This document shows positions 1-64,000 of a DNA stretch of 64,000 bases, piece after piece; position 1 is the stretch's first letter, and every line of letters starts with the position of its first letter. Under the pieces are notes generated by a model. It worked only from the letters and a program-made list of their open reading frames with translations, was not told the DNA's origin and ran no database searches. A program made the position numbers and the translations under genes. Source of the DNA: Methanomicrobiaceae archaeon (GTDB taxonomy: Archaea > Halobacteriota > Methanomicrobia > Methanomicrobiales > Methanomicrobiaceae); contig JAFGNT010000003.1 of assembly GCA_016926855.1 (NCBI GenBank), positions 1 to 64,000 on the forward strand, written 5' to 3'.

Positions 1-59
1 CGCCGGGCCGGAAGGTCGGGCACATCGCGGCACGGCGCACGGGAAAATGGAAGAAGTAA
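1..59 (+). CDS. rplB: 50S ribosomal protein L2 (uL2), 3' end only
   Basis: Only the last 18 codons and the TAA stop (57-59) are in the window; the reading frame starts at base 3. The visible tail, ending ARRTGKWKK, matches the basic C-terminus of archaeal uL2, and rpsS follows 12 bases later as expected in the S10/spc block. The 5' part lies upstream of the window. Confidence 0.8.
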   Translation, partial: PGRKVGHIAARRTGKWKK

Positions 60-71
60 GGGGGGTCGGAT

Positions 72-485
72 ATGGCAAAAAAGACACAAAAACGGATGCC
101 GAGAAGGAGAGAAGAGTTCACCTATCACGGCTACAAAATCGAGGAGCTCCAGCAGATGGGCATGAGTGAGCTTCTCCCCATCATGCCTTCACGTACACGC
201 CGGAAAATAAACCGCGGCCTGTCACGGGATCATGAGAAACTGCTGGAGGAAATCAGATTAGGCAAGGAGCGAATCCGGACGCACGTGCGTGACATGGTGA
301 TTCTGCCCGAGATGGTCGGAAAGACCATCGAAGTATACAACGGCAAGGCATTCCTCTCTGTCGAGATCCAGCCCGAAGCAGTATTCCACTACCTCGGCGA
401 GTTCGCGCTCACGCGCCACAGAGTGGCTCACGGGAGCGCCGGTATCGGTGCGACGCGGTCGAGTAAATACGTACCCCTGAAGTGA
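72..485 (+). CDS. rpsS: 30S ribosomal protein S19 (uS19)
   Basis: This 137-aa protein of the small-subunit head has the archaeal long form, with an extra N-terminal stretch of about 40 residues rich in basic residues ([14 protein letters not shown]) before the core. The core motifs [17 protein letters not shown] and the C-terminal [23 protein letters not shown]-type tail are typical of uS19. The start ATG lies 12 bases after rplB, behind a GGGGGTCGG ribosome-binding stretch. rplV follows after 5 bases. Confidence 0.97.
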
Positions 486-490
486 TGACC

Positions 491-952
491 ATGGCAAGGA
501 CAGGATATTCACTACAGGATACGGGAGAAGGAATCGCTCGTGCAAAGGCAAATGAGCTTCCCGTATCGCCGAAGCACTCTATGGAGATCGCCAGTTTCGT
601 GAAAAAGATGACCACAAAGGAAGCGATTGCATATCTGACCGAGGTTGTCGCGAAGAAGAAGGCCATTCCGTTCAGGAAGTTCAACAGGAACGTTGCCCAC
701 AAGCGCTGCCTCAAAGGCTGGGACGCAGGGCGCTTTCCGGTGAAGGCGTCGGCGGCGTACCTCCGCCTGCTCGGATCGGTTGAAAAGAATGCGGAATACG
801 CCGGCCTCGACACGGACAAGCTCCGTATCGTACACGTATCTGCAAACCGCGGGCGCGGAATGAAAGGTTTCTTCCCCCGTGCGATGGGACGTGCAACGCC
901 GAAGCGGCGTGAAACCGTCAACATCGAGATAGTTGTCAGGGAGGTGGAGTGA
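491..952 (+). CDS. rplV: 50S ribosomal protein L22 (uL22)
   Basis: The 153-aa product is uL22, which lines the exit tunnel of the large subunit. The start MARTGYS at 491 is preferred over in-frame GTG 482 and ATG 485, which overlap the end of rpsS; archaeal L22 commonly begins close to this point. The [10 protein letters not shown] and tunnel-loop regions and the archaeal C-terminus ([16 protein letters not shown]) are visible. Its TGA overlaps the ATG of rpsC by one base. Confidence 0.95.
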
Positions 953-1656
953 TGGCGATTGAACGGCGTTTTATCGAAGACGGAGTGCGCAAGGCACGTG
1001 TAGAGCAGTTCATGAGAAAGGAACTGAAACGAGCCGGATACGGTGGCATGGACATCGCCCGCACTCCTTTCGGGACGCAGGTGACGATCTTTGCGGAGAA
1101 GCCGGGCATTGTCATCGGCAAGGGCGGGAAGGTTGTCCGGGCGCTTACCCAGAACCTTCAGACGGATTTCAATATCGAATCCCCCCAGATCGAGGTGCAG
1201 CAGGTCGAGGATCCGAACTTCAACGCCCAGATTATGGCGGAACGCCTTGCAAATTCGCTTGAGCGGGGATGGTACTTCAGAAAGGCCGGATCCAGCGTTA
1301 TCCGCCGCGTTATGGATGCGGGAGCTCTCGGGTGCGAAGTGGTGCTGTCCGGAAAACTCACCGGCTCGCGTGCACGTGTCCAGAAGTTTACCGACGGGTA
1401 CATCAAGCACTGCGGCGAACCCAGCGAGACGATTGTGGAGAAGGGCTTTGCCCTCGCCATCAAGAAACTCGGGACGGTCGGTGTGCAGGTCAAGATTATC
1501 CCGCCCGGTGCAGTGCTCCCCGATCACTTTGAAGTGCTGCCGCCCGTAGCCCGGAAACCCGAAGAGGATGAAGGGCTCACGCCGGAGGCACTCGGCGAGG
1601 AGATCGATGCCGAGCTCTCCGCAATGGAAGATGTTCCCGTAGAGGAGGATATCTGA
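952..1656 (+). CDS. rpsC: 30S ribosomal protein S3 (uS3)
   Basis: The 234-aa protein binds mRNA at the entry channel. A KH domain is visible near residues 40-60 ([14 protein letters not shown], with the GxxG loop), followed by the S3 C-terminal domain with [14 protein letters not shown]. An acidic tail (about residues 200-234, rich in E and D) follows, as in many archaeal S3 proteins. ATG 952 overlaps the rplV stop; the GTG at 949 is less likely. rpmC begins one base after the stop. Confidence 0.97.
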
Positions 1657-1657
1657 A

Positions 1658-1855
1658 ATGGCAATCTTTCGTGCCCGCGAAGTCGCTCAGCAGAGTGATG
1701 TTGAACTCGAAGAGCAACTGTCAAAAATGCAGCTGGAATTGATCCAGGACAAGGGGAAGGTCAGCGCCGGCGGTGCGACGGAGAATCCCGGTCGTATCCG
1801 TGAGCTGCGCCGGACTATTGCCCGGATCAAGACGGAGCAGAGAAAGCGCAGATGA
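1658..1855 (+). CDS. rpmC: 50S ribosomal protein L29 (uL29)
   Basis: A 65-aa two-helix protein of the tunnel-exit region. It shows the family pattern of an N-terminal helix (EVAQQSDVELEEQLSKMQLEL), a short GGATENPGRIRELR segment and a C-terminal RRTIARIKTEQRKR helix. The stop overlaps the rnp1 start by 4 bases (ATGA), which suggests translational coupling. Confidence 0.95.
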   Translation: MAIFRAREVAQQSDVELEEQLSKMQLELIQDKGKVSAGGATENPGRIRELRRTIARIKTEQRKRR

Positions 1856-2127
1856 TTACGCCGCAGAACGTGCTCCGGCACGAACTCATCGGGCTGTCCG
1901 CTCGCGTCGTATCGGCATCACATCCCTGTTATAAAGGGATCGCCGGCACCGTGGTGGACGAGACCCGGAATATGCTGGTGATAGCGACACCAGGCGGCCA
2001 TAAAAAGGTACAGAAACACTGCACGCTGCTGGAACTCCGCCTTCCTGATGATACCCGTGTACGGGTTGATGGGTCGGCGCTGGTCATGCAGCCGGAAAAA
2101 CGAATTAGTATGCGAATCAGGAATTAG
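1852..2127 (+). CDS. rnp1: Ribonuclease P protein component 1 (Rpp29/Pop4 family)
   Basis: The 91-aa product is one of the archaeal RNase P protein subunits that assist the catalytic RNA in 5' maturation of tRNA. The Rpp29 fold signature is visible as a beta-rich core with HPCYKGIAGTVVDETRNMLVI, and a basic patch (GGHKKVQKH) follows. Its place between rpmC and rpsQ is the usual one in euryarchaeal ribosomal operons. No sui1-like gene lies between L29 and this gene. Confidence 0.95.
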   Translation: MITPQNVLRHELIGLSARVVSASHPCYKGIAGTVVDETRNMLVIATPGGHKKVQKHCTLLELRLPDDTRVRVDGSALVMQPEKRISMRIRN

Positions 2128-2136
2128 AGGTAAAAT

Positions 2137-2463
2137 ATGGCTTTAAAAACAGGATTAAACGTCAAGGCTCCCGAAAAGGAATGCACTGACGTGAATTGTC
2201 CATTTCACGGCACTTTACCGGTGCGCGGCCAGGTGATTACCGGTAAGGTCGTGAGTGACCGGATGCGGAATTCCGTCGTTGTCGCACGGGATTACCTGCA
2301 TTATGTGAAAAAATACAAGCGGTATGAAAAACGAAGTTCCAAGCTTCATGCGCACAGCCCCCCGTGTCTTAACGCCAAGACCGGTGACATCGTCAGGATT
2401 GCCGAGTGCAGGCCTCTCTCAAAGACCAAGACATTTGTCGTTGTGGAGGTGCTTTTAGAATGA
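2137..2463 (+). CDS. rpsQ: 30S ribosomal protein S17 (uS17)
   Basis: The 108-aa product is the archaeal/eukaryotic-type S17. Its N-terminal region has [11 protein letters not shown] (Cys16, Cys21 and His24), then the OB-fold with [31 protein letters not shown]-type strands and [14 protein letters not shown]. The TGA at 2461-2463 overlaps the ATG of rplN. Confidence 0.96.
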
Positions 2464-2858
2464 GGGCAAAACAGTCCCGGACCCCTCGCGCTCTTGCGAC
2501 GGGTTCACGGCTTACCTGCGCCGACAACACCGGTGCCCGCATAATCGAGATAATCTCGGTGGACAGGTTTCACGGTGTCAGGAGGCGTCAGCCGAAGATG
2601 GGCCTTGGCGACATGGGAACGATGAGCGTAAAGAAGGGATCGCCCGACATGCGCAGAAAGCTGGTGAAGGCGGTTATCATCCGACAGAAGAAGGAAATCC
2701 GGCGTATCAACGGGCTTCGTCTTTCCTTCGAGGACAATGCCGCCGTCGTGACGAACGAGCGCGGAGAGCCCCGCGGCACCGAGATCAAGGGGCCGGTGGC
2801 ACGTGAAGTTGCCGAGCGCTTCCCGAAGATCGGGTCTATGGCAACAATTATCGTATGA
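2460..2858 (+). CDS. rplN: 50S ribosomal protein L14 (uL14)
   Basis: The 132-aa product is uL14, an intersubunit-bridge protein. The family core is visible in [15 protein letters not shown] and in the [21 protein letters not shown] loop, with the C-terminal [15 protein letters not shown]. The start at ATG 2460 overlaps the rpsQ stop in the ATGA pattern; an in-frame upstream ATG at 2406 is inside rpsQ and is rejected. Confidence 0.96.
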
Positions 2859-2868
2859 GGTGTGCGGA

Positions 2869-3231
2869 ATGGTTCGAATTGTAAGTAAACAGCCGAGAAC
2901 ACAGAGAAAAATCCGCTATAACGCACCGCTCCACCAGCGCGGTAAATTCCTCTGCGCACCGCTCGATTCCAATCTTCAGTCGCAGTACAAGACCCGCTCT
3001 GTCCGTCTCGTTAAAGGCGATACGGTCAAAGTGCTCCGCGGTGATTTTCATGGCGATACGGGTGTTGTTGACGGCGTCGATCTGAAAAGATCCCGGATTC
3101 TGGTACACGGCGTATCGGTCACAAAGGCCGACGGAACAGAAGTGCCCCGTCCCGTTGACCCGTCGAATGTGCAGGTCACCAAACTGAACCTGAAGGATAA
3201 AACGCGGGAGAACCGCATCAGGAGGGCCTGA
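2869..3231 (+). CDS. rplX: 50S ribosomal protein L24 (uL24)
   Basis: The 120-aa product contains the KOW motif (VRLVKGDTVKVLRGDFHGDTGVV) near residues 45-68, preceded by an archaeal N-terminal extension. The start MVRIVSKQ at 2869 is chosen because the upstream in-frame ATG (2803) lies inside rplN. The C-terminal part (TKLNLKDKTRENRIRRA) is typical of archaeal L24. Confidence 0.96.
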   Translation: MVRIVSKQPRTQRKIRYNAPLHQRGKFLCAPLDSNLQSQYKTRSVRLVKGDTVKVLRGDFHGDTGVVDGVDLKRSRILVHGVSVTKADGTEVPRPVDPSNVQVTKLNLKDKTRENRIRRA

Positions 3232-3235
3232 ATCC

Positions 3236-3964
3236 ATGTCAAATCACTTGAAACGCCTGACCACGCCTAATTCATGGCGTATCGCGAAAAAGGCGAACAC
3301 ATTTATCACGAAGACTGCCCCCGGACCCCATAATGCCAGTGCAATGCCGGTGGCTGTGTGGCTCCGGGATCACATGGGCATTGCCCGGACGATGAAGGAA
3401 ATTAAAAAGATCCTCACCGACCGCGCGATCATCGTCAACGGCAAGGTCTGCACCGACCCGAAACTTGGCATCGGCGTCTTTGACATTATCTCGATTCCGA
3501 AAATGGAGAAGCAGTACCGTATTCTCTTAAACAAGAAAGGCGATCTGGTCTCGATTCCCATCTCGGAAGAGGCCGCGAAGACACGGCTCTGCAAGATCCG
3601 CAACAAAACAATCATAAAAGACGGACAGATTCAGCTGAACCTGCTGTATGGTGCGAATACCCTCACCGACAACCAGCAGTACCGCCCCAAGGACTCCATC
3701 GTCATGTCGATGGGCGAGGCGGATTTCTTCACGATCATCGAGCACTTCCCCTTTGCCGTCGGTAACATGGCAATGGTGATTGGCGGACGCCACTCAGGGA
3801 AAGTCGGCCGGATTGTCGAGATCAGAGACGTTCCGGGAAGTACTCCCAACCGCGTGATCCTTGAGGACAAGGAAGGGAATGACCGGTTCGATACGATAGA
3901 GGGCTATGTCTTTATGGTGGGACGAGAGGAGCCTGCCGTCTCTGAATGGGGGATTGAGCAGTGA
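3236..3964 (+). CDS. rps4e: 30S ribosomal protein S4e (eS4)
   Basis: The 242-aa product is eS4, a protein absent from bacteria. An S4-like RNA-binding segment ([22 protein letters not shown], about residues 45-68) is followed by the central S4e domain and a C-terminal KOW motif ([21 protein letters not shown], about 175-195). Length agrees with archaeal S4e. The stop overlaps the GTG of rplE by 4 bases. Confidence 0.97.
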
Positions 3965-4467
3965 ATCCTATGCAGGATGTCGTTATCGACAAAGTCGTTG
4001 TCCACATGGGCGTCGGCGAATCCGGTGAGAAGCTTGTGAGGGCCGAGAATATCATGAAGGCAATCACCAACCAGCAGTCCGTTCGTACGATCGCAAAGCG
4101 GACTCAGCCCGCCTTCGGCATCAGGAAGGGACAACCCATCGGGTGCAAAGTCTCGCTTCGCAGCGAAAATGCCACCTCGTTTATCGAGACTGCCCTCGGG
4201 ATCATCGAAAAAACGCTGTCTGCGGGACAGTTCGATATCAACGGCAATGTTTCCTTTGGCATTGAAGAGCACACCGATTTCCCCGGACAGTCATATGATC
4301 CGATGATCGGCATCTACGGTATGGACGTCACGGTCGTGATGGAGCGCCGCGGAGTGCGTATTGCCCGTCGGAACATCGGACGTAAGAAACTGCCGGCACA
4401 GCAGCGGGTACGTCGCGAGGATGCGATCCGCTTCATGCAGGACACATACCAGGTGGAGGTGCAGTAA
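3961..4467 (+). CDS. rplE: 50S ribosomal protein L5 (uL5)
   Basis: The 168-aa product is uL5, which binds 5S rRNA. GTG 3961 gives [21 protein letters not shown], the usual archaeal N-terminus, and has a GGGGGATT ribosome-binding stretch about 7 bases upstream; ATG 3970 is the alternative. Core motifs [17 protein letters not shown]-like (here [14 protein letters not shown]) and [11 protein letters not shown] are present. The TAA overlaps the ATG of rpsN by one base. Confidence 0.96.
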
Positions 4468-4646
4468 TGGCAGGAGAACAGACCGGAAACGAAACGCAGA
4501 AATCCACACGGAAATTTGGGCGCGGTGCACACGAATGCCAGATGTGCGGCCGGAAACAGGGCCTTGTGCGCCGGTACAACATTTTCCTCTGCCGTCAGTG
4601 CTTCCGCGAGTGGGCCCGCAAGATTGGCTTTAAGAAGATGGACTGA
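4467..4646 (+). CDS. rpsN: 30S ribosomal protein S14, zinc-binding type (uS14)
   Basis: This short gene encodes 59 residues. The product has two zinc-binding pairs, CQMC (ending near residue 27) and CRQC (near residue 50), spaced as in archaeal uS14, and ends [14 protein letters not shown], a typical S14 C-terminus. It lies between rplE and rpsH as expected. The N-terminal 12 residues ([12 protein letters not shown]) are a small extension. Confidence 0.93.
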
Positions 4647-4661
4647 AAGGAGAGGAAAACA

Positions 4662-5054
4662 ATGACACGACAAAATCCAATCGCTGATGCGTTGAGCACA
4701 ATCAAGAACGCCTCGGATGTCGGCAAAGACGGGTGTATCGTCGAACCGGCAAGCAAACTCTTTGGCGCGATGCTCGGCATCATGAAGGAAAACGGGTATG
4801 TCGGGGACTTTGAGTTCATCGATGACGGACGCGGCGGCCAGTTCCGCGTCGGGCTGAATGGCAGGATCAATAAATGTGGTGTTATCACACCCCGCTACTC
4901 GGTAAAAGCGAATGAGCTCGAGTACTGGGAAACCCAGTACCTGCCTGCGAAGAATTATGGCATTCTCATCATATCGACGTCGAAAGGCGTTCTGTCGCAT
5001 GAAACTGCACGGAAAAACGGTATGGGCGGAGAACTGCTGGGATACGTATACTAA
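4662..5054 (+). CDS. rpsH: 30S ribosomal protein S8 (uS8)
   Basis: The 130-aa product binds 16S rRNA helix 21. It begins [17 protein letters not shown] and ends in the family signature [27 protein letters not shown] ribosome-binding stretch GAAAGGAGAGG precedes the ATG. Length is standard for archaeal S8. Confidence 0.97.
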
Positions 5055-5069
5055 CGGGAGAAAAGTACC

Positions 5070-5594
5070 ATGGTATTTGAAAGAAAGGTAGGGATTCCTG
5101 AGGGCGCCACCGTAAACCTTGACGGTTCAACGCTTCAGATTTCCGGGCCAAAAGGTTCCCTCTCACGCGGTATGCGGTATCCGCAGGTGACCATCGAGTG
5201 CACGGACACCGAGGTGCGTGTTGCAACGGAGTCGGACCGGAAACGGATCATCGCGATGGTCGGCACCTATGCGGCGCATGCGAACAATATGTTTACGGGA
5301 GTTACCGAAGGGTTCGAGTACCGGATGAAGGTGGTGTACAGCCACTTCCCGATCCAGCTCAAACTCACGGGGGACAAGCTTGAGATCATCAATTTCCTGG
5401 GCGAAAAAGAGCCGCGTATTGCGCGGATTCTTGACGGCGTATCCGTTAAACTCGGAAATGATGAAGTAATCGTTACCGGGAATGACAAGGATGCTGTTGG
5501 TTCAAGCGCCGCAAATATCGAGACGGCAACCCGCATCCGGAAACGCGATCCGCGTGTATTCCAGGACGGCATTTATGTCGTGGAGAAGGTGTGA
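5070..5594 (+). CDS. rplF: 50S ribosomal protein L6 (uL6)
   Basis: The 174-aa product has the two repeated alpha/beta L6 domains. Recognisable segments are VNLDGSTLQISGPKGSLSR in the first and the C-terminal signature region DAVGSSAANIETATRIRKRDPRVFQDGIYVVEK in the second. The start ATG lies behind a GGGAGAAAAG stretch 15 bases after rpsH. Confidence 0.96.
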   Translation: MVFERKVGIPEGATVNLDGSTLQISGPKGSLSRGMRYPQVTIECTDTEVRVATESDRKRIIAMVGTYAAHANNMFTGVTEGFEYRMKVVYSHFPIQLKLTGDKLEIINFLGEKEPRIARILDGVSVKLGNDEVIVTGNDKDAVGSSAANIETATRIRKRDPRVFQDGIYVVEKV

Positions 5595-5599
5595 TTCAC

Positions 5600-6010
5600 A
5601 TGGCGGATGAGATCAAGAGGCTGATTCGGGCGCGTGCCCGCAACCGTGCAACGTTCAAACGCCAGGGAATAAGCCGGAAGAAGAAACTCGAGGATGTCTG
5701 GCGGAGACCGCGTGGGCTGCAGAGCAAGCAGCGCCGACAGTACCGCGCAAAGGGACGCCACCCGAAACCCGGGTTCGGCGCACCTGCACGGGTCCGCGGG
5801 TTTCACCCGAGCGGGTACGAGGAAGTGCGCGTATGCAATGTCGCCGATCTGGAGGGGCTCGACGCAGCCACCCAGGCAGTGCGCATTGGTGGAACTGTCG
5901 GAAACCGCAAACGCGAGGCAATTCAGGTAAAATCTCTTGAATATGGCCTGAAAGTCCTCAACCCAAAAGAGATAGTCTCTCCGGAAGCGGAGGTGACGGA
6001 CGATGAGTGA
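5600..6010 (+). CDS. rpl32e: 50S ribosomal protein L32e (eL32)
   Basis: The 136-aa product is an archaeal/eukaryotic large-subunit protein. The core WRRPRGLQSKQRRQYRAKGRHPKPGFG and RVRGFHPSGYEEV pattern is characteristic. ATG 5600 (MADEIKRL) is chosen over an in-frame GTG at 5591 that overlaps the rplF stop. The 3' end overlaps rpl19e by 8 bases. Confidence 0.95.
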   Translation: MADEIKRLIRARARNRATFKRQGISRKKKLEDVWRRPRGLQSKQRRQYRAKGRHPKPGFGAPARVRGFHPSGYEEVRVCNVADLEGLDAATQAVRIGGTVGNRKREAIQVKSLEYGLKVLNPKEIVSPEAEVTDDE

Positions 6011-6455
6011 CCTGAGAAACCAGCGGCGGATGGCTGCCGCAGTCCTGAAGTGCGGCGTTCACCGGGTATGGCTGGATGCCGATCGCATGTCTGATATCGA
6101 GAATGCCATCTCCCGCGACGATGTCCGGGGGCTTATTGACGAGGGTGCAGTCCGGGCCCGCCCGGTCATCGGTGTCAGCCGTGGCAGAGCGAGGATCAAG
6201 GCAGCAAAACGTTCATACGGTCACTGTAAGGGTGCCGGGCGGCGAAAGGGTGCCGCCGGCGCGCGCAACCCGTCAAAGGAACAGTGGATGCGGAAGATCC
6301 GTGCAATCCGGCGCTCCCTCAGGGAGATGCGGGAAGATGAAACGATTGACCGTCACCTCTACCGGGTGATGTACCGCAAGTCTGCCGGAGGGCAGTTCCG
6401 GAGTGTTGCACACATGAAGGCACAGATGGAATCCATTGCAGGGAGGATGAACTGA
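6003..6455 (+). CDS. rpl19e: 50S ribosomal protein L19e (eL19)
   Basis: The 150-aa product is very basic and helical. It begins [25 protein letters not shown], and the motif [25 protein letters not shown] is typical of eL19. The last third ([26 protein letters not shown]) is the long C-terminal helix seen in this family. Confidence 0.96.
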
Positions 6456-6456
6456 C

Positions 6457-6984
6457 ATGGCAACGGGACCGCGATATTTCGTCCCATTCCGACGACGGAG
6501 AGAGGGTAAAACAGATTACTATAAACGTATGAAATTGCTCCTCTCCGAAAAACCGCGAATGGTCGTGCGGAAAACAAACCGCCAGATCATCATCCAGCTG
6601 GTTGAGGCCGATCTGGTCGGTGACCGGACTCTGGTCGCTGCCTATTCAACGGAACTGGCCGCTTTCGGTTACACGGGAGCGACAGCCAATACGCCGGCTG
6701 CATATCTCACCGGCATTCTGTTTGCCGTGAAGGCACAGAAGGCGGGATATGAGAAAGCAATCCTCGATATCGGGCTGAACCGCGCCTCTGTCGGGGCACG
6801 GGTGTTTGCAGCGCTGAAAGGCGCCGTCGAGGCCGGCCTCGATGTGCCGTTCGGTGAGAGCATCCTTCCCGACGATGACCGCGTCAGGGGGGCGCATATC
6901 GAAGCATATGCACCGGAACGTGCGGAAAATCTCGTGAAGAACGTCGAAGAAACTGGAGAAAAAATCAAGAAGGAGCTGGTGTGA
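6457..6984 (+). CDS. rplR: 50S ribosomal protein L18 (uL18)
   Basis: The 175-aa product is the 5S rRNA-binding protein uL18 in its archaeal long form. It starts [38 protein letters not shown], a classical archaeal L18 N-terminus, and carries the [26 protein letters not shown] segment. rpsE begins one base after the stop. Confidence 0.96.
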
Positions 6985-6985
6985 G

Positions 6986-7603
6986 ATGGCATGGGAACAG
7001 GAAGAATGGATTCCTCTCACCGGCCTGGGAAAAGAGGTTGCTGCCGGAAAGGTTGCGAATCTCGACGTTGTGCTCGAGAGCGGCAGGCCAATCAAAGAAC
7101 CACAGATCGTGGATTATTTCCTTCCCGACCTTGAAGACGAGGTTCTCGATATCAACATGGTGCAGCGGATGACCGATAGCGGAAGGCGCGTGAAGTTCCG
7201 CTGCGTGGTTGTTGTCGGTAATAAGAACGGATATATAGGGTTTGGACAGGCGAAGGATGCCCAGGTAGGGAACGGAATAAAAAAGGCGATCGAGAATGCA
7301 AAGCTGAACCTGATCAAGGTGAAGCGCGGTTGCGGCAGCTGGGAATGCGGCTGTGGCGCAGTGCACTCGATCCCCGTCGAGGTGGAGGGTAAGGCAGGCA
7401 GTGTCCGCGTTACCCTCAAACCCGCCCCCCAGGGTATCGGGCTCGTTACGGGTGATATCGGAAAGAAAGTGCTCGAACTTGCCGGGATAAAGGACGTCTG
7501 GTCCTATACCCGTGGTAATACCCGGACGACGATCAACTATGCGAAAGCGACGTTCGAGGCACTGCGGGAGACCAACATGGTCAGGACGGGAGGTTCCGAG
7601 TAA
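6986..7603 (+). CDS. rpsE: 30S ribosomal protein S5 (uS5)
   Basis: The 205-aa product takes part in decoding fidelity. The dsRNA-binding-like S5 N-domain ([39 protein letters not shown]) lies at about residues 60-105. An archaeal cysteine cluster CGSWECGCG follows, then the ribosomal S5 C-terminal domain. The stop TAA overlaps the rpmD ATG by one base. Confidence 0.97.
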
Positions 7604-8064
7604 TGTATGCGATAGTGCAGGTCCGCGGCGTCGTCAAGACCCCGCGCGAGATCAAGGATACGCTGAAGATGCTCCGTCTTCATCATATCAACCACTGCGT
7701 GCTTGTACCGGACACACCCGCCTACCTCGGGATGATTCGGAAAGTGAAAGACTTCGTCGCATACGGCGAGGTGGATGCCGAAATGCTTGCCGAGATTCTC
7801 CGCACCCGCGGACGGCTCACGGGAAATGTCCGGCTCACCGACGAGTATGTGAAGGAGAACTCGCAGTTTGCCGACATCGACGAACTTGCCCGGGCTCTCT
7901 GCAGTGGAGACGTGGCAATGACGGCAGTATCCGGCCTCAAGCCGGTGATGCGGCTTCACCCGCCCCGGAAAGGGCACCGATCGATCAAGCGGACTTACCA
8001 GCAGGGCGGTGCGCTTGGATACCACGGGCAGGAGATCAATCAGCTCCTGCATAAAATGAGGTGA
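7603..8064 (+). CDS. rpmD: 50S ribosomal protein L30 (uL30)
   Basis: The 153-aa product is the long archaeal/eukaryotic form of uL30 (bacterial forms are about 60 aa). It begins [32 protein letters not shown] and has the conserved [26 protein letters not shown] segment near the C-terminus. Confidence 0.96.
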
Positions 8065-8069
8065 CAGGA

Positions 8070-8495
8070 ATGCCGGTTAACAAACGTTCAAAATACCGTG
8101 GTTCACGGACCTGTGGTGGCGGAACGCACAAAAACCGCCGCGGTGCCGGAAACCGTGGTGGAAGAGGAAGGGCGGGGCACCGTGATCACCGCTTTACCCA
8201 CTTTCTGCTTTTAGGGCAGGTGCACAATGGAAAGCACGGCTTTGTCCGGAAGCAGTCGTCTCCGACGAAAGTGCTCGATATCGGTGAGATTGACCAGATT
8301 GCGAGCAATCTCGTCGATGCCGGCATCGCCGGAAGGGACGGGGATGCCATTGTACTGGATGCAGACCGGATCGGTATCGATAAGATACTTGGTGGCGGAA
8401 AAGTAACACAGAAGCTGCATATTCAGGCGCGTGCATGTTCCGAACAGGCACGAAGCAAGATTGAGACCATGGGCGGTCAGATTACGATCGCCTGA
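8070..8495 (+). CDS. rplO: 50S ribosomal protein L15 (uL15)
   Basis: The 141-aa product begins MPVNKRSKYRGSRTCGGGTHKNRRGAGNRGGRGRAGH-like and is glycine- and arginine-rich, as usual for uL15. ATG 8070 is chosen because the in-frame GTG at 8061 overlaps rpmD. An A6T6 stretch spans the stop codon, 10 bases before the secY start. Confidence 0.95.
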   Translation: MPVNKRSKYRGSRTCGGGTHKNRRGAGNRGGRGRAGHRDHRFTHFLLLGQVHNGKHGFVRKQSSPTKVLDIGEIDQIASNLVDAGIAGRDGDAIVLDADRIGIDKILGGGKVTQKLHIQARACSEQARSKIETMGGQITIA

Positions 8496-8515
8496 AAAAA
8501 TTTTTTGGTGAACAA

Positions 8516-9949
8516 ATGGGAGCGATGCTGGATCAGTTGGAGCCACTCCTCGCCGCGATGCCCGCGGTCAGGAGCCCTGAAGGTCACGTCCACTTTAAAA
8601 ACAAACTCCTGTGGACGCTGGCAATTCTGATAATATATTTTATGCTGACAAATATTCCGGTTTTCGGACTCAATACCAATGCACAGGATATCTTTCAGTA
8701 CTACCGTGCACTCCTTGCCGGTGCGAACGGGTCCATCGTGCATCTTGGTATCGGGCCGATTGTCACGGCATCTATCGTGCTGCAGCTCCTGAAGGGCGCC
8801 GATCTGCTCAACATCGATACGAGCGACGCCCGCGGGCAGGTCATGTACATGGGGCTGCAGAAACTGTTTATCTTTGTCATGATCGTCCTCGAGGCGGCTC
8901 CGAATGTTGTCGGCGGTTTTCTCCAGCCTGATCTCGGCATTGCAGACGCATTTTTCGGTGGAAACGTAGCCGCGCTCTCCTTTATCATCTTCCTGCAGAT
9001 ATGCATCGGCGGGCTGCTGATCTTTTTGATGGACGAGGTCGTGACGAAATGGGGTATGGGATCCGGTGTGGGTCTCTTTATTGTTGCCGGAATTTCACAG
9101 GGGCTCGTCAATGGATTTTTAAACTGGCTCCCGGTCAATGACCCGTATCCGGTCGGCTTCTTCCCGCGCCTTATTGCAGTTATCGGTGACGGGGCAAACT
9201 TCCTTGAGTATTTCGGCACCGACCTCCTCGCATTCGTTACGACGATCGTCATCTTTCTGGTCATCGTCTATGTGGAGTCGACCCGCGTGGAGATTCCGCT
9301 TGCGCATACCGCAGTCCGTGGCGCACGGGCGCGGTTTCCGGTGAAACTGATCTACGCGAGTGTGCTGCCGATGATCCTCGTCCGCGTACTGCAGGCGAAT
9401 GTGCAGATGCTCGGGCTTTTCTTAAACAACGTCGGAATTACCGTTCTCGGACGGTTCCAGGGACAAACGCCTGTCGACGGGCTGATGTATTTCCTGGCCC
9501 CGATTTACGGCCCGCAGGACTGGATGTGGTGGACAACCGACCTTGGCCATGCACCGTGGGAGGTTATTTTACGCTTGGGGATCGATATTTCAGTCATGGT
9601 CGTTGGCGGCGCCATCTTCGCCCTCTTCTGGGTTAAGACGGCCGGCCTCGATTCATCACACGTGGCACGCCAGATTCAGATGAGTGGGATGCACATCCCC
9701 GGATTCCGCCGCAACCTGTCAGTGCTCGAAAAGTACCTCGACCGGTACATTCCGCGGATTACTGTCATCGGTGGTATCTTCATCGGGGTGCTCTCCGTGT
9801 TCGCAAACCTCTTCGGTGTGATCGGAGCAGTCGGGGGTACAGGGCTCCTCTTAACGGTCAGTATCGTGTACCGCCTCTACGAGGAGATTGCGAGCGAACA
9901 GATCATGGAGATGTATCCGTTCATGCGTGGCTTCTTTGGAAAGGAGTGA
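8516..9949 (+). CDS. secY: Preprotein translocase subunit SecY
   Basis: The 477-aa product is the channel subunit of the Sec translocon. Ten hydrophobic segments can be followed, starting with LLWTLAILIIYFMLTNIPVFGL. The plug-region segment after TM1, the cytosolic loop with YVESTRVEIPLAH and GARARFPVKLIYASVLPMIL, and the C-terminal MEMYPFMRGFFGKE are typical of archaeal SecY. A GGTG ribosome-binding stretch precedes ATG 8516. The gene closes the spc-like part of the operon; adenylate kinase starts within a few bases of its stop. Confidence 0.97.
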   Translation: MGAMLDQLEPLLAAMPAVRSPEGHVHFKNKLLWTLAILIIYFMLTNIPVFGLNTNAQDIFQYYRALLAGANGSIVHLGIGPIVTASIVLQLLKGADLLNIDTSDARGQVMYMGLQKLFIFVMIVLEAAPNVVGGFLQPDLGIADAFFGGNVAALSFIIFLQICIGGLLIFLMDEVVTKWGMGSGVGLFIVAGISQGLVNGFLNWLPVNDPYPVGFFPRLIAVIGDGANFLEYFGTDLLAFVTTIVIFLVIVYVESTRVEIPLAHTAVRGARARFPVKLIYASVLPMILVRVLQANVQMLGLFLNNVGITVLGRFQGQTPVDGLMYFLAPIYGPQDWMWWTTDLGHAPWEVILRLGIDISVMVVGGAIFALFWVKTAGLDSSHVARQIQMSGMHIPGFRRNLSVLEKYLDRYIPRITVIGGIFIGVLSVFANLFGVIGAVGGTGLLLTVSIVYRLYEEIASEQIMEMYPFMRGFFGKE

Positions 9950-9954
9950 GGTAT

Positions 9955-10524
9955 TTGGGAAAAAGAGTCGTCATCACCGGCGTCCCGGGCGTCGGAAAAA
10001 CAACGGTCATCAACGGTACGATCGAAGCCCTCGGGAATGAGGGCGTTGTGTATACGTCTATCAATTTCGGGACGTTTATGTTCGATATTGCGTCCCGCGA
10101 AGGCCTGGTCACGGACCGCGACGAGATGCGGAAGCTTGACCAGGACGTCCAGCGACGAGTTCAGCGTTTAGCCGCCCAGGGCATTGCACGGATCGAGGGC
10201 AATATCATTGTCGACACCCACTGCACGGTCAGGACCCCCGCGGGATTTCTTGCGGGACTGCCCGAGTGGGTGCTTCGTGAGCTCAAACCCGATATCTTCG
10301 TGCTCGTCGAGACCGACGAGGACCAGATTCTTAACCGCCGCCTGTCGGATGAATCACGGGTACGCGACAGGGAAGGGTATGTGGGTATCCGTGATCACCA
10401 GCAGTTTAACCGGTCCATTGCAGCGTCGTATGCCATGCTTTCGGGCTGTACCGTTAAAATTATCCTGAATGCGGATTTTTTGCTTGACAATGCTGTTGCT
10501 GACATGGCCGATGTCCTGAGGTGA
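9955..10524 (+). CDS. adkA: Adenylate kinase, archaeal type
   Basis: The product (189 aa from TTG 9955) interconverts ATP+AMP and 2 ADP. The P-loop GVPGVGKTTV lies within the first 20 residues, and EGNIIVDTHCTVRTPAGFLAGLPEW is characteristic of the archaeal trimeric AdkA family. TTG 9955 has a GGAG ribosome-binding site 8 bases upstream; GTG 9946, which overlaps the secY stop and adds MRY, is the other possibility. The secY-adkA-DUF106-cmk order is common in Euryarchaeota. Confidence 0.93.
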   Translation: MGKRVVITGVPGVGKTTVINGTIEALGNEGVVYTSINFGTFMFDIASREGLVTDRDEMRKLDQDVQRRVQRLAAQGIARIEGNIIVDTHCTVRTPAGFLAGLPEWVLRELKPDIFVLVETDEDQILNRRLSDESRVRDREGYVGIRDHQQFNRSIAASYAMLSGCTVKIILNADFLLDNAVADMADVLR

Positions 10525-10529
10525 GGCAG

Positions 10530-11135
10530 ATGGCGAAAGGCTTAGGCCAGTATTCTTTTTTTATCGTCATGATCTTCGCGATGGTGATTTACAGCATCGA
10601 GAGCATCAGGGTCGGTATCGGATCTGCGATGAATGCCCTGTTTTCACCACTCATTCAGGCTCCCGACGGGAGCTATATGACCTCGTGGCTGGTGATTATC
10701 CTCGCGCTCGCTGCCGCAACGGGTGTTTACTCGTCACTTCTTCAGAAGTACACGATTGATTACGAAAAGATGCAGAGTGTCCAGAAGAAGATGAAAGTGT
10801 TCCAGCAGGAATTTCGCGAGGCGCAGCTTGCCGGTGACGAAAAGAAGATCAAGAAGCTGACCGAAAAGCGGGATAAGATGATGGGGGAGCAGCTTGAAAT
10901 GTCACAGGAGCAGTTCAAACCCATGTCCTACATCATGGTCATCACGGTGCCGATCTTTATGTGGCTGCTCTTCAAGGTTCCCGATATGGGCAGTGTCATA
11001 TTCCCGTTCTGGGGTCTGGTCGACTTCGCGGATCCCACGCCGGTCTTCCTTCCCGTATGGATTTTCTGGTACATGCTCTGCTCGCTCACACTCTCGCAGG
11101 TAATCAGGAAGACCCTCAATATCGGGGGTCTCTGA
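10530..11135 (+). CDS. DUF106 membrane protein (EMC3/Oxa1-superfamily insertase candidate)
   Basis: The 201-aa product has an N-terminal hydrophobic helix (FFIVMIFAMVIYSI), a second at LVIILALAAATGVYSSLLQ, a charged coiled-coil hairpin (about residues 75-125: QSVQKKMKVFQQEFREAQLAGDEKKIKKL), and two C-terminal membrane segments. This layout is that of archaeal DUF106 proteins, which belong to the Oxa1/YidC/Get1/EMC3 superfamily of membrane-protein insertases. Adjacency to secY fits a role in membrane-protein biogenesis, but insertase activity is inferred from the family. ATG 10530 sits behind GAGGTGAGG; GTG 10521 is an alternative. Confidence 0.88.
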   Translation: MAKGLGQYSFFIVMIFAMVIYSIESIRVGIGSAMNALFSPLIQAPDGSYMTSWLVIILALAAATGVYSSLLQKYTIDYEKMQSVQKKMKVFQQEFREAQLAGDEKKIKKLTEKRDKMMGEQLEMSQEQFKPMSYIMVITVPIFMWLLFKVPDMGSVIFPFWGLVDFADPTPVFLPVWIFWYMLCSLTLSQVIRKTLNIGGL

Positions 11136-11662
11136 TGCGGATTACGATCAGCGGACCTCCCGGAAGCGGCACGACATCTCTCGCGAAGTTCCTCGTCGCC
11201 CGCCACGGATTCGACCTGATCTCCGCGGGTGAAGTGTTTCGCAGTCTGGCACGGGAGCGTGGCATGGACCTTTCCGCGTTCGGAAAGCTTGCGGAAGAGG
11301 ATTCTTCTGTCGATAAAATGATCGATGCCCGCCAGAAAGAGATAGGGGAGGAACGCGACGATATAATTATCGAGGGCCGGCTTGCGGGGTGGATGGTGGC
11401 GAACGCCGATCTCCGTATCTGGGTGACGGCGTCTCTCTCCTGCCGGGGGGGCCGGGTTGCGGAGCGGGACGGCATTGGCCCGGGGACCGCCGCTGACCTG
11501 ACCGCGGAACGCGAAAAGTGTGAAGCGCTCCGGTACAGAAAATATTATGGTATTGATATTGCCGATTTCTCGCCGTATGACCTTGTTGTCAGTTCGGAAA
11601 AGTGGGGAAAGGAAGAGCTCGGCATGATCGTCAACACCGCACTTGAGTATCTCTGGAAATAG
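11135..11662 (+). CDS. cmk: Cytidylate kinase, archaeal type
   Basis: The 175-aa product phosphorylates CMP/dCMP. It begins MRITISGPPGSGTTSLAKFLVARHGFDLISAGEVFR, with P-loop GPPGSGTTS, followed by DDIIIEGRLAGWM; both are typical of the short archaeal cytidylate kinases. ATG 11135 overlaps the DUF106 stop by one base (TGATG). A pseudouridine synthase gene often follows in related archaea; here the transcript appears to end instead. Confidence 0.93.
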   Translation: MRITISGPPGSGTTSLAKFLVARHGFDLISAGEVFRSLARERGMDLSAFGKLAEEDSSVDKMIDARQKEIGEERDDIIIEGRLAGWMVANADLRIWVTASLSCRGGRVAERDGIGPGTAADLTAEREKCEALRYRKYYGIDIADFSPYDLVVSSEKWGKEELGMIVNTALEYLWK

Positions 11663-11665
11663 TCC

Positions 11666-11690
11666 TTTTTTTTTTCACGCACCCGTGCGT
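11666..11690 (+). terminator. Oligo-T terminator after cmk
   Basis: A run of ten T (11666-11675) begins 3 bases after the cmk stop, and a 6-bp stem with a 2-base loop (ACGCAC-CC-GTGCGT, 11677-11690) follows. Oligo-T stretches are sufficient for termination by archaeal RNA polymerase, so this probably ends the long ribosomal-secY-cmk transcript. The hairpin lies after the T-run, so it is not a bacterial-type intrinsic terminator. Confidence 0.65.
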
Positions 11691-11882
11691 ACGGCCGCTG
11701 CCGTATCACCCTCCGATTCCCGGCGCACCCGCATATCTCATCTCATCATCTGTGCCACGGGTCCGGTATCCCATCGTGTCATGGCGCTCCCGGGCCTTGT
11801 GGGCCATGAAACCCCCCGGAGGAGCTAAATAGCACAAGGCACCATTGCACCGCATGCACAGAGCAGAAGGGACGTTGGGCTG
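11691..11882 (+). promoter_or_regulatory. Intergenic region with putative msrA promoter
   Basis: No credible gene is seen. A TATA-like TAAATAGC at about 11826-11833 would place transcription start near 11855, leaving a short leader before msrA at 11883. The rest is GC-rich without recognisable structure. Confidence 0.35.
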
Positions 11883-12365
11883 ATGCCGGCGGAAAAAGCA
11901 CGTGAGACGGCATATTTTGCGGCAGGATGTTTCTGGATGGTCGAAGCGGCGTTCCGGAAGATCGACGGCGTTTTCGTAACCGAAGTTGGATACATGGGCG
12001 GGAAATTCCCCGGTCCCTCGTATCACGATGTCAGTTGCGGGCTGACGGGCCATGCCGAGACGGTGAAGGTGGTTTTCGATCCGGCCGTTGTTGTGTATGA
12101 GAGCCTGCTTGAGACGTTCTGGACGATTCACGATCCGATGACAAAGAACAGGCAGGGGCCCGATATCGGTACGCAGTACCGTTCCGTAATATTTACGACG
12201 ACTCCTGCACAGGAAGCCGCGGCCCGTGCTTCACGGGACCGGGTGCAGGAACGGCTGGGGCGGGAAGTGGTGACAGAAATTGTCCCGGCACCTGTTTTTT
12301 ACCGGGCGGAAGAGTACCATCAGCAGTATTTCGAGAAAAAGGGTGGGAAGGGATGCCGGTTGTGA
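11883..12365 (+). CDS. msrA: Peptide methionine sulfoxide reductase MsrA
   Basis: The 160-aa product reduces the S-epimer of methionine sulfoxide in oxidised proteins and free amino acid. The catalytic motif GCFW is at residues 15-18 (Cys16), followed by TEVGYMGG, HAETVKVVFDP and DIGTQYRSVIF, all MsrA signatures. Cys158 in the C-terminal GKGCRL could act as the resolving cysteine. The protein has no signal peptide and is expected in the cytoplasm. It stands alone, downstream of the terminator of the ribosomal block. Confidence 0.95.
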   Translation: MPAEKARETAYFAAGCFWMVEAAFRKIDGVFVTEVGYMGGKFPGPSYHDVSCGLTGHAETVKVVFDPAVVVYESLLETFWTIHDPMTKNRQGPDIGTQYRSVIFTTTPAQEAAARASRDRVQERLGREVVTEIVPAPVFYRAEEYHQQYFEKKGGKGCRL

Positions 12366-12417
12366 CGAATCAAGGTTTTTTGGATTATTTATCTCACCAC
12401 CGGAATCAGAACGCCCG

Positions 12418-13611
12418 TCACCACACCGGGATCAACCCGGGATTGTCCCCGGTGAGAGATCTCCCGCCATTTCGGGTGACCACGAAGGTGTTCTCGGAAC
12501 CTACCATCCCGACACCCCGTATCCCTTTTTTGGGCTCCAGTGCAAGGACCATTCCTTCCTGGAGCGGTTCATTAAAACCTCTGGCGATTACCGGCATTTC
12601 GTCAACCAGAAGGCCCACGCCATGTCCCAGAAAATTTACCTGCCGGTTGCCGAATCCCATGAAATTTTTCAGGAATACGGGGTCTAATCCGTCCATAATC
12701 GCTATGTAGATCTCTTCCGGTGTGATGCCGGGTTGCAGGAGCGAGGCCATCTCGTTCTGGATGTCCACACACCGGTGATGCATGCGGATTGCCTCGTCCG
12801 GAAGCGTTTCTCCGAACATATAGGTCATGGTTTTGTCGGTCTGGTAGCCGTCGACGCCGCATGCGTTGTCGATAAACACGAGGTCGCCTCTGTTTAGTTT
12901 TCTGTCGCGGCTTCCCAGGACGGGCGCGGCGGGGCACATGCCCAAACAACCGCCCGGACCGTTGAAATAAGTCGGATACAGTGAACTCTCGCCGAAACCG
13001 AGTTGTCCGACGACGATCTCCGTCTCAAACATCCCAAACCTGACAACACCGTGGTGCCCCTCCTCTATCATGACGGAGTATACTTCGCTCCCGAATTCAG
13101 CCTCGCTCATCCCTTCCCGGAGGATTCCCACAACGAGGTCTTCGAGTACCCGGCGGTGTATCTTTCCTGCCTGTTCGAGAAGCAGGAGTTCGTACGCACT
13201 TTTTACTGACCGAACCTTTGCTGCCGGCATGTCCACTGCGCCGACGTGTGCGAAGGGAAAATATTTCCGGAGTCTTTCGAGCAGTGCGAGCGGCACCAGT
13301 TCCGTCTCCAGGTACACGGTACCGGGAAGGTGTCCGGTGCCTGCGAATGCATCGCGAAAACTCTTCATCGGCCGAATCTCCGAAAAAAGCGATTCGTCGA
13401 GCGCCCGTTCATAGCTCCGGCGCACCCAGAACACCGGCTCGTCATCGCGGGGTATCAGCAGCATCCCGTCCTGCATCGTGCCCGTGAAGTAATACTGGTT
13501 GATGTGACCGAAGAATGCGGCCATTTCCCAGTCCGGATTGTCCGCTTCCATCTGAATTCTGAAACGGTCCATCCGGTCCCGGAGTTCAGGGAAAGGGACT
13601 TTTCGATGCAT
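12418..13611 (-). CDS. M24 family metallopeptidase (Xaa-Pro aminopeptidase-like)
   Basis: The 397-aa product has a creatinase-type N-terminal domain (about residues 1-155) and a pita-bread M24 catalytic domain. The five expected metal ligands can be seen: Asp in [10 protein letters not shown], Asp in QTDKTMT, His in FLGHGVGL, Glu in LALEPK and Glu in GSENTFVV. The [13 protein letters not shown] segment is close to that of bacterial and archaeal Xaa-Pro dipeptidase-like proteins. Substrate cannot be read from the sequence; a creatinase or prolidase relative are alternatives. It is transcribed alone, convergent with msrA. Confidence 0.88.
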
Positions 13612-13708
13612 GCTCTCTGTTACGTGATGTGTGTATTTACGGGTGGTGATAGTATCATCCGGTTGCCGGTTCGGAGGTTTTTTCGCCCCTGATGACTACC
13701 GCACCCGT
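13612..13708 (-). promoter_or_regulatory. Promoter region of the M24 peptidase with 11-bp palindrome
   Basis: On the minus strand a TATA-like GTAAATACAC (about 13631-13640) lies about 25 bases before the ATG, so the transcript may be nearly leaderless. Directly upstream of the TATA is a perfect palindrome TGATAGTATCA (13647-13657). The upstream ecfT gene ends at 13709. Confidence 0.35.
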
Positions 13709-14494
13709 TCACAGCACTACGATCGCCACAAACGCCGCCACCAGCACCACCGCAACGGCTATCAACCCGCAATCGGCAGCCCCGAACGCCCTCTCCCCCG
13801 ACGGCGTCCGCTGCATGCTCCGGAGGCCCCGGAGGTCGATGGTGAGGCCCAAAACGTTCGCCTTCCCGAGGGCGTTGGAGACCAGCGGGATGATAATCGG
13901 GGTAAGGGCTTTCACCTTTCCGGTAACGCCCGCCCCGGGGTAATAGGCACGGGCGCGCTGGGCTTCCTGGATACGTTTCCCTTCGAGCTGCAGGCTTGGG
14001 ATGAACCGGATCGCGATCAGCAGCATGAGGGTGTAGTCCATCGGGAGGCGCAGTTTCCGGAGCGCCTCGACGAGGTCGCGGGGCTGGGTGGAGATGATCA
14101 TGAGCTGGAAGGCGAAGAGCATCGCGAAAAACCGGAGCGAGAGGATCATCGCGAACGTGATTGCGCCGGTGGTGATGGGAACGAATCCGCCGATTCCCGG
14201 CACGAACGGGGGAATCAGGGAGGCCACCGTCTCCCCGCCCTGCATCGTCAGTACGGTCAGGAGCAGGAGGCCCGCCGAGAGGACGATCAGCATGGGGACC
14301 TGCCTGAGGAGTTCCCGTGCAAACCTGCCGGCAACGGAGAGGATGAAGAGGACGGCGACCAGGGCCGCAAGCACGGCGGGATCCGTCGAGACCACCGCCA
14401 TGATGATGACAAGGACGATGAACGTGATCTTCACGAGTGCATTCATCCGGTGGAACGGCCCGTCGATTCGCAGGTACTGGAGCAGTTCGGCCAT
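13709..14494 (-). CDS. ecfT: ECF transporter membrane component EcfT
   Basis: The 261-aa product is the shared transmembrane scaffold of an energy-coupling-factor importer. Several hydrophobic segments are visible at the N-terminus (KITFIVLVIIMAVVSTDPAVLAALVAVLFIL), followed by a cytosolic part with LVEALRKLRLP and QEAQRARAYYP. The latter are the two Arg-containing coupling-helix motifs that contact the ATPases; the second reads ARA where ARG is usual. MAELLQY at 14494 is preferred over an upstream ATG at 14518, which would overlap the fusion gene. It follows the S-ATPase-ATPase gene by 2 bases. Confidence 0.92.
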   Translation of the reverse strand: MAELLQYLRIDGPFHRMNALVKITFIVLVIIMAVVSTDPAVLAALVAVLFILSVAGRFARELLRQVPMLIVLSAGLLLLTVLTMQGGETVASLIPPFVPGIGGFVPITTGAITFAMILSLRFFAMLFAFQLMIISTQPRDLVEALRKLRLPMDYTLMLLIAIRFIPSLQLEGKRIQEAQRARAYYPGAGVTGKVKALTPIIIPLVSNALGKANVLGLTIDLRGLRSMQRTPSGERAFGAADCGLIAVAVVLVAAFVAIVVL

Positions 14495-14496
14495 GT

Positions 14497-16533
14497 TTAT
14501 GCCCCCCCGCCGGTACACCCGCTATCGAGCGTAATCTTTCCCTGTTCCATTTTAATAATTCTCCGGGCGTGGTTCTGGACGATGCGCCTGTCGTGGCTCA
14601 CCATGATTACCGTGTGGCCCGCATCGGCGAGCCGTTCGAGGATTCCCATGATCCGCACCGCCTCGACGGAATCGAGTCCGGTTGTCGGTTCGTCGAGGAC
14701 GATCACCTCCGGGTGCATGGCAGTGACGCACGCAATGGCCAGCCGCTGCCTCTCACCCCGGCTCATGGCACGGGGAAAACTCCCTTTTCTGTTCAGGAGC
14801 CCGACCTCGTCGAGAACATCCGTGATGGCATCATCCGCATCGGCCTCTTTTCCGATATTTTTCAGGCCGAAGAGGATCTCCCTTTCCACCGTATCCTCGA
14901 AGAGCATGGTATCGGGATTCTGGAAGACGAGCCCCACATGGCGTGCAAGCTCTGTCACGGTCGCTCCCGCTGTATCCGTGCCGCAGACCCTCACCGTTCC
15001 CGATGTCGGGTGCAGAAGGCCGTTGAAGTGCTTGACGAGCGTCGTCTTTCCCGATCCGTTCTCACCGATGATCGCGAGCAGTTCGCCCGCTCCGATGTCG
15101 AGCGAAATTCCGTCCAGTGCACGGGTTTCACCGTACGCGTGCACGAGGTCACGCACCGAGATGACGGGAGGGCCGGCAGGAGGGCACGGCCCCGGGGCGG
15201 GGCCGGGCGCCTCTTCCGCGTCTTCGCGACCGAACTCGCTGAAATAGTCGTCTGCCGCGTATACACCTGTCAGGCGGCCCTTCTCGAGAAGTATCACCCT
15301 GTCGGCGATCCCGGCAAGCTCCTCCGGTTTCTGCTCCACGACAAGGATCGTCTTTCCGTCGGCCTTCAGGCGGGCGAGAATGCCGATGATTGTTTCCGTT
15401 GCCGTTTCGTCAAGCTCTGCGGTGGCTTCGTCGAGGATCAGGCACTCTGTTCCGGAAGCAAGGGTCGCCGCAAGGGATACACGCTGCTTCTGCCCGCCCG
15501 AGAGGGTGTGGGGAGGGCGGTACCGGAGATGGGCAATATCGGTCAGCTGCAGGATCGCTTCGAGGCGTTGCTTCACGTCGGATGACTCCATGCCGCGGTT
15601 TTCAAGACCCGAGAGCACCTCCTCCTCTACGGTGGTGAAGATCAGCTGCGCATCCGCGTCATCAAAGACCACGCCCACTGTTCTGCCGATCTCTCCCATG
15701 TCGCGGTACTCCGCGGCCTTTTTCCCGAAGAGTGTTATGCTCCCCCCGGTGATGCCTTCGTATTCGTGGTTCAGGATACCGGCTGCGGCAAGGCAGAAAG
15801 TGGTCTTGCCTGCTCCGGTGGCTCCGTTGATCAGCACGCACTGGCCGCGGGGGATGGTGAGCGTGATGCCGGAGAGTGCCGGTGTGTCCCCCCGGGGGTA
15901 CGTATAGGAGAAGTTATCGAAGGTAATCGCATCCCCGGCATCCGATGCGCCCTCTTCCGGCCGCATTCCCGGCAAGGGGGCGGACGCGGCCCCGTTCTCA
16001 CCCGCAGCCCCCCTCATCAGGATGCGTGATGCCGGGAACGAGAGGACCTGGGCAATCACTGCGTTCGCGATCGCCGTCAGAATGATGATGGGGGAAACTC
16101 CGATGATAAACGCTTCAATCGTAAAATGCTCTCCCGGCGGTGTAACCACCGAGGCGACGATGACCGCGAGGCTGACCAGCAGAAAGGTGAACCCGCTTGC
16201 GAGAGTCGCTATGAATGTCGCGATCCCCGGTGCAAGCGGTATGCGCCCGCGAAGCGCGGTGAACACGACGAGACAGACCAGCGCCCCGAGGGGTTCGCTG
16301 ATCAGGTTCGCGGGGGGAAAGATCGAGTGGCTGATCAGCGCCGACATGATACCGGCGACGATCCCAATTCCGAGTGCATCCTTTACTTTCGGGGCGATGA
16401 GGATGATTGCGAGACAGTACAGGGCGATGATTGGATTGGCGACTATCGCCCCCGGGATAATGTTTGAGAGGTACCGCAGAATCGCCCCGATGGCAAGCAG
16501 GATACCGGCAATGGCAAGGTCGCGTGATTTCAT
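14497..16533 (-). CDS. ECF importer fusion protein: S component + two ATPases
   Basis: The 678-aa protein joins three parts that are normally separate. Residues 1-175 form a membrane S component; its PKVKDALGIGIVAGIMSAL and IFPPANLISEPLGA segments resemble TrpP, as recalled without a search. ATPase 1 (about 201-435) has Walker A GATGAGKTT (237-245), LSGGQ (344-348) and LILDE (365-369). A proline-rich linker (443-456) leads to ATPase 2 (457-678) with Walker A GENGSGKTT (490-498), signature MSRGE (590-594) and VLDE (612-615). ATPase 1 lacks the Q-loop Gln (Asp291) and the H-loop His (Gln401); ATPase 2 retains Gln538 and His647 but has a degenerate signature. Tryptophan or a related aromatic compound is the inferred substrate. 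Confidence 0.9.
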   Translation of the reverse strand: MKSRDLAIAGILLAIGAILRYLSNIIPGAIVANPIIALYCLAIILIAPKVKDALGIGIVAGIMSALISHSIFPPANLISEPLGALVCLVVFTALRGRIPLAPGIATFIATLASGFTFLLVSLAVIVASVVTPPGEHFTIEAFIIGVSPIIILTAIANAVIAQVLSFPASRILMRGAAGENGAASAPLPGMRPEEGASDAGDAITFDNFSYTYPRGDTPALSGITLTIPRGQCVLINGATGAGKTTFCLAAAGILNHEYEGITGGSITLFGKKAAEYRDMGEIGRTVGVVFDDADAQLIFTTVEEEVLSGLENRGMESSDVKQRLEAILQLTDIAHLRYRPPHTLSGGQKQRVSLAATLASGTECLILDEATAELDETATETIIGILARLKADGKTILVVEQKPEELAGIADRVILLEKGRLTGVYAADDYFSEFGREDAEEAPGPAPGPCPPAGPPVISVRDLVHAYGETRALDGISLDIGAGELLAIIGENGSGKTTLVKHFNGLLHPTSGTVRVCGTDTAGATVTELARHVGLVFQNPDTMLFEDTVEREILFGLKNIGKEADADDAITDVLDEVGLLNRKGSFPRAMSRGERQRLAIACVTAMHPEVIVLDEPTTGLDSVEAVRIMGILERLADAGHTVIMVSHDRRIVQNHARRIIKMEQGKITLDSGCTGGGA

Positions 16534-16654
16534 AGGGATGCACTCCGGGAGTGATGTATCCTTGTGGATAGGTCTGTATATGTATGTCCATCATGGGTTT
16601 AAAATACTCCCATCATACTGCGGGCAACGATGAAAAAAGGGAAAATGAGTGGAT
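16534..16654 (-). promoter_or_regulatory. Spacer between the two S-component genes with repeats
   Basis: The stretch holds two copies of CCATCAT (16588-16594 and 16610-16616), 22 bp apart and flanking an AT-rich core TTTAAAATACT that could be a TATA region for the fusion gene. An 11-mer TATATGTATGT (16577-16587) recurs exactly at 17283-17293 in the promoter upstream of the paralogous S gene. An own promoter for the fusion gene is therefore possible. Confidence 0.4.
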
Positions 16655-17173
16655 TTATCTGCTCAGCACGCGCTCCGCGGGGAAGAACAGGATCTGGGTC
16701 ACCACCATGTTGAAGGCTGCCGTGATAAGCACGATCGGGAGGACTGCTACGAAGAATCCCATGATTGTCCCGGTCGGCGTGGCGACGATGGATGCGAGCA
16801 TCACGATCATCGAGACGAACACGAAGGAGAACCCGCTTGCACAGGTCGCAACAAACGTGGTGATGGCCGGTGAGAGCACTGTTCGCTCGCTGATCATTCC
16901 ATAGACGGCAGCACATACCAGAGCGCCGAGGGGCTCGCTGATCAGGTTTGCGGGCGGGAAGATCGAGTGGCTGATCAGCATGGAGAGCACCCCGGCGACG
17001 AGCCCGATCCCGGCAGCCTCCTTCATCGTCGGTCGGATAAGTATGATTGCGAGACAGTACAGTGCGATGACGGGATTCCCGACGATCGCACCGGGAAACA
17101 TGTTGAAGACAAACCTGAGTATCGCCCCGATGGCGAGCAGGATGCCGACGATTGCGATATCCCGTGATTTCAT
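16655..17173 (-). CDS. ECF transporter S component, TrpP-like (free paralogue)
   Basis: The 172-aa membrane protein is a close paralogue of the first 175 residues of the downstream fusion: both begin MKSRD(L/I)AI, share GILLAIGAILR, and share the 17-residue run SHSIFPPANLISEPLGA. Five or six hydrophobic segments are visible. S components bind the substrate and dock on EcfT. The resemblance to TrpP was judged from memory of the family pattern, so the substrate call is tentative. It is the first gene of the minus-strand ECF cluster and has no ATPase of its own. Confidence 0.8.
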   Translation of the reverse strand: MKSRDIAIVGILLAIGAILRFVFNMFPGAIVGNPVIALYCLAIILIRPTMKEAAGIGLVAGVLSMLISHSIFPPANLISEPLGALVCAAVYGMISERTVLSPAITTFVATCASGFSFVFVSMIVMLASIVATPTGTIMGFFVAVLPIVLITAAFNMVVTQILFFPAERVLSR

Positions 17174-17341
17174 CTGCGTTCACCCCGCCGCTCCGGTATG
17201 GCCGGGGAGATCTGCGCTCTGTGCGCCGGATGTGATGTACATGTCATAATCATCGAAGTACATTTTTGTACATCTGTGTATATATATGTATGTATTGCAC
17301 TTTCCCGTTTGTTTATCCCCCGGCGAATCATTATTTCATGT
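17174..17341 (+). promoter_or_regulatory. Divergent promoter with TRP-box-like TGTACA repeats
   Basis: Between the S-component gene (minus) and the deaminase (plus) lie two exact TGTACA hexamers (17236-17241 and 17267-17272) and one near match AGTACA (17257-17262). Each is followed by T, so GTACAT occurs three times, starting at 17237, 17258 and 17268 (spacings 21 and 10 bp, whole helical turns). TGTACA is the published TRP-box consensus of the archaeal regulator TrpY. A TATA-like GTATATATATG (17278-17288) serves the plus-strand gene. Confidence 0.6.
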
Positions 17342-17794
17342 ATGGATGCATTCATGCAGGCTGCGATTGCGGAAGCAGAAACCGGCCTTTCAGAGGGTGG
17401 CATTCCCATCGGTGCTGTACTCGTCCGGGACGGGCGTGTTATCGGCCGGGGGCATAACCGGCGGGTGCAGCTCTCCGATCCGGTACTGCACGCCGAGATA
17501 GACTGCCTTCGAAACGCGGGCCGCATCGGCAGCTACGCGGGCACTGTCCTGTATTCGACGCTGATGCCCTGTTTCCTCTGTGCCGGTGCGGTGGTGCAGT
17601 TTGGTATTCCCCGGGTCGTCGCCGGGGAGTCACGGAATTTTGCCGGGGCAAAAACGTTTCTCGAGGAACACGGTGTCGTGGTCGAAGACCGTGACCTCCC
17701 GGTGTGTGCGAAGATGATGGAGTCCTTCATCAGGGAGCACCCCGCGCTCTGGGACGAGGATATCGGGGAAGGAGACGGGGAGTGCTGTCCATAA
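17342..17794 (+). CDS. Nucleoside/cytosine deaminase family protein
   Basis: The 150-aa product is a zinc-dependent deaminase of the CDA superfamily. Zinc and catalytic residues are His50-Ala-Glu52 and Cys77-x-x-Cys80 (MPCFLCAGAVVQFGIPRVVAGE). The HAEIDCLRNAGR and FGIPRVVAGE segments resemble yeast-type cytosine deaminase more than tRNA adenosine deaminase TadA or guanine deaminase, but the substrate is not certain. ATG 17342 is chosen because it follows the TATA-like element by about 55 bases; upstream in-frame codons lie in the promoter. The 3' end overlaps the acetolactate decarboxylase gene by 13 bases. Confidence 0.85.
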   Translation: MDAFMQAAIAEAETGLSEGGIPIGAVLVRDGRVIGRGHNRRVQLSDPVLHAEIDCLRNAGRIGSYAGTVLYSTLMPCFLCAGAVVQFGIPRVVAGESRNFAGAKTFLEEHGVVVEDRDLPVCAKMMESFIREHPALWDEDIGEGDGECCP

Positions 17795-18594
17795 CAGGGT
17801 ACTCCCGGTACCTGGCGGTCGTAACCGTCGTGCTGGCGGCAGCCCTTGTTTTTATTCTCGCGACCGCACCGCAGGCGCCCGCTCCTGACCGCGATCTTCT
17901 CTTCCAGGTGTCCACCATCGACGCACTGCTCATCGGCGACTACGAAGGCAGTGTCACGTTTTCCGATCTCGGAAGCTACGGTGATTTCGGGCTCGGCACA
18001 TTTGATGCGCTCGACGGAGAAATGGTGGCGTTCGAGGGCACATTCTGGCAGGTACGGGCGGACGGGAGCGTGAATGCTGTTCCCGGCACGATGACCACGC
18101 CGTTTTCGGTCGTCACCTGGTTCGATCCCGACCGGACCTTCTCCCTCGACGGGCCCGTGAATCTTACGGGAATTGAATCGGCGGTGGATGCGCACCGGGA
18201 ATCACCCAACTACTTCTCAGCCGTGCTGGTCGACGGCACTTTTGATACCGTCACGGTGCGGAGCGTCCCGCGGCAGGAGGAGCCGTACCCGCCGCTTGCC
18301 GATGCCGTCCTGAACCAGAGTGTCTATACCTGCGCATCGGTCGAGGGGACTCTGGTAGGGTTCTGGTCTCCAGCCTATGTCAGCGGGATCAATGTGCCCG
18401 GATACCATCTGCATTTCATCAGCGATGACCGGACGATGGGCGGCCACGTGCTCGAATGCACGCTTCTGAGCGGTAATGTGGCGCTTGACACCACCCCGCG
18501 GTTCCAGATGGCCCTCCCTGATACCGTCTCGTTTTCATCCGCCGATCTGACCGGGGACCGGACAGATGAACTCGTAAAAGTAGAGAAAAAATAA
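17782..18594 (+). CDS. budA: Alpha-acetolactate decarboxylase, probably exported
   Basis: The 270-aa product is recognised by LFQVSTIDALLIGDYEGSVTFSDL, GDFGLGTFDALDGEMV and PGYHLHFISDDRTMGGHVL; the three zinc-ligand histidines are His209, His211 and His222. The enzyme turns acetolactate into acetoin. GTG 17782, behind GGAAGGAGA, is the chosen start. It gives an N-terminal hydrophobic segment (about residues 9-27: YLAVVTVVLAAALVFILAT) that reads as a signal peptide or membrane anchor, so the enzyme is probably outside the membrane. It overlaps the deaminase by 13 bases and is probably co-transcribed with it. Confidence 0.9.
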   Translation: MLSITGYSRYLAVVTVVLAAALVFILATAPQAPAPDRDLLFQVSTIDALLIGDYEGSVTFSDLGSYGDFGLGTFDALDGEMVAFEGTFWQVRADGSVNAVPGTMTTPFSVVTWFDPDRTFSLDGPVNLTGIESAVDAHRESPNYFSAVLVDGTFDTVTVRSVPRQEEPYPPLADAVLNQSVYTCASVEGTLVGFWSPAYVSGINVPGYHLHFISDDRTMGGHVLECTLLSGNVALDTTPRFQMALPDTVSFSSADLTGDRTDELVKVEKK

Positions 18595-18672
18595 TACCGG
18601 TGCCGGGGCGGCACACTGCCGCTCCCGTGGTATCTGCGTGAGGGCGGTTTCACACCCTCGAAGCCTGATGCA

Positions 18673-19323
18673 CTATTCAAAATTGGCGCGGTGATGTCCC
18701 TTCCAGAAAGTCGGTTTGACACTCTCTCGCGGGGAGCGCTCTCCGTATTCTCCATCCCCGGCCGGCACCGTCTCAGCTGTTTCTCCCTCATCACTGCGGG
18801 TGTCGAGGTGCTCACGGCACAGCGGGCAGAGCATCTTTTTTTTCCGGTCGAGATCATCAAGGGTTTCGGGGAGGAACATGATGCACTCGGAGTCACCGCA
18901 GTGTTCAAGTCCGAAGAGGTGTCCGATCTCGTGGGCGCCTTCTTTGACGATACGGTCGATGATATCATCGTCCCGGTGTTCACGCCCGTAGTACCCGTTC
19001 CCGAGCCGTGCGGTGGAGATGATTGCGGCGTTTATTTCCTCGCGTGCGAGGCCGAAGAGGAAATCACGTCCCGGGATGCAGAGATCGGCACCGACAACAA
19101 GCAGCAGCGATTCGTCTGTGCCGTTAATCCTGGTATATTTATCCTGGATGTCGTCGAGAATTGCCCGGGCATTATGCTGGTTCCGCTGCCGGTCAAATCC
19201 CCTGAGGAGAATCGGGTTCTCCCGCACATCGACCGGCATATCGAGGATCTGGGAAATAATTCGTGCAACGGGCAGCTGAATGCCATCAGGGGCCGTGTGA
19301 TCCCAAAAAATAATGACACCCAT
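18673..19323 (-). CDS. amzA: Archaemetzincin (zinc metalloprotease)
   Basis: The 216-aa product carries the archaemetzincin zinc site HEIGHLFGLEHC (about residues 131-142) followed by CIMFLPETLDDLDRKKKMLCPLC, whose cysteines form the family's second metal site. It begins MGVIIFWDH at 19323; in-frame sequence upstream of this runs through the divergent UPF0146 gene and is rejected. The last 40 residues form a charged extension (SDEGETAETVPAGDGEYG) beyond the usual end of about 175-190 aa. The natural substrate of the family is not well established. Confidence 0.92.
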   Translation of the reverse strand: MGVIIFWDHTAPDGIQLPVARIISQILDMPVDVRENPILLRGFDRQRNQHNARAILDDIQDKYTRINGTDESLLLVVGADLCIPGRDFLFGLAREEINAAIISTARLGNGYYGREHRDDDIIDRIVKEGAHEIGHLFGLEHCGDSECIMFLPETLDDLDRKKKMLCPLCREHLDTRSDEGETAETVPAGDGEYGERSPRESVKPTFWKGHHRANFE

Positions 19324-19341
19324 CGTGAATAGTATAGGGTG

Positions 19342-19782
19342 ATGCCGGACTATAAACATATTGAAGCATATATTACCCGCTACATTAGCATCCGGTATCA
19401 TAATGTCGTTGAAATAGGAATCGGCAGGAATCCTTCCGTTGCGCTTGGCCTCCGCGGTGCCGGACTGCGGGTCCGCTGCACCGATAGTACTCCCGTCCCG
19501 CACGACAGCCTCGATATACGCCGGGACGATGTCGTATCGCCGGATCCCTTTCTCTATGCCGGTGCCGATCTGCTCTATTCGATTCGGCCCGGCGTTGAAA
19601 TGGTGCCGCCGATGATCCTGCTCGCCCGGCGTTGCGGCTGCCCCTTGCTTGTTTACCATCTCGGAAACGAAATCTACGAAAAAGGCGGCCGGATTGTTGA
19701 CTGCGGTGTTGTGCTGCACTATTATTATGAACCCACACGGCCGTCCGGTTCCGCACCGTCAGAACCCGTCGAAGAGCGTTGA
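19342..19782 (+). CDS. UPF0146 family protein
   Basis: The 146-aa product contains a Rossmann-like start (NVVEIGIGRNPSVALGLRGAGLRVRCTD) and LLYSIRPGVEMVPPMILLARRCG, which together mark the archaeal UPF0146 family. It looks like a small SAM-dependent-methyltransferase-like fold, but function is unknown. ATG 19342 is preferred over GTG 19339. It is divergent from amzA (18 bases apart), and its 3' end overlaps the 3' end of rfcL on the other strand by 24 bases. Confidence 0.85.
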   Translation: MPDYKHIEAYITRYISIRYHNVVEIGIGRNPSVALGLRGAGLRVRCTDSTPVPHDSLDIRRDDVVSPDPFLYAGADLLYSIRPGVEMVPPMILLARRCGCPLLVYHLGNEIYEKGGRIVDCGVVLHYYYEPTRPSGSAPSEPVEER

Positions 19783-21093
19783 CTGCGAATCGGCCGTCTT
19801 TTTCCGGGAAATGGTTTCCTGTTCCGGAGGTGAGGGTGGACTTTTCTGCGTATCAGGGAGGTCGGGCACCGCTGCAGAATCTCTCGTGATTCTCACGCTT
19901 CTTTCCCGGTCGTGGAGAAAGAAATTCAGCTCATCTGCGTCAAGGTCGAACTCCCTCGCAAACGAGGGTGCGCAGGCGTCGATCATCAGGGCGATGGGGG
20001 TGAGAAAGTCGTCCCGAAGCGTCTGTTGCGGCATCCTGAGGCGCCGGGAAAATTTATTCAGCACTGCGGTGCGAATCGCCTTCTGCCGCCTCATCCCGGC
20101 CATTACCTTCCACCGGCCGGGAGGTGCGATACGGCCCGCAAGCTTTGATCCCTGTGAAGCCCGGGCAGTGCCGATCAGCATCAGTGCGGTCGCATACCGC
20201 CAGAGGGTGTAATACTGCCGGCGAAACGTGTACCCGATGAATTCGTCGGCACGCGAGATGCTCCGGTACGCGTCATTACGGTCGGTGGGAGAGAGAATAT
20301 ACCGCGTATTTTCCCCGACCCACTGGATGATGGTGTCGGGCGTATCGGCGACCTCGTACGAGAGGCGAAGCAGCTCCTCATCGGAGCGTGCGCGAAAGAG
20401 GTGGGCGACGAGATCGAAGATGGTGGCACGCCCGTCTTTTTTAGACGTGGCGATTCCGCGGGTGTCGAGGGACGGGCTTCCGATTGCCGCGGCATAGAGC
20501 ATGTTCACCGCCGCACGCATATCGCCGGATGCTGACTCTGCAATGGCTAAGAGCGCCTCCTCGTTGCAGTCACGCGCTTCGCTCCTGCAGATGTGCCTGA
20601 GACGGGGCACGATGGAACGTGCCGGGAGGGCCTTGAACTGGACCGGTTCGCACCTTTTTTTCAGTTCCTTCGGGATGGCGAAGAGGTCGTTTGCAATCAG
20701 GATAATGGGATGAAACGATCCCCGGATCAGGTCGCCTATCGCCTTCGCCCCGCCCCGGTCCGAAGTGCCGTGGAGATTGTCCGCCTCGTCGATAATGATG
20801 AGTTTTCGCTGTGCTCCCGAGAGGCTTGCCGTCGTACTGCTGTTCCCGGCGACCCGTTCGATGGCAGATTTCGTCCGCTGGTCGCTTGCATTGAGTTCGA
20901 TGGTCTCCCACTGCATATCCCGGGCAAGTGCGTGGGCGGCGGATGTCTTGCCGGTGCCGGGTTTCCCGTAGAGGATAAGGGGCCTGCTCCCTTTTGTCCA
21001 TTCTCGCGCCCAGTCGGCGATCTGGCGGATTGCAGCCCCATTTCCAACAATGTCCGAGAGATGCAGGGGCCGGTAGCGTTCCGTCCAGTCCAT
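19759..21093 (-). CDS. rfcL: Replication factor C large subunit
   Basis: The 444-aa product is the large subunit of the clamp loader. It begins MDWTERYRPLHLSDIVGN, has Walker A YGKPGTGKTSAAH near residues 43-55, Walker B IIIDEAD, and the RFC C-terminal helical region. The last eight residues QSTLFDGF form a PIP-box-like motif for binding the PCNA clamp. MDWTERYR at 21093 is chosen; an extension to 21165 lacks conserved features. The small subunit gene is not in the window. Confidence 0.96.
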   Translation of the reverse strand: MDWTERYRPLHLSDIVGNGAAIRQIADWAREWTKGSRPLILYGKPGTGKTSAAHALARDMQWETIELNASDQRTKSAIERVAGNSSTTASLSGAQRKLIIIDEADNLHGTSDRGGAKAIGDLIRGSFHPIILIANDLFAIPKELKKRCEPVQFKALPARSIVPRLRHICRSEARDCNEEALLAIAESASGDMRAAVNMLYAAAIGSPSLDTRGIATSKKDGRATIFDLVAHLFRARSDEELLRLSYEVADTPDTIIQWVGENTRYILSPTDRNDAYRSISRADEFIGYTFRRQYYTLWRYATALMLIGTARASQGSKLAGRIAPPGRWKVMAGMRRQKAIRTAVLNKFSRRLRMPQQTLRDDFLTPIALMIDACAPSFAREFDLDADELNFFLHDRERSVRITRDSAAVPDLPDTQKSPPSPPEQETISRKKTADSQSTLFDGF

Positions 21094-21231
21094 TGCGTAC
21101 CTGATAGAACCGCCACGGTCAAAAAACCGTTGGCTTTTCTCCGGGACGGATGCCTGAAAGACCAAACAAATAGATTATCTTTCATGGGACGCAAATACCT
21201 ACTCAATCAAACGGACGCGAGTGGTGGTAAC

Positions 21232-22269
21232 GTGGCAGACATTTGTTCCACAGAGTTCATAGCAAAGGCGGTGCGGGAGTATTCCGGGGTGACCCGGAAG
21301 AGTTCCATAGGCCGTATTATCAGGGGACTGCGGATCGACGCGCCCAACGTGATTGCGTCGTTCGGTGAAGACGCAGCCCTCATTCAGAACAACGACGAGG
21401 GCCTCCTTCTTGCTGCAGACGGCATCTGGAGCAAGCTCATGGAAGCGGATCCCTACTGGGCCGGATACTGTTCGGTCCTTGTTAATATCCATGATATCGC
21501 TGCAATGGGAGGAAAGCCGCTTGCCCTCGTCGACGTTCTCTCCGTTGCAAGCGAGACCATCTGCCAGGAGGTATCGAAGGGCATGCTCGATGCCTCGCGC
21601 CAGTTCGGTGTTCCGATTGTCGGAGGGCACCTGCATCCCGACACACCATACAATGTCATCGATGTTGCGGTTCTTGGGATTGTCAGGATGGATGCGGCGA
21701 TATTCAGCCATACGGCAGAGGCCGGTAACCGCGTGATCGCCGCAATCGATCTGGACGGCCGTGTGCACCCGTCCTGTATCTTCAACTGGGATTCGGTGAC
21801 CATGAAGTCAGCCGAAGTGGTCCGGAAGCAGATAGATGTGCTTGCCGGGCTCGGGCACGACCGTCTCGTCACTGCCGGCAAGGATATCAGCAACCCCGGC
21901 CTTATCGGGACACTCGGGATGCTCCTCGAGATGAGCGGCAAGGGTGCGGTCCTTGATCTCGATACGATCCCGAGGCCGGATCTGGATGAGATTGGAATAA
22001 GTTTTGATCACTGGGTACGGATGTACCCCGGCATGGGATTCGTGCTGACAGTACGTCCCGAGCATGTCGCGGAAGTCTGCCGCCGGTTTCAGGATGCGGG
22101 AATGGCCGCGAAAGATATCGGTCTCGTCGACGAAACCCGGAACCTGACCGTCACGTATAAAGAGGAATCATCACCTGTTTTTGACCTCAGCAAGGAAGGA
22201 ATCATGCGGATTTTTAACGGAGGGGAGGTGCAGCACCCGCATGATAGTGGGGATCGGTGCAGTTTCTGA
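21232..22269 (+). CDS. Putative methanogenesis marker protein 2 (AIR synthase-related)
   Basis: The product (345 aa from GTG 21232) is a PurM/AIR-synthase-like ATP-binding protein. Recognisable parts are FIAKAVREYSGVTRKSSIGRI, GEDAALI, AADGIWSKLMEADPYWAGYCSVLVNIHDIAAMGGKPLALVDVLS and VGGHLHPDTPYNVIDVAVLG. This pattern, together with the following gene, identifies the methanogen marker 2 family, whose function is unproven. GTG 21232 has a GGTGGT stretch before it; ATG 21184 would add 16 residues and is the alternative. Divergent from rfcL. Confidence 0.87.
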   Translation: MADICSTEFIAKAVREYSGVTRKSSIGRIIRGLRIDAPNVIASFGEDAALIQNNDEGLLLAADGIWSKLMEADPYWAGYCSVLVNIHDIAAMGGKPLALVDVLSVASETICQEVSKGMLDASRQFGVPIVGGHLHPDTPYNVIDVAVLGIVRMDAAIFSHTAEAGNRVIAAIDLDGRVHPSCIFNWDSVTMKSAEVVRKQIDVLAGLGHDRLVTAGKDISNPGLIGTLGMLLEMSGKGAVLDLDTIPRPDLDEIGISFDHWVRMYPGMGFVLTVRPEHVAEVCRRFQDAGMAAKDIGLVDETRNLTVTYKEESSPVFDLSKEGIMRIFNGGEVQHPHDSGDRCSF

Positions 22270-22999
22270 TGCCGAAACGGTGATTTCGGCAATCGCCGGA
22301 TTGCCCGAAGAAATTACTCTCCGCCTCTATCTCCCTCCCGGAACTGCTCCTCTTCTCCCCGCACACGCCGAAGCGGTCTCCGGACAGGACCCCGGGTCGA
22401 TGATGGTGTCCGACCTGGCTGCGGGCCGTATTGATGCCGCGGTCAGGGGGACTCTTCCCGCAAGCAGCACGCTTTCCGCCCTGAAGGAAGCCTCCGGGGT
22501 CGACCATCTTGAACGGGTGGCACTCCTCGAAACAGCATATGGCGTCCGGTTCCTCCTCGCTCCTGTCGGTGTCGACGAGGGCTGGACCGTAGCACAGAAA
22601 GTCGCCCTGATTGCGAAGGCCCAAAACCTTGCACGCCGGATTGGAATTGATGATTCGGTCGCCGTCCTGTCGGGGGGAAGGATAGGCGACATAGGAAGGC
22701 AGCTGCAGGTGGACCGGAGCCTTGCCGACGGGGAACTCGTCGCCCGCCTTACGTCGTCCGTCCATGCCGAGATCCTGATCGAGGATGCTGTTGGATCGCA
22801 CGGCGTGATCATCGCCCCTGACGGGATATCGGGGAACCTGATCTTCCGTACACTCGTCTTCATCGGAAACGGGGCCGCACATGGGGCTCCCGTGGTAAAT
22901 ATCGACAAAATATTTGTAGATTCCTCGCGCGCTTCATTAAATTATTCCAATGCGATATTGCTTGCCGCATCGTTGGCTAATTATAAAAAAAGCTATTAA
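22241..22999 (+). CDS. mtxX: Methanogenesis marker protein 4 (MtxX-like)
   Basis: The 252-aa product resembles the MtxX/marker 4 family, distantly related to phosphate acetyl/butyryltransferases. Typical segments are DLAAGRIDAAVRGTLPAS, AVLSGGRIGDIGR, DRSLADGELVARL, ILIEDAVGSHGVIIAPDGISGNLIFRTLVFIGNG and APVVNIDKIFVDSSR. ATG 22241 lies behind GGAGGGGAGGTG and inside the last 29 bases of the marker 2 gene, so the two are probably translated together. The enzymatic role is not settled. Confidence 0.85.
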   Translation: MIVGIGAVSDAETVISAIAGLPEEITLRLYLPPGTAPLLPAHAEAVSGQDPGSMMVSDLAAGRIDAAVRGTLPASSTLSALKEASGVDHLERVALLETAYGVRFLLAPVGVDEGWTVAQKVALIAKAQNLARRIGIDDSVAVLSGGRIGDIGRQLQVDRSLADGELVARLTSSVHAEILIEDAVGSHGVIIAPDGISGNLIFRTLVFIGNGAAHGAPVVNIDKIFVDSSRASLNYSNAILLAASLANYKKSY

Positions 23000-23182
23000 A
23001 AAGCTTATAAATGAAATCTATTGGTAATGTGTTCTGTTTTTTCAGTTCTGGCCGGAATCCTCGGGATGGATGCCAGATCTCGTCATCTCATACTCAAATG
23101 GCATGTTTCGCCAAATTTTGAGTCGGAATCCCGAAATGTTTAAATATTAACTGATATATTTTCTTTTGAGGTGGAATTAAAA
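23000..23182 (+). promoter_or_regulatory. Histone gene promoter and upstream spacer
   Basis: The spacer begins with AT-rich sequence after the marker 4 gene and a T6 run in GTTCTGTTTTTTCAG, a possible terminator. A strong TATA box TTTAAATATTAA (23139-23150) and a second AT-rich GATATATTTT (23153-23162) precede the histone. The ribosome-binding site GAGGTGG (23168-23174) is followed by ATG 23183. Confidence 0.55.
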
Positions 23183-23389
23183 ATGGCTGATCTACCAATT
23201 GCTGCAGTTGTACGTATTGCTAAGAAGAATGGTGCAGAGCGCGTCGGCAGTGATGCAGCAGAGGCCCTTGTAAAGGCCGCTGAAAGCTACATCGCAAACC
23301 TGACAAAGGAAGCCAACAAGCTCGCTATGCACGCCGGAAGAAAGACGATCAAAGAAGAAGATGTGGCAATGGCGGTTGAATCCGCCTGA
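23183..23389 (+). CDS. Archaeal histone
   Basis: The 68-aa product is a complete histone fold: MADLPIAAVVRIAKKNGAERVG, the long middle helix DAAEALVKAAESYIANLTKEANKLAMHAGRKTI and the C-terminal KEEDVAMAVESA. Such proteins dimerise and wrap DNA. ATG 23183 is preferred over in-frame GTG 23171, which overlaps the ribosome-binding site. It is monocistronic and converges on hisB (16 bases between stops). Confidence 0.97.
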   Translation: MADLPIAAVVRIAKKNGAERVGSDAAEALVKAAESYIANLTKEANKLAMHAGRKTIKEEDVAMAVESA

Positions 23390-23405
23390 ACACTCTTATT
23401 TCTTC

Positions 23406-23990
23406 TCAGAACATTCCTTTCGTACTCGGGATCTCATCTCTTTTGCCGTCGATTGTCGTCGCATTCATAAGAGCGATGCCGAACGCCTTAAACGCCGCTT
23501 CGCAGGCGTGGTGATCGTTTGCTCCGCGGATACTGATATGGGCGGTCATGCCGGCATTGATGCACAGGCTGTAGAAGAAGTGTTCTATAAGGTCACCGGG
23601 AACCGATCCGCCGAGAGGGGTGTCCGAGAACGTGTCCTCCCAGACAAGATATCCCCTGCCTCCCCAGTCGAGGGTGACCGTGGCAATCGCTTCGTCCATC
23701 GGAACGGCCGTGTGGGCAAACCGGCGGATGCCTCTCCCGTCCCCGAGTGCTTTTTTTAGTGCCGTTCCGAGTACGATACCGGTATCCTCCACCGTGTGGT
23801 GGGTGTCGATCAGGAGGTCGCCTCCTGCTTTCACGGAGAGGCCCATGCGACCGTGCCGCCCCATTGCTCCCAGCATGTGGTCGAAGAACGGGATGCCGGT
23901 TGCTACGACAACGTCCCCGTCTCCGTCCAGATTAATGCGCACCTCGATATCAGTCTCTTTCGTTTTCCGACTTTTCTTTCCTGTTCTCAT
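23406..23990 (-). CDS. hisB: Imidazoleglycerol-phosphate dehydratase
   Basis: The 194-aa product catalyses a middle step of histidine synthesis. The metal-binding signatures [13 protein letters not shown] and [14 protein letters not shown], and later the [16 protein letters not shown] segment, are all present. MRTGKKSRK at 23990 overlaps the hisA stop in the ATGA pattern. The C-terminal SGKGTR-like end reads PSTKGMF. Confidence 0.96.
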
Positions 23991-24697
23991 CGTATCGCCT
24001 CCAAAGCCTCGCACAGGGCTATTTTCCCGCTGTAGAGTGCGGATCCGAGCACTGCCCCGGCCGCACCCATGCCGCGAAGTGCGGTGATGTCGTCGATGCA
24101 CGTGATCCCCCCGGCAGCAACGACCGGCAGCCGTGTGTGTGCCACCAGCCTTCTTACGGGTTCGGGGTCGATACCCTGCTCGAGCCCCTCCACGTCGACG
24201 TTGGTGAACAGGAGCGACCCGGCGCCGAGGTGCTCGAACCTCTCTGCCCAGTGAAGGTAGTCTCCTGCCCGCTCGGTCCATCCCTCGACCACGATCTCTC
24301 CCCCGCGTGCATCGACACCGGCCATGACGGAGGATGAGCCGTGCTCCTCTGCAATTTCCCGGATACTCTCCGGGTGGCGGATGGCGAGCGTGCCGAGGAT
24401 GACACGGTCGACACCGAGGTCGAGCCATGCCGCGGCATCCTCCGCACTCCGGATCCCTCCGCCGAGCTGGACGAACACTCCGGTCTCCGATACGATCCGG
24501 CAGATCTGTTCAGCGTTTTCCCGGGCACTGCCGAATGCCCCGTCGAGATTGATGATATGAAGGGCGGTCGCGCCCTCATCAGTCCACCGGGTTGCACATG
24601 CAAGCGGATCCCCGTAGAACCGGGCATCCTCCCTGACACCCTGAACAAGCTGGACGCAACGCCCCCCGAGGATATCGACAGCAGGGAAAATTTCCAT
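23987..24697 (-). CDS. hisA: Phosphoribosylformimino-AICAR phosphate isomerase
   Basis: The 236-aa TIM-barrel enzyme catalyses the Amadori rearrangement in histidine synthesis. It begins [20 protein letters not shown], with LGGGIRS (phosphate-binding), [15 protein letters not shown] and VVAAGGI segments. ATG 24697 has an AGGTGA ribosome-binding site; GTG 24706 is the alternative. It sits 5 bases after hisG. Confidence 0.96.
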
Positions 24698-24702
24698 GAA
24701 CG

Positions 24703-25581
24703 TCACCTGATTATGCGGTCAATCGGCATGACGAGGATATCCCTGGCACCCGCTTTTTTCAGCAGGCTGATGAGCTGGTAGATCCGCTCTTCAGCCACGA
24801 CGGCATGCACCGCCACCAGATTGTCATCGGATGCGACGTCCATCACCGTCGGGCCTGATAATCCCGGCAACACCCTTTTGACTTCGTCCAGTGCTTCACG
24901 GTGCACGTTCATCATGACATATGCCTGTCCCTGTGCCCGGATCACGCTCTCGAGAGCGAGCCGAAGCTCCTCGATCTTTCCCGCATGAGATGTCATGCTG
25001 GCCGGGTTCGCAATAAGGACTGTGCACGACTCGAGGATTGTATCAACGACCCTCAGGCGGTTTGTCCGGAGTGTCGTGCCTGAGCTGGTGAGATCCACGA
25101 TTGCATCGGCAATGCCGAGATAGGGCGTCGCCTCGCACGCTCCGCCGACCGGTACGATCGTTACGCGGATGCCGAGGGCCGAAAAATAGTCCCGGGTGAT
25201 GGAGGGAAACTCGGTCGCGATCTTTGCACCGTCCAGATCGCGGGGACCGGCGATGCCTGCATCGTCGGGCACCGCAAGGACAAGTGTCGCCGTACCGATG
25301 CCGAGCTCAAGCAGTTCGGTGACGGTTGATCCCCGCTCCAGCACCATATCCCTCCCGGTGATGCCGATGTCTGCCGCACCGTTTGCGACATATTCGGGGA
25401 TGTCGATCGGGCGTGCAAAGAGCATCTCGATTGCCGGATCGCATGTCCGTGCGATGAGGTGCCGATCACCGGCGTTTGCCACATGCAGGCCGCTTTTTTC
25501 AACCAGATCCATAATCGGCCGTGCGATCCGTCCCTTGTTCGGGACGGCAAAACGCAGGCGGTCAGAAGGTTTTGAGTTCAC
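24703..25581 (-). CDS. hisG: ATP phosphoribosyltransferase, long form
   Basis: The product (about 292 aa) starts histidine synthesis from ATP and PRPP. Visible are [23 protein letters not shown], the PRPP site segment [19 protein letters not shown] and a C-terminal ACT-like regulatory domain ([20 protein letters not shown], about residues 215-292), typical of the long HisG that is inhibited by histidine. The only sensible start is GTG 25581, which overlaps metK by 20 bases; the true start is therefore slightly uncertain. Confidence 0.93.
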
Positions 25582-26767
25582 CTTTGATGACCCTCTCGGT
25601 GATGGAGGTGATATTCGCAAGCTCATCGTTGATGATTGCCCCGACATCGCGGGCGATGGCGGTTGTGTCCGCACCCGGGAGCGGGATATACTGGACGCTT
25701 GCAACCAGAGGGTGGTCGATGGGTTTGCCGATCTGGGAGAGCAGGCGGACGTACATCTCCTCGATTCCCCCGACCCGGGCAACACAGTGCTGGGCCATTT
25801 CCGTTGCGAGCAGGTTGTAGATTTTTCCGATATGGTTGATGGGATTCTTGCCGCTGGTCGCTTCCATGCTCATCGGACGGTTGAGGGTGATCAGGCCGTT
25901 TGCCCGGTTGCCCCGGCCGACGGAGCCGTCATCGCCCATCTCGGCGGATGTCCCCGTCACTGTCAGGAAGAGGTTGCCGGTCCCGTAATCGTCACCGGTA
26001 TTGACCGCAACGGAAATGTCCCGGTCGGTATACTTCCGTGCCTGCGCACGGACTTCGTCCTGCATCATTTCAACGGCAGTGATATAATCGTCGAGGCCTG
26101 TACAGAACCGGTCGATCATTGCAGTACACAGGGTGAGGGTGATCGCGTCCCCGTCCCGCAGCCCCATGATCTTGATATCTGTCCCGATGATCGGGTTCCG
26201 TGGCCGGATCACGGTATCGATATAGTCGCTGACTTCTTTCGTGATCGTTTCCAGCTCGGAAAACGGTGCGTGCCCGACACCGAACGATGTATCGTTTGCG
26301 TGCGCAATCGGGTTGCTTCCGCACGCCCTGAACACTCCCTGCAGGTCGGACGACCCGCGCCCCATTCTGCAGTCCACGATGACATCCTGTTCGAGATCGA
26401 GGTACGTAAGCGTAGAACGGAGATAGCTGCGTGCCGCCTTGACCGCGATGGCGTCGGTCGGAATGATCCGGCCGTTCACGTCCTTGGACGCCCGTCCCGT
26501 CAGAAGCACATAGATCGGCCGGGTGACCCTGCCTCCCCCGAATGTCGGAAGGGATTCGCCTGCGACAATCTCACCCTGGTCCGTATTGTGATGAAGCACT
26601 GCCCCGCATTCTTCAATATATGCGCTCGAAAGCGCCCTGCTGATGGATTCGGCGATTCCGTCCGCAAGACTGTCGGGGTGCCCGATGCCCTTGCGTTCGA
26701 CGAGTTCAATCTGCTGCTTCTCAATAGGGACCTGCTGTAATTTTTCCACTTTGATATTCCGTGTCAT
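25562..26767 (-). CDS. mat: S-adenosylmethionine synthetase, archaeal type
   Basis: The 401-aa product makes SAM from ATP and methionine. It belongs to the archaeal class, very different from bacterial Met[69 protein letters not shown] and [32 protein letters not shown] are visible. A GAGGAG site precedes ATG 26767, and a TATA-like element (ATAAATATAGT on the plus strand, 26790-26800) lies just upstream. hisG, hisA and hisB follow on the same strand. Confidence 0.96.
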
Positions 26768-26919
26768 GTCGCTCCTCGATTCAGTCAGGATAAATATAGT
26801 AAAATTGCCGGGGAGTCACTTAACGATTTCCTTACTGATAAGATACGGCATTTTTCCGGCATGTATTTCCTGCCCGAAAAAGCAGGCGGAAGCACCGGAA
26901 TTCCCCCTGCACTCCTCTC
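26768..26919 (-). promoter_or_regulatory. Spacer between dacZ and mat with mat promoter
   Basis: The region holds the AT-rich element at 26790-26800, read on the minus strand as ACTATATTTAT, which is the probable TATA box of mat. The remainder contains the inverted pair GGCATTTTTCCGGC/GCCCGAAAAAGCAGGC-like AT/GC stretches and a short T-run that could end the long kor-suc-dacZ transcript. No gene is seen. Confidence 0.4.
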
Positions 26920-27726
26920 TCACTGGTCGTGCCTGACAATCCGGAGATCGGAGTTGATGGAAAGCTTGCACTCGCCGTCACGGAACACGCGGACGATACC
27001 TCCGCTTTCCGAAAGCGTCACGCCGATGACCGGGAGTTTACTGGTAATGGCGGCAGCGGCGCGATGCCGCCCGCCGAGGCCTGCCGGCATCCGGATGCAG
27101 CCGCCGTCCATATCCAGGTACCGGCCCGCCGCCCGGATTATGCCGTTTATGTCGACCACGAAGACGCCGTCGAGCAGTGAAAATTCCTTGATGCTCTCCC
27201 AGTTGTCCCTGTTTTTAATATCGCAGTCTTCCGGCTTCTGCCCGAGGAACGGATTGAGGATTCCCTGGTGCGAGTGGGCGAAGATCTCATCAGCGTCCCC
27301 GATGATAAAGGCGGTGCCGACCGGCCGCCCTTCCCGGCCCTGCACACCGATTTCCGTTGCGAGGCTGATCGCGGCGAAGATGATGTCCCGCGGCACGATG
27401 TCCTCATACTCCCGGATATTGATGAAATTCCGGGCCTGTTTGATGTCATAGATGAGAATGGCATACGGGAGCACGCCGACCACCTGCCCCTCTTCAAACC
27501 GCCGTGAGAGATAGATCTGGACTGCGGCGTCAAGCAGGTGGCGTTCCGAGACTTCGAAGATGTCCTGCATCGTCAGTTCCTTGAGGACGTCAATGTGCAG
27601 GTCCTGCACCCAGATGACGGGTATCTCCGAATCGAACGGATATGGTTCTGCAAATGAGACAATCGCCTTCGCGCCGATATGTGCGGCGAGGTCCGCCGCC
27701 GTCCGCATCAGGATTTTTTGGATCAT
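26920..27726 (-). CDS. dacZ: Diadenylate cyclase (c-di-AMP synthase), DacZ type
   Basis: The 268-aa product has an N-terminal archaeal domain (about residues 1-120) and a DAC (DisA_N) catalytic domain. Catalytic motifs are LDGVFVVDINGIIRAAG and GLGGRHRAAAAIT, corresponding to the DGA and RHR motifs of diadenylate cyclases; here DGA reads DGV. It is expected to make cyclic di-AMP from two ATP. The ATG overlaps the sucD stop by 4 bases, so it is the last gene of the kor-suc operon. Confidence 0.9.
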   Translation of the reverse strand: MIQKILMRTAADLAAHIGAKAIVSFAEPYPFDSEIPVIWVQDLHIDVLKELTMQDIFEVSERHLLDAAVQIYLSRRFEEGQVVGVLPYAILIYDIKQARNFINIREYEDIVPRDIIFAAISLATEIGVQGREGRPVGTAFIIGDADEIFAHSHQGILNPFLGQKPEDCDIKNRDNWESIKEFSLLDGVFVVDINGIIRAAGRYLDMDGGCIRMPAGLGGRHRAAAAITSKLPVIGVTLSESGGIVRVFRDGECKLSINSDLRIVRHDQ

Positions 27727-28589
27727 AGCAGGTTACGTATCATTGCGGGAATTTCCGATGGTTTGGATGCAACGGGAACCGACATCTGTTCCAGTCGCCG
27801 GATCTTCGAGCGGGCATCGCCTTCGCCACCTTCGATGATGGCGCCGGCATGGCCCATCCTCTTTTCCGGGGGGGCTGAAACGCCCGCGATATAGGCAACA
27901 ATCGGGATGTCGCTCGCTGCCGCCCCTTCCTCTTCAAGATGCCCCCCCACTTCGCCGATGAGGACGACGGCCCGCGTTTCGGCATCTTCTTCGAACCGGT
28001 GGAGGACATCGGCAAACGTCTGGCCGATGATGGGGTCGCCGCCGATTCCGACGACCGTACTCTGGCCAATCCCTGCACGGGAGAGCTCGTCGACGACTTC
28101 GTAGGTGAGTGTCCCGCTGCGGGAGATGACGCCGACGTGCCCCCGCGAGAAGAGATGGGAGGGCATGATGCCGAGTTTGATCTCGCCGGGAGAGAGGATC
28201 CCGGGGCAGTTCGGGCCGACGACAGTGCAGCCCTCCGCTCCGGCAAAGGCGATTGCCCGCATCGCGTCGTGGACCGGGATATGCTCGGTGATTGCGACGA
28301 CAAGATCGATGCCTGCGTGGGCGGCCTCCATGATCGAGTCTCCTGCCGCCCTCCCCGGCACGAACAGGACGCTTGCACCCGCATCATGCTCTTTCATCGC
28401 CTCCTTCATGGTGTTGTAGACCGGGACGCCGTGCACGACCAGCCCCCCCTTTCCGGGGGTCACGCCGGCAACCACACCCCGTCCTCCCCCTTCTCTCGCA
28501 TAGGTATTCATGAGGTCGAGATGGAATGCTCCCTGGTTGCCTGTTGCCCCCTGTACGATGATACCCGTGGTTTTGTCACCGAAGATCAT
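27723..28589 (-). CDS. sucD: Succinyl-CoA synthetase alpha subunit
   Basis: The 288-aa product starts MIFGDKTTGIIVQGATGNQGAFHLDLM, the CoA-binding Rossmann domain, and contains VVGPNCPGI and the active-site region SAPPEKRMGHAGAIIEGGEGDA with the phosphorylated histidine. With SucC it makes succinyl-CoA from succinate at the cost of a nucleotide triphosphate. It overlaps sucC and dacZ by 4 bases each. Confidence 0.96.
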   Translation of the reverse strand: MIFGDKTTGIIVQGATGNQGAFHLDLMNTYAREGGGRGVVAGVTPGKGGLVVHGVPVYNTMKEAMKEHDAGASVLFVPGRAAGDSIMEAAHAGIDLVVAITEHIPVHDAMRAIAFAGAEGCTVVGPNCPGILSPGEIKLGIMPSHLFSRGHVGVISRSGTLTYEVVDELSRAGIGQSTVVGIGGDPIIGQTFADVLHRFEEDAETRAVVLIGEVGGHLEEEGAAASDIPIVAYIAGVSAPPEKRMGHAGAIIEGGEGDARSKIRRLEQMSVPVASKPSEIPAMIRNLL

Positions 28590-29671
28590 TCTGTCGCCTC
28601 CACTGCCGCCTGCACGGCTTCCTCCATGGTATCAAGCATCAGGTACCCTTTCTCCTCGAGAATGCGCTTTCCTTCCGTTTCGTTGGTACCTGCCAGCCGG
28701 ACGATGACCTGCTGGTCGACACCGGCATCAACGATGCCACGGGCAACCTCGTCGCAGCGGGTAATGCCGCCGAGCAGGTTCACCACGATCACGGAGACGC
28801 CCGGCATCCCGGCCACGAGGCGCACCGCCCTGCAGACCCGCTCACGGCCCGCCCCGCCGCCGACATCAAGGAAATTTGCAGCGTGCCCCCCTAACTGCCC
28901 GATGAGATCGAGCGTGGCCATTGTCAGTCCCGCCCCGTTGCCGATAACACCGATCGACCCCGCGAGTTCAACATAACTGAACCCGTGCAATTCCGCCTCT
29001 TTTTCACGTTCAGTCAGATCGCGGTTTACCGTGATGCCCTGCCGTCCGAGAGCGTTGTCGTCCAGGATCAGTTTTGCATCGGCGGCATACACGCCCTGTT
29101 TCGTCGTCACGAGGGGATTGATCTCAGCAAGCAGCGCGTCCTTTTCGACAAGCACGTGGTACAGCTGGTTGATAACCGTGGAAATCTCTTTCGGCGCACT
29201 GCCGGTGAGGGACCGCAGCAGAAACTGCGGCACATCCGCAAGCAGGGGATTGACGATCGCCCTGCGGACGGCTTCGGGGTCTTTTTGCGCCGTTTCTTCG
29301 ATCTCCACCCCGCCCGTTTCGGCAAAGAGGATCATGATCTGTTTGCTCGACCGGTCAAGAGTGATGCTGAGATAGTATTCATGCTCGATGGGGAGCCGTT
29401 CCTCGACAAGGATCTTCGCGACAGGGACGCCCTTAATCGTCCGGGAAAACAACTCGCGTGCGGTATTGGGAGCATTTGCGGCATCCGACATCAGGATCCC
29501 TCCCGCTTTTCCGCGTCCGCCGACGTCAATCTGTGCTTTCAGGACGACGTCGGGGCCGAGTCCGGGCAGATGGATCATCATCTCATCCGGGTTGTTGATG
29601 ACAACTCCCTCGGGGACACGAATGCCGTAATTTTCGAAAATATTCTTTGCTTCATATTCGAGCAGTTTCAT
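28586..29671 (-). CDS. sucC: Succinyl-CoA synthetase beta subunit
   Basis: The 361-aa product has the ATP-grasp domain (MKLLEYEAKNIFENYGIRVPEGVV, VLKAQIDVGGRGKAGGI) and the C-terminal ligase domain (DVGGGAGRERVCRAVRLV, VNLLGGITRCDEVARGIV). It pairs with sucD. In this context it probably runs toward succinyl-CoA, which feeds the 2-oxoglutarate oxidoreductase encoded upstream. Confidence 0.96.
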   Translation of the reverse strand: MKLLEYEAKNIFENYGIRVPEGVVINNPDEMMIHLPGLGPDVVLKAQIDVGGRGKAGGILMSDAANAPNTARELFSRTIKGVPVAKILVEERLPIEHEYYLSITLDRSSKQIMILFAETGGVEIEETAQKDPEAVRRAIVNPLLADVPQFLLRSLTGSAPKEISTVINQLYHVLVEKDALLAEINPLVTTKQGVYAADAKLILDDNALGRQGITVNRDLTEREKEAELHGFSYVELAGSIGVIGNGAGLTMATLDLIGQLGGHAANFLDVGGGAGRERVCRAVRLVAGMPGVSVIVVNLLGGITRCDEVARGIVDAGVDQQVIVRLAGTNETEGKRILEEKGYLMLDTMEEAVQAAVEATE

Positions 29672-30204
29672 GCCTCTCCCCTCCGTCCCAGTTCAAAACC
29701 TCTCTGGAGCGCTTTCATATTAAGTTCCTCCGTTCCCTTCGGGACGCTGTCGAGCACCGCGTTTTCAATAGCGGCGCTGCTGACGACTCCTGTCGACGTA
29801 ACCAGTGCCCCGAGCATGACGATGTTTGCGACGATTGCCCGTCCGAGCGTCTTTTTTGCTTCGGCCGTTGCAGGAATTTCCCGGCAGACGCAGGCGGGCC
29901 GCGAACGGACCAGATCGGAATCGACGAGCATTATCGCTTCTTCCGGTGCATCAGCCCCGTATTTTTCAAAACCCTGCTGGGACATGATGACATAGATGTC
30001 GGGGTGCGTCACCTTCGGAAAGAGGATTGGCTCGTCATCGATGACCACGGCACTCATCGAGGCGCCGCCGCGGGCTTCGGGGCCGTACACCTGTGTCTGG
30101 ACAGCGTACTTCGCGTCGTAGAGCGCCGCCGCCCTGCCGAGAATAACGGCGGAGAGAATTATTCCCTGGCCTCCAAATCCGGAAAACCTCACTTCGCGTC
30201 TCAT
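29668..30204 (-). CDS. korC: 2-Oxoglutarate:ferredoxin oxidoreductase gamma subunit
   Basis: The 178-aa product begins MRREVRFSGFGGQGIILSAVILGRAAAL and has QTQVYGPEARGGASMSAVVI, both signatures of the gamma domain of 2-oxoacid oxidoreductases. Start 30204 overlaps the korB stop by 4 bases; in-frame sequence further upstream lies inside korB and is rejected. Confidence 0.95.
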   Translation of the reverse strand: MRREVRFSGFGGQGIILSAVILGRAAALYDAKYAVQTQVYGPEARGGASMSAVVIDDEPILFPKVTHPDIYVIMSQQGFEKYGADAPEEAIMLVDSDLVRSRPACVCREIPATAEAKKTLGRAIVANIVMLGALVTSTGVVSSAAIENAVLDSVPKGTEELNMKALQRGFELGRRGEA

Positions 30205-30989
30205 TTCAGCACCCCCATCGCCGGGCGATCCCGCCGGACGAATTCTCCCACTGCAAACATATCCGCGGGAACTGTCTCTCCTTCCTCTTCCATGCGTTGT
30301 TTCTTCTGCAGGAGCAGCGCATGGGTCTTCAGATACGTCACCATGTCCGATACCTGTCTGAGCTTGTTCCTTCTTCCGTATGCGGTCGGGCACTGCACCA
30401 TCGCTTCGATAAAGGAAAATCCGGGTGTGTCGAGTCCTACCTTAATCGCCTTTGTGAGTTCGGTCACGTGGTAGGATGTCCACCGTGCAACGTAGTTTGC
30501 CCCCGCCGTAACGGCGAGAGCGGAGAGATCGAAGACCGGTTCGCACATGCCGTAGGGTGTGGTGGTCGAAATAGCACCGGGCGGCGTACAGGGGCTTCCC
30601 TGTCCGCCGGTCATGCCGTAGATCATGTTGTTCATGCACACGACCGTGATGTCGATATTCCGGCGGCAGGCATGAATGAAGTGATTGCCGCCGATTGCCG
30701 CGAGATCGCCGTCTCCCGTGAATACGACGACGTTGAGCCGCGGATTTGCGAGTTTTACACCGGTGGCGAAGGCGAGCGCCCTGCCATGTGTCGTATGGAG
30801 CGAGTCGGTGGTGATATACCCCGGTGCCCGGGAGGAGCAGCCGATGCCGGAGATGAACACGGTAGTGTCGCGGATCCACCCCATCTCCTCGACAGCTTCG
30901 AGGGTGCAGTTAATGACGGTCCCGTTTCCGCAGCCGGTGCAGAAGATATGCGGCAGCCGGTCTTCCCGGAACCAGTCCTTAAAACTCAT
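30201..30989 (-). CDS. korB: 2-Oxoglutarate:ferredoxin oxidoreductase beta subunit
   Basis: The 262-aa product holds the thiamine-diphosphate site: HIFCTGCGNGTVINCTLEA, GIGCSSRAPGYITTDSLHTTHGRALAFATG, FTGDGDLAAIGGNHFIHACRRNID (the GDGD-type motif) and NMIYGMTGGQGSPCTP. These features separate it from pyruvate oxidoreductase beta subunits and fit the KorB/VorB group. It is coupled to korA and korC by 4-base overlaps. Confidence 0.95.
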   Translation of the reverse strand: MSFKDWFREDRLPHIFCTGCGNGTVINCTLEAVEEMGWIRDTTVFISGIGCSSRAPGYITTDSLHTTHGRALAFATGVKLANPRLNVVVFTGDGDLAAIGGNHFIHACRRNIDITVVCMNNMIYGMTGGQGSPCTPPGAISTTTPYGMCEPVFDLSALAVTAGANYVARWTSYHVTELTKAIKVGLDTPGFSFIEAMVQCPTAYGRRNKLRQVSDMVTYLKTHALLLQKKQRMEEEGETVPADMFAVGEFVRRDRPAMGVLK

Positions 30990-32086
30990 CGGAGCGCCTC
31001 CGCAACTGCCAGAAGCTCGTCCGGCGTGTGGAGCTCGCCGCCGAGTTTGGGTACGGATTTTACGGGCACACAGGTGTGCCGTTCGATCTCGCGTGCAATC
31101 TGGCCGAAGTTCATCTCCGGGACGATAAACGCCCGGGCATGGGGAAATGCACCGAGCACATCTTCGGGAAACGGCCAGACTATCCGCAGCTGCAGGTGCC
31201 CGAACGCTTTTTCCGGGTTGTCGTGCAGCACCTGCCGGACCGTTCGTGTCGGGGGGCCGTAGGTGATAAAGACGATCTCCGCATCCGGTTGCGTCAGGGT
31301 GACATCGGCAATCTCGTGGCGTGCATCCTCCACCTTCCGGACGAGCCGTTCGACAAGGGCGGCATGGAGCGCAGGATCTGTCGCTTCGGGATACCCGCGT
31401 TCGTCATGCGTGAGGCCGGTCACATGCACACCGTACCCTTTCCCGAACTCGGGAAATCCGGGGACGCCGTCGGCACCGGCCGTAAACGGAAGTGTTCCCT
31501 TTTCGAGGGGGCGGCGCGGGACGACCGTCACCGTGTCCGGTATTTCGATTCGCTCCCGCATGTGACCTACCACCTCGTCGGACATGACAAAGACGGGAAT
31601 CCTGAACCGGTCGGCCAGGTTGAAGGCTTTCACCGTCAGGTCGTACATCTCCTGTACGCTTGCAGGGCAGAGTGCGATCGTGCCGTAATCGCCGTGCGAC
31701 CCGAAGCGGCACTGGAGCATGTCGCCCTGCGCTGCCATTGTCGGCTGTCCGGTGCTCGGACCTCCCCGCTGGATATTAACAATCACGCACGGTGTTTCCG
31801 TCATTACCGCATAGCCGATATTTTCCATCATCAGGGAAAAACCCGGCCCGCTCGTGGCGGTCATTGCACGGGCGCCGGTCCACGACGCCCCGATGACTGA
31901 GGCGATGCTGCCGATCTCATCTTCCATCTGCACGAAAACGCCGTCCATTTTCGGCAGCCGGCGGGCCATATGTTCGGCAATCTCCGTCGACGGCGTGATC
32001 GGGTAGCCACCGAAGAACCGGCATCCCGCGGCAAGCGCCGCTTCCGCACACGCCGTGTTTCCCTGCATGAACTCGATTTTCGTCAA
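30986..32086 (-). CDS. korA: 2-Oxoglutarate:ferredoxin oxidoreductase alpha subunit
   Basis: The 366-aa product begins MTKIEFMQGNTACAEAALAAGCRFFGGYPITPSTEIAEHMA, the standard KorA start, and continues QMEDEIGSIASVIGASWTGARAMTATSGPGFSLMMENIGYA and NIQRGGPSTGQPTM. In a methanogen with an incomplete reductive cycle the enzyme carboxylates succinyl-CoA to 2-oxoglutarate with reduced ferredoxin, supplying glutamate synthesis; the direction is inferred. Confidence 0.96.
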   Translation of the reverse strand: MTKIEFMQGNTACAEAALAAGCRFFGGYPITPSTEIAEHMARRLPKMDGVFVQMEDEIGSIASVIGASWTGARAMTATSGPGFSLMMENIGYAVMTETPCVIVNIQRGGPSTGQPTMAAQGDMLQCRFGSHGDYGTIALCPASVQEMYDLTVKAFNLADRFRIPVFVMSDEVVGHMRERIEIPDTVTVVPRRPLEKGTLPFTAGADGVPGFPEFGKGYGVHVTGLTHDERGYPEATDPALHAALVERLVRKVEDARHEIADVTLTQPDAEIVFITYGPPTRTVRQVLHDNPEKAFGHLQLRIVWPFPEDVLGAFPHARAFIVPEMNFGQIAREIERHTCVPVKSVPKLGGELHTPDELLAVAEALR

Positions 32087-32355
32087 AACTCGATCACCAC
32101 CTTCCGGGGCTCATAGGGCTTCTCCTCCTCCCAGGAAATAGCCTGGTCGGGACAGATCATCTGGCAGACACCACAGAGGCGGCGGCCGTACAGTCCCTGA
32201 AGCCTGCAGTTCGTGCATCGTTCCGGCCGGTCGAGTTCGGGAATGACAATACCCCGGTCGTTTGGCCGTGTGCCTTCACGAAAGATGCGGTACGGGCAGA
32301 TCATCGTGCACAGATTGCATCCCTTGCAGCGGCGTTCGTCGATTACGAGTTTCAT
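32083..32355 (-). CDS. korD: 2-Oxoglutarate:ferredoxin oxidoreductase delta subunit (ferredoxin)
   Basis: The 90-aa polyferredoxin-like subunit carries the electron path of the Kor complex. The first 4Fe-4S motif is regular: Cys10, Cys13, Cys16 and Cys20-Pro. The second is unusual: Cys47 and Cys50 are separated from Cys61, Cys64 and Cys68-Pro by a ten-residue insert (RLQGLYGRRL), giving five cysteines. It is the first gene of the korDABC-sucCD-dacZ run. Confidence 0.92.
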   Translation of the reverse strand: MKLVIDERRCKGCNLCTMICPYRIFREGTRPNDRGIVIPELDRPERCTNCRLQGLYGRRLCGVCQMICPDQAISWEEEKPYEPRKVVIEF

Positions 32356-32434
32356 GAAGTATATCCTGTATCATATCTGTTTGTATTCAAAGACATCTTT
32401 TTTCCCCGGGGGCCCGCATGTCCGCTGCCGCCCT
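32356..32434 (-). promoter_or_regulatory. Spacer between fumB and korD, probable kor promoter
   Basis: This 79-bp gap is the only break in the fumAB-kor-suc-dacZ row. Read on the minus strand it contains an A-run, the AT-rich AATACAAACAGATATGATACAGGATATAC-like stretch just before korD, and a GC-rich CCCGGGG palindrome near 32406-32411. A promoter for the kor operon is plausible but no clear TATA box stands out. Confidence 0.35.
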
Positions 32435-32986
32435 TTACCATCCGCGTTTTCCGCGAAGTATCTCAAACCTCCGGTGCGCCTGCCGTTTCACTTCGTCAAA
32501 GAGGTCGCCGCCGTGAGCGTCCATCCCGACGACGAGAGGAAGCCTGTCGAGATCAAGTCCCCAGACTGCCTCCGCCATGCCGAGATCTTCAAACCACACG
32601 CCCGCAAGGGTCATGCGGGAGGCGGCGAGGGCGGCGCACCCGCCGGTAAATGCGAGGTACACCGCCCGTCCGGCAATAGCCCGGCGAACCGTTTCATCCA
32701 TTCCTCCTTTTCCGATGAGTGCCCGCACCCCGGAATCGAGCAGAAATCCTGTAAGGGTGTTCATCCGCGCCGATGTCGTCGGCCCGGCGGCAATGACCCG
32801 GCCGTTGTGCACAATCGGGCCGCAGTGGTATACCGCCGCCCCTTCGGGATCAAAGGGAATCCCTTCCTCCTGCATCCGCAGGTGGGCCTCGTCGCGGGCG
32901 GTGTACACCCGTCCCGAGAGTGTTACGAGGTCACCGGCCCGGAGCGACAGGACGTCATCGCCGAGGGGGGTCGAGAGGTCTGTCAT
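32435..32986 (-). CDS. fumB: Fumarate hydratase class I, beta (C-terminal) subunit
   Basis: The 183-aa product is the C-terminal half of the two-subunit class I fumarase. Recognisable segments are LSGRVYTARDEAHLRMQ, GAAVYHCGPIVHNGRVIAAGPTTSARMN, IGKGGMDETVRRAI and AFTGGCAALAA. ATG 32986 overlaps the alpha-subunit stop by 4 bases. The enzyme interconverts malate and fumarate. Confidence 0.94.
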   Translation of the reverse strand: MTDLSTPLGDDVLSLRAGDLVTLSGRVYTARDEAHLRMQEEGIPFDPEGAAVYHCGPIVHNGRVIAAGPTTSARMNTLTGFLLDSGVRALIGKGGMDETVRRAIAGRAVYLAFTGGCAALAASRMTLAGVWFEDLGMAEAVWGLDLDRLPLVVGMDAHGGDLFDEVKRQAHRRFEILRGKRGW

Positions 32987-33822
32987 GGTACCAGAACCTT
33001 CTCTGTCGCCCGCCGGCAGGCCCAGCACTGGACGTTCACCGCCACCGGGAGCGAGGCGGTATGGCAGTCTCCCCTGCGGACTTTCACGGCAAGTGCCGTC
33101 GTATCCCCTCCGAGACCCATGGGGCCGATGCCGAGTGAATTTACCGCATCGCAGAGGTCCTGCTCGTATTCGGTCATGTCATCGATTGGCTGGAGAAGCG
33201 CCTCTTTTGCAAGGGCCGCCACGCCGTCGAATGTGCTCCCGATGCCGACGCCGAGCACGACCGGCGGGCAGGGTTTTCCCCCGGCAAGCAGCATTGTTTC
33301 GGTGACGAACCTGCCGATTGCATCTTTCTCCGACGGAAGCAGCATCCCGATGCGGGAGACGTTTTCAGAGCCTGCTCCCTTGGGGAGCACCGTGACCTCG
33401 AACACGTCCCCTGACCGCACGTGGACAGCGGGCATTCCCCGGCCGCAGTTGGTTCCCGTATTTGCACGGGTGAGGGGATCGACAACGTTCGGCCGCAGCG
33501 GGATGGCGACTGTCGCCGCAGCAACCCCTTCTCTCATGGCATCACTCATCCGGCAGGTATATGCCATACCCTCCGGAAGGGTGAGGTAGATGACCGGTAC
33601 GCCGGTGTCCTGGCAGATCGGAACGTTTCGCGTCGCTGCTTCGGATACGTTGGCAAGGATATTCTCGAGTTCGGCCCGGGCGGTCGGGTTCGTTTCGGTG
33701 CGTGCCGCCCGCAAAAGCGCCTGCATGACATCGCGCGGCAGCTCAATCTCCGCCTTCCTGAGTGCTGATTTGGTCGCTTCCGCAAGTGCGTGAAAAAGCG
33801 GCGTCTTCTCCGGAACAGACAT
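32983..33822 (-). CDS. fumA: Fumarate hydratase class I, alpha (N-terminal) subunit
   Basis: The 279-aa product holds cysteines likely to bind the 4Fe-4S cluster, including those in PICQDTGVPVIYL and CHTASLPVAVNVQCWACRR; the NTGTNCGRGMPAVHV and LGIGPMGLGGDTTALAVKV segments are typical. With fumB it forms an oxygen-sensitive hydratase. A palindrome lies immediately before its ATG. Confidence 0.94.
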   Translation of the reverse strand: MSVPEKTPLFHALAEATKSALRKAEIELPRDVMQALLRAARTETNPTARAELENILANVSEAATRNVPICQDTGVPVIYLTLPEGMAYTCRMSDAMREGVAAATVAIPLRPNVVDPLTRANTGTNCGRGMPAVHVRSGDVFEVTVLPKGAGSENVSRIGMLLPSEKDAIGRFVTETMLLAGGKPCPPVVLGVGIGSTFDGVAALAKEALLQPIDDMTEYEQDLCDAVNSLGIGPMGLGGDTTALAVKVRRGDCHTASLPVAVNVQCWACRRATEKVLVP

Positions 33823-33927
33823 CCTTTATTATTATTAAAGGTTGTATGCCTTAAAAAAATTCATGGTTGTCCCGGAAACGTTTTCACCGTATCCCGGCAC
33901 AGATGCTAAAAAAATGTATGTCAAAAA
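33823..33927 (-). promoter_or_regulatory. fumA promoter region with palindrome at the start codon
   Basis: A near-perfect palindrome, CCTTTA-TTATTAT-TAAAGG (33823-33841), touches the fumA ATG on the minus strand; its inner arm supplies AAAGG as the only ribosome-binding-like sequence. A second AT-rich run at about 33850-33857 could be the TATA box. T-rich stretches near 33905-33920 may also end the rpl10e-side sequence. Confidence 0.4.
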
Positions 33928-34434
33928 TTATGTGCGCTTCGTAATGACCACACGGCCGGGTGACGGAAGTTTGTAGATGCCGTGGCGGAGGGCGTCCTTT
34001 GCTTTATCAAGGTATTCTTCCGTCGTGTAGATGGTAAAGATCTTCTGTTTTTCCGACACCCGTGCCGCCGTGCCCACCGCCTTGCCGAAAGCCGCCCGCA
34101 TGCCCTCGGAAACACGGTCTGCTCCCGCACCGGTTGCCTGCTTGTTCTCCCGGAGAACCTGGTGGGGGTAGGTGCGGAGTTTGAGGCGGAAGTTCATCCT
34201 TCCGACTTCCTTCATGAGCCTGCGGTTGATGTTCACACGCGCCGCTTCAAGGGCGGTGTGGCGTATCTGGCATGCTTCGTCCACAAGGATTGATGCCTCG
34301 TACGGGAAGTCTTCCCGCAGGTTGCCCATATCGAACTGGACAATCCTGCTTCCGGGAACTCCTCCCATGTATTCACGCCGAGTATATGCCTTTTTTGTGA
34401 TATTCCTGTACATTTTCGCTGGTTTTCTGACCAT
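33928..34434 (-). CDS. rpl10e: 50S ribosomal protein L16/L10e (uL16)
   Basis: The 168-aa product begins [38 protein letters not shown], the archaeal L10e start, and has [28 protein letters not shown] near the C-terminus. It stands alone, away from the main ribosomal block, as in many archaea, with its own promoter. Confidence 0.96.
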
Positions 34435-34495
34435 TGACAGACACCCCTCGTTCTGTTAAACGTGCTTTAAAAAAAGGCTATATATCGTAATAAAC
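34435..34495 (-). promoter_or_regulatory. rpl10e promoter
   Basis: Read on the minus strand the spacer has a TATA-like TTACGATATATAGCC (about 34477-34491) followed by a T7 run and a 45-base leader before the rpl10e ATG. The TATA lies only a few bases after the stop of the ABC ATPase gene. Confidence 0.55.
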
Positions 34496-35257
34496 CTACC
34501 GACGCACCTGGCATTGCTGCAGCAGGCTGAGGACGTGCCGCCGGAGTTCTGCAAAATCGACGGATGTCCTCACCCGCGGTCGCGGGAGATCCACCGCGAT
34601 GTTTTCACAGATCCGTCCCGGCCGGGGGCTTAAGACGACGATGCGATCGGCAAGGTAGACCGCTTCGTCCACGCTGTGCGTCACAAAGATGACTGTTTTC
34701 TTCGTCTTCTCCCAGATTTCCAGCAGTTCCTGCTGCATGTCATTGCGCGTCTGCGCATCGAGCGCCCCGAAGGGTTCGTCCATTAAAAGCACGTCGGGAT
34801 TGTTTGCGAGTGCCCGGGCGATTGCGACCCGCTGCCGCATCCCGCCCGAGAGTTCGAACGGAAATGCGTCCCTGAACTGTTCAAGGCCCACGAGCTCGAG
34901 GTACTCGGAGGCGATGTGCATCCGGGACGCATGGTCCATTCCCTTCATTTCGAGCCCGAACGCGATATTGTCCATGACATTTCGCCACGGGAAGAGCGAG
35001 TACTCCTGAAACACCATTCCCCTCCTCGGGTCGGGCCCGGTAATCTGCTCGCCGTCGATCGATACCGATCCGCCCGTTGCCGTGTCGAGCCCGGCAATAA
35101 TCCGGAGAAGCGTGGTCTTTCCGCATCCCGACGGCCCCACGAGGCAGACAAATTCCTCATCCTCGATGTCGAGGGTGATCTCCTCGAGTGCAACGGTCGG
35201 CGCTCCACCCTCTTTTTCAAAGATGCGGTTCAGGTTTTGTATGGACACGCCGCTCAT
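34496..35257 (-). CDS. ABC transporter ATPase, nitrate/sulfonate/taurine type
   Basis: The 253-aa product is a nucleotide-binding subunit: Walker A GPSGCGKTTLLR, Q-loop VFQEYSLFPWRN, signature LSGGMRQRVAIARAL, Walker B VLLMDEPFGALD and H-loop FVTHSVDEAVYLADRI. The EYSLFPWRNVMDNIAFG pattern and its partners place it with SsuB/TauB/NrtD. ATG 35257 overlaps the permease stop by 4 bases. Substrate is unknown. Confidence 0.93.
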   Translation of the reverse strand: MSGVSIQNLNRIFEKEGGAPTVALEEITLDIEDEEFVCLVGPSGCGKTTLLRIIAGLDTATGGSVSIDGEQITGPDPRRGMVFQEYSLFPWRNVMDNIAFGLEMKGMDHASRMHIASEYLELVGLEQFRDAFPFELSGGMRQRVAIARALANNPDVLLMDEPFGALDAQTRNDMQQELLEIWEKTKKTVIFVTHSVDEAVYLADRIVVLSPRPGRICENIAVDLPRPRVRTSVDFAELRRHVLSLLQQCQVRR

Positions 35258-36048
35258 GACCGCACCTCCCCTGCACGCCACCGCTCCAGTCTGCTGTCAA
35301 CATAATGGCGGAAGATCATGTCGATAACAAGGCCGATCAGGCCCAGCAGGAGCATGTATACGACGACATGAGCGGTCTGGTGCAGGTTGTAGTAGAACCA
35401 GAGTTTCTGGCCGAGACCGTAACGCCCGCCGCCTGCTCCGAAGAGTTCCGCCGCCACAAGGCACATCCATCCCACACCCATCGCAATGCGGATCCCGGCT
35501 GCAATGGAGGGAACCGCGGACGGGAGTGCGATGTAACGGATGAGGCTCAGGCTCTTCGTGCACCCGAGCACCCGTGCCGCCTCGACAAAGATCCTCGGAA
35601 CACTCTTCAGGCCGGTGTAGGTATTGATGAGTATCGGGAAGAATGCGCCCACGAAGATGACAAATCCGGCCGACTGGTGCGTCAGTCCGAACCAGATGAT
35701 GGCGAACGGGATCCATGCAAGCGGCGGTATGGGTCGCAGGATTTCGACGATCGGGTTCGCGATGCGGTCGATCTCCGAATACCATCCCATCGCCATACCG
35801 AGCGGCACACCCGCCAGCAGTGCGGTGCCGAGCCCGATAAAAAAGTGCAGCATGCTGATTTCAAAGTCGATGAGCAGCGTCCCGCCCTCAATAAGGGAGA
35901 TGAACGAGAACAGGACATCCGTGAAGCTCGGCAGGTAAAACCGGCTTCTGACAATCAGATCCGCCACCGCCTGCCAGATTACGATGGCGGCGAGGATCGA
36001 TGCTATCCCGAGCAGCGTGCTGTTCCTGGTATTCCGGCTCCGGTTCAT
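35254..36048 (-). CDS. ABC transporter permease, SsuC/TauC type
   Basis: The 264-aa membrane protein has six hydrophobic segments, from STLLGIASILAAIVIWQAVADL to VVYMLLLGLIGLVIDMIFRH. The permease coupling loop EAARVLGCTKSLSLIRYIALPSAVPSIAAGIRIAMG (EAA motif) is clear. ATG 36048 or 36057 (three codons upstream) may be used. It is separated from the substrate-binding gene by 132 bases that contain a T-run on this strand. Confidence 0.92.
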   Translation of the reverse strand: MNRSRNTRNSTLLGIASILAAIVIWQAVADLIVRSRFYLPSFTDVLFSFISLIEGGTLLIDFEISMLHFFIGLGTALLAGVPLGMAMGWYSEIDRIANPIVEILRPIPPLAWIPFAIIWFGLTHQSAGFVIFVGAFFPILINTYTGLKSVPRIFVEAARVLGCTKSLSLIRYIALPSAVPSIAAGIRIAMGVGWMCLVAAELFGAGGGRYGLGQKLWFYYNLHQTAHVVVYMLLLGLIGLVIDMIFRHYVDSRLERWRAGEVRS

Positions 36049-36157
36049 GTGATGCAACGTCCGTTATGGTAATTTTACGGGAGCCTCCGGCATGACTGTT
36101 TTCCTGTAACCGGAAAAAGCCATGCCTTTGCTATCGTTCATATTCAGTTGGCGTCCG

Positions 36158-36171
36158 AAGAAAAAAAAAGA
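36158..36171 (-). terminator. T-rich stretch after the substrate-binding protein gene
   Basis: A run of nine A on the plus strand (36161-36169) gives nine T on the minus strand, starting 11 bases after the stop of the binding-protein gene. It could end or attenuate transcription before the permease and ATPase genes, leaving more binding protein than membrane complex. Confidence 0.45.
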
Positions 36172-36180
36172 TACCCGTCC

Positions 36181-37176
36181 TTACCCGCGGGCCGTTTCAT
36201 AGAAGGAGAGATCAAAGATGTCGTCTTTGGTAAGCGGGGCCGGGATGTACCCGAGCTCATACTGGACATCGGTATACCCGACAACGGAATCGACGATCAC
36301 GTTCGGATCCGAGATCCACGTGCCGTCCCACTCGTTTAAGGATATCCTGACAAGCTCGACGTCCCACCCGGTCTTCCGGGCGAATATCTCGGCTGCCTCA
36401 TCCTGGTGGGCGATATTGTAGTCGGTCGCTTTGATGTGGATGCGGACGATCTCCGTGACGAGATCGGGATGGTCGCGGATCAGGGTGCCGCTTGCCACCA
36501 GCACGCAACAGGCATGCTCCGGTGCCATCTCACCCGACGTGACGACGGACCTGCCGTTTCCTTCGCTTTCGATGATGGTGGGTGCGGGATGCGGGAGGAA
36601 GACTCCGTCGACCTGTCCTGCAGTAATGGCGGTAATGGCGTCACCCGGGCCCATGCCGATGATCGTGACATCCTCTACGGGATCGAGGCCGTTTTCTAAG
36701 AGCCAGTTCCGGATCAGAGTGTCCTGGATGGTCCCCGGAGGGAACGTGGCGATTTTCAGGCCTTTCAGATCGTCGGGTGACTCGTACGGGATCTCGTTCC
36801 TGAGCACGAGATCCGAGCCCTGTGTCTGCACTGCGGCGATGATCTTTGCATCGAGCCCGTTTGCGAGGGCCGATATCACCGGTGCGGCACCGACATAGGC
36901 AATGTCCAGTTCACCGGCAAGCATCGCCTGCATTTCCGGGGCACCTGTCGGGAACTCGAAGTCCGTTACTTTTTCAACACCGAACTCTGCGAGATCCTGT
37001 GTCCACCAGTTTTTCTCAAGGGCGGTCATCTCGGCAATCTGGTGCGTACTGGGCTGGTAGCCGATCCGCAGGTCGGTCACCGTCTCTTTAGGTGCGGTGG
37101 ATGTACAGCCGCAGATAAGTGCGCATGCGAAAAACACCGCGATAGCGGCAACAATAATTCCTGTGCGTGAGCTCAT
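36181..37176 (-). CDS. ABC transporter substrate-binding lipoprotein (SsuA/NMT1 type)
   Basis: The 331-aa product has a signal sequence (IIVAAIAVFFACALICGCTS) with a lipobox-like cysteine at about residue 23-24, so it is probably membrane-anchored outside the cell. The mature part shows DLRIGYQPSTHQIAEMTALEK, EMQAMLAGELDIAYVGAAPVISALANG and GLKIATFPPGTIQDTLIRNWL, typical of the periplasmic-binding-protein-like II family for nitrate, sulfonates, taurine or thiamine precursors. The ligand cannot be told from sequence. Confidence 0.9.
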   Translation of the reverse strand: MSSRTGIIVAAIAVFFACALICGCTSTAPKETVTDLRIGYQPSTHQIAEMTALEKNWWTQDLAEFGVEKVTDFEFPTGAPEMQAMLAGELDIAYVGAAPVISALANGLDAKIIAAVQTQGSDLVLRNEIPYESPDDLKGLKIATFPPGTIQDTLIRNWLLENGLDPVEDVTIIGMGPGDAITAITAGQVDGVFLPHPAPTIIESEGNGRSVVTSGEMAPEHACCVLVASGTLIRDHPDLVTEIVRIHIKATDYNIAHQDEAAEIFARKTGWDVELVRISLNEWDGTWISDPNVIVDSVVGYTDVQYELGYIPAPLTKDDIFDLSFYETARG

Positions 37177-37473
37177 GGTTCTTACCTCATGGACACGGGT
37201 GTCCTGATTTCATAAACAGGTTTCGGGTGGCAATATAAATAGGTTCGGGTTATTTCACATTAATTATCCTTAAAAGCCAAATTTTATAAATAATTTTATA
37301 CTATTATTACAAAACACTCCCAATAAGTGTCCATTGTGGGATGAACTCCTGCCGGCAGCGAACCCGCACCCGCTGCATGCCTGATCCGGGCCCGGAGTGG
37401 GAGGGGAGGAACAGAACGGGCGTGCCCTTAATCTTATTTCAGCACATTGGTATAATCAGGGACGGGAGATACG
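37177..37473 (+). promoter_or_regulatory. Divergent intergenic region before argH
   Basis: On the minus strand a TATA-like TATTTATATTGCC (about 37230-37243) would drive the binding-protein gene. On the plus strand the AT-rich TTTATAAATAATTTTATAC (about 37282-37302) is far from argH; closer candidates are CTTAATCTTATTTC and GGTATAATC (37430-37460). No gene or tRNA is seen. Confidence 0.4.
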
Positions 37474-38952
37474 ATGCATGGTGATCCATTACGGAAAGGA
37501 CGCCTCGGGACCGGCCGCCCCCCCGCAGTCGCGGAGTTTCTCTCTTCGATGGAGGCGGACCGGTGGATTGCCGAGGCAGACGTTTTTGTTGACATTGCCC
37601 ATCTCCTGATGCTGCGCCGCCAGGGGATCGTCGGGGAGATGCAGGCAACTGCCGTGCTCCGGGCGCTCGTCGGGATGGCGGAGGACGGTGTGCCGGAGAC
37701 AGCGTTTGATGACCGCTACGAAGACATCCACGCCGGTATCGAGGCGCACCTGATTACAATCGCGGGCACGGATGCGGGCGGGCGGCTGCATATGGGCCGG
37801 TCGCGGAATGACGAGGTGGCGACCTGTCTGCGGCTCCGGCTCCGCCAGGAGTTGCTTCTGCACATGAAGGCCGTCATTTCCCTCCGGGGAGTGCTCCTCC
37901 GTATCGCCGGCGCCCATACCGGGTCGGTGATGCCGGGATTCACCCACCTTCAGCACGCACAGCCCACGACGCTCGCTCATCATCTTCTCGGGTATGAACA
38001 GGCGTTTGCACGCGATTTTGAACGGCTCCGGGATGCTTTTGCCCGAATCGACCTCTGCCCGCTCGGTGCTGCGGCTTTTGCGTCGACAGGGTACCCGATT
38101 GACAGGGCGTATACGGCCGGCCTGCTCGGGTTCCCGGCACTTGTCGAAAACACGATGGACGCCGTGTCCGCACGGGATTTTGCCCTTGAACCGCTCTCCG
38201 CCTGGGCGATTCTCATGACGACGGCAAGCCGGCTCTGCGAGGAGCTGATCATCTGGAGCTCCGCTTTCGTTGATTTTGTCCGGCTGGACGATGCGTACTG
38301 CTCGACGAGCTCGATTATGCCCCAGAAGAAGAACCCGGACACCGCGGAGATCCTGCGGGCCAAAACGGGGGTCACGTCGGGGGCGCTGGTGGCGGCCCTT
38401 ACCTGCATGAAGGGCCTTCCCATGAGCTATAACCGCGACCTGCAGGACCTCACTCCCCATCTCTGGCGTGCGGCCGACACCGTGAGCCGGTGCCTTCCCC
38501 TGCTTTCGGGAATGCTCGATACGGCGACGTTCATGACCGGCCGTATGCACGAGGAGGCGGGAAGAAGCAATTCGACGGCTACGGATCTCGCCGACGTGCT
38601 CGTCCGTGATTTCGGGCTGCCGTTCCGGACCGCCCACGGCATTGTCGGGCGGGCGGTCCGCATGGGCTTTCTCACTCTCGCCACGCTGGATGCAGCAGCC
38701 CGTGAAATGGCTGACATCTCCCTTGTCGGGCTCGGCGTGACCGATGACGTCATCGAACGCGCTCTCGACGTCACCTTCTCCGTGACAAGCCGGGATCAGC
38801 CGGGCGGGCCCGCACCGGAGGCGACAGCCGCTTTCATCGGCGCGCATGAAAAGCAGCTGGCAGCCGACAGCCTGTGGGTGGAGGAGACACGGGGGCGGAT
38901 CGATACGGCACTCTCAGATCTTATTCAATCAGCACAGGACGTGGTACAATAA
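37474..38952 (+). CDS. argH: Argininosuccinate lyase
   Basis: The 492-aa product performs the last step of arginine synthesis. The family signature TSSIMPQKKNPD is present near residue 283, together with DIHAGIEAHLI, GGRLHMGRSRNDEVAT and PGFTHLQHAQPTTLAHHLLGYEQ. ATG 37474 follows GACGGGAGAT. gatD follows with an unusual junction. Confidence 0.96.
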   Translation: MHGDPLRKGRLGTGRPPAVAEFLSSMEADRWIAEADVFVDIAHLLMLRRQGIVGEMQATAVLRALVGMAEDGVPETAFDDRYEDIHAGIEAHLITIAGTDAGGRLHMGRSRNDEVATCLRLRLRQELLLHMKAVISLRGVLLRIAGAHTGSVMPGFTHLQHAQPTTLAHHLLGYEQAFARDFERLRDAFARIDLCPLGAAAFASTGYPIDRAYTAGLLGFPALVENTMDAVSARDFALEPLSAWAILMTTASRLCEELIIWSSAFVDFVRLDDAYCSTSSIMPQKKNPDTAEILRAKTGVTSGALVAALTCMKGLPMSYNRDLQDLTPHLWRAADTVSRCLPLLSGMLDTATFMTGRMHEEAGRSNSTATDLADVLVRDFGLPFRTAHGIVGRAVRMGFLTLATLDAAAREMADISLVGLGVTDDVIERALDVTFSVTSRDQPGGPAPEATAAFIGAHEKQLAADSLWVEETRGRIDTALSDLIQSAQDVVQ

Positions 38953-38984
38953 CGGATACGGATACGGCACGGAGCGGTGACCGG

Positions 38985-40193
38985 GTGTGCTGCACGTATG
39001 CCGGAACAGAACTCACCGGGACGTACATCACATCCCGGGGGGATCATGCGGTCGTCAAACTCGAAAACGGATACAATATCGGCGTGCCGGCAGCGTCAAT
39101 CGTCTGCACGGGGGCGGCCCCCGCCGTCACCCCGGCAGTCTCTCCCGTCGAACAGAACCCGGATCTGCCCGGTGTGGCGATTATCTCGACCGGCGGCACA
39201 ATAGCGAGCAGAATTGACTACAGGACCGGCGCGGTCACGAGCCAGTTCTCCGCAGACGATATCCTGCGGGCGATACCGGGCCTTGCGGAGATCGCCTCGT
39301 TCCGCGCCCATCAGCTTGCCACGATCCTCTCGGAGAACATGCACTCCGGCCTCTGGCAGGATATTGCCCGCTGTATTTATGATGAGATCCGGCGCGGTGC
39401 CGAAGGAGTGATCGTGACCCACGGCACCGACACGATGTCCTTCTCTGCGGCGGCCGTGAGTTTCATGCTCGAGACCCCCGTGCCCGTGATATTCGTGGGA
39501 TCCCAGCGATCTGCGGACCGTCCGAGCAGTGACAACGTGATGAACGCCCTGTGCAGTGCGCAGGCGGCGATCAGCAATCTCGGCGAAGTGGCGGTTGTTA
39601 TGCACGCCTCGACGAGTGACGACTGCTGCTGGATCCACCGGGGCACCCGTGTCCGGAAGATGCACACGTCACGGCGCAATGCATTCAGGAGTATCGGCAT
39701 GTCGCCTATCGGCACAGTGGAGTATCCGTCGCTCGAGGTTTCCCTCGGTCCCGCTGCTGTTCTGCGCGGCAGTACCGAACCGGCACTCATGGACCGTCTT
39801 GACGATCGCGTCGGCCTGCTGTCCTTCTATCCCGGGATGGATGCCTCCGTCATTTCTGCGTACGAGGGATTCCATGGGCTGGTGATATCGGGAACGGGCC
39901 TCGGTCATGTCTCCGCCGACTCTATCCGGACGCTCTCCGGACTTATACGGGACGGGACGAATGTCGTCATGACGTCCCAGTGCTTAAACGGGCGTGTCTG
40001 CGACCGTGTATACGACACCGGGCGCGATCTTCTTGCGGCGGGGGTCATCGAAGGGGAAGACATGCTGCCCGAGGCAGCTCTCATGAAGCTCATGTGGGTG
40101 CTCGGCACCACGGACGATCCGGACGAGGTGACAAGGCTCATGCAGACGAATCTGCGGGGTGAACTCGGGAGGTGCAGCCCCCATGGATTATGA
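38985..40193 (+). CDS. gatD: Glutamyl-tRNA(Gln) amidotransferase subunit D
   Basis: GatD is the asparaginase-like subunit that releases ammonia for converting Glu-tRNA(Gln) to Gln-tRNA(Gln) in archaea. Active-site motifs are ISTGGTIASR and VTHGTDTMSFSA, plus GSQRSADRPSSDNVMNA. The N-terminal Tudor-like domain (TYAGTELTGTYITSRGDHAVVKLENGYNIGV) is present. The start is unclear: the expected position (38949) reads ATA, not ATG. GTG 38985, behind GGAGCGGTGA, gives 402 aa but cuts off the GDRV strand; ATG 38874 lies deep in argH. Confidence 0.92.
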   Translation: MCCTYAGTELTGTYITSRGDHAVVKLENGYNIGVPAASIVCTGAAPAVTPAVSPVEQNPDLPGVAIISTGGTIASRIDYRTGAVTSQFSADDILRAIPGLAEIASFRAHQLATILSENMHSGLWQDIARCIYDEIRRGAEGVIVTHGTDTMSFSAAAVSFMLETPVPVIFVGSQRSADRPSSDNVMNALCSAQAAISNLGEVAVVMHASTSDDCCWIHRGTRVRKMHTSRRNAFRSIGMSPIGTVEYPSLEVSLGPAAVLRGSTEPALMDRLDDRVGLLSFYPGMDASVISAYEGFHGLVISGTGLGHVSADSIRTLSGLIRDGTNVVMTSQCLNGRVCDRVYDTGRDLLAAGVIEGEDMLPEAALMKLMWVLGTTDDPDEVTRLMQTNLRGELGRCSPHGL

Positions 40194-42012
40194 GGCAATC
40201 GGCCTGAAGGCGGGTATCGAAATCCACCAGCAGCTGGACACGGCAGAGAAGCTCTTCTGCCACTGTCCGACGCGGCTCCGGGACATTTCGGAGAGGGACG
40301 GGGAATTTTTCCGGTACTTACGGGCAACAGAGAGCGAGCTCGGTGAGATCGACCGTGCAGCACAGGAGGAGATGAAGCAGGTGCGGCGCTTCTCCTATTA
40401 TGCCTACGACACGACATGCCTTGTCGAGAACGACGAAGAACCCCCGGCACCGCTGAATCCCGAAGCCCTCATGGTCTGCCTTACGATTGCAAAGATGATG
40501 GGCGCTACCCCGATAGAACAGGTTCACGTGATGCGCAAACTGGTCATCGACGGATCGAACACGAGCGGATTCCAGCGTACGGCACTTATAGCGCTCAACG
40601 GGCGGATCCCCGCGGGTGCCCGGATCGAGACGCTCTGCCTTGAGGAGGAGGCAGCGCAGCGGATCCACGACAGTACATTTTCCCTTGACCGGCTCGGGAT
40701 CCCCCTTGTCGAGATCACAACGGCTCCCGACATGCGCACACCGGAGCAGGTGAAGGAGGTGGCGGCATACATCGGCATGCTCCTCCGCTCGACGGGACGG
40801 GTCAAGCGCGGTATCGGGACCATACGGCAGGATGTCAATATCTCGATTGCGGGCGGGGCACGGGTGGAGATAAAGGGCGTGCAGGAACTCGATTTGATCG
40901 ACGAGGTGGTCCGCCGGGAGGTCGTGCGGCAGCAGCAGCTGCTGCTCATCCGGGACGAACTCTCTGCCCGCGGGGCGGTGGCCGACCCCGCACCGATCCC
41001 GGTCGGGGACCTGTTTAAGGAGACGAAATCCGCTATCCTGAAAAAAGCGCCCTGCATCCTCGCAATCCGCCTCCGTGGTTTTGCGGGCCTCGTGGGCCGG
41101 GAGATCCAGCCGGGGCGCCGTCTGGGCAGCGAGATGTCCGATTATGCGAAGAAATGCGGTGTGGGCGGCATCTTTCACACCGACGAGCTGCCTGCCTACG
41201 GGGTGACGGAGGAGGAAGTCTCCCGTCTCAGGACCCTTTCCGGGGCGGACGATGCCGACTGTGTCGTGATCGTGGCGGGGTCGCGGCAGAAAGCCGAATG
41301 TGCGGTTCTGCAGGTCGTCCGGCGGGCACAGTATGCACTGGACGGGGTGCCGGAGGAGACCCGGAAGATGCTTGAGGGGGGCAGCACGGCATATATGCGC
41401 CCCCTTCCGGGCGCAGCCCGCATGTACCCGGAGACCGACGTGCTCCCGGTTACCGTGACACGGGAGTGCCGGGACAGTCTGGTAGTTCCCGAACTTCTCA
41501 CCGACAAGACCGGGCGCTTCAGCGCGACATACGGGTTTGACGAACAGCTTGCCCGCCAGCTCGCCTATTCAGACCGGCTTCCCCTCTTTGAGCGGGCGGT
41601 GGCAGAGGGGGTGAAGCCGATGCTTGCCGCACGGACACTGCTTGCAACGCTCCGCGAACTGAAGCGTGACGGTGTGGACACCGGGGCTCTCGGGGACGAT
41701 TGTCTTCTTTCCGTCCTCGGGAAGGTCGAATCCGGCGATCTTGCCAAGGAAGCGATCCCGGATGTGCTCCGTGAGGTGGCATCCGGGACGGGCGTCGAGG
41801 CGGCGGTGGAACGGATTGCGCCGCCGATTACCTCCGACGAACTCGTATCAATTATCCGGGCAATTCTCACTGAAAGGGAGGAATTCGTCCGTGAACGTGG
41901 TATGGGCGCGCTTGGCCCCCTGATGGGAGTTGTCATGGAAGAGGTGCGGGGGCGTGTCGACGGCAGACAGATCTCGGAGATCCTTAAAAATGAGCTTGCC
42001 TCAATGCTGTGA
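40183..42012 (+). CDS. gatE: Glutamyl-tRNA(Gln) amidotransferase subunit E
   Basis: The 609-aa product is the archaeal kinase/transferase partner of GatD. It begins MDYEAIGLKAGIEIHQQLDTAEKLFCHCPTRLRD and has VHVMRKLVIDGSNTSGFQRTALIALNG, PLVEITTAPDMRTPEQVKEVAAYIGMLLRSTGRVKRGIGTIRQDVNISI and the inserted AspRS-like domain. A C-terminal YqeY-like region ends EILKNELASML. The ATG lies 11 bases inside gatD. Confidence 0.96.
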   Translation: MDYEAIGLKAGIEIHQQLDTAEKLFCHCPTRLRDISERDGEFFRYLRATESELGEIDRAAQEEMKQVRRFSYYAYDTTCLVENDEEPPAPLNPEALMVCLTIAKMMGATPIEQVHVMRKLVIDGSNTSGFQRTALIALNGRIPAGARIETLCLEEEAAQRIHDSTFSLDRLGIPLVEITTAPDMRTPEQVKEVAAYIGMLLRSTGRVKRGIGTIRQDVNISIAGGARVEIKGVQELDLIDEVVRREVVRQQQLLLIRDELSARGAVADPAPIPVGDLFKETKSAILKKAPCILAIRLRGFAGLVGREIQPGRRLGSEMSDYAKKCGVGGIFHTDELPAYGVTEEEVSRLRTLSGADDADCVVIVAGSRQKAECAVLQVVRRAQYALDGVPEETRKMLEGGSTAYMRPLPGAARMYPETDVLPVTVTRECRDSLVVPELLTDKTGRFSATYGFDEQLARQLAYSDRLPLFERAVAEGVKPMLAARTLLATLRELKRDGVDTGALGDDCLLSVLGKVESGDLAKEAIPDVLREVASGTGVEAAVERIAPPITSDELVSIIRAILTEREEFVRERGMGALGPLMGVVMEEVRGRVDGRQISEILKNELASML

Positions 42013-42073
42013 GGGAGGGGACCATCAGGTATCTTTAAGAGCCTCCTTTCCCTAATTTATAAGGAGTTGTTTT
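42013..42073 (+). promoter_or_regulatory. Promoter and ribosome-binding site before the DUF5350 gene
   Basis: TATA-like TCTTTAAGAG (about 42033-42042) and CTAATTTATAAGG (42051-42063) precede ATG 42074. AAGGAG (42060-42065) is the ribosome-binding site. Confidence 0.45.
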
Positions 42074-42367
42074 ATGGGTAAAACAGGCACTACAACGTGG
42101 ATTCAGGTGAAAGGTGTAAACGGACAGATCCGTCTTGTCCCCCAGAAAGAGGGTTCGTATAAAAAACCCGGCCCTAACCAGCGGTTCAAGTCGGGCGGTC
42201 CGCTCCGGAAAGCAATGCAGGGTACGCAGGAAGACAAGTTCCGGCGCCGGGGGGGAAACCGCGGAGGACGCGGTCGCGGCGGTGCCCAGATCGACAAACG
42301 TTTCCGCAGGCGCATCAAGCGTGCGACCTCAATGGTCATGGGCCTGAAGCAGGCATCGAAACGCTGA
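42074..42367 (+). CDS. Small basic RGG-rich protein (DUF5350-like)
   Basis: The 97-aa product is strongly basic. It begins MGKTGTTTWIQVKGVNGQIRLVPQKEG, has a glycine-arginine stretch (RRRGGNRGGRGRGG, about residues 58-71) and ends with RFRRRIKRATSMVMGLKQASKR. The pattern matches, from memory, a small family confined to methanogens (DUF5350). The RGG-like stretch suggests RNA or ribosome binding, which is inference. It has its own promoter. Confidence 0.8.
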   Translation: MGKTGTTTWIQVKGVNGQIRLVPQKEGSYKKPGPNQRFKSGGPLRKAMQGTQEDKFRRRGGNRGGRGRGGAQIDKRFRRRIKRATSMVMGLKQASKR

Positions 42368-42395
42368 TATTCCGGAATTTCCGGATGCCTTCATA

Positions 42396-42408
42396 CATTT
42401 TTATATAG
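42396..42408 (+). promoter_or_regulatory. TATA box of the 42424 gene
   Basis: TTTTTATATAGCC lies about 22 bases before ATG 42424, so transcription would start at or near the start codon (leaderless mRNA). There is no ribosome-binding sequence between them. Confidence 0.5.
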
Positions 42409-42423
42409 CCTCGTTTTGTTACT

Positions 42424-42786
42424 ATGAGTATGGATCTCAAGGATGCCGTTCTTCAGTTCTCCTTTGCGGAGCGTGCAAAATCCGAATTGATAATCGCATC
42501 CCACCTCACGGGATCGCTTGCCGGGTACACGGGAGACGAACGAAACGGCGCACGCCGGATGCTCGCCGCCTTTATGGGAGCGGTGAGCTCAGAACTGGCG
42601 TTTGCCTCGCAGGTTTCATCCAGTGAAGACTTTGCGAGTGCCGTTTCACTGCTGAACGAGGCAATGGACCAGATCGACGGTGAGGAGTATTCGGGTGCAG
42701 CGGAGACGATTGGCAGGTCGATCAGCGCCGCAACAACGGCAGCGGCGCATGCGTGGCAGGTACTCAGCGAACATGGACTTGTCTGA
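42424..42786 (+). CDS. Uncharacterised alpha-helical protein (120 aa)
   Basis: I do not recognise the family. The protein is alanine- and serine-rich and appears entirely helical (MDLKDAVLQFSFAERAKSELIIASHLTGSL, RRMLAAFMGAVSSELAFASQV, AVSLLNEAMDQIDGEEYSGAAETIGRSISAATTAAAHAWQVL). Its layout matches the protein at 46617-46997, and both may belong to one small family. No signal peptide or cysteine motif. It overlaps the nitroreductase gene by 14 bases, so the two are probably co-transcribed. Confidence 0.75.
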   Translation: MSMDLKDAVLQFSFAERAKSELIIASHLTGSLAGYTGDERNGARRMLAAFMGAVSSELAFASQVSSSEDFASAVSLLNEAMDQIDGEEYSGAAETIGRSISAATTAAAHAWQVLSEHGLV

Positions 42787-43300
42787 GTTTCTAACGTTTC
42801 TGGAGACACGCTCGTCGGTGCGCGAGTATGACTCCCCGGTGCCGGATCGCTCCCTGATATCCTCTCTCATCCGTTGCGCATCACAAGCGCCGAGTGCGGG
42901 CAACCGCGAGGCGTGGGATGTCGTCGTTGTAACGGACCTCTCTCTCCGGGAAGGGTTGATGGAGGCGGCATACGAACAGCGGCATATCGGGGGAGCGCCG
43001 GTGGTTCTTGTAATCTCGGCAAATTACATCCGTTCGATGAGCCAGTACGGCGAGAGGGGTATTCTCTATGCGCTTCAGGATGCAACCATCGCCGCGACCT
43101 ATATGATGCTCGCCGCACACGCTGCGGGGCTGCACACGTGCTGGACGGGAGCATTTGACGAAAAGGGAGTTGCCGAACTTCTCGGCCTTCCCCAGCACTC
43201 ACGTGCGATTGTGCTGCTGGCTCTTGGATACGGGCACCTGCCCCCCTACCGGACAGAGCGGATGCCCCCCGACGAACATGTGCATTATGATAGGTGGTAG
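42773..43300 (+). CDS. Nitroreductase family protein
   Basis: The 175-aa flavoprotein begins MDLSEFLTFLETRSSVREYDSPVPD, has SLIRCASQAPSAGNREAWDVVVV (FMN-binding), LYALQDATIAATYMMLAAHAAGLHTCWTGAFDE, and ends HLPPYRTERMPPDEHVHYDRW. These are standard nitroreductase landmarks. The electron acceptor is unknown. Confidence 0.92.
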   Translation: MDLSEFLTFLETRSSVREYDSPVPDRSLISSLIRCASQAPSAGNREAWDVVVVTDLSLREGLMEAAYEQRHIGGAPVVLVISANYIRSMSQYGERGILYALQDATIAATYMMLAAHAAGLHTCWTGAFDEKGVAELLGLPQHSRAIVLLALGYGHLPPYRTERMPPDEHVHYDRW

Positions 43301-43322
43301 GATTAGGTGAAAGGAGGATGAC

Positions 43323-43661
43323 ATGCCGGATTATACCGTAGTTTTGGAATCTGCATGGGTAATTAAGGATGCAAAGACACTCGACGACGCGATCGGGATA
43401 GCGATTAGCGAAGCGGGAAAGCGCCTTAACCCGAGTGCCAAGTTTGTGGAAATTGAGATCGGCGAGCTCGCCTGCCCGTTCTGCGAGGAGGAGCTCAACA
43501 GCGGCCTCATCGTTGCGAATACGGCACTCGTAGGGCTTGTGCTCGAAATGAAGGTTTTCCGTGCGGAAACGTCGGAACATGCAACCCGCATCGCGAAATC
43601 CGTTGTGGGCCGGGCGCTTCGCGACATTCCCCTTAAAGTGCAGGACGTGCAGGAGATATGA
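43323..43661 (+). CDS. UPF0212 (DUF555) family protein
   Basis: The 112-aa product is an archaeal conserved protein: [37 protein letters not shown], then [37 protein letters not shown]. The CPFC pair may bind a metal. Function is unknown. It overlaps the PfkB kinase gene by 4 bases. Confidence 0.9.
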
Positions 43662-44554
43662 TCGCCGTCGCCGGCCATACCGCCATCGACCATATATTTC
43701 GCGTGCCCGATCTCCCGGATCGCCACCACTCGACATTTATCGTCGATCATCAGGTCTACTATGGCGGCGGGGCCGCGAACATCGCTGTCGGCATCGCACG
43801 GCTTGGGGAGGCGTGCTCTCTCGTCTCCGCCGTCGGAGACGATTTTTCAGGGGGGGACTATGACCGGTGGCTGGATCTCCTCGCGGTCTCAAAACAGCTG
43901 CATGTCGTAGAGGGGGCACGGACGGCGACCGCCTATCTCTTCAATGACGACTCGGGCGACCAGATGACGTTTTTTGAATGGGGTGCCTCATCGGCATTTG
44001 CCGGGATGGAGGCTCCCGCTCTCAATTTTGTTCATATGGCAACGGCCGATCCCGAATTCAACGTTCGTGTTGCGGAAAAAAGCACCTTCGCATCCTTTGA
44101 CCCGGGCCAGGATCTCCTGCGGTATTCGAAGGAGCAGCTCGAAACCATCCTCTCGAACATCGATATTCTCTTTGCAAACCAGCACGAAGTACAGGGGATG
44201 TGCACAACCCTCCGCGTATCCGCCGCGGATCTCATCGCCCGGGTGCCGTGTGCGGTTGTGACGATGTCCGGCGAAGGGAGCGTACTCCACCTGGACGGGG
44301 CCAGACACCGGATTCCCGCTGTCCCCGTGCCGCTCGCGGATCCCACGGGTGCGGGCGATGCCTACCGGGCAGGTTTTCTCACCGCCTTTGTCCGCGGGTT
44401 TGATCCGAAAACGGCCTGCATGATCGGAGCAGTGACGGCATCCTTTGCAGTCGAGAGGGTGGGGTGCCAGACAAATCTCCCTGACTGGCACCGGATGAGA
44501 GTACGGTTCGAAGAGCATTTCGGGACGCTCGGGGAGCCCGGGCCGACTTCGTGA
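43658..44554 (+). CDS. PfkB-family carbohydrate/nucleoside kinase
   Basis: The 298-aa product has the ribokinase-fold signatures [18 protein letters not shown] (substrate side) and [20 protein letters not shown] (anion hole and catalytic Asp). An archaeal nucleoside kinase or sugar kinase are both possible; the substrate is not readable. It is coupled to the UPF0212 gene by an ATGA overlap. Confidence 0.9.
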
Positions 44555-44581
44555 TACGGAAAACACGGGAGTCGTGAGAAT

Positions 44582-46321
44582 ATGGCATCGGACGGTGATG
44601 TGAAGATCGAGGGCCTGACCCGGTTCCTGTTTACCGCACCCTCATGGCGCCGGTCGCTTGCCATTATTCTTATCCTCGGGTTCGTCATCGACGGGGCGGG
44701 CCTCCGCACCGAAAGGGCGATCCATTTTTTCGGGACATTCGGATATATTCTCCCGGCGCTGATCTCATTTCTCCTGACAAAACCGCTCGTGGAATCCTTC
44801 GGGAAAAGGATCACGTGGAACCGTTCGGCGCTCCTTGCGATGGCCAGCGTGGTCTTCGGGGTGATTGTAAGTCTCTCCCCTATTCTTCTTGTGGTGCGGG
44901 GCATCTTTCCGCTGCTCTTTGCCATATCCCTCGGTTTGATCTTCGCCATCCGCCTTCTGGTGCTCGTTGCAATCGCGGACTTCCGGATATCGCGCATGCT
45001 CCTCCCTGCCGCCACCCAGAGCCTCGTCGGTGTGCTTGCCGGCAGCATATTTTTCGGGCTGCAGTTCCTGTCCTTCGCGCTTGTACTGCATCTTCTCTTC
45101 GGCTCCGCGATTATACTCTTTATCTGGCTCGTCGAACGGCCGTTGAAACGCAATTTTCACATCAGCGCCCTGAATTTCATCAATGCGTTCATCGCGCACA
45201 ATACCGACGGCTCCAAGCAGCTCGAAACCTTCTTCCGTGAGATCGGCGAGGAAGTCTATGTCCCGCAGGCAAGCATCTTCTTCCGCCGTGATGGGGGGAA
45301 TCCGGCCGTTCTGACGGTCCCGAATCTCCACCCCGGGCCCATGGGAGAGATAGGGGGCGGCAATCTCCCCCTGATAATCCACGACGCCCTCGGGAAGGAT
45401 ACCTTCGTTGCCCATGGATGCGCGACCCATGACTTCAACCTGGTCTCCTCCTCCGAGGTGGACAAGATCATCGATGCCGTCAGGAAATCTGAAAGTGGCC
45501 TTGAGTATACTGCGACGGCGGGGAAATCGTGCCGTTTTGCGTACGGCTCGGTTCATGTGCTTGCGCAGTGTATCGGCGACACCCTTCTCATGGTTGCAAC
45601 ACGGGCGCCTGCAATGACCGAGGATATCGATTACCCGATCGGGCTTGCAATCATGGCCGAAGGCCGGCAACACTTCGGGCATATTGCATTTATCGACGCT
45701 CATAACAGCATGGTTGATGTCACGAGCCCCGTGATGCCGGCGTCTCTGACCGCCTACGAGTATATGCGCGCCTCCGAACGGGCAATGGAGGGGTGTCGTG
45801 GTGAGGAGGAAGGGGTTTTTTCAGTCGGCGTTTCGCATGTGCGGGTGCCCTTCACCCGCGAGGAAGGATTCGGGGATCTCGGTATTCAGGTGCTTGTCGT
45901 CCGCGTCGGAAACCAGGACACTGCCTATGTGCTCTTCGACGGCAATAATATGGCAAGCGGAGTTCGGGAAGTGATCCGGGAGCATCTCATCGGGATTGTA
46001 GATGAATGCGAGGTGATGACAACCGACTCGCACGTCGTCAACACCATCACCGGGAAAAATCCTGTCGGATACCGCATATCAGCCGATGCAATGCTCCCCT
46101 ACATCATCGACGGCGTGAAGCAGGCGGTGGATGACTGCCGGCAGGCGGAGGCGGCGGGCTCAACCGCCTGGTGCGAGGGCATCGTCGTCTTCGGCTCGCA
46201 CAGTGTCTCCCAGCTTGCGAGCACGGTGAATGCGATGCTCGTCTATATCGCACCGCTGGGGCTTGCGATTACACTGTTTGCATTTCTGCTGTCGCTTGTC
46301 GCGTATGTCGTTTTGGTGTGA
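44582..46321 (+). CDS. DUF2070 family membrane protein
   Basis: The 579-aa product has about seven hydrophobic segments in residues 20-185 (for example SLAIILILGFVIDGAG, ALLAMASVVFGVIVSLSPILLVV, LLFAISLGLIFAIRLLVLVAIAD), then a soluble region of about 340 residues, and two closing membrane segments (VNAMLVYIAPLGLAITLFAFLLSLVAYVVLV). The soluble part has histidine- and aspartate-rich spots (NLHPGPMGEIGGGNLP, HGCATHDFNLVSSSEVDK, IDAHNSM, TTDSHVVNT) that could bind metal. The layout is that of archaeal DUF2070; function is unknown. Confidence 0.88.
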   Translation: MASDGDVKIEGLTRFLFTAPSWRRSLAIILILGFVIDGAGLRTERAIHFFGTFGYILPALISFLLTKPLVESFGKRITWNRSALLAMASVVFGVIVSLSPILLVVRGIFPLLFAISLGLIFAIRLLVLVAIADFRISRMLLPAATQSLVGVLAGSIFFGLQFLSFALVLHLLFGSAIILFIWLVERPLKRNFHISALNFINAFIAHNTDGSKQLETFFREIGEEVYVPQASIFFRRDGGNPAVLTVPNLHPGPMGEIGGGNLPLIIHDALGKDTFVAHGCATHDFNLVSSSEVDKIIDAVRKSESGLEYTATAGKSCRFAYGSVHVLAQCIGDTLLMVATRAPAMTEDIDYPIGLAIMAEGRQHFGHIAFIDAHNSMVDVTSPVMPASLTAYEYMRASERAMEGCRGEEEGVFSVGVSHVRVPFTREEGFGDLGIQVLVVRVGNQDTAYVLFDGNNMASGVREVIREHLIGIVDECEVMTTDSHVVNTITGKNPVGYRISADAMLPYIIDGVKQAVDDCRQAEAAGSTAWCEGIVVFGSHSVSQLASTVNAMLVYIAPLGLAITLFAFLLSLVAYVVLV

Positions 46322-46616
46322 CGTTCACAGGAAGCGGATTTTGGGGTTTTTCTCCTTCCTACAAGAACGATCAGGGCTTTCTGTCACCAGGAGTGCCGAA
46401 AGAACCTCTCCGTCGGTCCCGGGCAATCGTGGCGCCTGCCGCATACAAAAAAATTTATATTAGTAAACGTATAAAAAAGACTTTACCCGGGTTTTCCGGA
46501 CTGAGGTTTGTCGTACCGGAAAGCCTTCTATCATCACCCGTGAATCACACGTTTTCTGTCCGGGACTTTTCGCTTGTATTCCCCCCATTGTATCTGCAGA
46601 AACGAGGTGAGAGAAA
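46322..46616 (+). promoter_or_regulatory. Intergenic region with promoter and long leader
   Basis: A TATA-like AAATTTATATTAG (about 46450-46463) and ACGTATAAAAAAG (46468-46480) precede a leader of over 100 bases that ends in a good ribosome-binding site GAGGTGAG (46604-46611). The leader has pyrimidine-rich stretches but no convincing open frame or tRNA. Confidence 0.4.
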
Positions 46617-46997
46617 ATGAAAGACATGGCCGCACTGAAGTGTTATGAATGCGCCGTCAAAGCCGAAGGCCAGATGGCTCTCATTCTTAGCATACTCGTA
46701 AAGCTCCACACACTCCGATCCGGTAGTAATCAGAGGGAGCAGGAGATCGGGAATGCACGGGAGGTTGCTCTCACCGCATTATCTGAAGTGCTAAATGAAA
46801 CCACAATGGCACTTAATTCAACAAAAGAAGGGCGTTTCGGAAATATTGCCGAAGGCCTCGGCAGTGCTATAAGGCTTGTCGAACGGGATAAATATTATGA
46901 AGCGGGCGACGTTGTGGCGAAACTTGCATCAGATCATGCCGCAATATCCAATCAGGCTCTCCAGAAGATGTTCAACCGGACGCAGGCGCTCTGGTGA
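46617..46997 (+). CDS. Uncharacterised alpha-helical protein (126 aa)
   Basis: The product is helical throughout (MKDMAALKCYECAVKAEGQMALILSILVKLHTL, NAREVALTALSEVLNETTMALNST, IRLVERDKYYEAGDVVAKLASDHAAISNQALQKMF). Its helix pattern, length and a conserved Tyr-centred turn (DKYYEAGD versus EEYSGAAE) resemble the protein at 42424-42786. It has two cysteines near the N-terminus. It lies just before the first ATPase operon but appears to be separately transcribed. Function unknown. Confidence 0.75.
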   Translation: MKDMAALKCYECAVKAEGQMALILSILVKLHTLRSGSNQREQEIGNAREVALTALSEVLNETTMALNSTKEGRFGNIAEGLGSAIRLVERDKYYEAGDVVAKLASDHAAISNQALQKMFNRTQALW

Positions 46998-47199
46998 CCT
47001 TATTTTGGAAAAATAATACCTTTGAAACTGTTTTATTACCGGAATCAGGATTTTCGGGCTTTTTTTAAAAGTTCCCTGCATGCGCGTTTTGGGAGGGGCT
47101 CCTCTCGTTCCGACCGATAACCTTATCATTTTATAGAAATATTTTTATAATTATAAGTGTATTGTATATGCCCTGAGAAAGGTATCCTCGGACAGACTG
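46998..47199 (+). promoter_or_regulatory. Spacer with terminator-like T-run and ATPase operon promoter
   Basis: CGGGCTTTTTTTAAAA (47055-47070) is a probable terminator for the preceding gene. Further on, an AT-rich block TTTATAGAAATATTTTTATAATTATAAG (47130-47158) contains the likely TATA box of the ATPase operon. Confidence 0.5.
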
Positions 47200-47373
47200 A
47201 TGACAGACAAACGACTGAAATTGATTAAAAATCTCAAAATTATGGCGTTAGAGCGGTGTGAAGAGAGAATCCGGAGAGCACGGGAACGAAACGGACAGAT
47301 TGCTCCCGAAGCTGAACCGGTTATCCCTGCGTACGGCATCGCCCTGCGATGCAAACAACGCCACGGTTTATGA
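47200..47373 (+). CDS. Possible 57-aa basic protein upstream of atpH
   Basis: An open frame of 57 codons runs from ATG 47200 to TGA 47371-47373, 13 bases before atpH. The product would be basic (MTDKRLKLIKNLKIMALERC, RIRRARERNG). There is no clear ribosome-binding site, and no family is recognised. It may be a leader ORF or an accident of the 5' untranslated region. Confidence 0.3.
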   Translation: MTDKRLKLIKNLKIMALERCEERIRRARERNGQIAPEAEPVIPAYGIALRCKQRHGL

Positions 47374-47386
47374 CGGGGGTGGCATA

Positions 47387-47707
47387 ATGGATGCAGAAAA
47401 AAGCCTTTTAACGGAGATTCAGTCTATTGAGGATGAATGCTCCCGAAAACTGGAAGAAGCGAAGAAACGATCCGAAGAGACACTATCATCCGCAAAACGG
47501 GAAATGGCGCAGAAAACTGAGAGCGCGGAGAGTGAAGGGGCCGAAGCGGCACGACACTATTATGAAACGGAATTACTGAGTATCCGGGCTGATTGTGAAA
47601 AAATCCGAACAAATCGCGCTTCTGAGATTGAGGGGGTACAGGCGAAGGGAGAGAAAAACCTGGCGGCTGCACTGCAGAAAATCATGAAGGTCGTCGCACC
47701 GGAGTGA
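47387..47707 (+). CDS. atpH: A-type ATP synthase subunit H
   Basis: The 106-aa product is a helical, charged peripheral-stalk subunit (AEKSLLTEIQSIEDECSRKLEEAKKRSEETLSSAKREMAQKTESAE), forming a coiled coil with subunit E. It starts at ATG 47387 and opens operon 1. Its position directly before atpI matches other archaeal ATPase operons; sequence conservation in this family is low. Confidence 0.85.
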   Translation: MDAEKSLLTEIQSIEDECSRKLEEAKKRSEETLSSAKREMAQKTESAESEGAEAARHYYETELLSIRADCEKIRTNRASEIEGVQAKGEKNLAAALQKIMKVVAPE

Positions 47708-47714
47708 GGTTGAC

Positions 47715-49631
47715 ATGCTCCAGAAGATGAGGAAGATCCTTGTAACAGGATCAAAGCGGAACTCGCAGGAGGTGGTTGATGTGCTCTATCATGCCGGCAC
47801 GCTTCACCTTGAGGATGTTTCCAACCGCATCATGGAGATAAAGCTTGAAAAATGGGAGCCCGAGATCCGGGAAGAGATCACGGCGCTGCTGGTAAAAATC
47901 GGCGGAATTCTGCTGACACTGCCCGACGTGAAGGTGGATAAGGGGCACCGGGACCAGATGTACGAAGAGATATACTGGATGAAATATCCCGACCTTATCA
48001 GGCGGACACATGCTGCCCTCAGTGAACTTGAGCACGGTGTAAAGGATCTGTCCGCCAGAAAGTCGGATCTCGGGCTTGCCCTGACCGCTCTCGACAGGTA
48101 TGAAAAGACGATACGCAAGATCCAGTCGCTTGAGGACCAGCTCCCCTATCTTGAAGGGTATGAAGTATCGGTACTCCTGATCCAGAAGGAATTCGAAGCT
48201 CTGATTCCGGTAATCAGGCACGAGCTGATGAGGATTACACGGAACCAGTGTGAAATGGTGGTCGCCGGGATCGACGAGGACACAATTGCTGCCATCACCG
48301 TTTTTAATAAACGGATGTCTGAAGAGGTGCACTCCTTTATCTTTTCGAAAAATGTCAACGAAGTGCGCCTCCCCCCCGAATACATGGGCATGCCCTTTAC
48401 CGAGGTGCTGCAGCACATCGAAGCGAAGCGTGAGGGAATGCGGGATCAGATCCGGGAGATCGATGACGAACTGAATACCCTCTCGGCGAGCCGGTTCGAG
48501 GAAATCTCCGTCTTAAGGGACGTTTTGCTTGACAGGAGCCGGGAAATTGAAGCGTTTGACCAATTCGGGCAGACGGGGCATTTTTTCATGGTCATGGGCT
48601 GGGTACCGGAGATCTATCTCAACACAACACGGGATGCACTCTTCTCCCGCTTCGGAAATCTGGTGGTTGTAACCGAGCTCAGCCTCTCCCGTGACGATTG
48701 CGAGCATGCACCGACGTTCTATAACAATCCGCGGATAGTCCGGCCGTTCGAGTTCCTCATGCAGCTGGTGAGCCCCCCGAAATACAATGAGATTGATCCG
48801 TCTCCGCTGCTGGCGTTCTTCTTCCCCCTCTTTTTCGGGCTGATGGTGGGCGATATCGGGTACGGGATTGTTATTCTCATCATTGCACTCGCAGTAAAAA
48901 TGCGGTTCAAAGACCTCGATTGGGCCCAGAGCCTGATGAGTATCATGATAATATCCGCCGTCCCGACGATATTCTTCGGATATTTGTTCGGAGAGTTTTT
49001 CGGCGACTTCGGAGAAATGATGGGGTGGATTCACCCGGTCCATCTCTTTGGGGTTACGTGGAACCGGATTGAGGCAATGATACCCTTCCTGATCTTTGCG
49101 ATTGCTCTTGGTGTCATCCACATTTTTCTCGGTCTCTGTCTTGGCATTGTCAATGCGGCGAGGATGCGGAACAAGAAGCATCTGTGTGAAAAGGTGGGGA
49201 TGCTGACAGCGGTCACCGGTATCATTCTGGTGATAGCCGCCTCTGCCGAATTCATCCCTGTCATCCTTGTATCCGCAGGAATAATTGTCCTGATTCTCGC
49301 ATTTCCCCTGCTCATATATGGTGGGGGTGCGGTGGCCGGCCCGCTGGAGATTATGGGCACGATCGGCAATATCCTCTCATATGCCCGGATTATGGCAATC
49401 GGGATGGCATCGGTAATACTTGCCATGGTGGCAAATACGCTCGGGGGTTCAATGGAGGTGGCTCTCCTCGGCGTGCTGGTGGCATCGCTGCTCCACATTT
49501 TAAACATCGCCCTGGCAATGTTTTCCCCGTCTCTCCATTCTGTCCGTTTGCACGTGGTCGAATGCTACTCGAAGTTTTACGAGGGGGGAGGCAACCCCTA
49601 CAAGCCATTTAAGAAGAAACCTGAGGTTTGA
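47715..49631 (+). CDS. atpI: A-type ATP synthase subunit I (a)
   Basis: The 638-aa product is the membrane stator. Residues 1-330 are cytosolic and partly coiled coil; from about residue 355 there are eight hydrophobic segments (PLLAFFFPLFFGLMVGDIGYGIVILIIALAV to SLLHILNIALAMFSPSLHSVRLHVVE). The conserved arginine that faces the rotor is expected in the NILSYARIMAIGMASVIL segment. It ends YSKFYEGGGNPYKPFKKKPEV. Operon 1; a hairpin and promoter separate it from atpK. Confidence 0.96.
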   Translation: MLQKMRKILVTGSKRNSQEVVDVLYHAGTLHLEDVSNRIMEIKLEKWEPEIREEITALLVKIGGILLTLPDVKVDKGHRDQMYEEIYWMKYPDLIRRTHAALSELEHGVKDLSARKSDLGLALTALDRYEKTIRKIQSLEDQLPYLEGYEVSVLLIQKEFEALIPVIRHELMRITRNQCEMVVAGIDEDTIAAITVFNKRMSEEVHSFIFSKNVNEVRLPPEYMGMPFTEVLQHIEAKREGMRDQIREIDDELNTLSASRFEEISVLRDVLLDRSREIEAFDQFGQTGHFFMVMGWVPEIYLNTTRDALFSRFGNLVVVTELSLSRDDCEHAPTFYNNPRIVRPFEFLMQLVSPPKYNEIDPSPLLAFFFPLFFGLMVGDIGYGIVILIIALAVKMRFKDLDWAQSLMSIMIISAVPTIFFGYLFGEFFGDFGEMMGWIHPVHLFGVTWNRIEAMIPFLIFAIALGVIHIFLGLCLGIVNAARMRNKKHLCEKVGMLTAVTGIILVIAASAEFIPVILVSAGIIVLILAFPLLIYGGGAVAGPLEIMGTIGNILSYARIMAIGMASVILAMVANTLGGSMEVALLGVLVASLLHILNIALAMFSPSLHSVRLHVVECYSKFYEGGGNPYKPFKKKPEV

Positions 49632-49784
49632 AAATCGGTCTCACGGGCCGGGAATGCCCCGGCATATTCCTTATTTCGAGTGAAAACGGAAAGGATTTTA
49701 TTTATTACTATTATTAATAAGATATATTTTCAATAAGATAGCAACATTAATATATATTATAGATATTTTTATGGGGTTTTATTC
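49632..49784 (+). promoter_or_regulatory. Hairpin and internal promoter between atpI and atpK
   Basis: A 6-bp GC stem GCCGGG-AATGC-CCCGGC (49647-49663) lies 16 bases after the atpI stop. It is followed by a very AT-rich block with a direct repeat AATAAGATA (49716-49724 and 49732-49740) and a TATA-like ATTAATATATATTATA (49746-49761). There is no good ribosome-binding site before atpK, so an mRNA starting near 49780 would be leaderless. Other gene junctions in this operon are tight. Confidence 0.5.
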
Positions 49785-49997
49785 ATGCCAGATTTAGGAC
49801 AGTCTCTGGGAGCGGCACTTGCCATCGGCCTTGCTGCAATTGGAACAGCCTGGGCACAAAGCCGCATTGGAGTCGCAGGTTCAGGAACGATCGCAGAAAA
49901 TCCCGAGCTGGTTGGCCCGGTGATTATTATGGAAGCAATTCCTGAGACAATGGTCATTCTTGGATTTGTGGTTGCAGCGATGATACTGATGCTCTGA
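49785..49997 (+). CDS. atpK: A-type ATP synthase subunit K (c), single hairpin
   Basis: The 70-aa rotor subunit is one helical hairpin (LGAALAIGLAAIGTAWAQ and VIIMEAIPETMVILGFVVAAMILML). The ion-binding carboxylate is Glu54 in PET, followed by Thr55; Gln25 in helix 1 is a possible extra ligand, but the position after Thr55 is Met rather than the Gln seen in sodium-binding V-type rotors. Compare the triple-hairpin c subunit of operon 2. Confidence 0.95.
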   Translation: MPDLGQSLGAALAIGLAAIGTAWAQSRIGVAGSGTIAENPELVGPVIIMEAIPETMVILGFVVAAMILML

Positions 49998-50069
49998 GCA
50001 CATGAGCAGGGGCGATCTCAAAAAATGCCATCACCGGCATGGACTGCCGGTGATCCAGGGAATGATGCC

Positions 50070-50654
50070 ATGACACTGGAGGAATTACGACAGGAAATTG
50101 AGGAGCGATCGAGGGAAGAGATCAAACAGGTTCAGGAGAGGGGGGAGAGCGAAGCAGCTATTATCGCACGGGAAGGTGAGGAAAAGGCAGCATCGGTTCA
50201 GAAAATGCATATGGACCGGGCACGGGAGAAGATGAGGCGGGAGAGGATTCAATCGCTGTATACCGCATCATCTGACATGAAGACACGGATCAATCGGGAG
50301 AAGGAACGCATATTTCTTTCGGTTTTCGAGAAAGCAGGGGATAATCTCGCGATTTTGCGGGAAAAGGATTCGTATAAGCGTGTTTTTCAAAACCTGGTCG
50401 AGGAGAGCATCCGTACAGCCGGAGAGGAAAACATTATTCTCCACGTGGATGGCAGGGATGAAAAACTCTGTACACAGATCCTCGGAAATCTCGGGCTTTC
50501 GTGTGACGTGGTATCTGATCTTAAGTGCGACGGAGGGGTGAACATCAGTTACAAAGATGGCCATGCCACCGTCTACAATACCTTCGAATCGAGGTTGGAA
50601 CGGGCAAGAGAGATTCTGAAACTTGAAATTTACGCCACACTTTACGGTGATTGA
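50070..50654 (+). CDS. atpE: A-type ATP synthase subunit E
   Basis: The 194-aa peripheral-stalk subunit has a long charged N-terminal helix (MTLEELRQEIEERSREEIKQVQERGESEAAII) and a globular C-terminal part ending DGHATVYNTFESRLERAREILKLEIYATLYGD. ATG 50070 is chosen; an upstream in-frame ATG at 50025 lacks conservation. The next gene begins one base after the stop. Confidence 0.93.
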   Translation: MTLEELRQEIEERSREEIKQVQERGESEAAIIAREGEEKAASVQKMHMDRAREKMRRERIQSLYTASSDMKTRINREKERIFLSVFEKAGDNLAILREKDSYKRVFQNLVEESIRTAGEENIILHVDGRDEKLCTQILGNLGLSCDVVSDLKCDGGVNISYKDGHATVYNTFESRLERAREILKLEIYATLYGD

Positions 50655-50655
50655 T

Positions 50656-51705
50656 ATGGATATCGGGTATGTGAATGCCAGAGTTCGTAGTATGAATAGC
50701 CGGCTTCTCGCCCGGGAGGAACTTGATCGGCTGATGCATAAGCCCGATATCGATGGTGTAATCTCGGAACTCGAACGGTCTCCCTACAGGCCGGAGATCG
50801 AGAAAGCGAGCGTACGGTACTCGGGCATCCATTGTATCGAAAATGCCCTCAGGGCGGATCTTGCGCGAACATCCCAAAAGATCCTGCGTATGGTGCGGGA
50901 TGAACCGTTTGAGAAGTACGTTCGCATTTCCCTCAATAAATGGGATATCCAGAATATTAAGACGGTGATGCGCGGAAAAAACATCCATGTCCCTGTCGAG
51001 GAGATCCTTGAATGCGTGGTGCCTGCAGGGGAGCTCGACGAGGCTACGTTCGTTGAACTCGCGAAAAAGCCCGATGTCAGGTCGGTGATCGACCTGCTCG
51101 CCACATGGGAGGTCGAGTATGCGATGCCGCTCACCCAGAATTACGATAAATTCAAGAAAAAGCGGGATCTTGCCGTACTCGAATATGCGCTCGATAAATT
51201 TCATTATCGTCGTGTTCTGGCCATCCTGAAGGGCAGGTCGTACGACGAGGCCCTTGTGCGCGATCTCGTGAAAACAGAGATCGATATCACGAACATCAAG
51301 AGCATGCTCCGCATGATCCGGGACGGGGTTTCCCCCGAAGACGGTAAAAACATCCTGATAGAGGGCGGGAACAGTTTTACTGCCGCAATGCTCCTCGACC
51401 TGATAGGGAAAAGGAGCTTTAGAGATGCACTATCAGCGCTCGCCACCACACCGTATTCAGGTATCGCGGACCTGTCCGGTGCACGCGCAGACGGGGGGAA
51501 CATATCGGTATTGGAAAAAGAACTTGACAGGTTCCTGATCCGGAAGGGAATCGCGGTGTTTCGCACCGATCCCCTGAGCATCGCTGTTGTGATTGGATAT
51601 CTGTGGGCCAAAAATAATGAAATCACCAATATCCGGATTATTTCCCGCTGCATAAACGCGTTTGTTCCGGATGAGGAGATACGGGAGGAGTTGCTGTATG
51701 TATAG
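50656..51705 (+). CDS. atpC: A-type ATP synthase subunit C
   Basis: The 349-aa product is the soluble funnel-shaped subunit linking the central shaft to the c-ring. It starts MDIGYVNARVRSMNSRLLAREELDRLM and contains the repeated helical units of the V-ATPase d/AtpC family (ENALRADLARTSQKILRMV, ISLNKWDIQNIKTVMRGK, IDITNIKSMLRMIRDG, KNNEITNIRIISRCI). No membrane segment is present, in contrast to its counterpart in operon 2. It overlaps atpF by 8 bases. Confidence 0.95.
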   Translation: MDIGYVNARVRSMNSRLLAREELDRLMHKPDIDGVISELERSPYRPEIEKASVRYSGIHCIENALRADLARTSQKILRMVRDEPFEKYVRISLNKWDIQNIKTVMRGKNIHVPVEEILECVVPAGELDEATFVELAKKPDVRSVIDLLATWEVEYAMPLTQNYDKFKKKRDLAVLEYALDKFHYRRVLAILKGRSYDEALVRDLVKTEIDITNIKSMLRMIRDGVSPEDGKNILIEGGNSFTAAMLLDLIGKRSFRDALSALATTPYSGIADLSGARADGGNISVLEKELDRFLIRKGIAVFRTDPLSIAVVIGYLWAKNNEITNIRIISRCINAFVPDEEIREELLYV

Positions 51706-52015
51706 ATTTATGGTCGTCACAGACCCTGATACCGCTCCGGGGTTTCGGATGGCCGGTGTCGATGTGATCGTTGTTTCGGGTGTCGATGAGGCGCGTCTGC
51801 TGCTTCCGACGCTCCTTTTAAAGGACGATACGGGGATTGTTGCGGTCAATGAGGAATATATGGAATCCATTGATGAAAAACTGCTTGATAAAATCGAGAA
51901 GACGTACCGGCCCATCATCATCCCGATTCCTGCAGGAAACAAAGAAATGGACCGATCGAGTTATGTTGAACGGTTGATCCGGAAAGCGATCGGCCATAAT
52001 ATCGTGGTGGGGTGA
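51698..52015 (+). CDS. atpF: A-type ATP synthase subunit F
   Basis: The 105-aa regulatory shaft subunit begins MYRFMVVTDPDTAPGFRMAGVDVIVV and has the CheY-like alternating alpha/beta pattern with DDTGIVAVNEEYMESIDEKLLDKIEKTYRPIIIPIPAG. ATG 51698 lies inside the end of atpC. Confidence 0.94.
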   Translation: MYRFMVVTDPDTAPGFRMAGVDVIVVSGVDEARLLLPTLLLKDDTGIVAVNEEYMESIDEKLLDKIEKTYRPIIIPIPAGNKEMDRSSYVERLIRKAIGHNIVVG

Positions 52016-52021
52016 AGTGTA

Positions 52022-53758
52022 ATGGCAGAAGGATTGATTTCAAGAATTACCGGCCCGGTGGTGGTCGCCGAACATATGCTGGGAGCAAAGATGTACGATA
52101 TTGTTACCGTGGGTAACGAGCAGCTGAACGGCGAGATTATCCGGCTTGACGCCGATGAAGCAGTTATCCAGGTATACGAGGATACTGCGGGCCTCACAAT
52201 CGGCGAGAGCGTTGTGACGACTGAACTGCCGCTCAGCGTCGAACTGGGTCCCGGCCTGATCTCCTCCATCTACGACGGCGTGCAGCGGCCGCTCCCGGAA
52301 CTGGTGAAGCAGACGGGAAATTTCATTTCGCGGGGTGTGACCATTCCCGGCCTTGACCATGAAAAAAAATGGGAGTTTGTCGCGACGGTGAAACCCGGCG
52401 ATACCGTGGGCCCGGGCGACATCATCGGGACGGTCAGGGAATACCACATCGAACACAGGATCATGGTGCCCCCGACGGGCGGTGGGGTTGTCAGGGAGAT
52501 ATCGGGCGGCGAGTATACGGTTGACGATACGGTCTGCATCCTAGAGGACGGCACCGGGATTACCCTCATGCAGCGGTGGCCCGTGCGAAAAGGGAGGCCG
52601 TACCGGAAAAAACTCGACCCGACACTGCCGCTGCTTACCGGGCAGAGGATCTTTGACACGCTCTTCCCGGTGACGAAGGGGGGGACTGCCATGATCCCCG
52701 GCGGATTCGGGACCGGAAAGACCGTGTCCGAGCAGACGCTTGCAAAGTGGTCCGACACGCAGATTGTGGTGTATATCGGGTGCGGTGAGCGGGGGAACGA
52801 GATGACGGATGTCCTGACGGAATTTCCCGAACTGACAGATCCGAGGACGGGCAAACCTCTCATTCACCGGACGATCCTTATTGCGAATACCTCAAATATG
52901 CCTGTCGCTGCGCGCGAAGCCTCGATTTACACCGGTATCACCATCGGGGAGTATTTCAGGGACATGGGGTACGACGTGGCGCTGATGGCGGACTCCACAT
53001 CCCGGTGGGGTGAGGCGCTTCGCGAAGTCTCGGGCCGGCTTGAGGAGATGCCCGGGGAAGAAGGCTACCCGGCGTACCTTGCATCGCGCCTTGCCGCATT
53101 CTATGAACGGGCGGGACGTGTCACCTGTCTCGGCACGGATGAGAGGATGGGATCCATCACCATCGTGGGCGCCGTGTCACCCCCCGGGGGAGACTTCTCC
53201 GAACCGATCACCCAGAACACGCTCCGGATTGCGGGCACCTTCTGGGCGCTTGACACGACGCTCGCACACGCACGGCATTTTCCCGCGATCAACTGGATTA
53301 AAAGCTATTCCCTGTACCTTGACTCGGTACAGGAGTGGTTTGCCGACCATGTCTCGGAGGACTGGCGTGAACTCCGGGAGAGGACGATGTACCTCCTGCA
53401 GAAAGAGGTCGAATTGCAGGAAATCGTGCAGCTGGTCGGCCCGGACGCCCTGCCGGAGAGCGAGAAGGCTATTCTCGAGATTACGCGAATGCTCAGGGAG
53501 GATTTTCTCCAGCAGAGTGCGTATGATGCCGTCGATTCATTCTGCCCGCTGGATAAGCAGTACTGGATGCTGAAGGTGATTCTCGCGTATCACGACGCCA
53601 TTATGAAAGCGATGGACAGGGGGACGTCCATCAAGCTCCTGCTGGACCTGCCGGTGAAGTCCGAGATCGCGAGAATGAAGGAGCGCGAGGATGTGAATGA
53701 CATCAAGGCTATTCTCGGGCAGATTGACGAGAATATGAGTTCAGTTGAGGGTGCTTGA
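52022..53758 (+). CDS. atpA: A-type ATP synthase catalytic subunit A (operon 1)
   Basis: The 578-aa catalytic subunit has the beta-barrel domain, the A-type non-homologous insert (about residues 110-190) and the nucleotide-binding domain. The P-loop reads GGFGTGKT (residues 227-234), not the common archaeal [78 protein letters not shown] and [18 protein letters not shown] are intact. It sits 6 bases after atpF and abuts atpB. Confidence 0.97.
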
Positions 53759-55165
53759 ATGCAGCAGAAAAGCCTCGTTTCAAAGGAGTACAAAACCGTA
53801 AATTACGTATCCGGACCCCTGATATTCGTCGAACGGCTCGAGGGAGTCTCATTCGGAGAAATCGCCCGCATCACTCTCCCGAACGGGGAAATGAGGACCG
53901 GCCAGGTGCTGGATATATCGAAGGATCTCGGCGTCATTCAGGTGTACGAGGGAACCAGCGGGATCGATGATCTGAAAACCACGGTGACATTCACCGGCGA
54001 TCCACCGTGCATCTACGTGTCGCATGGTATGCTCGGGAGGGTGTTCAACGGTGTCGGAATCCCGAGGGACGGCGGGCCCGAGATCATTCCGGAGGCTCAT
54101 CTGGACATCAACGGCATGCCGATCAATCCCTATGCGCGCGATAAGCCGGCCGATTTTATCCAGACCGGGATCTCGGCGATCGACGGCCTGAATACGCTTG
54201 TCCGCGGGCAGAAACTGCCGATATTTTCCGGTGCCGGTTTGCCGGCAAGCGAACTCGCCGCCCAGATCGCACGCCAGACAAAAGTGCTCGGAGAGGGGGA
54301 GAAATTTGCGGTCGTCTTTGCCGCAATGGGGATCACCTACAAGGAAGCGTCATTCTTTATGCGTGATTTTGAACGGACCGGTGCCCTCGAGCGCGTGGTC
54401 TTTTTCATGAACCTTGCGGACGATCCCACCATCGAGCGGATCGCCACGCCACGATGCGCCCTGACCACGGCTGAATTCCTTGCCTATACGCACGGGCTCC
54501 ATGTCCTCGTGATCCTGACTGACATGACGAATTACTGCGAGGCGCTTCGTGAGATCTCGACTGCACGGGAGGAAGTGCCCGGGCGGCGCGGGTATCCCGG
54601 GTACATGTATACCGATCTTGCGTCAATTTACGAGAGAGCGGGAAGAATCCAGGGCAAAAAGGGGTCCATCACCCAGATCCCGATCCTCACGATGCCCGAC
54701 GACGACATCACCCACCCCGTGCCGGATCTCACCGGATATATTACCGAGGGGCAGATCGTGCTCTCCCGCGATCTTTTCCGCAGGGGCTTAACTCCCCCGA
54801 TCGACGTCCTCCCCTGCCTCTCCCGGCTCATGAACCTCGGGATCGGGCCTGAAAAGACGCGGGAAGACCACAGGAATGTTGCGGACCAGCTCTATGCTTC
54901 CTATGCCTACGGGAGGGACCTGCGCAGGCTCGTCGCAATTGTCGGCGAAGAAGCGCTTACGGAGCTGGATAAAAAATACCTGTATTTTGCCGATCTTTTC
55001 GAGAAAGAATTTGTATCGCAGAGTAATGAGGACAGGTCGATTGAGAGAACGTTTGAGATCGGGTGGAATCTCCTTTCGATACTGCCCGAAACAGAGCTGA
55101 AGCGGATCAAGATGAATTTCATCGAGAAGTACCATCCGGAGCATAAAGACACTACCGGGGCCTGA
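53759..55165 (+). CDS. atpB: A-type ATP synthase regulatory subunit B (operon 1)
   Basis: The 468-aa non-catalytic nucleotide-binding subunit lacks a canonical P-loop; [20 protein letters not shown] occupies that place, as usual for B subunits. Other landmarks are [93 protein letters not shown] and [26 protein letters not shown]. Its ATG directly follows the atpA stop. Confidence 0.97.
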
Positions 55166-55166
55166 T

Positions 55167-55847
55167 ATGGAACAGGTAAATCCGACCCGGATGGAGCTCA
55201 TGAAAATACGAGCCCAGATTCGTCTCGCCGAGCAGGGCAAAGATCTCCTGCAGGGGAAGATGGATGCGCTGATGAAGGAGCTGCGGCCTATCGCGAGATC
55301 TGTTACGGATTCACGGGAAGAGCTCGACAGTATTTCCGTAGACGCCCAGCGTTCCCTCCTCGCTGCACAGGCCGCCGATGACTCGGTAGCCCTGACATCC
55401 GCTTCTTTCGCCACAAAACGGCATATCAGTCTGCATATCACGGGAAAAAACATCATGGGTGTGCCGGTCCCGGTGATCCAGAAACTCAGCGTGTCACGGA
55501 GCATCTGCGAACGGGGCTACAGCATTCTCGGAGTGAGCGGACGAATCGACGAAGTTGCGGAGAAGTACGAACGTGAAACCGACCTGATCATAGGGCTTGC
55601 CGAGACGGAAACGGCACTCCGGCGGATTGGAGGCGAAATCCAGATGACACGGAGGAGAGTGAATGCTCTCGAGCAGGTTATGATTCCCGAACTGAAGCAC
55701 CAGGCGAAGTATATCAGCATCACCATCGATGAGCGGGAACGTGAGGATCTCTTCAGGCTGAAAAAAGTCAAAAAGATACTTGAGCGGAAAAAGAAGGAGA
55801 AAAAGAGAGTTCGAATTCTGGCAGAACAATCCGTTTCCGTGCAATGA
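55167..55847 (+). CDS. atpD: A-type ATP synthase subunit D (operon 1)
   Basis: The 226-aa central-shaft subunit is a long antiparallel coiled coil: MEQVNPTRMELMKIRAQIRLAEQGKDLLQGKMDALMKEL at the N-terminus and RRVNALEQVMIPELKHQAKYISITIDEREREDLFRLKKVKKILERKK at the C-terminus. It is the last gene of operon 1. Confidence 0.96.
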   Translation: MEQVNPTRMELMKIRAQIRLAEQGKDLLQGKMDALMKELRPIARSVTDSREELDSISVDAQRSLLAAQAADDSVALTSASFATKRHISLHITGKNIMGVPVPVIQKLSVSRSICERGYSILGVSGRIDEVAEKYERETDLIIGLAETETALRRIGGEIQMTRRRVNALEQVMIPELKHQAKYISITIDEREREDLFRLKKVKKILERKKKEKKRVRILAEQSVSVQ

Positions 55848-55866
55848 TCCGATTTTCTTAGTCAGG

Positions 55867-56199
55867 TCATTCAAACGTCTGCTTAAGGATTGCCCTCAGG
55901 TCGTTCATGGCTGCTTCTTTTCCGGTTTTACGGGCTTTGAGATTCATTCCGATAGTGATCATGGCTTCCAGATCGTTTCTCGTGAGCCGGGAAAATGCAT
56001 ATTTTTCCCAGTCGCTCCTTTCAATTCCGACCCATGCCTCACCGAGGAGGTCGATTAAGATCTCGCGATCCTGTCCGGGAATTGATGTCCATTCGGGGCC
56101 CAGATGCGTGCGTAATTTTGCAATGACCTCTTCAACGTTCTTTTCTTTCTGGAGGGAAAAGATCTTTCTCCCGAGTTCGTCGTCAGTCACCTCAGGCAT
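55867..56199 (-). CDS. Uncharacterised 110-aa protein between the two ATPase operons
   Basis: The product (MPEVTDDELGRKIFSLQKEKNVEEVIAKLRTHL, GQDREILIDLLGEAWVGIERSDWEKYAFSRLTRNDLEAMITIGMNLKARKTG) is soluble and mostly helical. No family is recognised. A TATA-like AAATATTTAAC on this strand (about 56239-56250) lies upstream. It converges on atpD (20-base gap). A link with the ATPases is only positional. Confidence 0.7.
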   Translation of the reverse strand: MPEVTDDELGRKIFSLQKEKNVEEVIAKLRTHLGPEWTSIPGQDREILIDLLGEAWVGIERSDWEKYAFSRLTRNDLEAMITIGMNLKARKTGKEAAMNDLRAILKQTFE

Positions 56200-56343
56200 G
56201 GTTTCACGTTTCCTTTCTTTGAATGGGAAGGGGTGGGTTAAATATTTTTGTTAAAATAAAAAACTGCATATTCGTCACGGGAGCCCGTACCGGTACGTAC
56301 TATGGAGGGAACCGGCATGCCGGCAGAAAAGAACACTGCACGG
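56200..56343 (-). terminator. Spacer with two perfect palindromes after ATPase operon 2
   Basis: Reading from the end of operon 2, the minus strand passes CCGGCATGCCGG (56312-56323) and CGTACCGGTACG (56286-56297), both perfect 12-bp palindromes, and then a T-rich stretch (CAGTTTTTTATTTT, about 56255-56268). This could be the operon terminator. The promoter of the next gene (55867-56199) overlaps the T-rich part. Confidence 0.45.
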
Positions 56344-56487
56344 CTACACGAGGACGAGCAGTATCAGGACAATCGCTCCGACAGCGATGGCACAGGTCGC
56401 GGCGATCTGCACGAGCATCATAAGGACCTGCACCTGTGCCCGCACCTCCGGGGGTCTGAGCAGGTGTTCAATCCACCTGTCTCTCAT
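56344..56487 (-). CDS. Small single-span membrane protein after atpD2
   Basis: The 47-aa product starts [21 protein letters not shown] and ends in one hydrophobic helix (LMMLVQIAATCAIAVGAIVLILLVLV). It starts at ATG 56487, 20 bases inside atpD2, behind AGGTGGGG, and is probably translated with it. By position it resembles the small ahaG gene after ahaD in Methanosarcina mazei, but no sequence relation is claimed. Confidence 0.6.
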   Translation of the reverse strand: MRDRWIEHLLRPPEVRAQVQVLMMLVQIAATCAIAVGAIVLILLVLV

Positions 56488-57154
56488 CCCCACCTTCTCC
56501 CTCCGCCCCGGTTGCCTTCCTCTGGTGGAGCAGTTTCGTTCTTTTTCTCCGGAAGAGATTTTCCCGCTCAAGCTCTTCTAAGTGCGATTCGATATGCTTC
56601 TGGGTAGCCGCGATCTGCGGGATCAGAACCGTCTCCAGTGCGTTGACCCGCCGTTTTGTCTTCTCGATCTCCTGTGCAATCCTCTGGAGGGTGCTCTCGC
56701 TCTCCGCCGCACGGAGTGCCAGTGCGAGGAGCCGGTCAAATGAGTCTGCCGCCTCGTCGAGTGCCGCTGTCGTGCCGGTATACCCGTAGCCTCTGCCGCC
56801 GGGATGCCGCGAGTCCGGCCGGGTGCCGATCACGGGGACAGGAACCCCCATGATGTAGCGGGCACGGATGGGAATCTCTCCCCTGTCAGGCACCGCACAG
56901 GCGGCATCCGCCACGCCGCCCTCTCCGGCCAGCATCTGCGCAACAGCAAGTTTTTCAAACGCCTGCACAGATTCCTGCTCAAGCATGCGCCGGATTTCGG
57001 AAAAATCCTCCACCAACCGGAGGAATTCCATGATCATCGCATCCCGCTTCTCCTCGAGCAGGTCATGCCCCTTCCGGGCCAGGAGCTCACGCTTTTTCAG
57101 TTTCAGGAGTTCAATGCGCGTGGGCCTGATGCCTTTGATGATTTTTTTATGCAT
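56468..57154 (-). CDS. atpD: A-type ATP synthase subunit D (operon 2)
   Basis: The 228-aa central-shaft subunit begins [45 protein letters not shown] and ends with [46 protein letters not shown] plus a glycine- and glutamate-rich tail. The IMGVPVPVI loop is shared with its operon 1 paralogue (55167-55847). ATG 57154 is preferred over ATG 57190, which lies in atpB2. Confidence 0.95.
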
Positions 57155-58547
57155 CTGTCTCCCTTCGGTGATCGGGATGGTACCGGGCAATCAGCTCCGG
57201 GTCAATCCGTTTGAGTTCCGGCTCCGGGAGGATCGCGAGGAGCCTCCACGCGGCATCCAGCGATTCGTCAATGCTTCTCCCGATTTTCGCACCCTGGTGG
57301 ATGAACTCCCTTTCAAACCGGTCCGAGAATGTGAGGAATGTCAGATCGGACCGGCTCAGCCCCTCCTCCCCGACCACAGCGACAAGGCTCTGGAGCTTTT
57401 TACCCTGCGCATAGGCGGAGTAGAGCTGGTTGTTTACGTCCTGGTGGTCCTCACGAGTCCGTTCCGGCCCGATCCCTCCCTGCATCAGCCGGGAAAGGCA
57501 CGGGAGCACATCAATCGGCGGGTAAATCCCTTTCCGGTGCAGCTCCCGCGAGAGGACGATCTGCCCTTCCGTAATATATCCCGTCAGATCGGGAATCGGA
57601 TGCGTGATATCGTCATCCGGCATCGTCAGGATCGGTATCTGCGTAATGGAGCCGGGCTTTCCCTTCACGCGGCCGGCACGTTCGTAGAGCGATGCAAGAT
57701 CGGTATACATGTACCCGGGATACCCGCGCCGTCCCGGGACTTCCTCGCGGGCCGCCGCGATTTCACGGAGTGCTTCGCAGTAATTCGTCATATCGGTCAG
57801 GATCACGAGGACGTGCATGTCCTTATCAAAGGCAAGGTATTCTGCCGCGGTGAGGGCTATTCGGGGGGTGACGAACCGCTCTATGACCGGGTCGTCGGCA
57901 AGGTTGAGGAAGAGCAGTGTCCGGTCGAACGCGCCCGTATCCCTGAAGTCACGGATAAAGAAATTGGCCTCTTCGTGGGTGATCCCCATCGCCGCAAAGA
58001 CGACCGCAAAATCCTCTTCTTTTCCCGGCACGCGTGCCTGCCGCGTAATCTGCGCAGCGAGCATGTTGTGGGGGAGCCCGGCGCCCGAGAAGATGGGCAG
58101 TTTCTGCCCCCGCACAAGGGTGTTCATGGTGTCGATGGTCGAGATGCCGGTCTCGATAAAGTCGCGGGGAAAATCCCGGGAGTGCGGATTGATTGTGTAT
58201 CCGTGGATGTCACGCACCGTTTCGGGAATCACCGGGTCGCCGCCGTCAATAGGGTGGCCGAGCCCGTTTAAAACTCTCCCGAGCATCTCCTCGGATACCG
58301 GGGTTGTGAGCGTTTTTCCGGTGAACCGAACAGACGTGGCGGCGGTGTCAAGATCCCGCGTCCCTCCGAAGACCTGCACCACAGCAAGGCTCTGCCGCGC
58401 TTCAAGCACCTGCCCGAGGCGTCTTTCCCCGGAGGGCATCGTGATGCTGGCAACCTCTCCGTAGGCAACATCCTCGATCTCACTCACGACGATAAGCGGG
58501 CCGCTCACCTTCGTTATCGTCGAATATTCCCTGTTCTTCGAGATCAT
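57147..58547 (-). CDS. atpB: A-type ATP synthase regulatory subunit B (operon 2)
   Basis: The 466-aa product shows the same landmarks as the operon 1 B subunit: [97 protein letters not shown] and [29 protein letters not shown] 58547 overlaps the atpA2 stop by 4 bases; in-frame sequence further upstream is inside atpA2. Confidence 0.96.
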
Positions 58548-60331
58548 GGCTCTTCTCCCCCCTCCTGTCCCGGTGCACCGAGCGATCCGAACTGTGTGCG
58601 CATCTCTTCGCACACCGCCCGGCACTCGTCATCGAAATTGTCATCCGGAATGGTCCCGAGCCGAGCCATCCGTGTTCTGACGGGGAGCGCGCCGATCGCA
58701 TCGGTCCCCGCTCCCCGCTCCAGCGCTGTGCGGGCCTGGTCCTCAAACGCGAGAATGACACGCATCATCGCGTACTGTTTCTCCGGTCTGCAGTAGGTAT
58801 CGACGCGGTGAAATGCATGCTGCATCAGGAAGCTCTCCCGGATGATCTCCGCGATGAGGAGGACACGTTTGTCATTCTCGGGAAGAACGTCAGCTCCGAC
58901 AAGCTGCACAATCTCCTCCAGTTCGCTCTCTTTCTGGAGCCTTGCCATCATGGAATCCCGGATCTCATCCCACTTCTCTCCCGCATGCTCATGCCACCAT
59001 CCGCGTACCTGATCAGAATAGAGCGAATAGGACTCAAGCCAGTCGATTGCGGGAAAATGTCGTTTGTAGGCGAGTTCGGCATCAAGCGCCCAGAAGACTT
59101 TTACAATCCGGAGCGTGTTCTGCGTGACCGGTTCCGAGAAGTCCCCGCCCGGAGGGCTTACAGCCCCGATAATGGAGAGTGACCCGGTGCGCCCCTCCGT
59201 GCCGAGCGTGGTGATCCGGCCGGCCCGTTCATAGAATGCCGCAAGGCGCGATGCAAGGTATGCGGGGTACCCCTCTTCACCCGGCATCTCCTCAAGCCGG
59301 CCCGAGATCTCACGCATCGCTTCCGCCCACCGTGAGGTGGAGTCCGCCATCAGAGCCACATCGTACCCCATGTCCCGGTAGTACTCTGCTATCGTTATCC
59401 CGGTGTACACACTTGCTTCACGCGCAGCAACCGGCATATTGCTCGTGTTTGCAATGAGGACCGTGCGTTTCATGAGCGGTTCTCCTGTCAGGGGGTCTTC
59501 CAGCCGGGGAAATTCGCGGAGTACGTCCGCCATCTCGTTTCCCCGCTCACCGCACCCGACGTACACGATGATATCGGCATCCACCCACTTTGCCAGCTGC
59601 TGCTGCACCACCGTCTTTCCCGACCCGAACGGCCCCGGCACTGCGGCGGTGCCCCCTTTTGCTATCGGGAAGAACGTGTCGATGATCCGCTGCCCGGTGA
59701 TGAGCGGAATGGTCGGCTCGAGCTTGGTGGCAAACGGCCGTGCTCTTCTCACGGGCCAGTACTGCAGCATCCGGATGGCACGCTTCTCACCCCGTGTCTC
59801 GATTGTGGCAATCGTATCGTCAATCCGGTACGCACCCTTCCCGGTAATCTCACGAACCGTGCCCTCCATGCCCGGGGGAACGAGAATTTTGTGCGTCAGG
59901 GTCCCTGTTTCGGGAACCGAACCGATGATGTCTCCCGCGACAACATGATCCCCCCGTACTACTTCGGGTGTAAAGTCCCATAAGGCCGAACGGTCAAGCG
60001 GAGGAACCTGAATGCCCCGCTGGATGTAAAAGCCGCTCTTTTCCTCAAGGCCCAAAAGGGGGCGCTGGATACCGTCGTAAATAGTCCCGAGAAGGCCGGG
60101 TGCGAGTTCGACCGATAACGGCATTCCGGTGCCGATGACCGGTTCTCCCGGCGTAATCCCGGAGGTTTCCTCGTATACCTGGATAGTGGCGACGTCCTTT
60201 TCGAGCCCGATGATCTCCCCGATGAGCTGCTCCGAGCCGACTCTCACCAGCTCATACATGCGCGAACCCCTCATGCCGCCTGCCGCAATAACGGGGCCAA
60301 TAACCCGGATAATCGTGCCCTGTGCCTTCAT
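58544..60331 (-). CDS. atpA: A-type ATP synthase catalytic subunit A (operon 2)
   Basis: The 595-aa catalytic subunit has the canonical archaeal P-loop GPFGSGKT, in contrast to the variant in operon 1. Also visible are [88 protein letters not shown] and [47 protein letters not shown]. Start and stop overlap atpF2 and atpB2 by 4 bases. Confidence 0.97.
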
Positions 60332-60660
60332 GGTTTCTCATCCCCCATCCTGACGGCCCGTCCGACCGCTGTCTGTTGTAGGTCCCGGACGGTCTCTTGC
60401 CCGTGTCCGGCATCACCTTTTCCCGGGACCGCTACGATGACCGGGGAAGGGAACGGCTCTTTTCCGGCAGCCCTGACTGCCGGCCTGACACGATCGGCAT
60501 ACCTTTCCTGGATGATGATCACACCGATCGCCGGATCGCAGAGGTATGCGGCAAGGGCCGCTTCTGTTTCATGCACGCTGCCGACCGTGCAGGTATTCTT
60601 CAGCCCCGCCAGCCCGAATCCTTCTACCATATCCCGATCACCGATTACCGCAATGTTCAT
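60328..60660 (-). CDS. atpF: A-type ATP synthase subunit F (operon 2)
   Basis: The 110-aa product begins MNIAVIGDRDMVEGFGLAGLKNTCTVGSV and contains DPAIGVIIIQERYADRVRPAVRA and PSPVIVAVPGKGD, the alternating alpha/beta pattern of AtpF. It is coupled to atpC2 and atpA2 by 4-base overlaps. Confidence 0.94.
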   Translation of the reverse strand: MNIAVIGDRDMVEGFGLAGLKNTCTVGSVHETEAALAAYLCDPAIGVIIIQERYADRVRPAVRAAGKEPFPSPVIVAVPGKGDAGHGQETVRDLQQTAVGRAVRMGDEKP

Positions 60661-61853
60661 CCTCTCACCTGCTCCCGAACTGTCAGGCCTTGAATTATCC
60701 CGCCGGGTATATCGCCCTCAATCCCCCTGAATATGATCCCGAGGTTCTGGATCTCGATTTTTCTCGCAACAAGAAACCGGATCAGCGGGCCCGGTCCGTA
60801 CCGGTATATCGTGGAGATATTCTGAACGGTTTCGAGGAGGTACAGGTTCAGTGCCGCTTCAAGTGAAATGAGGCTCCCTGTCCGGGTGGAGGAGGAAATC
60901 GCCTCGTTTATAGAGGTATGCAGGTGCATGGCCTCCAGATCGCCAAGCAATTCCTGCAGGGTTTTCGACTCGGCCATGGTCTTCAGTGCCGGTGTGGACA
61001 GGCGGGGTCCTCCGGGGAGAAGATGCTCTGCAACCGTCTCCGCATCAAGCAGGTCTCTCTTTGCCCTGAGCAGGATCCTGAGGTTGGTCGTGTCCACGTA
61101 TGCCCCGACAAATTCCTGTGCCGGCGGGAGATGCTCCGCATCAATGAGCAGCAGTGCTGCCTCCAGTTCCCCGAATGTGAACCGGTTGAGTGCGAGTTCG
61201 AGGGGAAGAGGTATCTGCAGATCGTGATACTGCTGGAGTGCACCGGAGAGTGCCTCCCCGTACGGCATGGCGCCGAGCAGGGAGACAATATCATCGACGG
61301 AGCGGGCATCTCCTATTTTCCGGACGAGATCGGCAGAGAGCGATCCGACCGGAATGAGAGTTCCGTCCGTTCTTCCGGTGGTCTGACTGGCATGCTTCAT
61401 CCGTATGGCGTGTTTGATCTCTTCACCCTCCTCCGTCATGCAGTACGCACGGAACAGGGGCTTTACCGATTCGGGGACGACGGCTTCTATGGTGTCGCAC
61501 TCGCTATAGTAGAGGATTTTCAACTCCCGCTCGATCTCTCCGGCCGACGGTGCTTCCCCCGCACCGATGTCAAGTCCGGCATGCTGTGCCTCGGAGACAG
61601 CCTCCGCGATATCCCGCGATGAGGCAACGCGGTCGATATACTCCTCTAAGAGCAGGGGATTTCCCCTGACGGTGACAAAGGCGTTTGGATACGTAAACTG
61701 TGCAATGGTCATGACAATCCTGAAATAACCCATGAATTTGATGAGAAAGACCACGACCAGCGCCAGCAGGCCGAAGACCACCAGTATCACGTCCGCAGGT
61801 GCGGCTGACAGGAGCTCAGGGAATTCCCCGATGATTTCAGTAACGGCGGACAT
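60657..61853 (-). CDS. atpC: A-type ATP synthase subunit C with N-terminal membrane helix (operon 2)
   Basis: The 398-aa product has the usual soluble C-subunit fold from about residue 52 on (FTYPNAFVTVRGNPLLLEEYIDRVASSRDIAEAV to FLVARKIEIQNLGIIFRGIEGDIPGGII). Before it there is an extra N-terminal segment with one strongly hydrophobic helix (about residues 21-44: DVILVVFGLLALVVVFLIKFMG). The operon 1 counterpart begins directly with the soluble fold. ATG 61853 lies behind GGAAGGTGA; ATG 61871 would add six residues. Confidence 0.92.
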   Translation of the reverse strand: MSAVTEIIGEFPELLSAAPADVILVVFGLLALVVVFLIKFMGYFRIVMTIAQFTYPNAFVTVRGNPLLLEEYIDRVASSRDIAEAVSEAQHAGLDIGAGEAPSAGEIERELKILYYSECDTIEAVVPESVKPLFRAYCMTEEGEEIKHAIRMKHASQTTGRTDGTLIPVGSLSADLVRKIGDARSVDDIVSLLGAMPYGEALSGALQQYHDLQIPLPLELALNRFTFGELEAALLLIDAEHLPPAQEFVGAYVDTTNLRILLRAKRDLLDAETVAEHLLPGGPRLSTPALKTMAESKTLQELLGDLEAMHLHTSINEAISSSTRTGSLISLEAALNLYLLETVQNISTIYRYGPGPLIRFLVARKIEIQNLGIIFRGIEGDIPGGIIQGLTVREQVRG

Positions 61854-61860
61854 GAGAGTT

Positions 61861-62457
61861 TCACCTTCCATAGAGAATGTTCGCGATGCCGAACAGGAGG
61901 TCGTCCTGCATTCGCTCCATTCGTGCCTCGAACGTGTTGTTGAGTGTGATTTTACCGGACTTTGACCTGAGTATCACTCCCCCGGCCGCGATGGCGCATT
62001 CGGACAGCAGCGTAAGGGGGGGTGCCTGGCCGGACCGATCTTTTATAAGTGCGGCAACAAGAGCCCTGTCGTGCTCGGTGCACACCACCAACACCTCCTC
62101 TGCACCCAGTTCGGCAAGGCCTCTCGTGATCAGGTTCGCGAGAACCTCCCTGTACCCGCTCGTTCCGGTGAGGACGGTAAGCGCCTTCTCCGCTTCCATG
62201 AAACAGTGCGAGATTCCTGTTTCACGCTCCACTCGTACGATGCGCCGGGCATCCATGGAGGCCTGCGAGAGTATCTTTTTCACGGCGGCACGGATCTCCC
62301 GTTTTCCGTCCGCAAGGATGTGTGCATATGCCTCTTCAGCTGTTTTCCGGCCGTCGGCGGCAATTTTCCGGACCCGGGTTTCGCATTCGGACTGTATGCT
62401 CTGGATTTCGCTTTCCGTTTCCGCATCGATTCGTTTAATGATGGTTTCAAGACTCAT
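61861..62457 (-). CDS. atpE: A-type ATP synthase subunit E (operon 2)
   Basis: The 198-aa peripheral-stalk subunit starts MSLETIIKRIDAETESEIQSIQSECETRVRKIAADGRKTAEEAYAHIL and ends SKSGKITLNNTFEARMERMQDDLLFGIANILYGR, the characteristic C-terminal NTFEAR-like motif. It precedes atpC2 by 7 bases. Confidence 0.94.
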   Translation of the reverse strand: MSLETIIKRIDAETESEIQSIQSECETRVRKIAADGRKTAEEAYAHILADGKREIRAAVKKILSQASMDARRIVRVERETGISHCFMEAEKALTVLTGTSGYREVLANLITRGLAELGAEEVLVVCTEHDRALVAALIKDRSGQAPPLTLLSECAIAAGGVILRSKSGKITLNNTFEARMERMQDDLLFGIANILYGR

Positions 62458-62473
62458 GGTTCCGACCGGCTGT

Positions 62474-63202
62474 TCAGGCCCCTCCGAAAAGTCCGATTCC
62501 GAACATAATCAGGATGGCTATCAGGAGCCCGAAGATCGCGAAGGTCTCGGACATCACCGCGAAGATAAGCGCCCTGCCCATGACATCGGGATTCCGGGCG
62601 GTGGCGACGATGCCCGCTCCCGCCGTGATGCCCTGACCAATTCCCGATAATCCGGCAAACCCGATGGCAAGGCCGCTCCCGATTGCCGCAAAACCGACCG
62701 CGGCGGGCAGGGTGTAGACGCCTGTGAACATGCCGGTGAACGCCATCAGCAGGATGGCAACCAGCAGGCCGTAAATCGCCTGCGTCTCCGGAAGGACTGA
62801 AAATACGAGGCCTTTTCCCACCGCCTCGCTGTCGCGTCCCGCAACTGCAACCCCGCTACTCGCTGCGATGCCCTGTCCGATAGCGGAGAGCCCGGAAAAT
62901 CCGACGGCAATGCCGACGCCGAGCGCTGTCAGCCCGACGGATACCGGTATGTCCGCGGACCCCCCGCCAAGGACGCCCGTGCTCATGAGGAGGAGGATTG
63001 CAATAAGCAGCCCGTATATCCCCTGTGTCTGGGGGAGTGCCTGGAACACGAGGGCAACCCCGAATTTGTCCGGGTCGACCGCAGTTACCCCGGCGGAAGC
63101 TGCACCTGCAATTCCAACGCCTATACCTGCTCCGATTGCAGAAATTCCCACTGCCAGACCCGCTCCGATAATTACAAGAACCGTACCTACACTCAGCACC
63201 AT
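62474..63202 (-). CDS. atpK: A-type ATP synthase subunit K (c), triple hairpin (operon 2)
   Basis: The 242-aa rotor subunit is three fused helical hairpins (about residues 5-78, 85-160 and 165-238). The ion-site position holds Gln58 in hairpin 1 (LPQTQ), Glu139 in hairpin 2 (LPETQ) and Glu219 in hairpin 3 (MSETF), so one hairpin has no carboxylate. Gln110, Gln190 and the Thr-Gln pairs (59-60, 140-141) match Na+-coordinating positions known from the Enterococcus hirae rotor. A similar triplicated c with a missing carboxylate is known in Methanocaldococcus jannaschii. Confidence 0.94.
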   Translation of the reverse strand: MVLSVGTVLVIIGAGLAVGISAIGAGIGVGIAGAASAGVTAVDPDKFGVALVFQALPQTQGIYGLLIAILLLMSTGVLGGGSADIPVSVGLTALGVGIAVGFSGLSAIGQGIAASSGVAVAGRDSEAVGKGLVFSVLPETQAIYGLLVAILLMAFTGMFTGVYTLPAAVGFAAIGSGLAIGFAGLSGIGQGITAGAGIVATARNPDVMGRALIFAVMSETFAIFGLLIAILIMFGIGLFGGA

Positions 63203-63203
63203 A

Positions 63204-64000
63204 TCACTCGCCTCCCTGGAGTTCTGTTATGTCCCGGCGAACGGAAAACGGCGTGAACTCCTTTCCGCCGCCGCGGTAAAATTTTCCGAAGAATTCGACG
63301 AACTGCAGTCTCAGTGAGTGGATAAACGCACCGAGAGTCTGCAGGACGAAATTGAATGTCTGCCCGATGACAAAAACCAGTACCGCCGCAATCATCAGCA
63401 CCGGGTTATCGCCCGACACCATCTGGGTGAGAATGTTGACGGTCATCGCGATCCCCCCCGTTGCAAGGGCGAGGGCGAGGAGCCGGGCGTAGGACAGCCA
63501 GTCTCCCAGAAATCCGGTGAAGTCGAAGAGGCCTAAGAGACCCTTGTCGGACAAAACAAGGGCTACTCCGATGACTGCAGCCGCATATGCCGGAATTCTC
63601 ACGAGATCGCCCGGTGTTCCCCATCCGAAAAACTCAAAGATCATAACAGCGGCCCCCGGCTGGATCAGAAACCACGACAGCTGTTCGTGCACAAGAAAGC
63701 GAAGCCTTTTTCTTCTCAGGTTCTGGTATGCGGCAAGAATGAGGCCGAGGTTGATCTGGAGCACTCCGATCACAAGGGCGATCTGCAGGAACTCTATGGG
63801 TGACTTCAGTGCGTTGATCAGGACGAACGGTGGTTCTATCCCGAAAAAGCGTGGCAGAATGTCTCCCATATACCCTCCCTGAAGAATGCCCGAAACAATA
63901 GTGGCTGCTCCCGAAACCATCAGGATGATGCTCATGTCCCGCACCGACGGGCTTACTCGTCCGAGCCCGTTTTTAAGCACAATCCCGATCAGCACGATCA
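63204..64000 (-). CDS. atpI: A-type ATP synthase subunit I (a), operon 2, 3' part
   Basis: The frame is open to the window edge, so only the C-terminal membrane half (about 265 residues) is seen. It contains hydrophobic segments FLQIALVIGVLQINLGLILAAYQN, IPAYAAAVIGVALVL, the rotor-facing helix GDWLSYARLLALALATGGIAMTVNIL with the conserved arginine, and NFVLQTLGAFIHSLRLQFVEFFGKFYRGGGKEFTPF. Its stop is one base before atpK2. The cytosolic half and any subunit H gene lie beyond 64000. Confidence 0.95.
   Translation of the reverse strand, partial: IVLIGIVLKNGLGRVSPSVRDMSIILMVSGAATIVSGILQGGYMGDILPRFFGIEPPFVLINALKSPIEFLQIALVIGVLQINLGLILAAYQNLRRKRLRFLVHEQLSWFLIQPGAAVMIFEFFGWGTPGDLVRIPAYAAAVIGVALVLSDKGLLGLFDFTGFLGDWLSYARLLALALATGGIAMTVNILTQMVSGDNPVLMIAAVLVFVIGQTFNFVLQTLGAFIHSLRLQFVEFFGKFYRGGGKEFTPFSVRRDITELQGGE

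Follow-up and report, generated by a model that had tools for sequence, protein, structure and literature searches.

Does a group of TGTACA-type hexamers in front of an ECF importer operon place the uptake of tryptophan in a methanogen under the same control as its synthesis? The question arises from the window analysed here, by which we mean the whole 64,000-nucleotide stretch of contig JAFGNT010000003.1 from a Methanomicrobiaceae archaeon. The first-pass annotation had read the hexamers as binding sites of the regulator TrpY in front of a TrpP-like importer, and had named a genome without a trpY homologue, or trp promoters without TGTACA, as findings that would speak against this reading.

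The importer genes

The importer is encoded on the minus strand. Its first gene (16655..17173) specifies a 172 aa protein with six predicted membrane helices, S component 1 (S1), which by homology belongs to a TrpP-like family. The next gene encodes a protein of 678 aa that joins S component 2 (S2) to two ECF ATPase domains (14497..16533; ABC_tran matched twice, and ECF_ATPase in NCBIfam), and it is followed by the gene of a T component of the CbiQ family (13709..14518; PF02361, 3.3e-25), which completes the ECF importer. The AlphaFold model of S1 has six helices (pLDDT 85.7, pTM 0.82), and the best-matching folds in the PDB are all ECF S components (RibU, PanT, and ThiT), with TM values of 0.73-0.76 for RibU and PanT. 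With its modelled six-helix S fold, and with ECF ATPases and a T component in the operon, S1 is an ECF S component. The proposed resemblance to TrpP holds for the ATPase-linked S domain, which taken alone matches PF17099 (TrpP) at 30.1 bits against a Pfam cutoff of 27.2, and for several relatives that also pass, but it does not extend to S1, for which PF17099 gave no match. S1 and S2 are 62-63% identical, and S1 branches as a separate clade with support (99/98), distinct from S2 and from all single-S relatives; a somewhat different substrate for S1 is therefore possible. In one Methanomicrobiaceae genome a third, very diverged S component lies between S1 and S2 (L225 4618-5236).

An inverted repeat next to the S1 promoter

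The hexamers lie exactly where they had been annotated, with TGTACA at 17236-17241 and 17267-17272, AGTACA at 17257-17262, and start spacings of 21 and 10 bp. Only the pair at 17257 and 17267, however, forms what appears to be the functional inverted repeat, and the hexamer at 17236 is an extra half-site. We place the predicted TrpY-type operator at 17251..17273 on the minus strand, where it reads ATGTACAAAAATGTACTTCGATG (inverted repeat ATGTACA-AAA-ATGTACT followed by TCGATG), with the half-sites TGTACA (17267-17272) and, on the minus strand, TGTACT (17257-17262) separated by an N4 spacer. The S1 promoter has its TATA box at 17279..17287 (ATATATATA on the minus strand), assigned from its fixed spacing in aligned orthologous promoters, and the operator begins a few bp downstream of it; transcription of S1 would be expected to start near 17258. 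The additional half-site (17236..17241, minus strand) lies downstream of the operator, and in a by-eye comparison limited to two genomes its GTACATC is kept only in G101, the second genome of this genus. A weak second copy of the operator, ATGGACATACATATACAGACCTA, precedes S2 (16569..16591, minus strand; 2.4 bits in the window), and in other genera the same place holds a near-perfect palindrome (TTGATGTATAACAATATACATCAAAG in G119/G120 and CGATGAACATGTTTATACATCG in G110).

The bare count of TGTACA was rejected as evidence, being too weak: the window holds 10 copies where 4.5 are expected, a mild enrichment that 3 of 100 shuffles reached. A plain consensus pattern search allowing one mismatch was set aside as too weak as well. 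The 1.98 Mb genome has just 3 places where two TGTACA lie within 40 bp of each other, and the reversed control pattern gave none. The real evidence for the operator is its conservation rather than the number of hexamers. Scored with a 23-bp matrix built from the sites of other species, with the window site excluded, the operator reaches 26.2 bits, and the best score that the same matrix found across 100 shuffled windows was 20.0 bits (mean 6.8).

Conservation upstream of the transporter orthologues

Relatives of the S component are present in 179 of the 232 genomes of the order, and an operator of at least 8 bits lies upstream of 73 of the 78 named orthologues, mostly from Methanomicrobiales; Methanosarcina is among the operator-bearing orthologues, with a weaker site. 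Once the upstream regions are brought into one orientation, the common element is a TATA box followed by ATGNACA-N4-TRTNCAT(T)NATG, with half-sites 10 bp apart, and in 67 aligned orthologous promoters the TATA box precedes the operator at a fixed distance of 5-12 bp. The commonest half-sites in this set are TGAACA or TGTATA on the left and TATACA on the right, and exact TGTACA is limited to 7 of the left halves and 9 of the right. Thus the TGTACA hallmark, although found in the window operator, is not itself the conserved feature, because most orthologues have TGAACA or TGTATA instead. In genus g17, a sister-family lineage, both TrpY and the transporter are present, yet no operator was found directly upstream of the S gene.

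The genes divergent from the importer had also been proposed to share its control. These are a cytidine/tRNA-adenosine-type deaminase (17342..17794, plus strand; PF00383, 9.6e-23) and an acetolactate decarboxylase (17704..18594, plus strand; PF03306, 1.1e-79), the latter given as its longest ORF, with the true start probably further in. Apart from the window's own genome, the deaminase adjoins the operator only in three genomes of genus g6, and the decarboxylase has this position only in G101. Shared control is rejected as unsupported by the comparison, since neither gene is conserved beside the operator.

The operator at tryptophan genes

A sequence profile, R1, made from transporter operators only, was run over 28 genomes of the family. 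It matches the window operator with an E value of 8.6e-06, and its matches in the 28 genomes lie mainly at tryptophan genes. We read 59 R1 places away from the transporters; by our own count 14 of them precede trpE, 16 precede trpB2, 8 lie before an AMP-forming ligase, 3 before a methyltransferase and 2 before trpY, and 16 are without clear relation. For each gene we also compared the highest-scoring site in the 250 bp upstream with a 99% null. Across the family, 16 of 20 trpE genes and 21 of 22 trpB2 genes exceed it, where about 0.2 would be expected for each, and the four trpE genes without a site (G098, G099, G100, and G101) are each immediately preceded by a trpB2 gene of the same orientation. 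Control windows reached at least 12 bits in 3 of 462 cases, two of which are trp promoters themselves. The window's own genome has 17.2 bits before trpE, 16.1 bits before trpY, where the site would allow autoregulation, and a weak 6.1 bits before trpB2. TGTACA-type sites are hence found where the first-pass annotation had suggested looking for them, before trpE, both in the window's own genome and across the family, and also before trpB2.

These results bear on the suggestion that the repeats merely belong to the core promoter or are an AT-rich pattern that arose by chance. The site does adjoin the TATA box, and the TATACA halves look like TATA sequence. Nevertheless, the signal was not reproduced by shuffles that keep dinucleotide tendencies, by column-permuted matrices, or by the 462 control windows, and the element is found mainly at trp-related promoters, at varying positions relative to the start codon. 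On the shuffles, permuted matrices and control windows we reject a core-promoter or chance origin, which we regard as extremely improbable.

Several further operator-bearing loci were observed. The AMP-forming ligase (PF00501) carries the operator in eight family genomes (L072 3016-5206, L073, L076, L081, L086, L142, L143, and L145), and a KaiC-like ATPase follows it at several of these loci; the ligase possibly serves tryptophan salvage by activating aromatic acids. In three genomes (L132 2095-2403, L133 2076-2630, and L136 2044-2610) the operator stands at the start of a SAM-methyltransferase-like gene (HGYSETE...). Near-identical elements, TTTGTACAAATATGTACATTACAC..GGGTGTGTAA, occur at three places without trp genes in genus g5 (L077, L110, and L114), where they are perhaps a mobile element. 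In G115, an operator-type site lies at the start codon of the gene for a LysE-type-exporter-like protein (L124 1407-2030).

The TrpY-family regulator

The window's genome does encode a trpY homologue, as the first-pass annotation would have it, in a single copy (G000:C13:94794-95291) that matches NF053754 (TrpY_fam, NCBIfam) at 205.4 bits against a cutoff of 180. The protein has 166 residues with an ACT-like C-terminal part, and no relative of TrpY was found in the PDB. Proteins of this family were found in 202 of the 232 genomes of the order, and two R1 matches precede such genes (in G097 and G113), with only a half-site in the trpY promoters of many others. None of the findings that the first-pass annotation had named against its reading, insofar as sequence can address them, came true.

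According to Xie and Reeve (2005) and Karr et al. (2008), TGTACA is reportedly the TRP-box consensus of TrpY and trpB2 one of its targets. That consensus counts against the alternative that a regulator other than TrpY reads the sites, as do the trpY gene, single-copy and nearly universal in the order, and the occurrence of the site in the trpY promoter of several genomes. Such a regulator, which we consider quite unlikely, would be in keeping with G141 (85% complete), where an operator-like site is kept (L305) and no TrpY was detected, and with Thermococcus, where trp is controlled by a different regulator (PMC6737238). RbkR was considered in passing and rejected, as a literature search gave no comparable motif. 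We would like to note that TrpY-family membership alone is no proof of role, because the Thermococcus TrpY homologue does not control trp (PMC6737238). In Methanothermobacter, TrpY acts through TRP boxes as a repressor of its own gene and, with tryptophan, of the trp operon (PMC6737238). The link between TrpY and tryptophan that family membership alone does not give is supplied by the shared operator.

Tryptophan auxotrophs and the substrate

Both trpE and IGPS (trpC) are absent from G114, G116, G117, and G123, all four of which keep the transporter; such absences are to be taken with caution because some of the assemblies are partial drafts (89% completeness for the genome of the window itself). 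G114 is taken to be Methanomicrobium mobile, which requires tryptophan (PMC3629087) and which keeps TrpY, the transporter with its operator, and both S1 and S2. Retention of the importer in this tryptophan-requiring species is the strongest pointer to its substrate, a hint from gene content that it may carry tryptophan. Reduced tryptophan synthesis has also been reported for host-associated Methanocorpusculum (PMC10035134).

The operator could be real and tryptophan-regulated with only S2 carrying tryptophan, S1 being a diverged paralogue for the uptake of some other aromatic compound (indole, indoleacetate, anthranilate, or tyrosine). The separate clade of S1 and its lack of a TrpP match would fit such a division, and the AMP-forming ligase under the same operator in several genomes hints at aromatic-acid salvage; against it, the auxotrophic M. 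mobile retains both S components. On balance we think this division unlikely, though it is the alternative that we take most seriously.

Proposed mechanism

We conclude that the element is very probably a TRP-box-type operator of a TrpY-family repressor, and that the operon encodes a tryptophan-controlled ECF importer of tryptophan or a close indole compound, in one regulon with synthesis. TrpY would bind the inverted repeat a few bp downstream of the S1 TATA box, overlapping the expected start region, and with plentiful tryptophan, the presumed co-repressor, it would block transcription at the importer as at trpE, trpB2, and trpY, so that uptake and synthesis would form one regulon. The operon, in the order S1, S2 fused to two ATPases, and T, would then import tryptophan or a close indole compound. 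Tryptophan-controlled uptake, put forward as a coherent hypothesis in the first-pass annotation, is thus favoured at the level of sequence by the conservation of the operator, its sites at trp genes, and the presence of TrpY. Points against the TrpY reading in the window's own genome are the weak sites before S2 and trpB2.

More tentatively, and with rather less than even confidence, the TrpY regulon of Methanomicrobiales may be wider than known and serve tryptophan and indole salvage, comprising an importer whose two S components differ in specificity, trpB2, the AMP-forming aryl-acid ligase with its KaiC-like partner, and the methyltransferase; in host-associated auxotrophs that have lost the trp operon it might persist purely as a switch for uptake.

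Comparison with known systems

In the open literature we found no paper linking TrpY to an ECF transporter. On the proposed reading, archaeal tryptophan control would reach from synthesis to uptake, a likely substrate could be assigned to an ECF importer widespread in one methanogen order, and a molecular reason could be offered for M. mobile living as a tryptophan auxotroph. A precise 23-bp site and a named candidate regulator are now defined.

TrpP in bacteria is controlled by other means, such as TRAP in Bacillus. Similar to TrpP (PF17099), a putative tryptophan S component, S2 and most relatives share the family match, the ECF context, and the S fold; unlike it, S1 has no match to the model, and the locus combines an S-ATPase-ATPase fusion with two S genes. 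The likeness to Methanothermobacter thermautotrophicus in trpB2 and TGTACA goes back to what Xie and Reeve (2005) and Karr et al. (2008) are said to have described. Shared with the TrpY/TRP box regulon of that species are a TrpY-family repressor gene, TGTACA-type boxes, and the trp operon and trpY as targets (PMC6737238), whereas here a transporter is added, trpY was not beside trpE at the loci read, and the half-sites vary (TGAACA, TGTATA, and TATACA) and form an N4 inverted repeat. Tar (TK0271), the aromatic amino acid regulator of Thermococcus, likewise exemplifies archaeal control of tryptophan genes, but it is an activator and a different regulator (PMC6737238).
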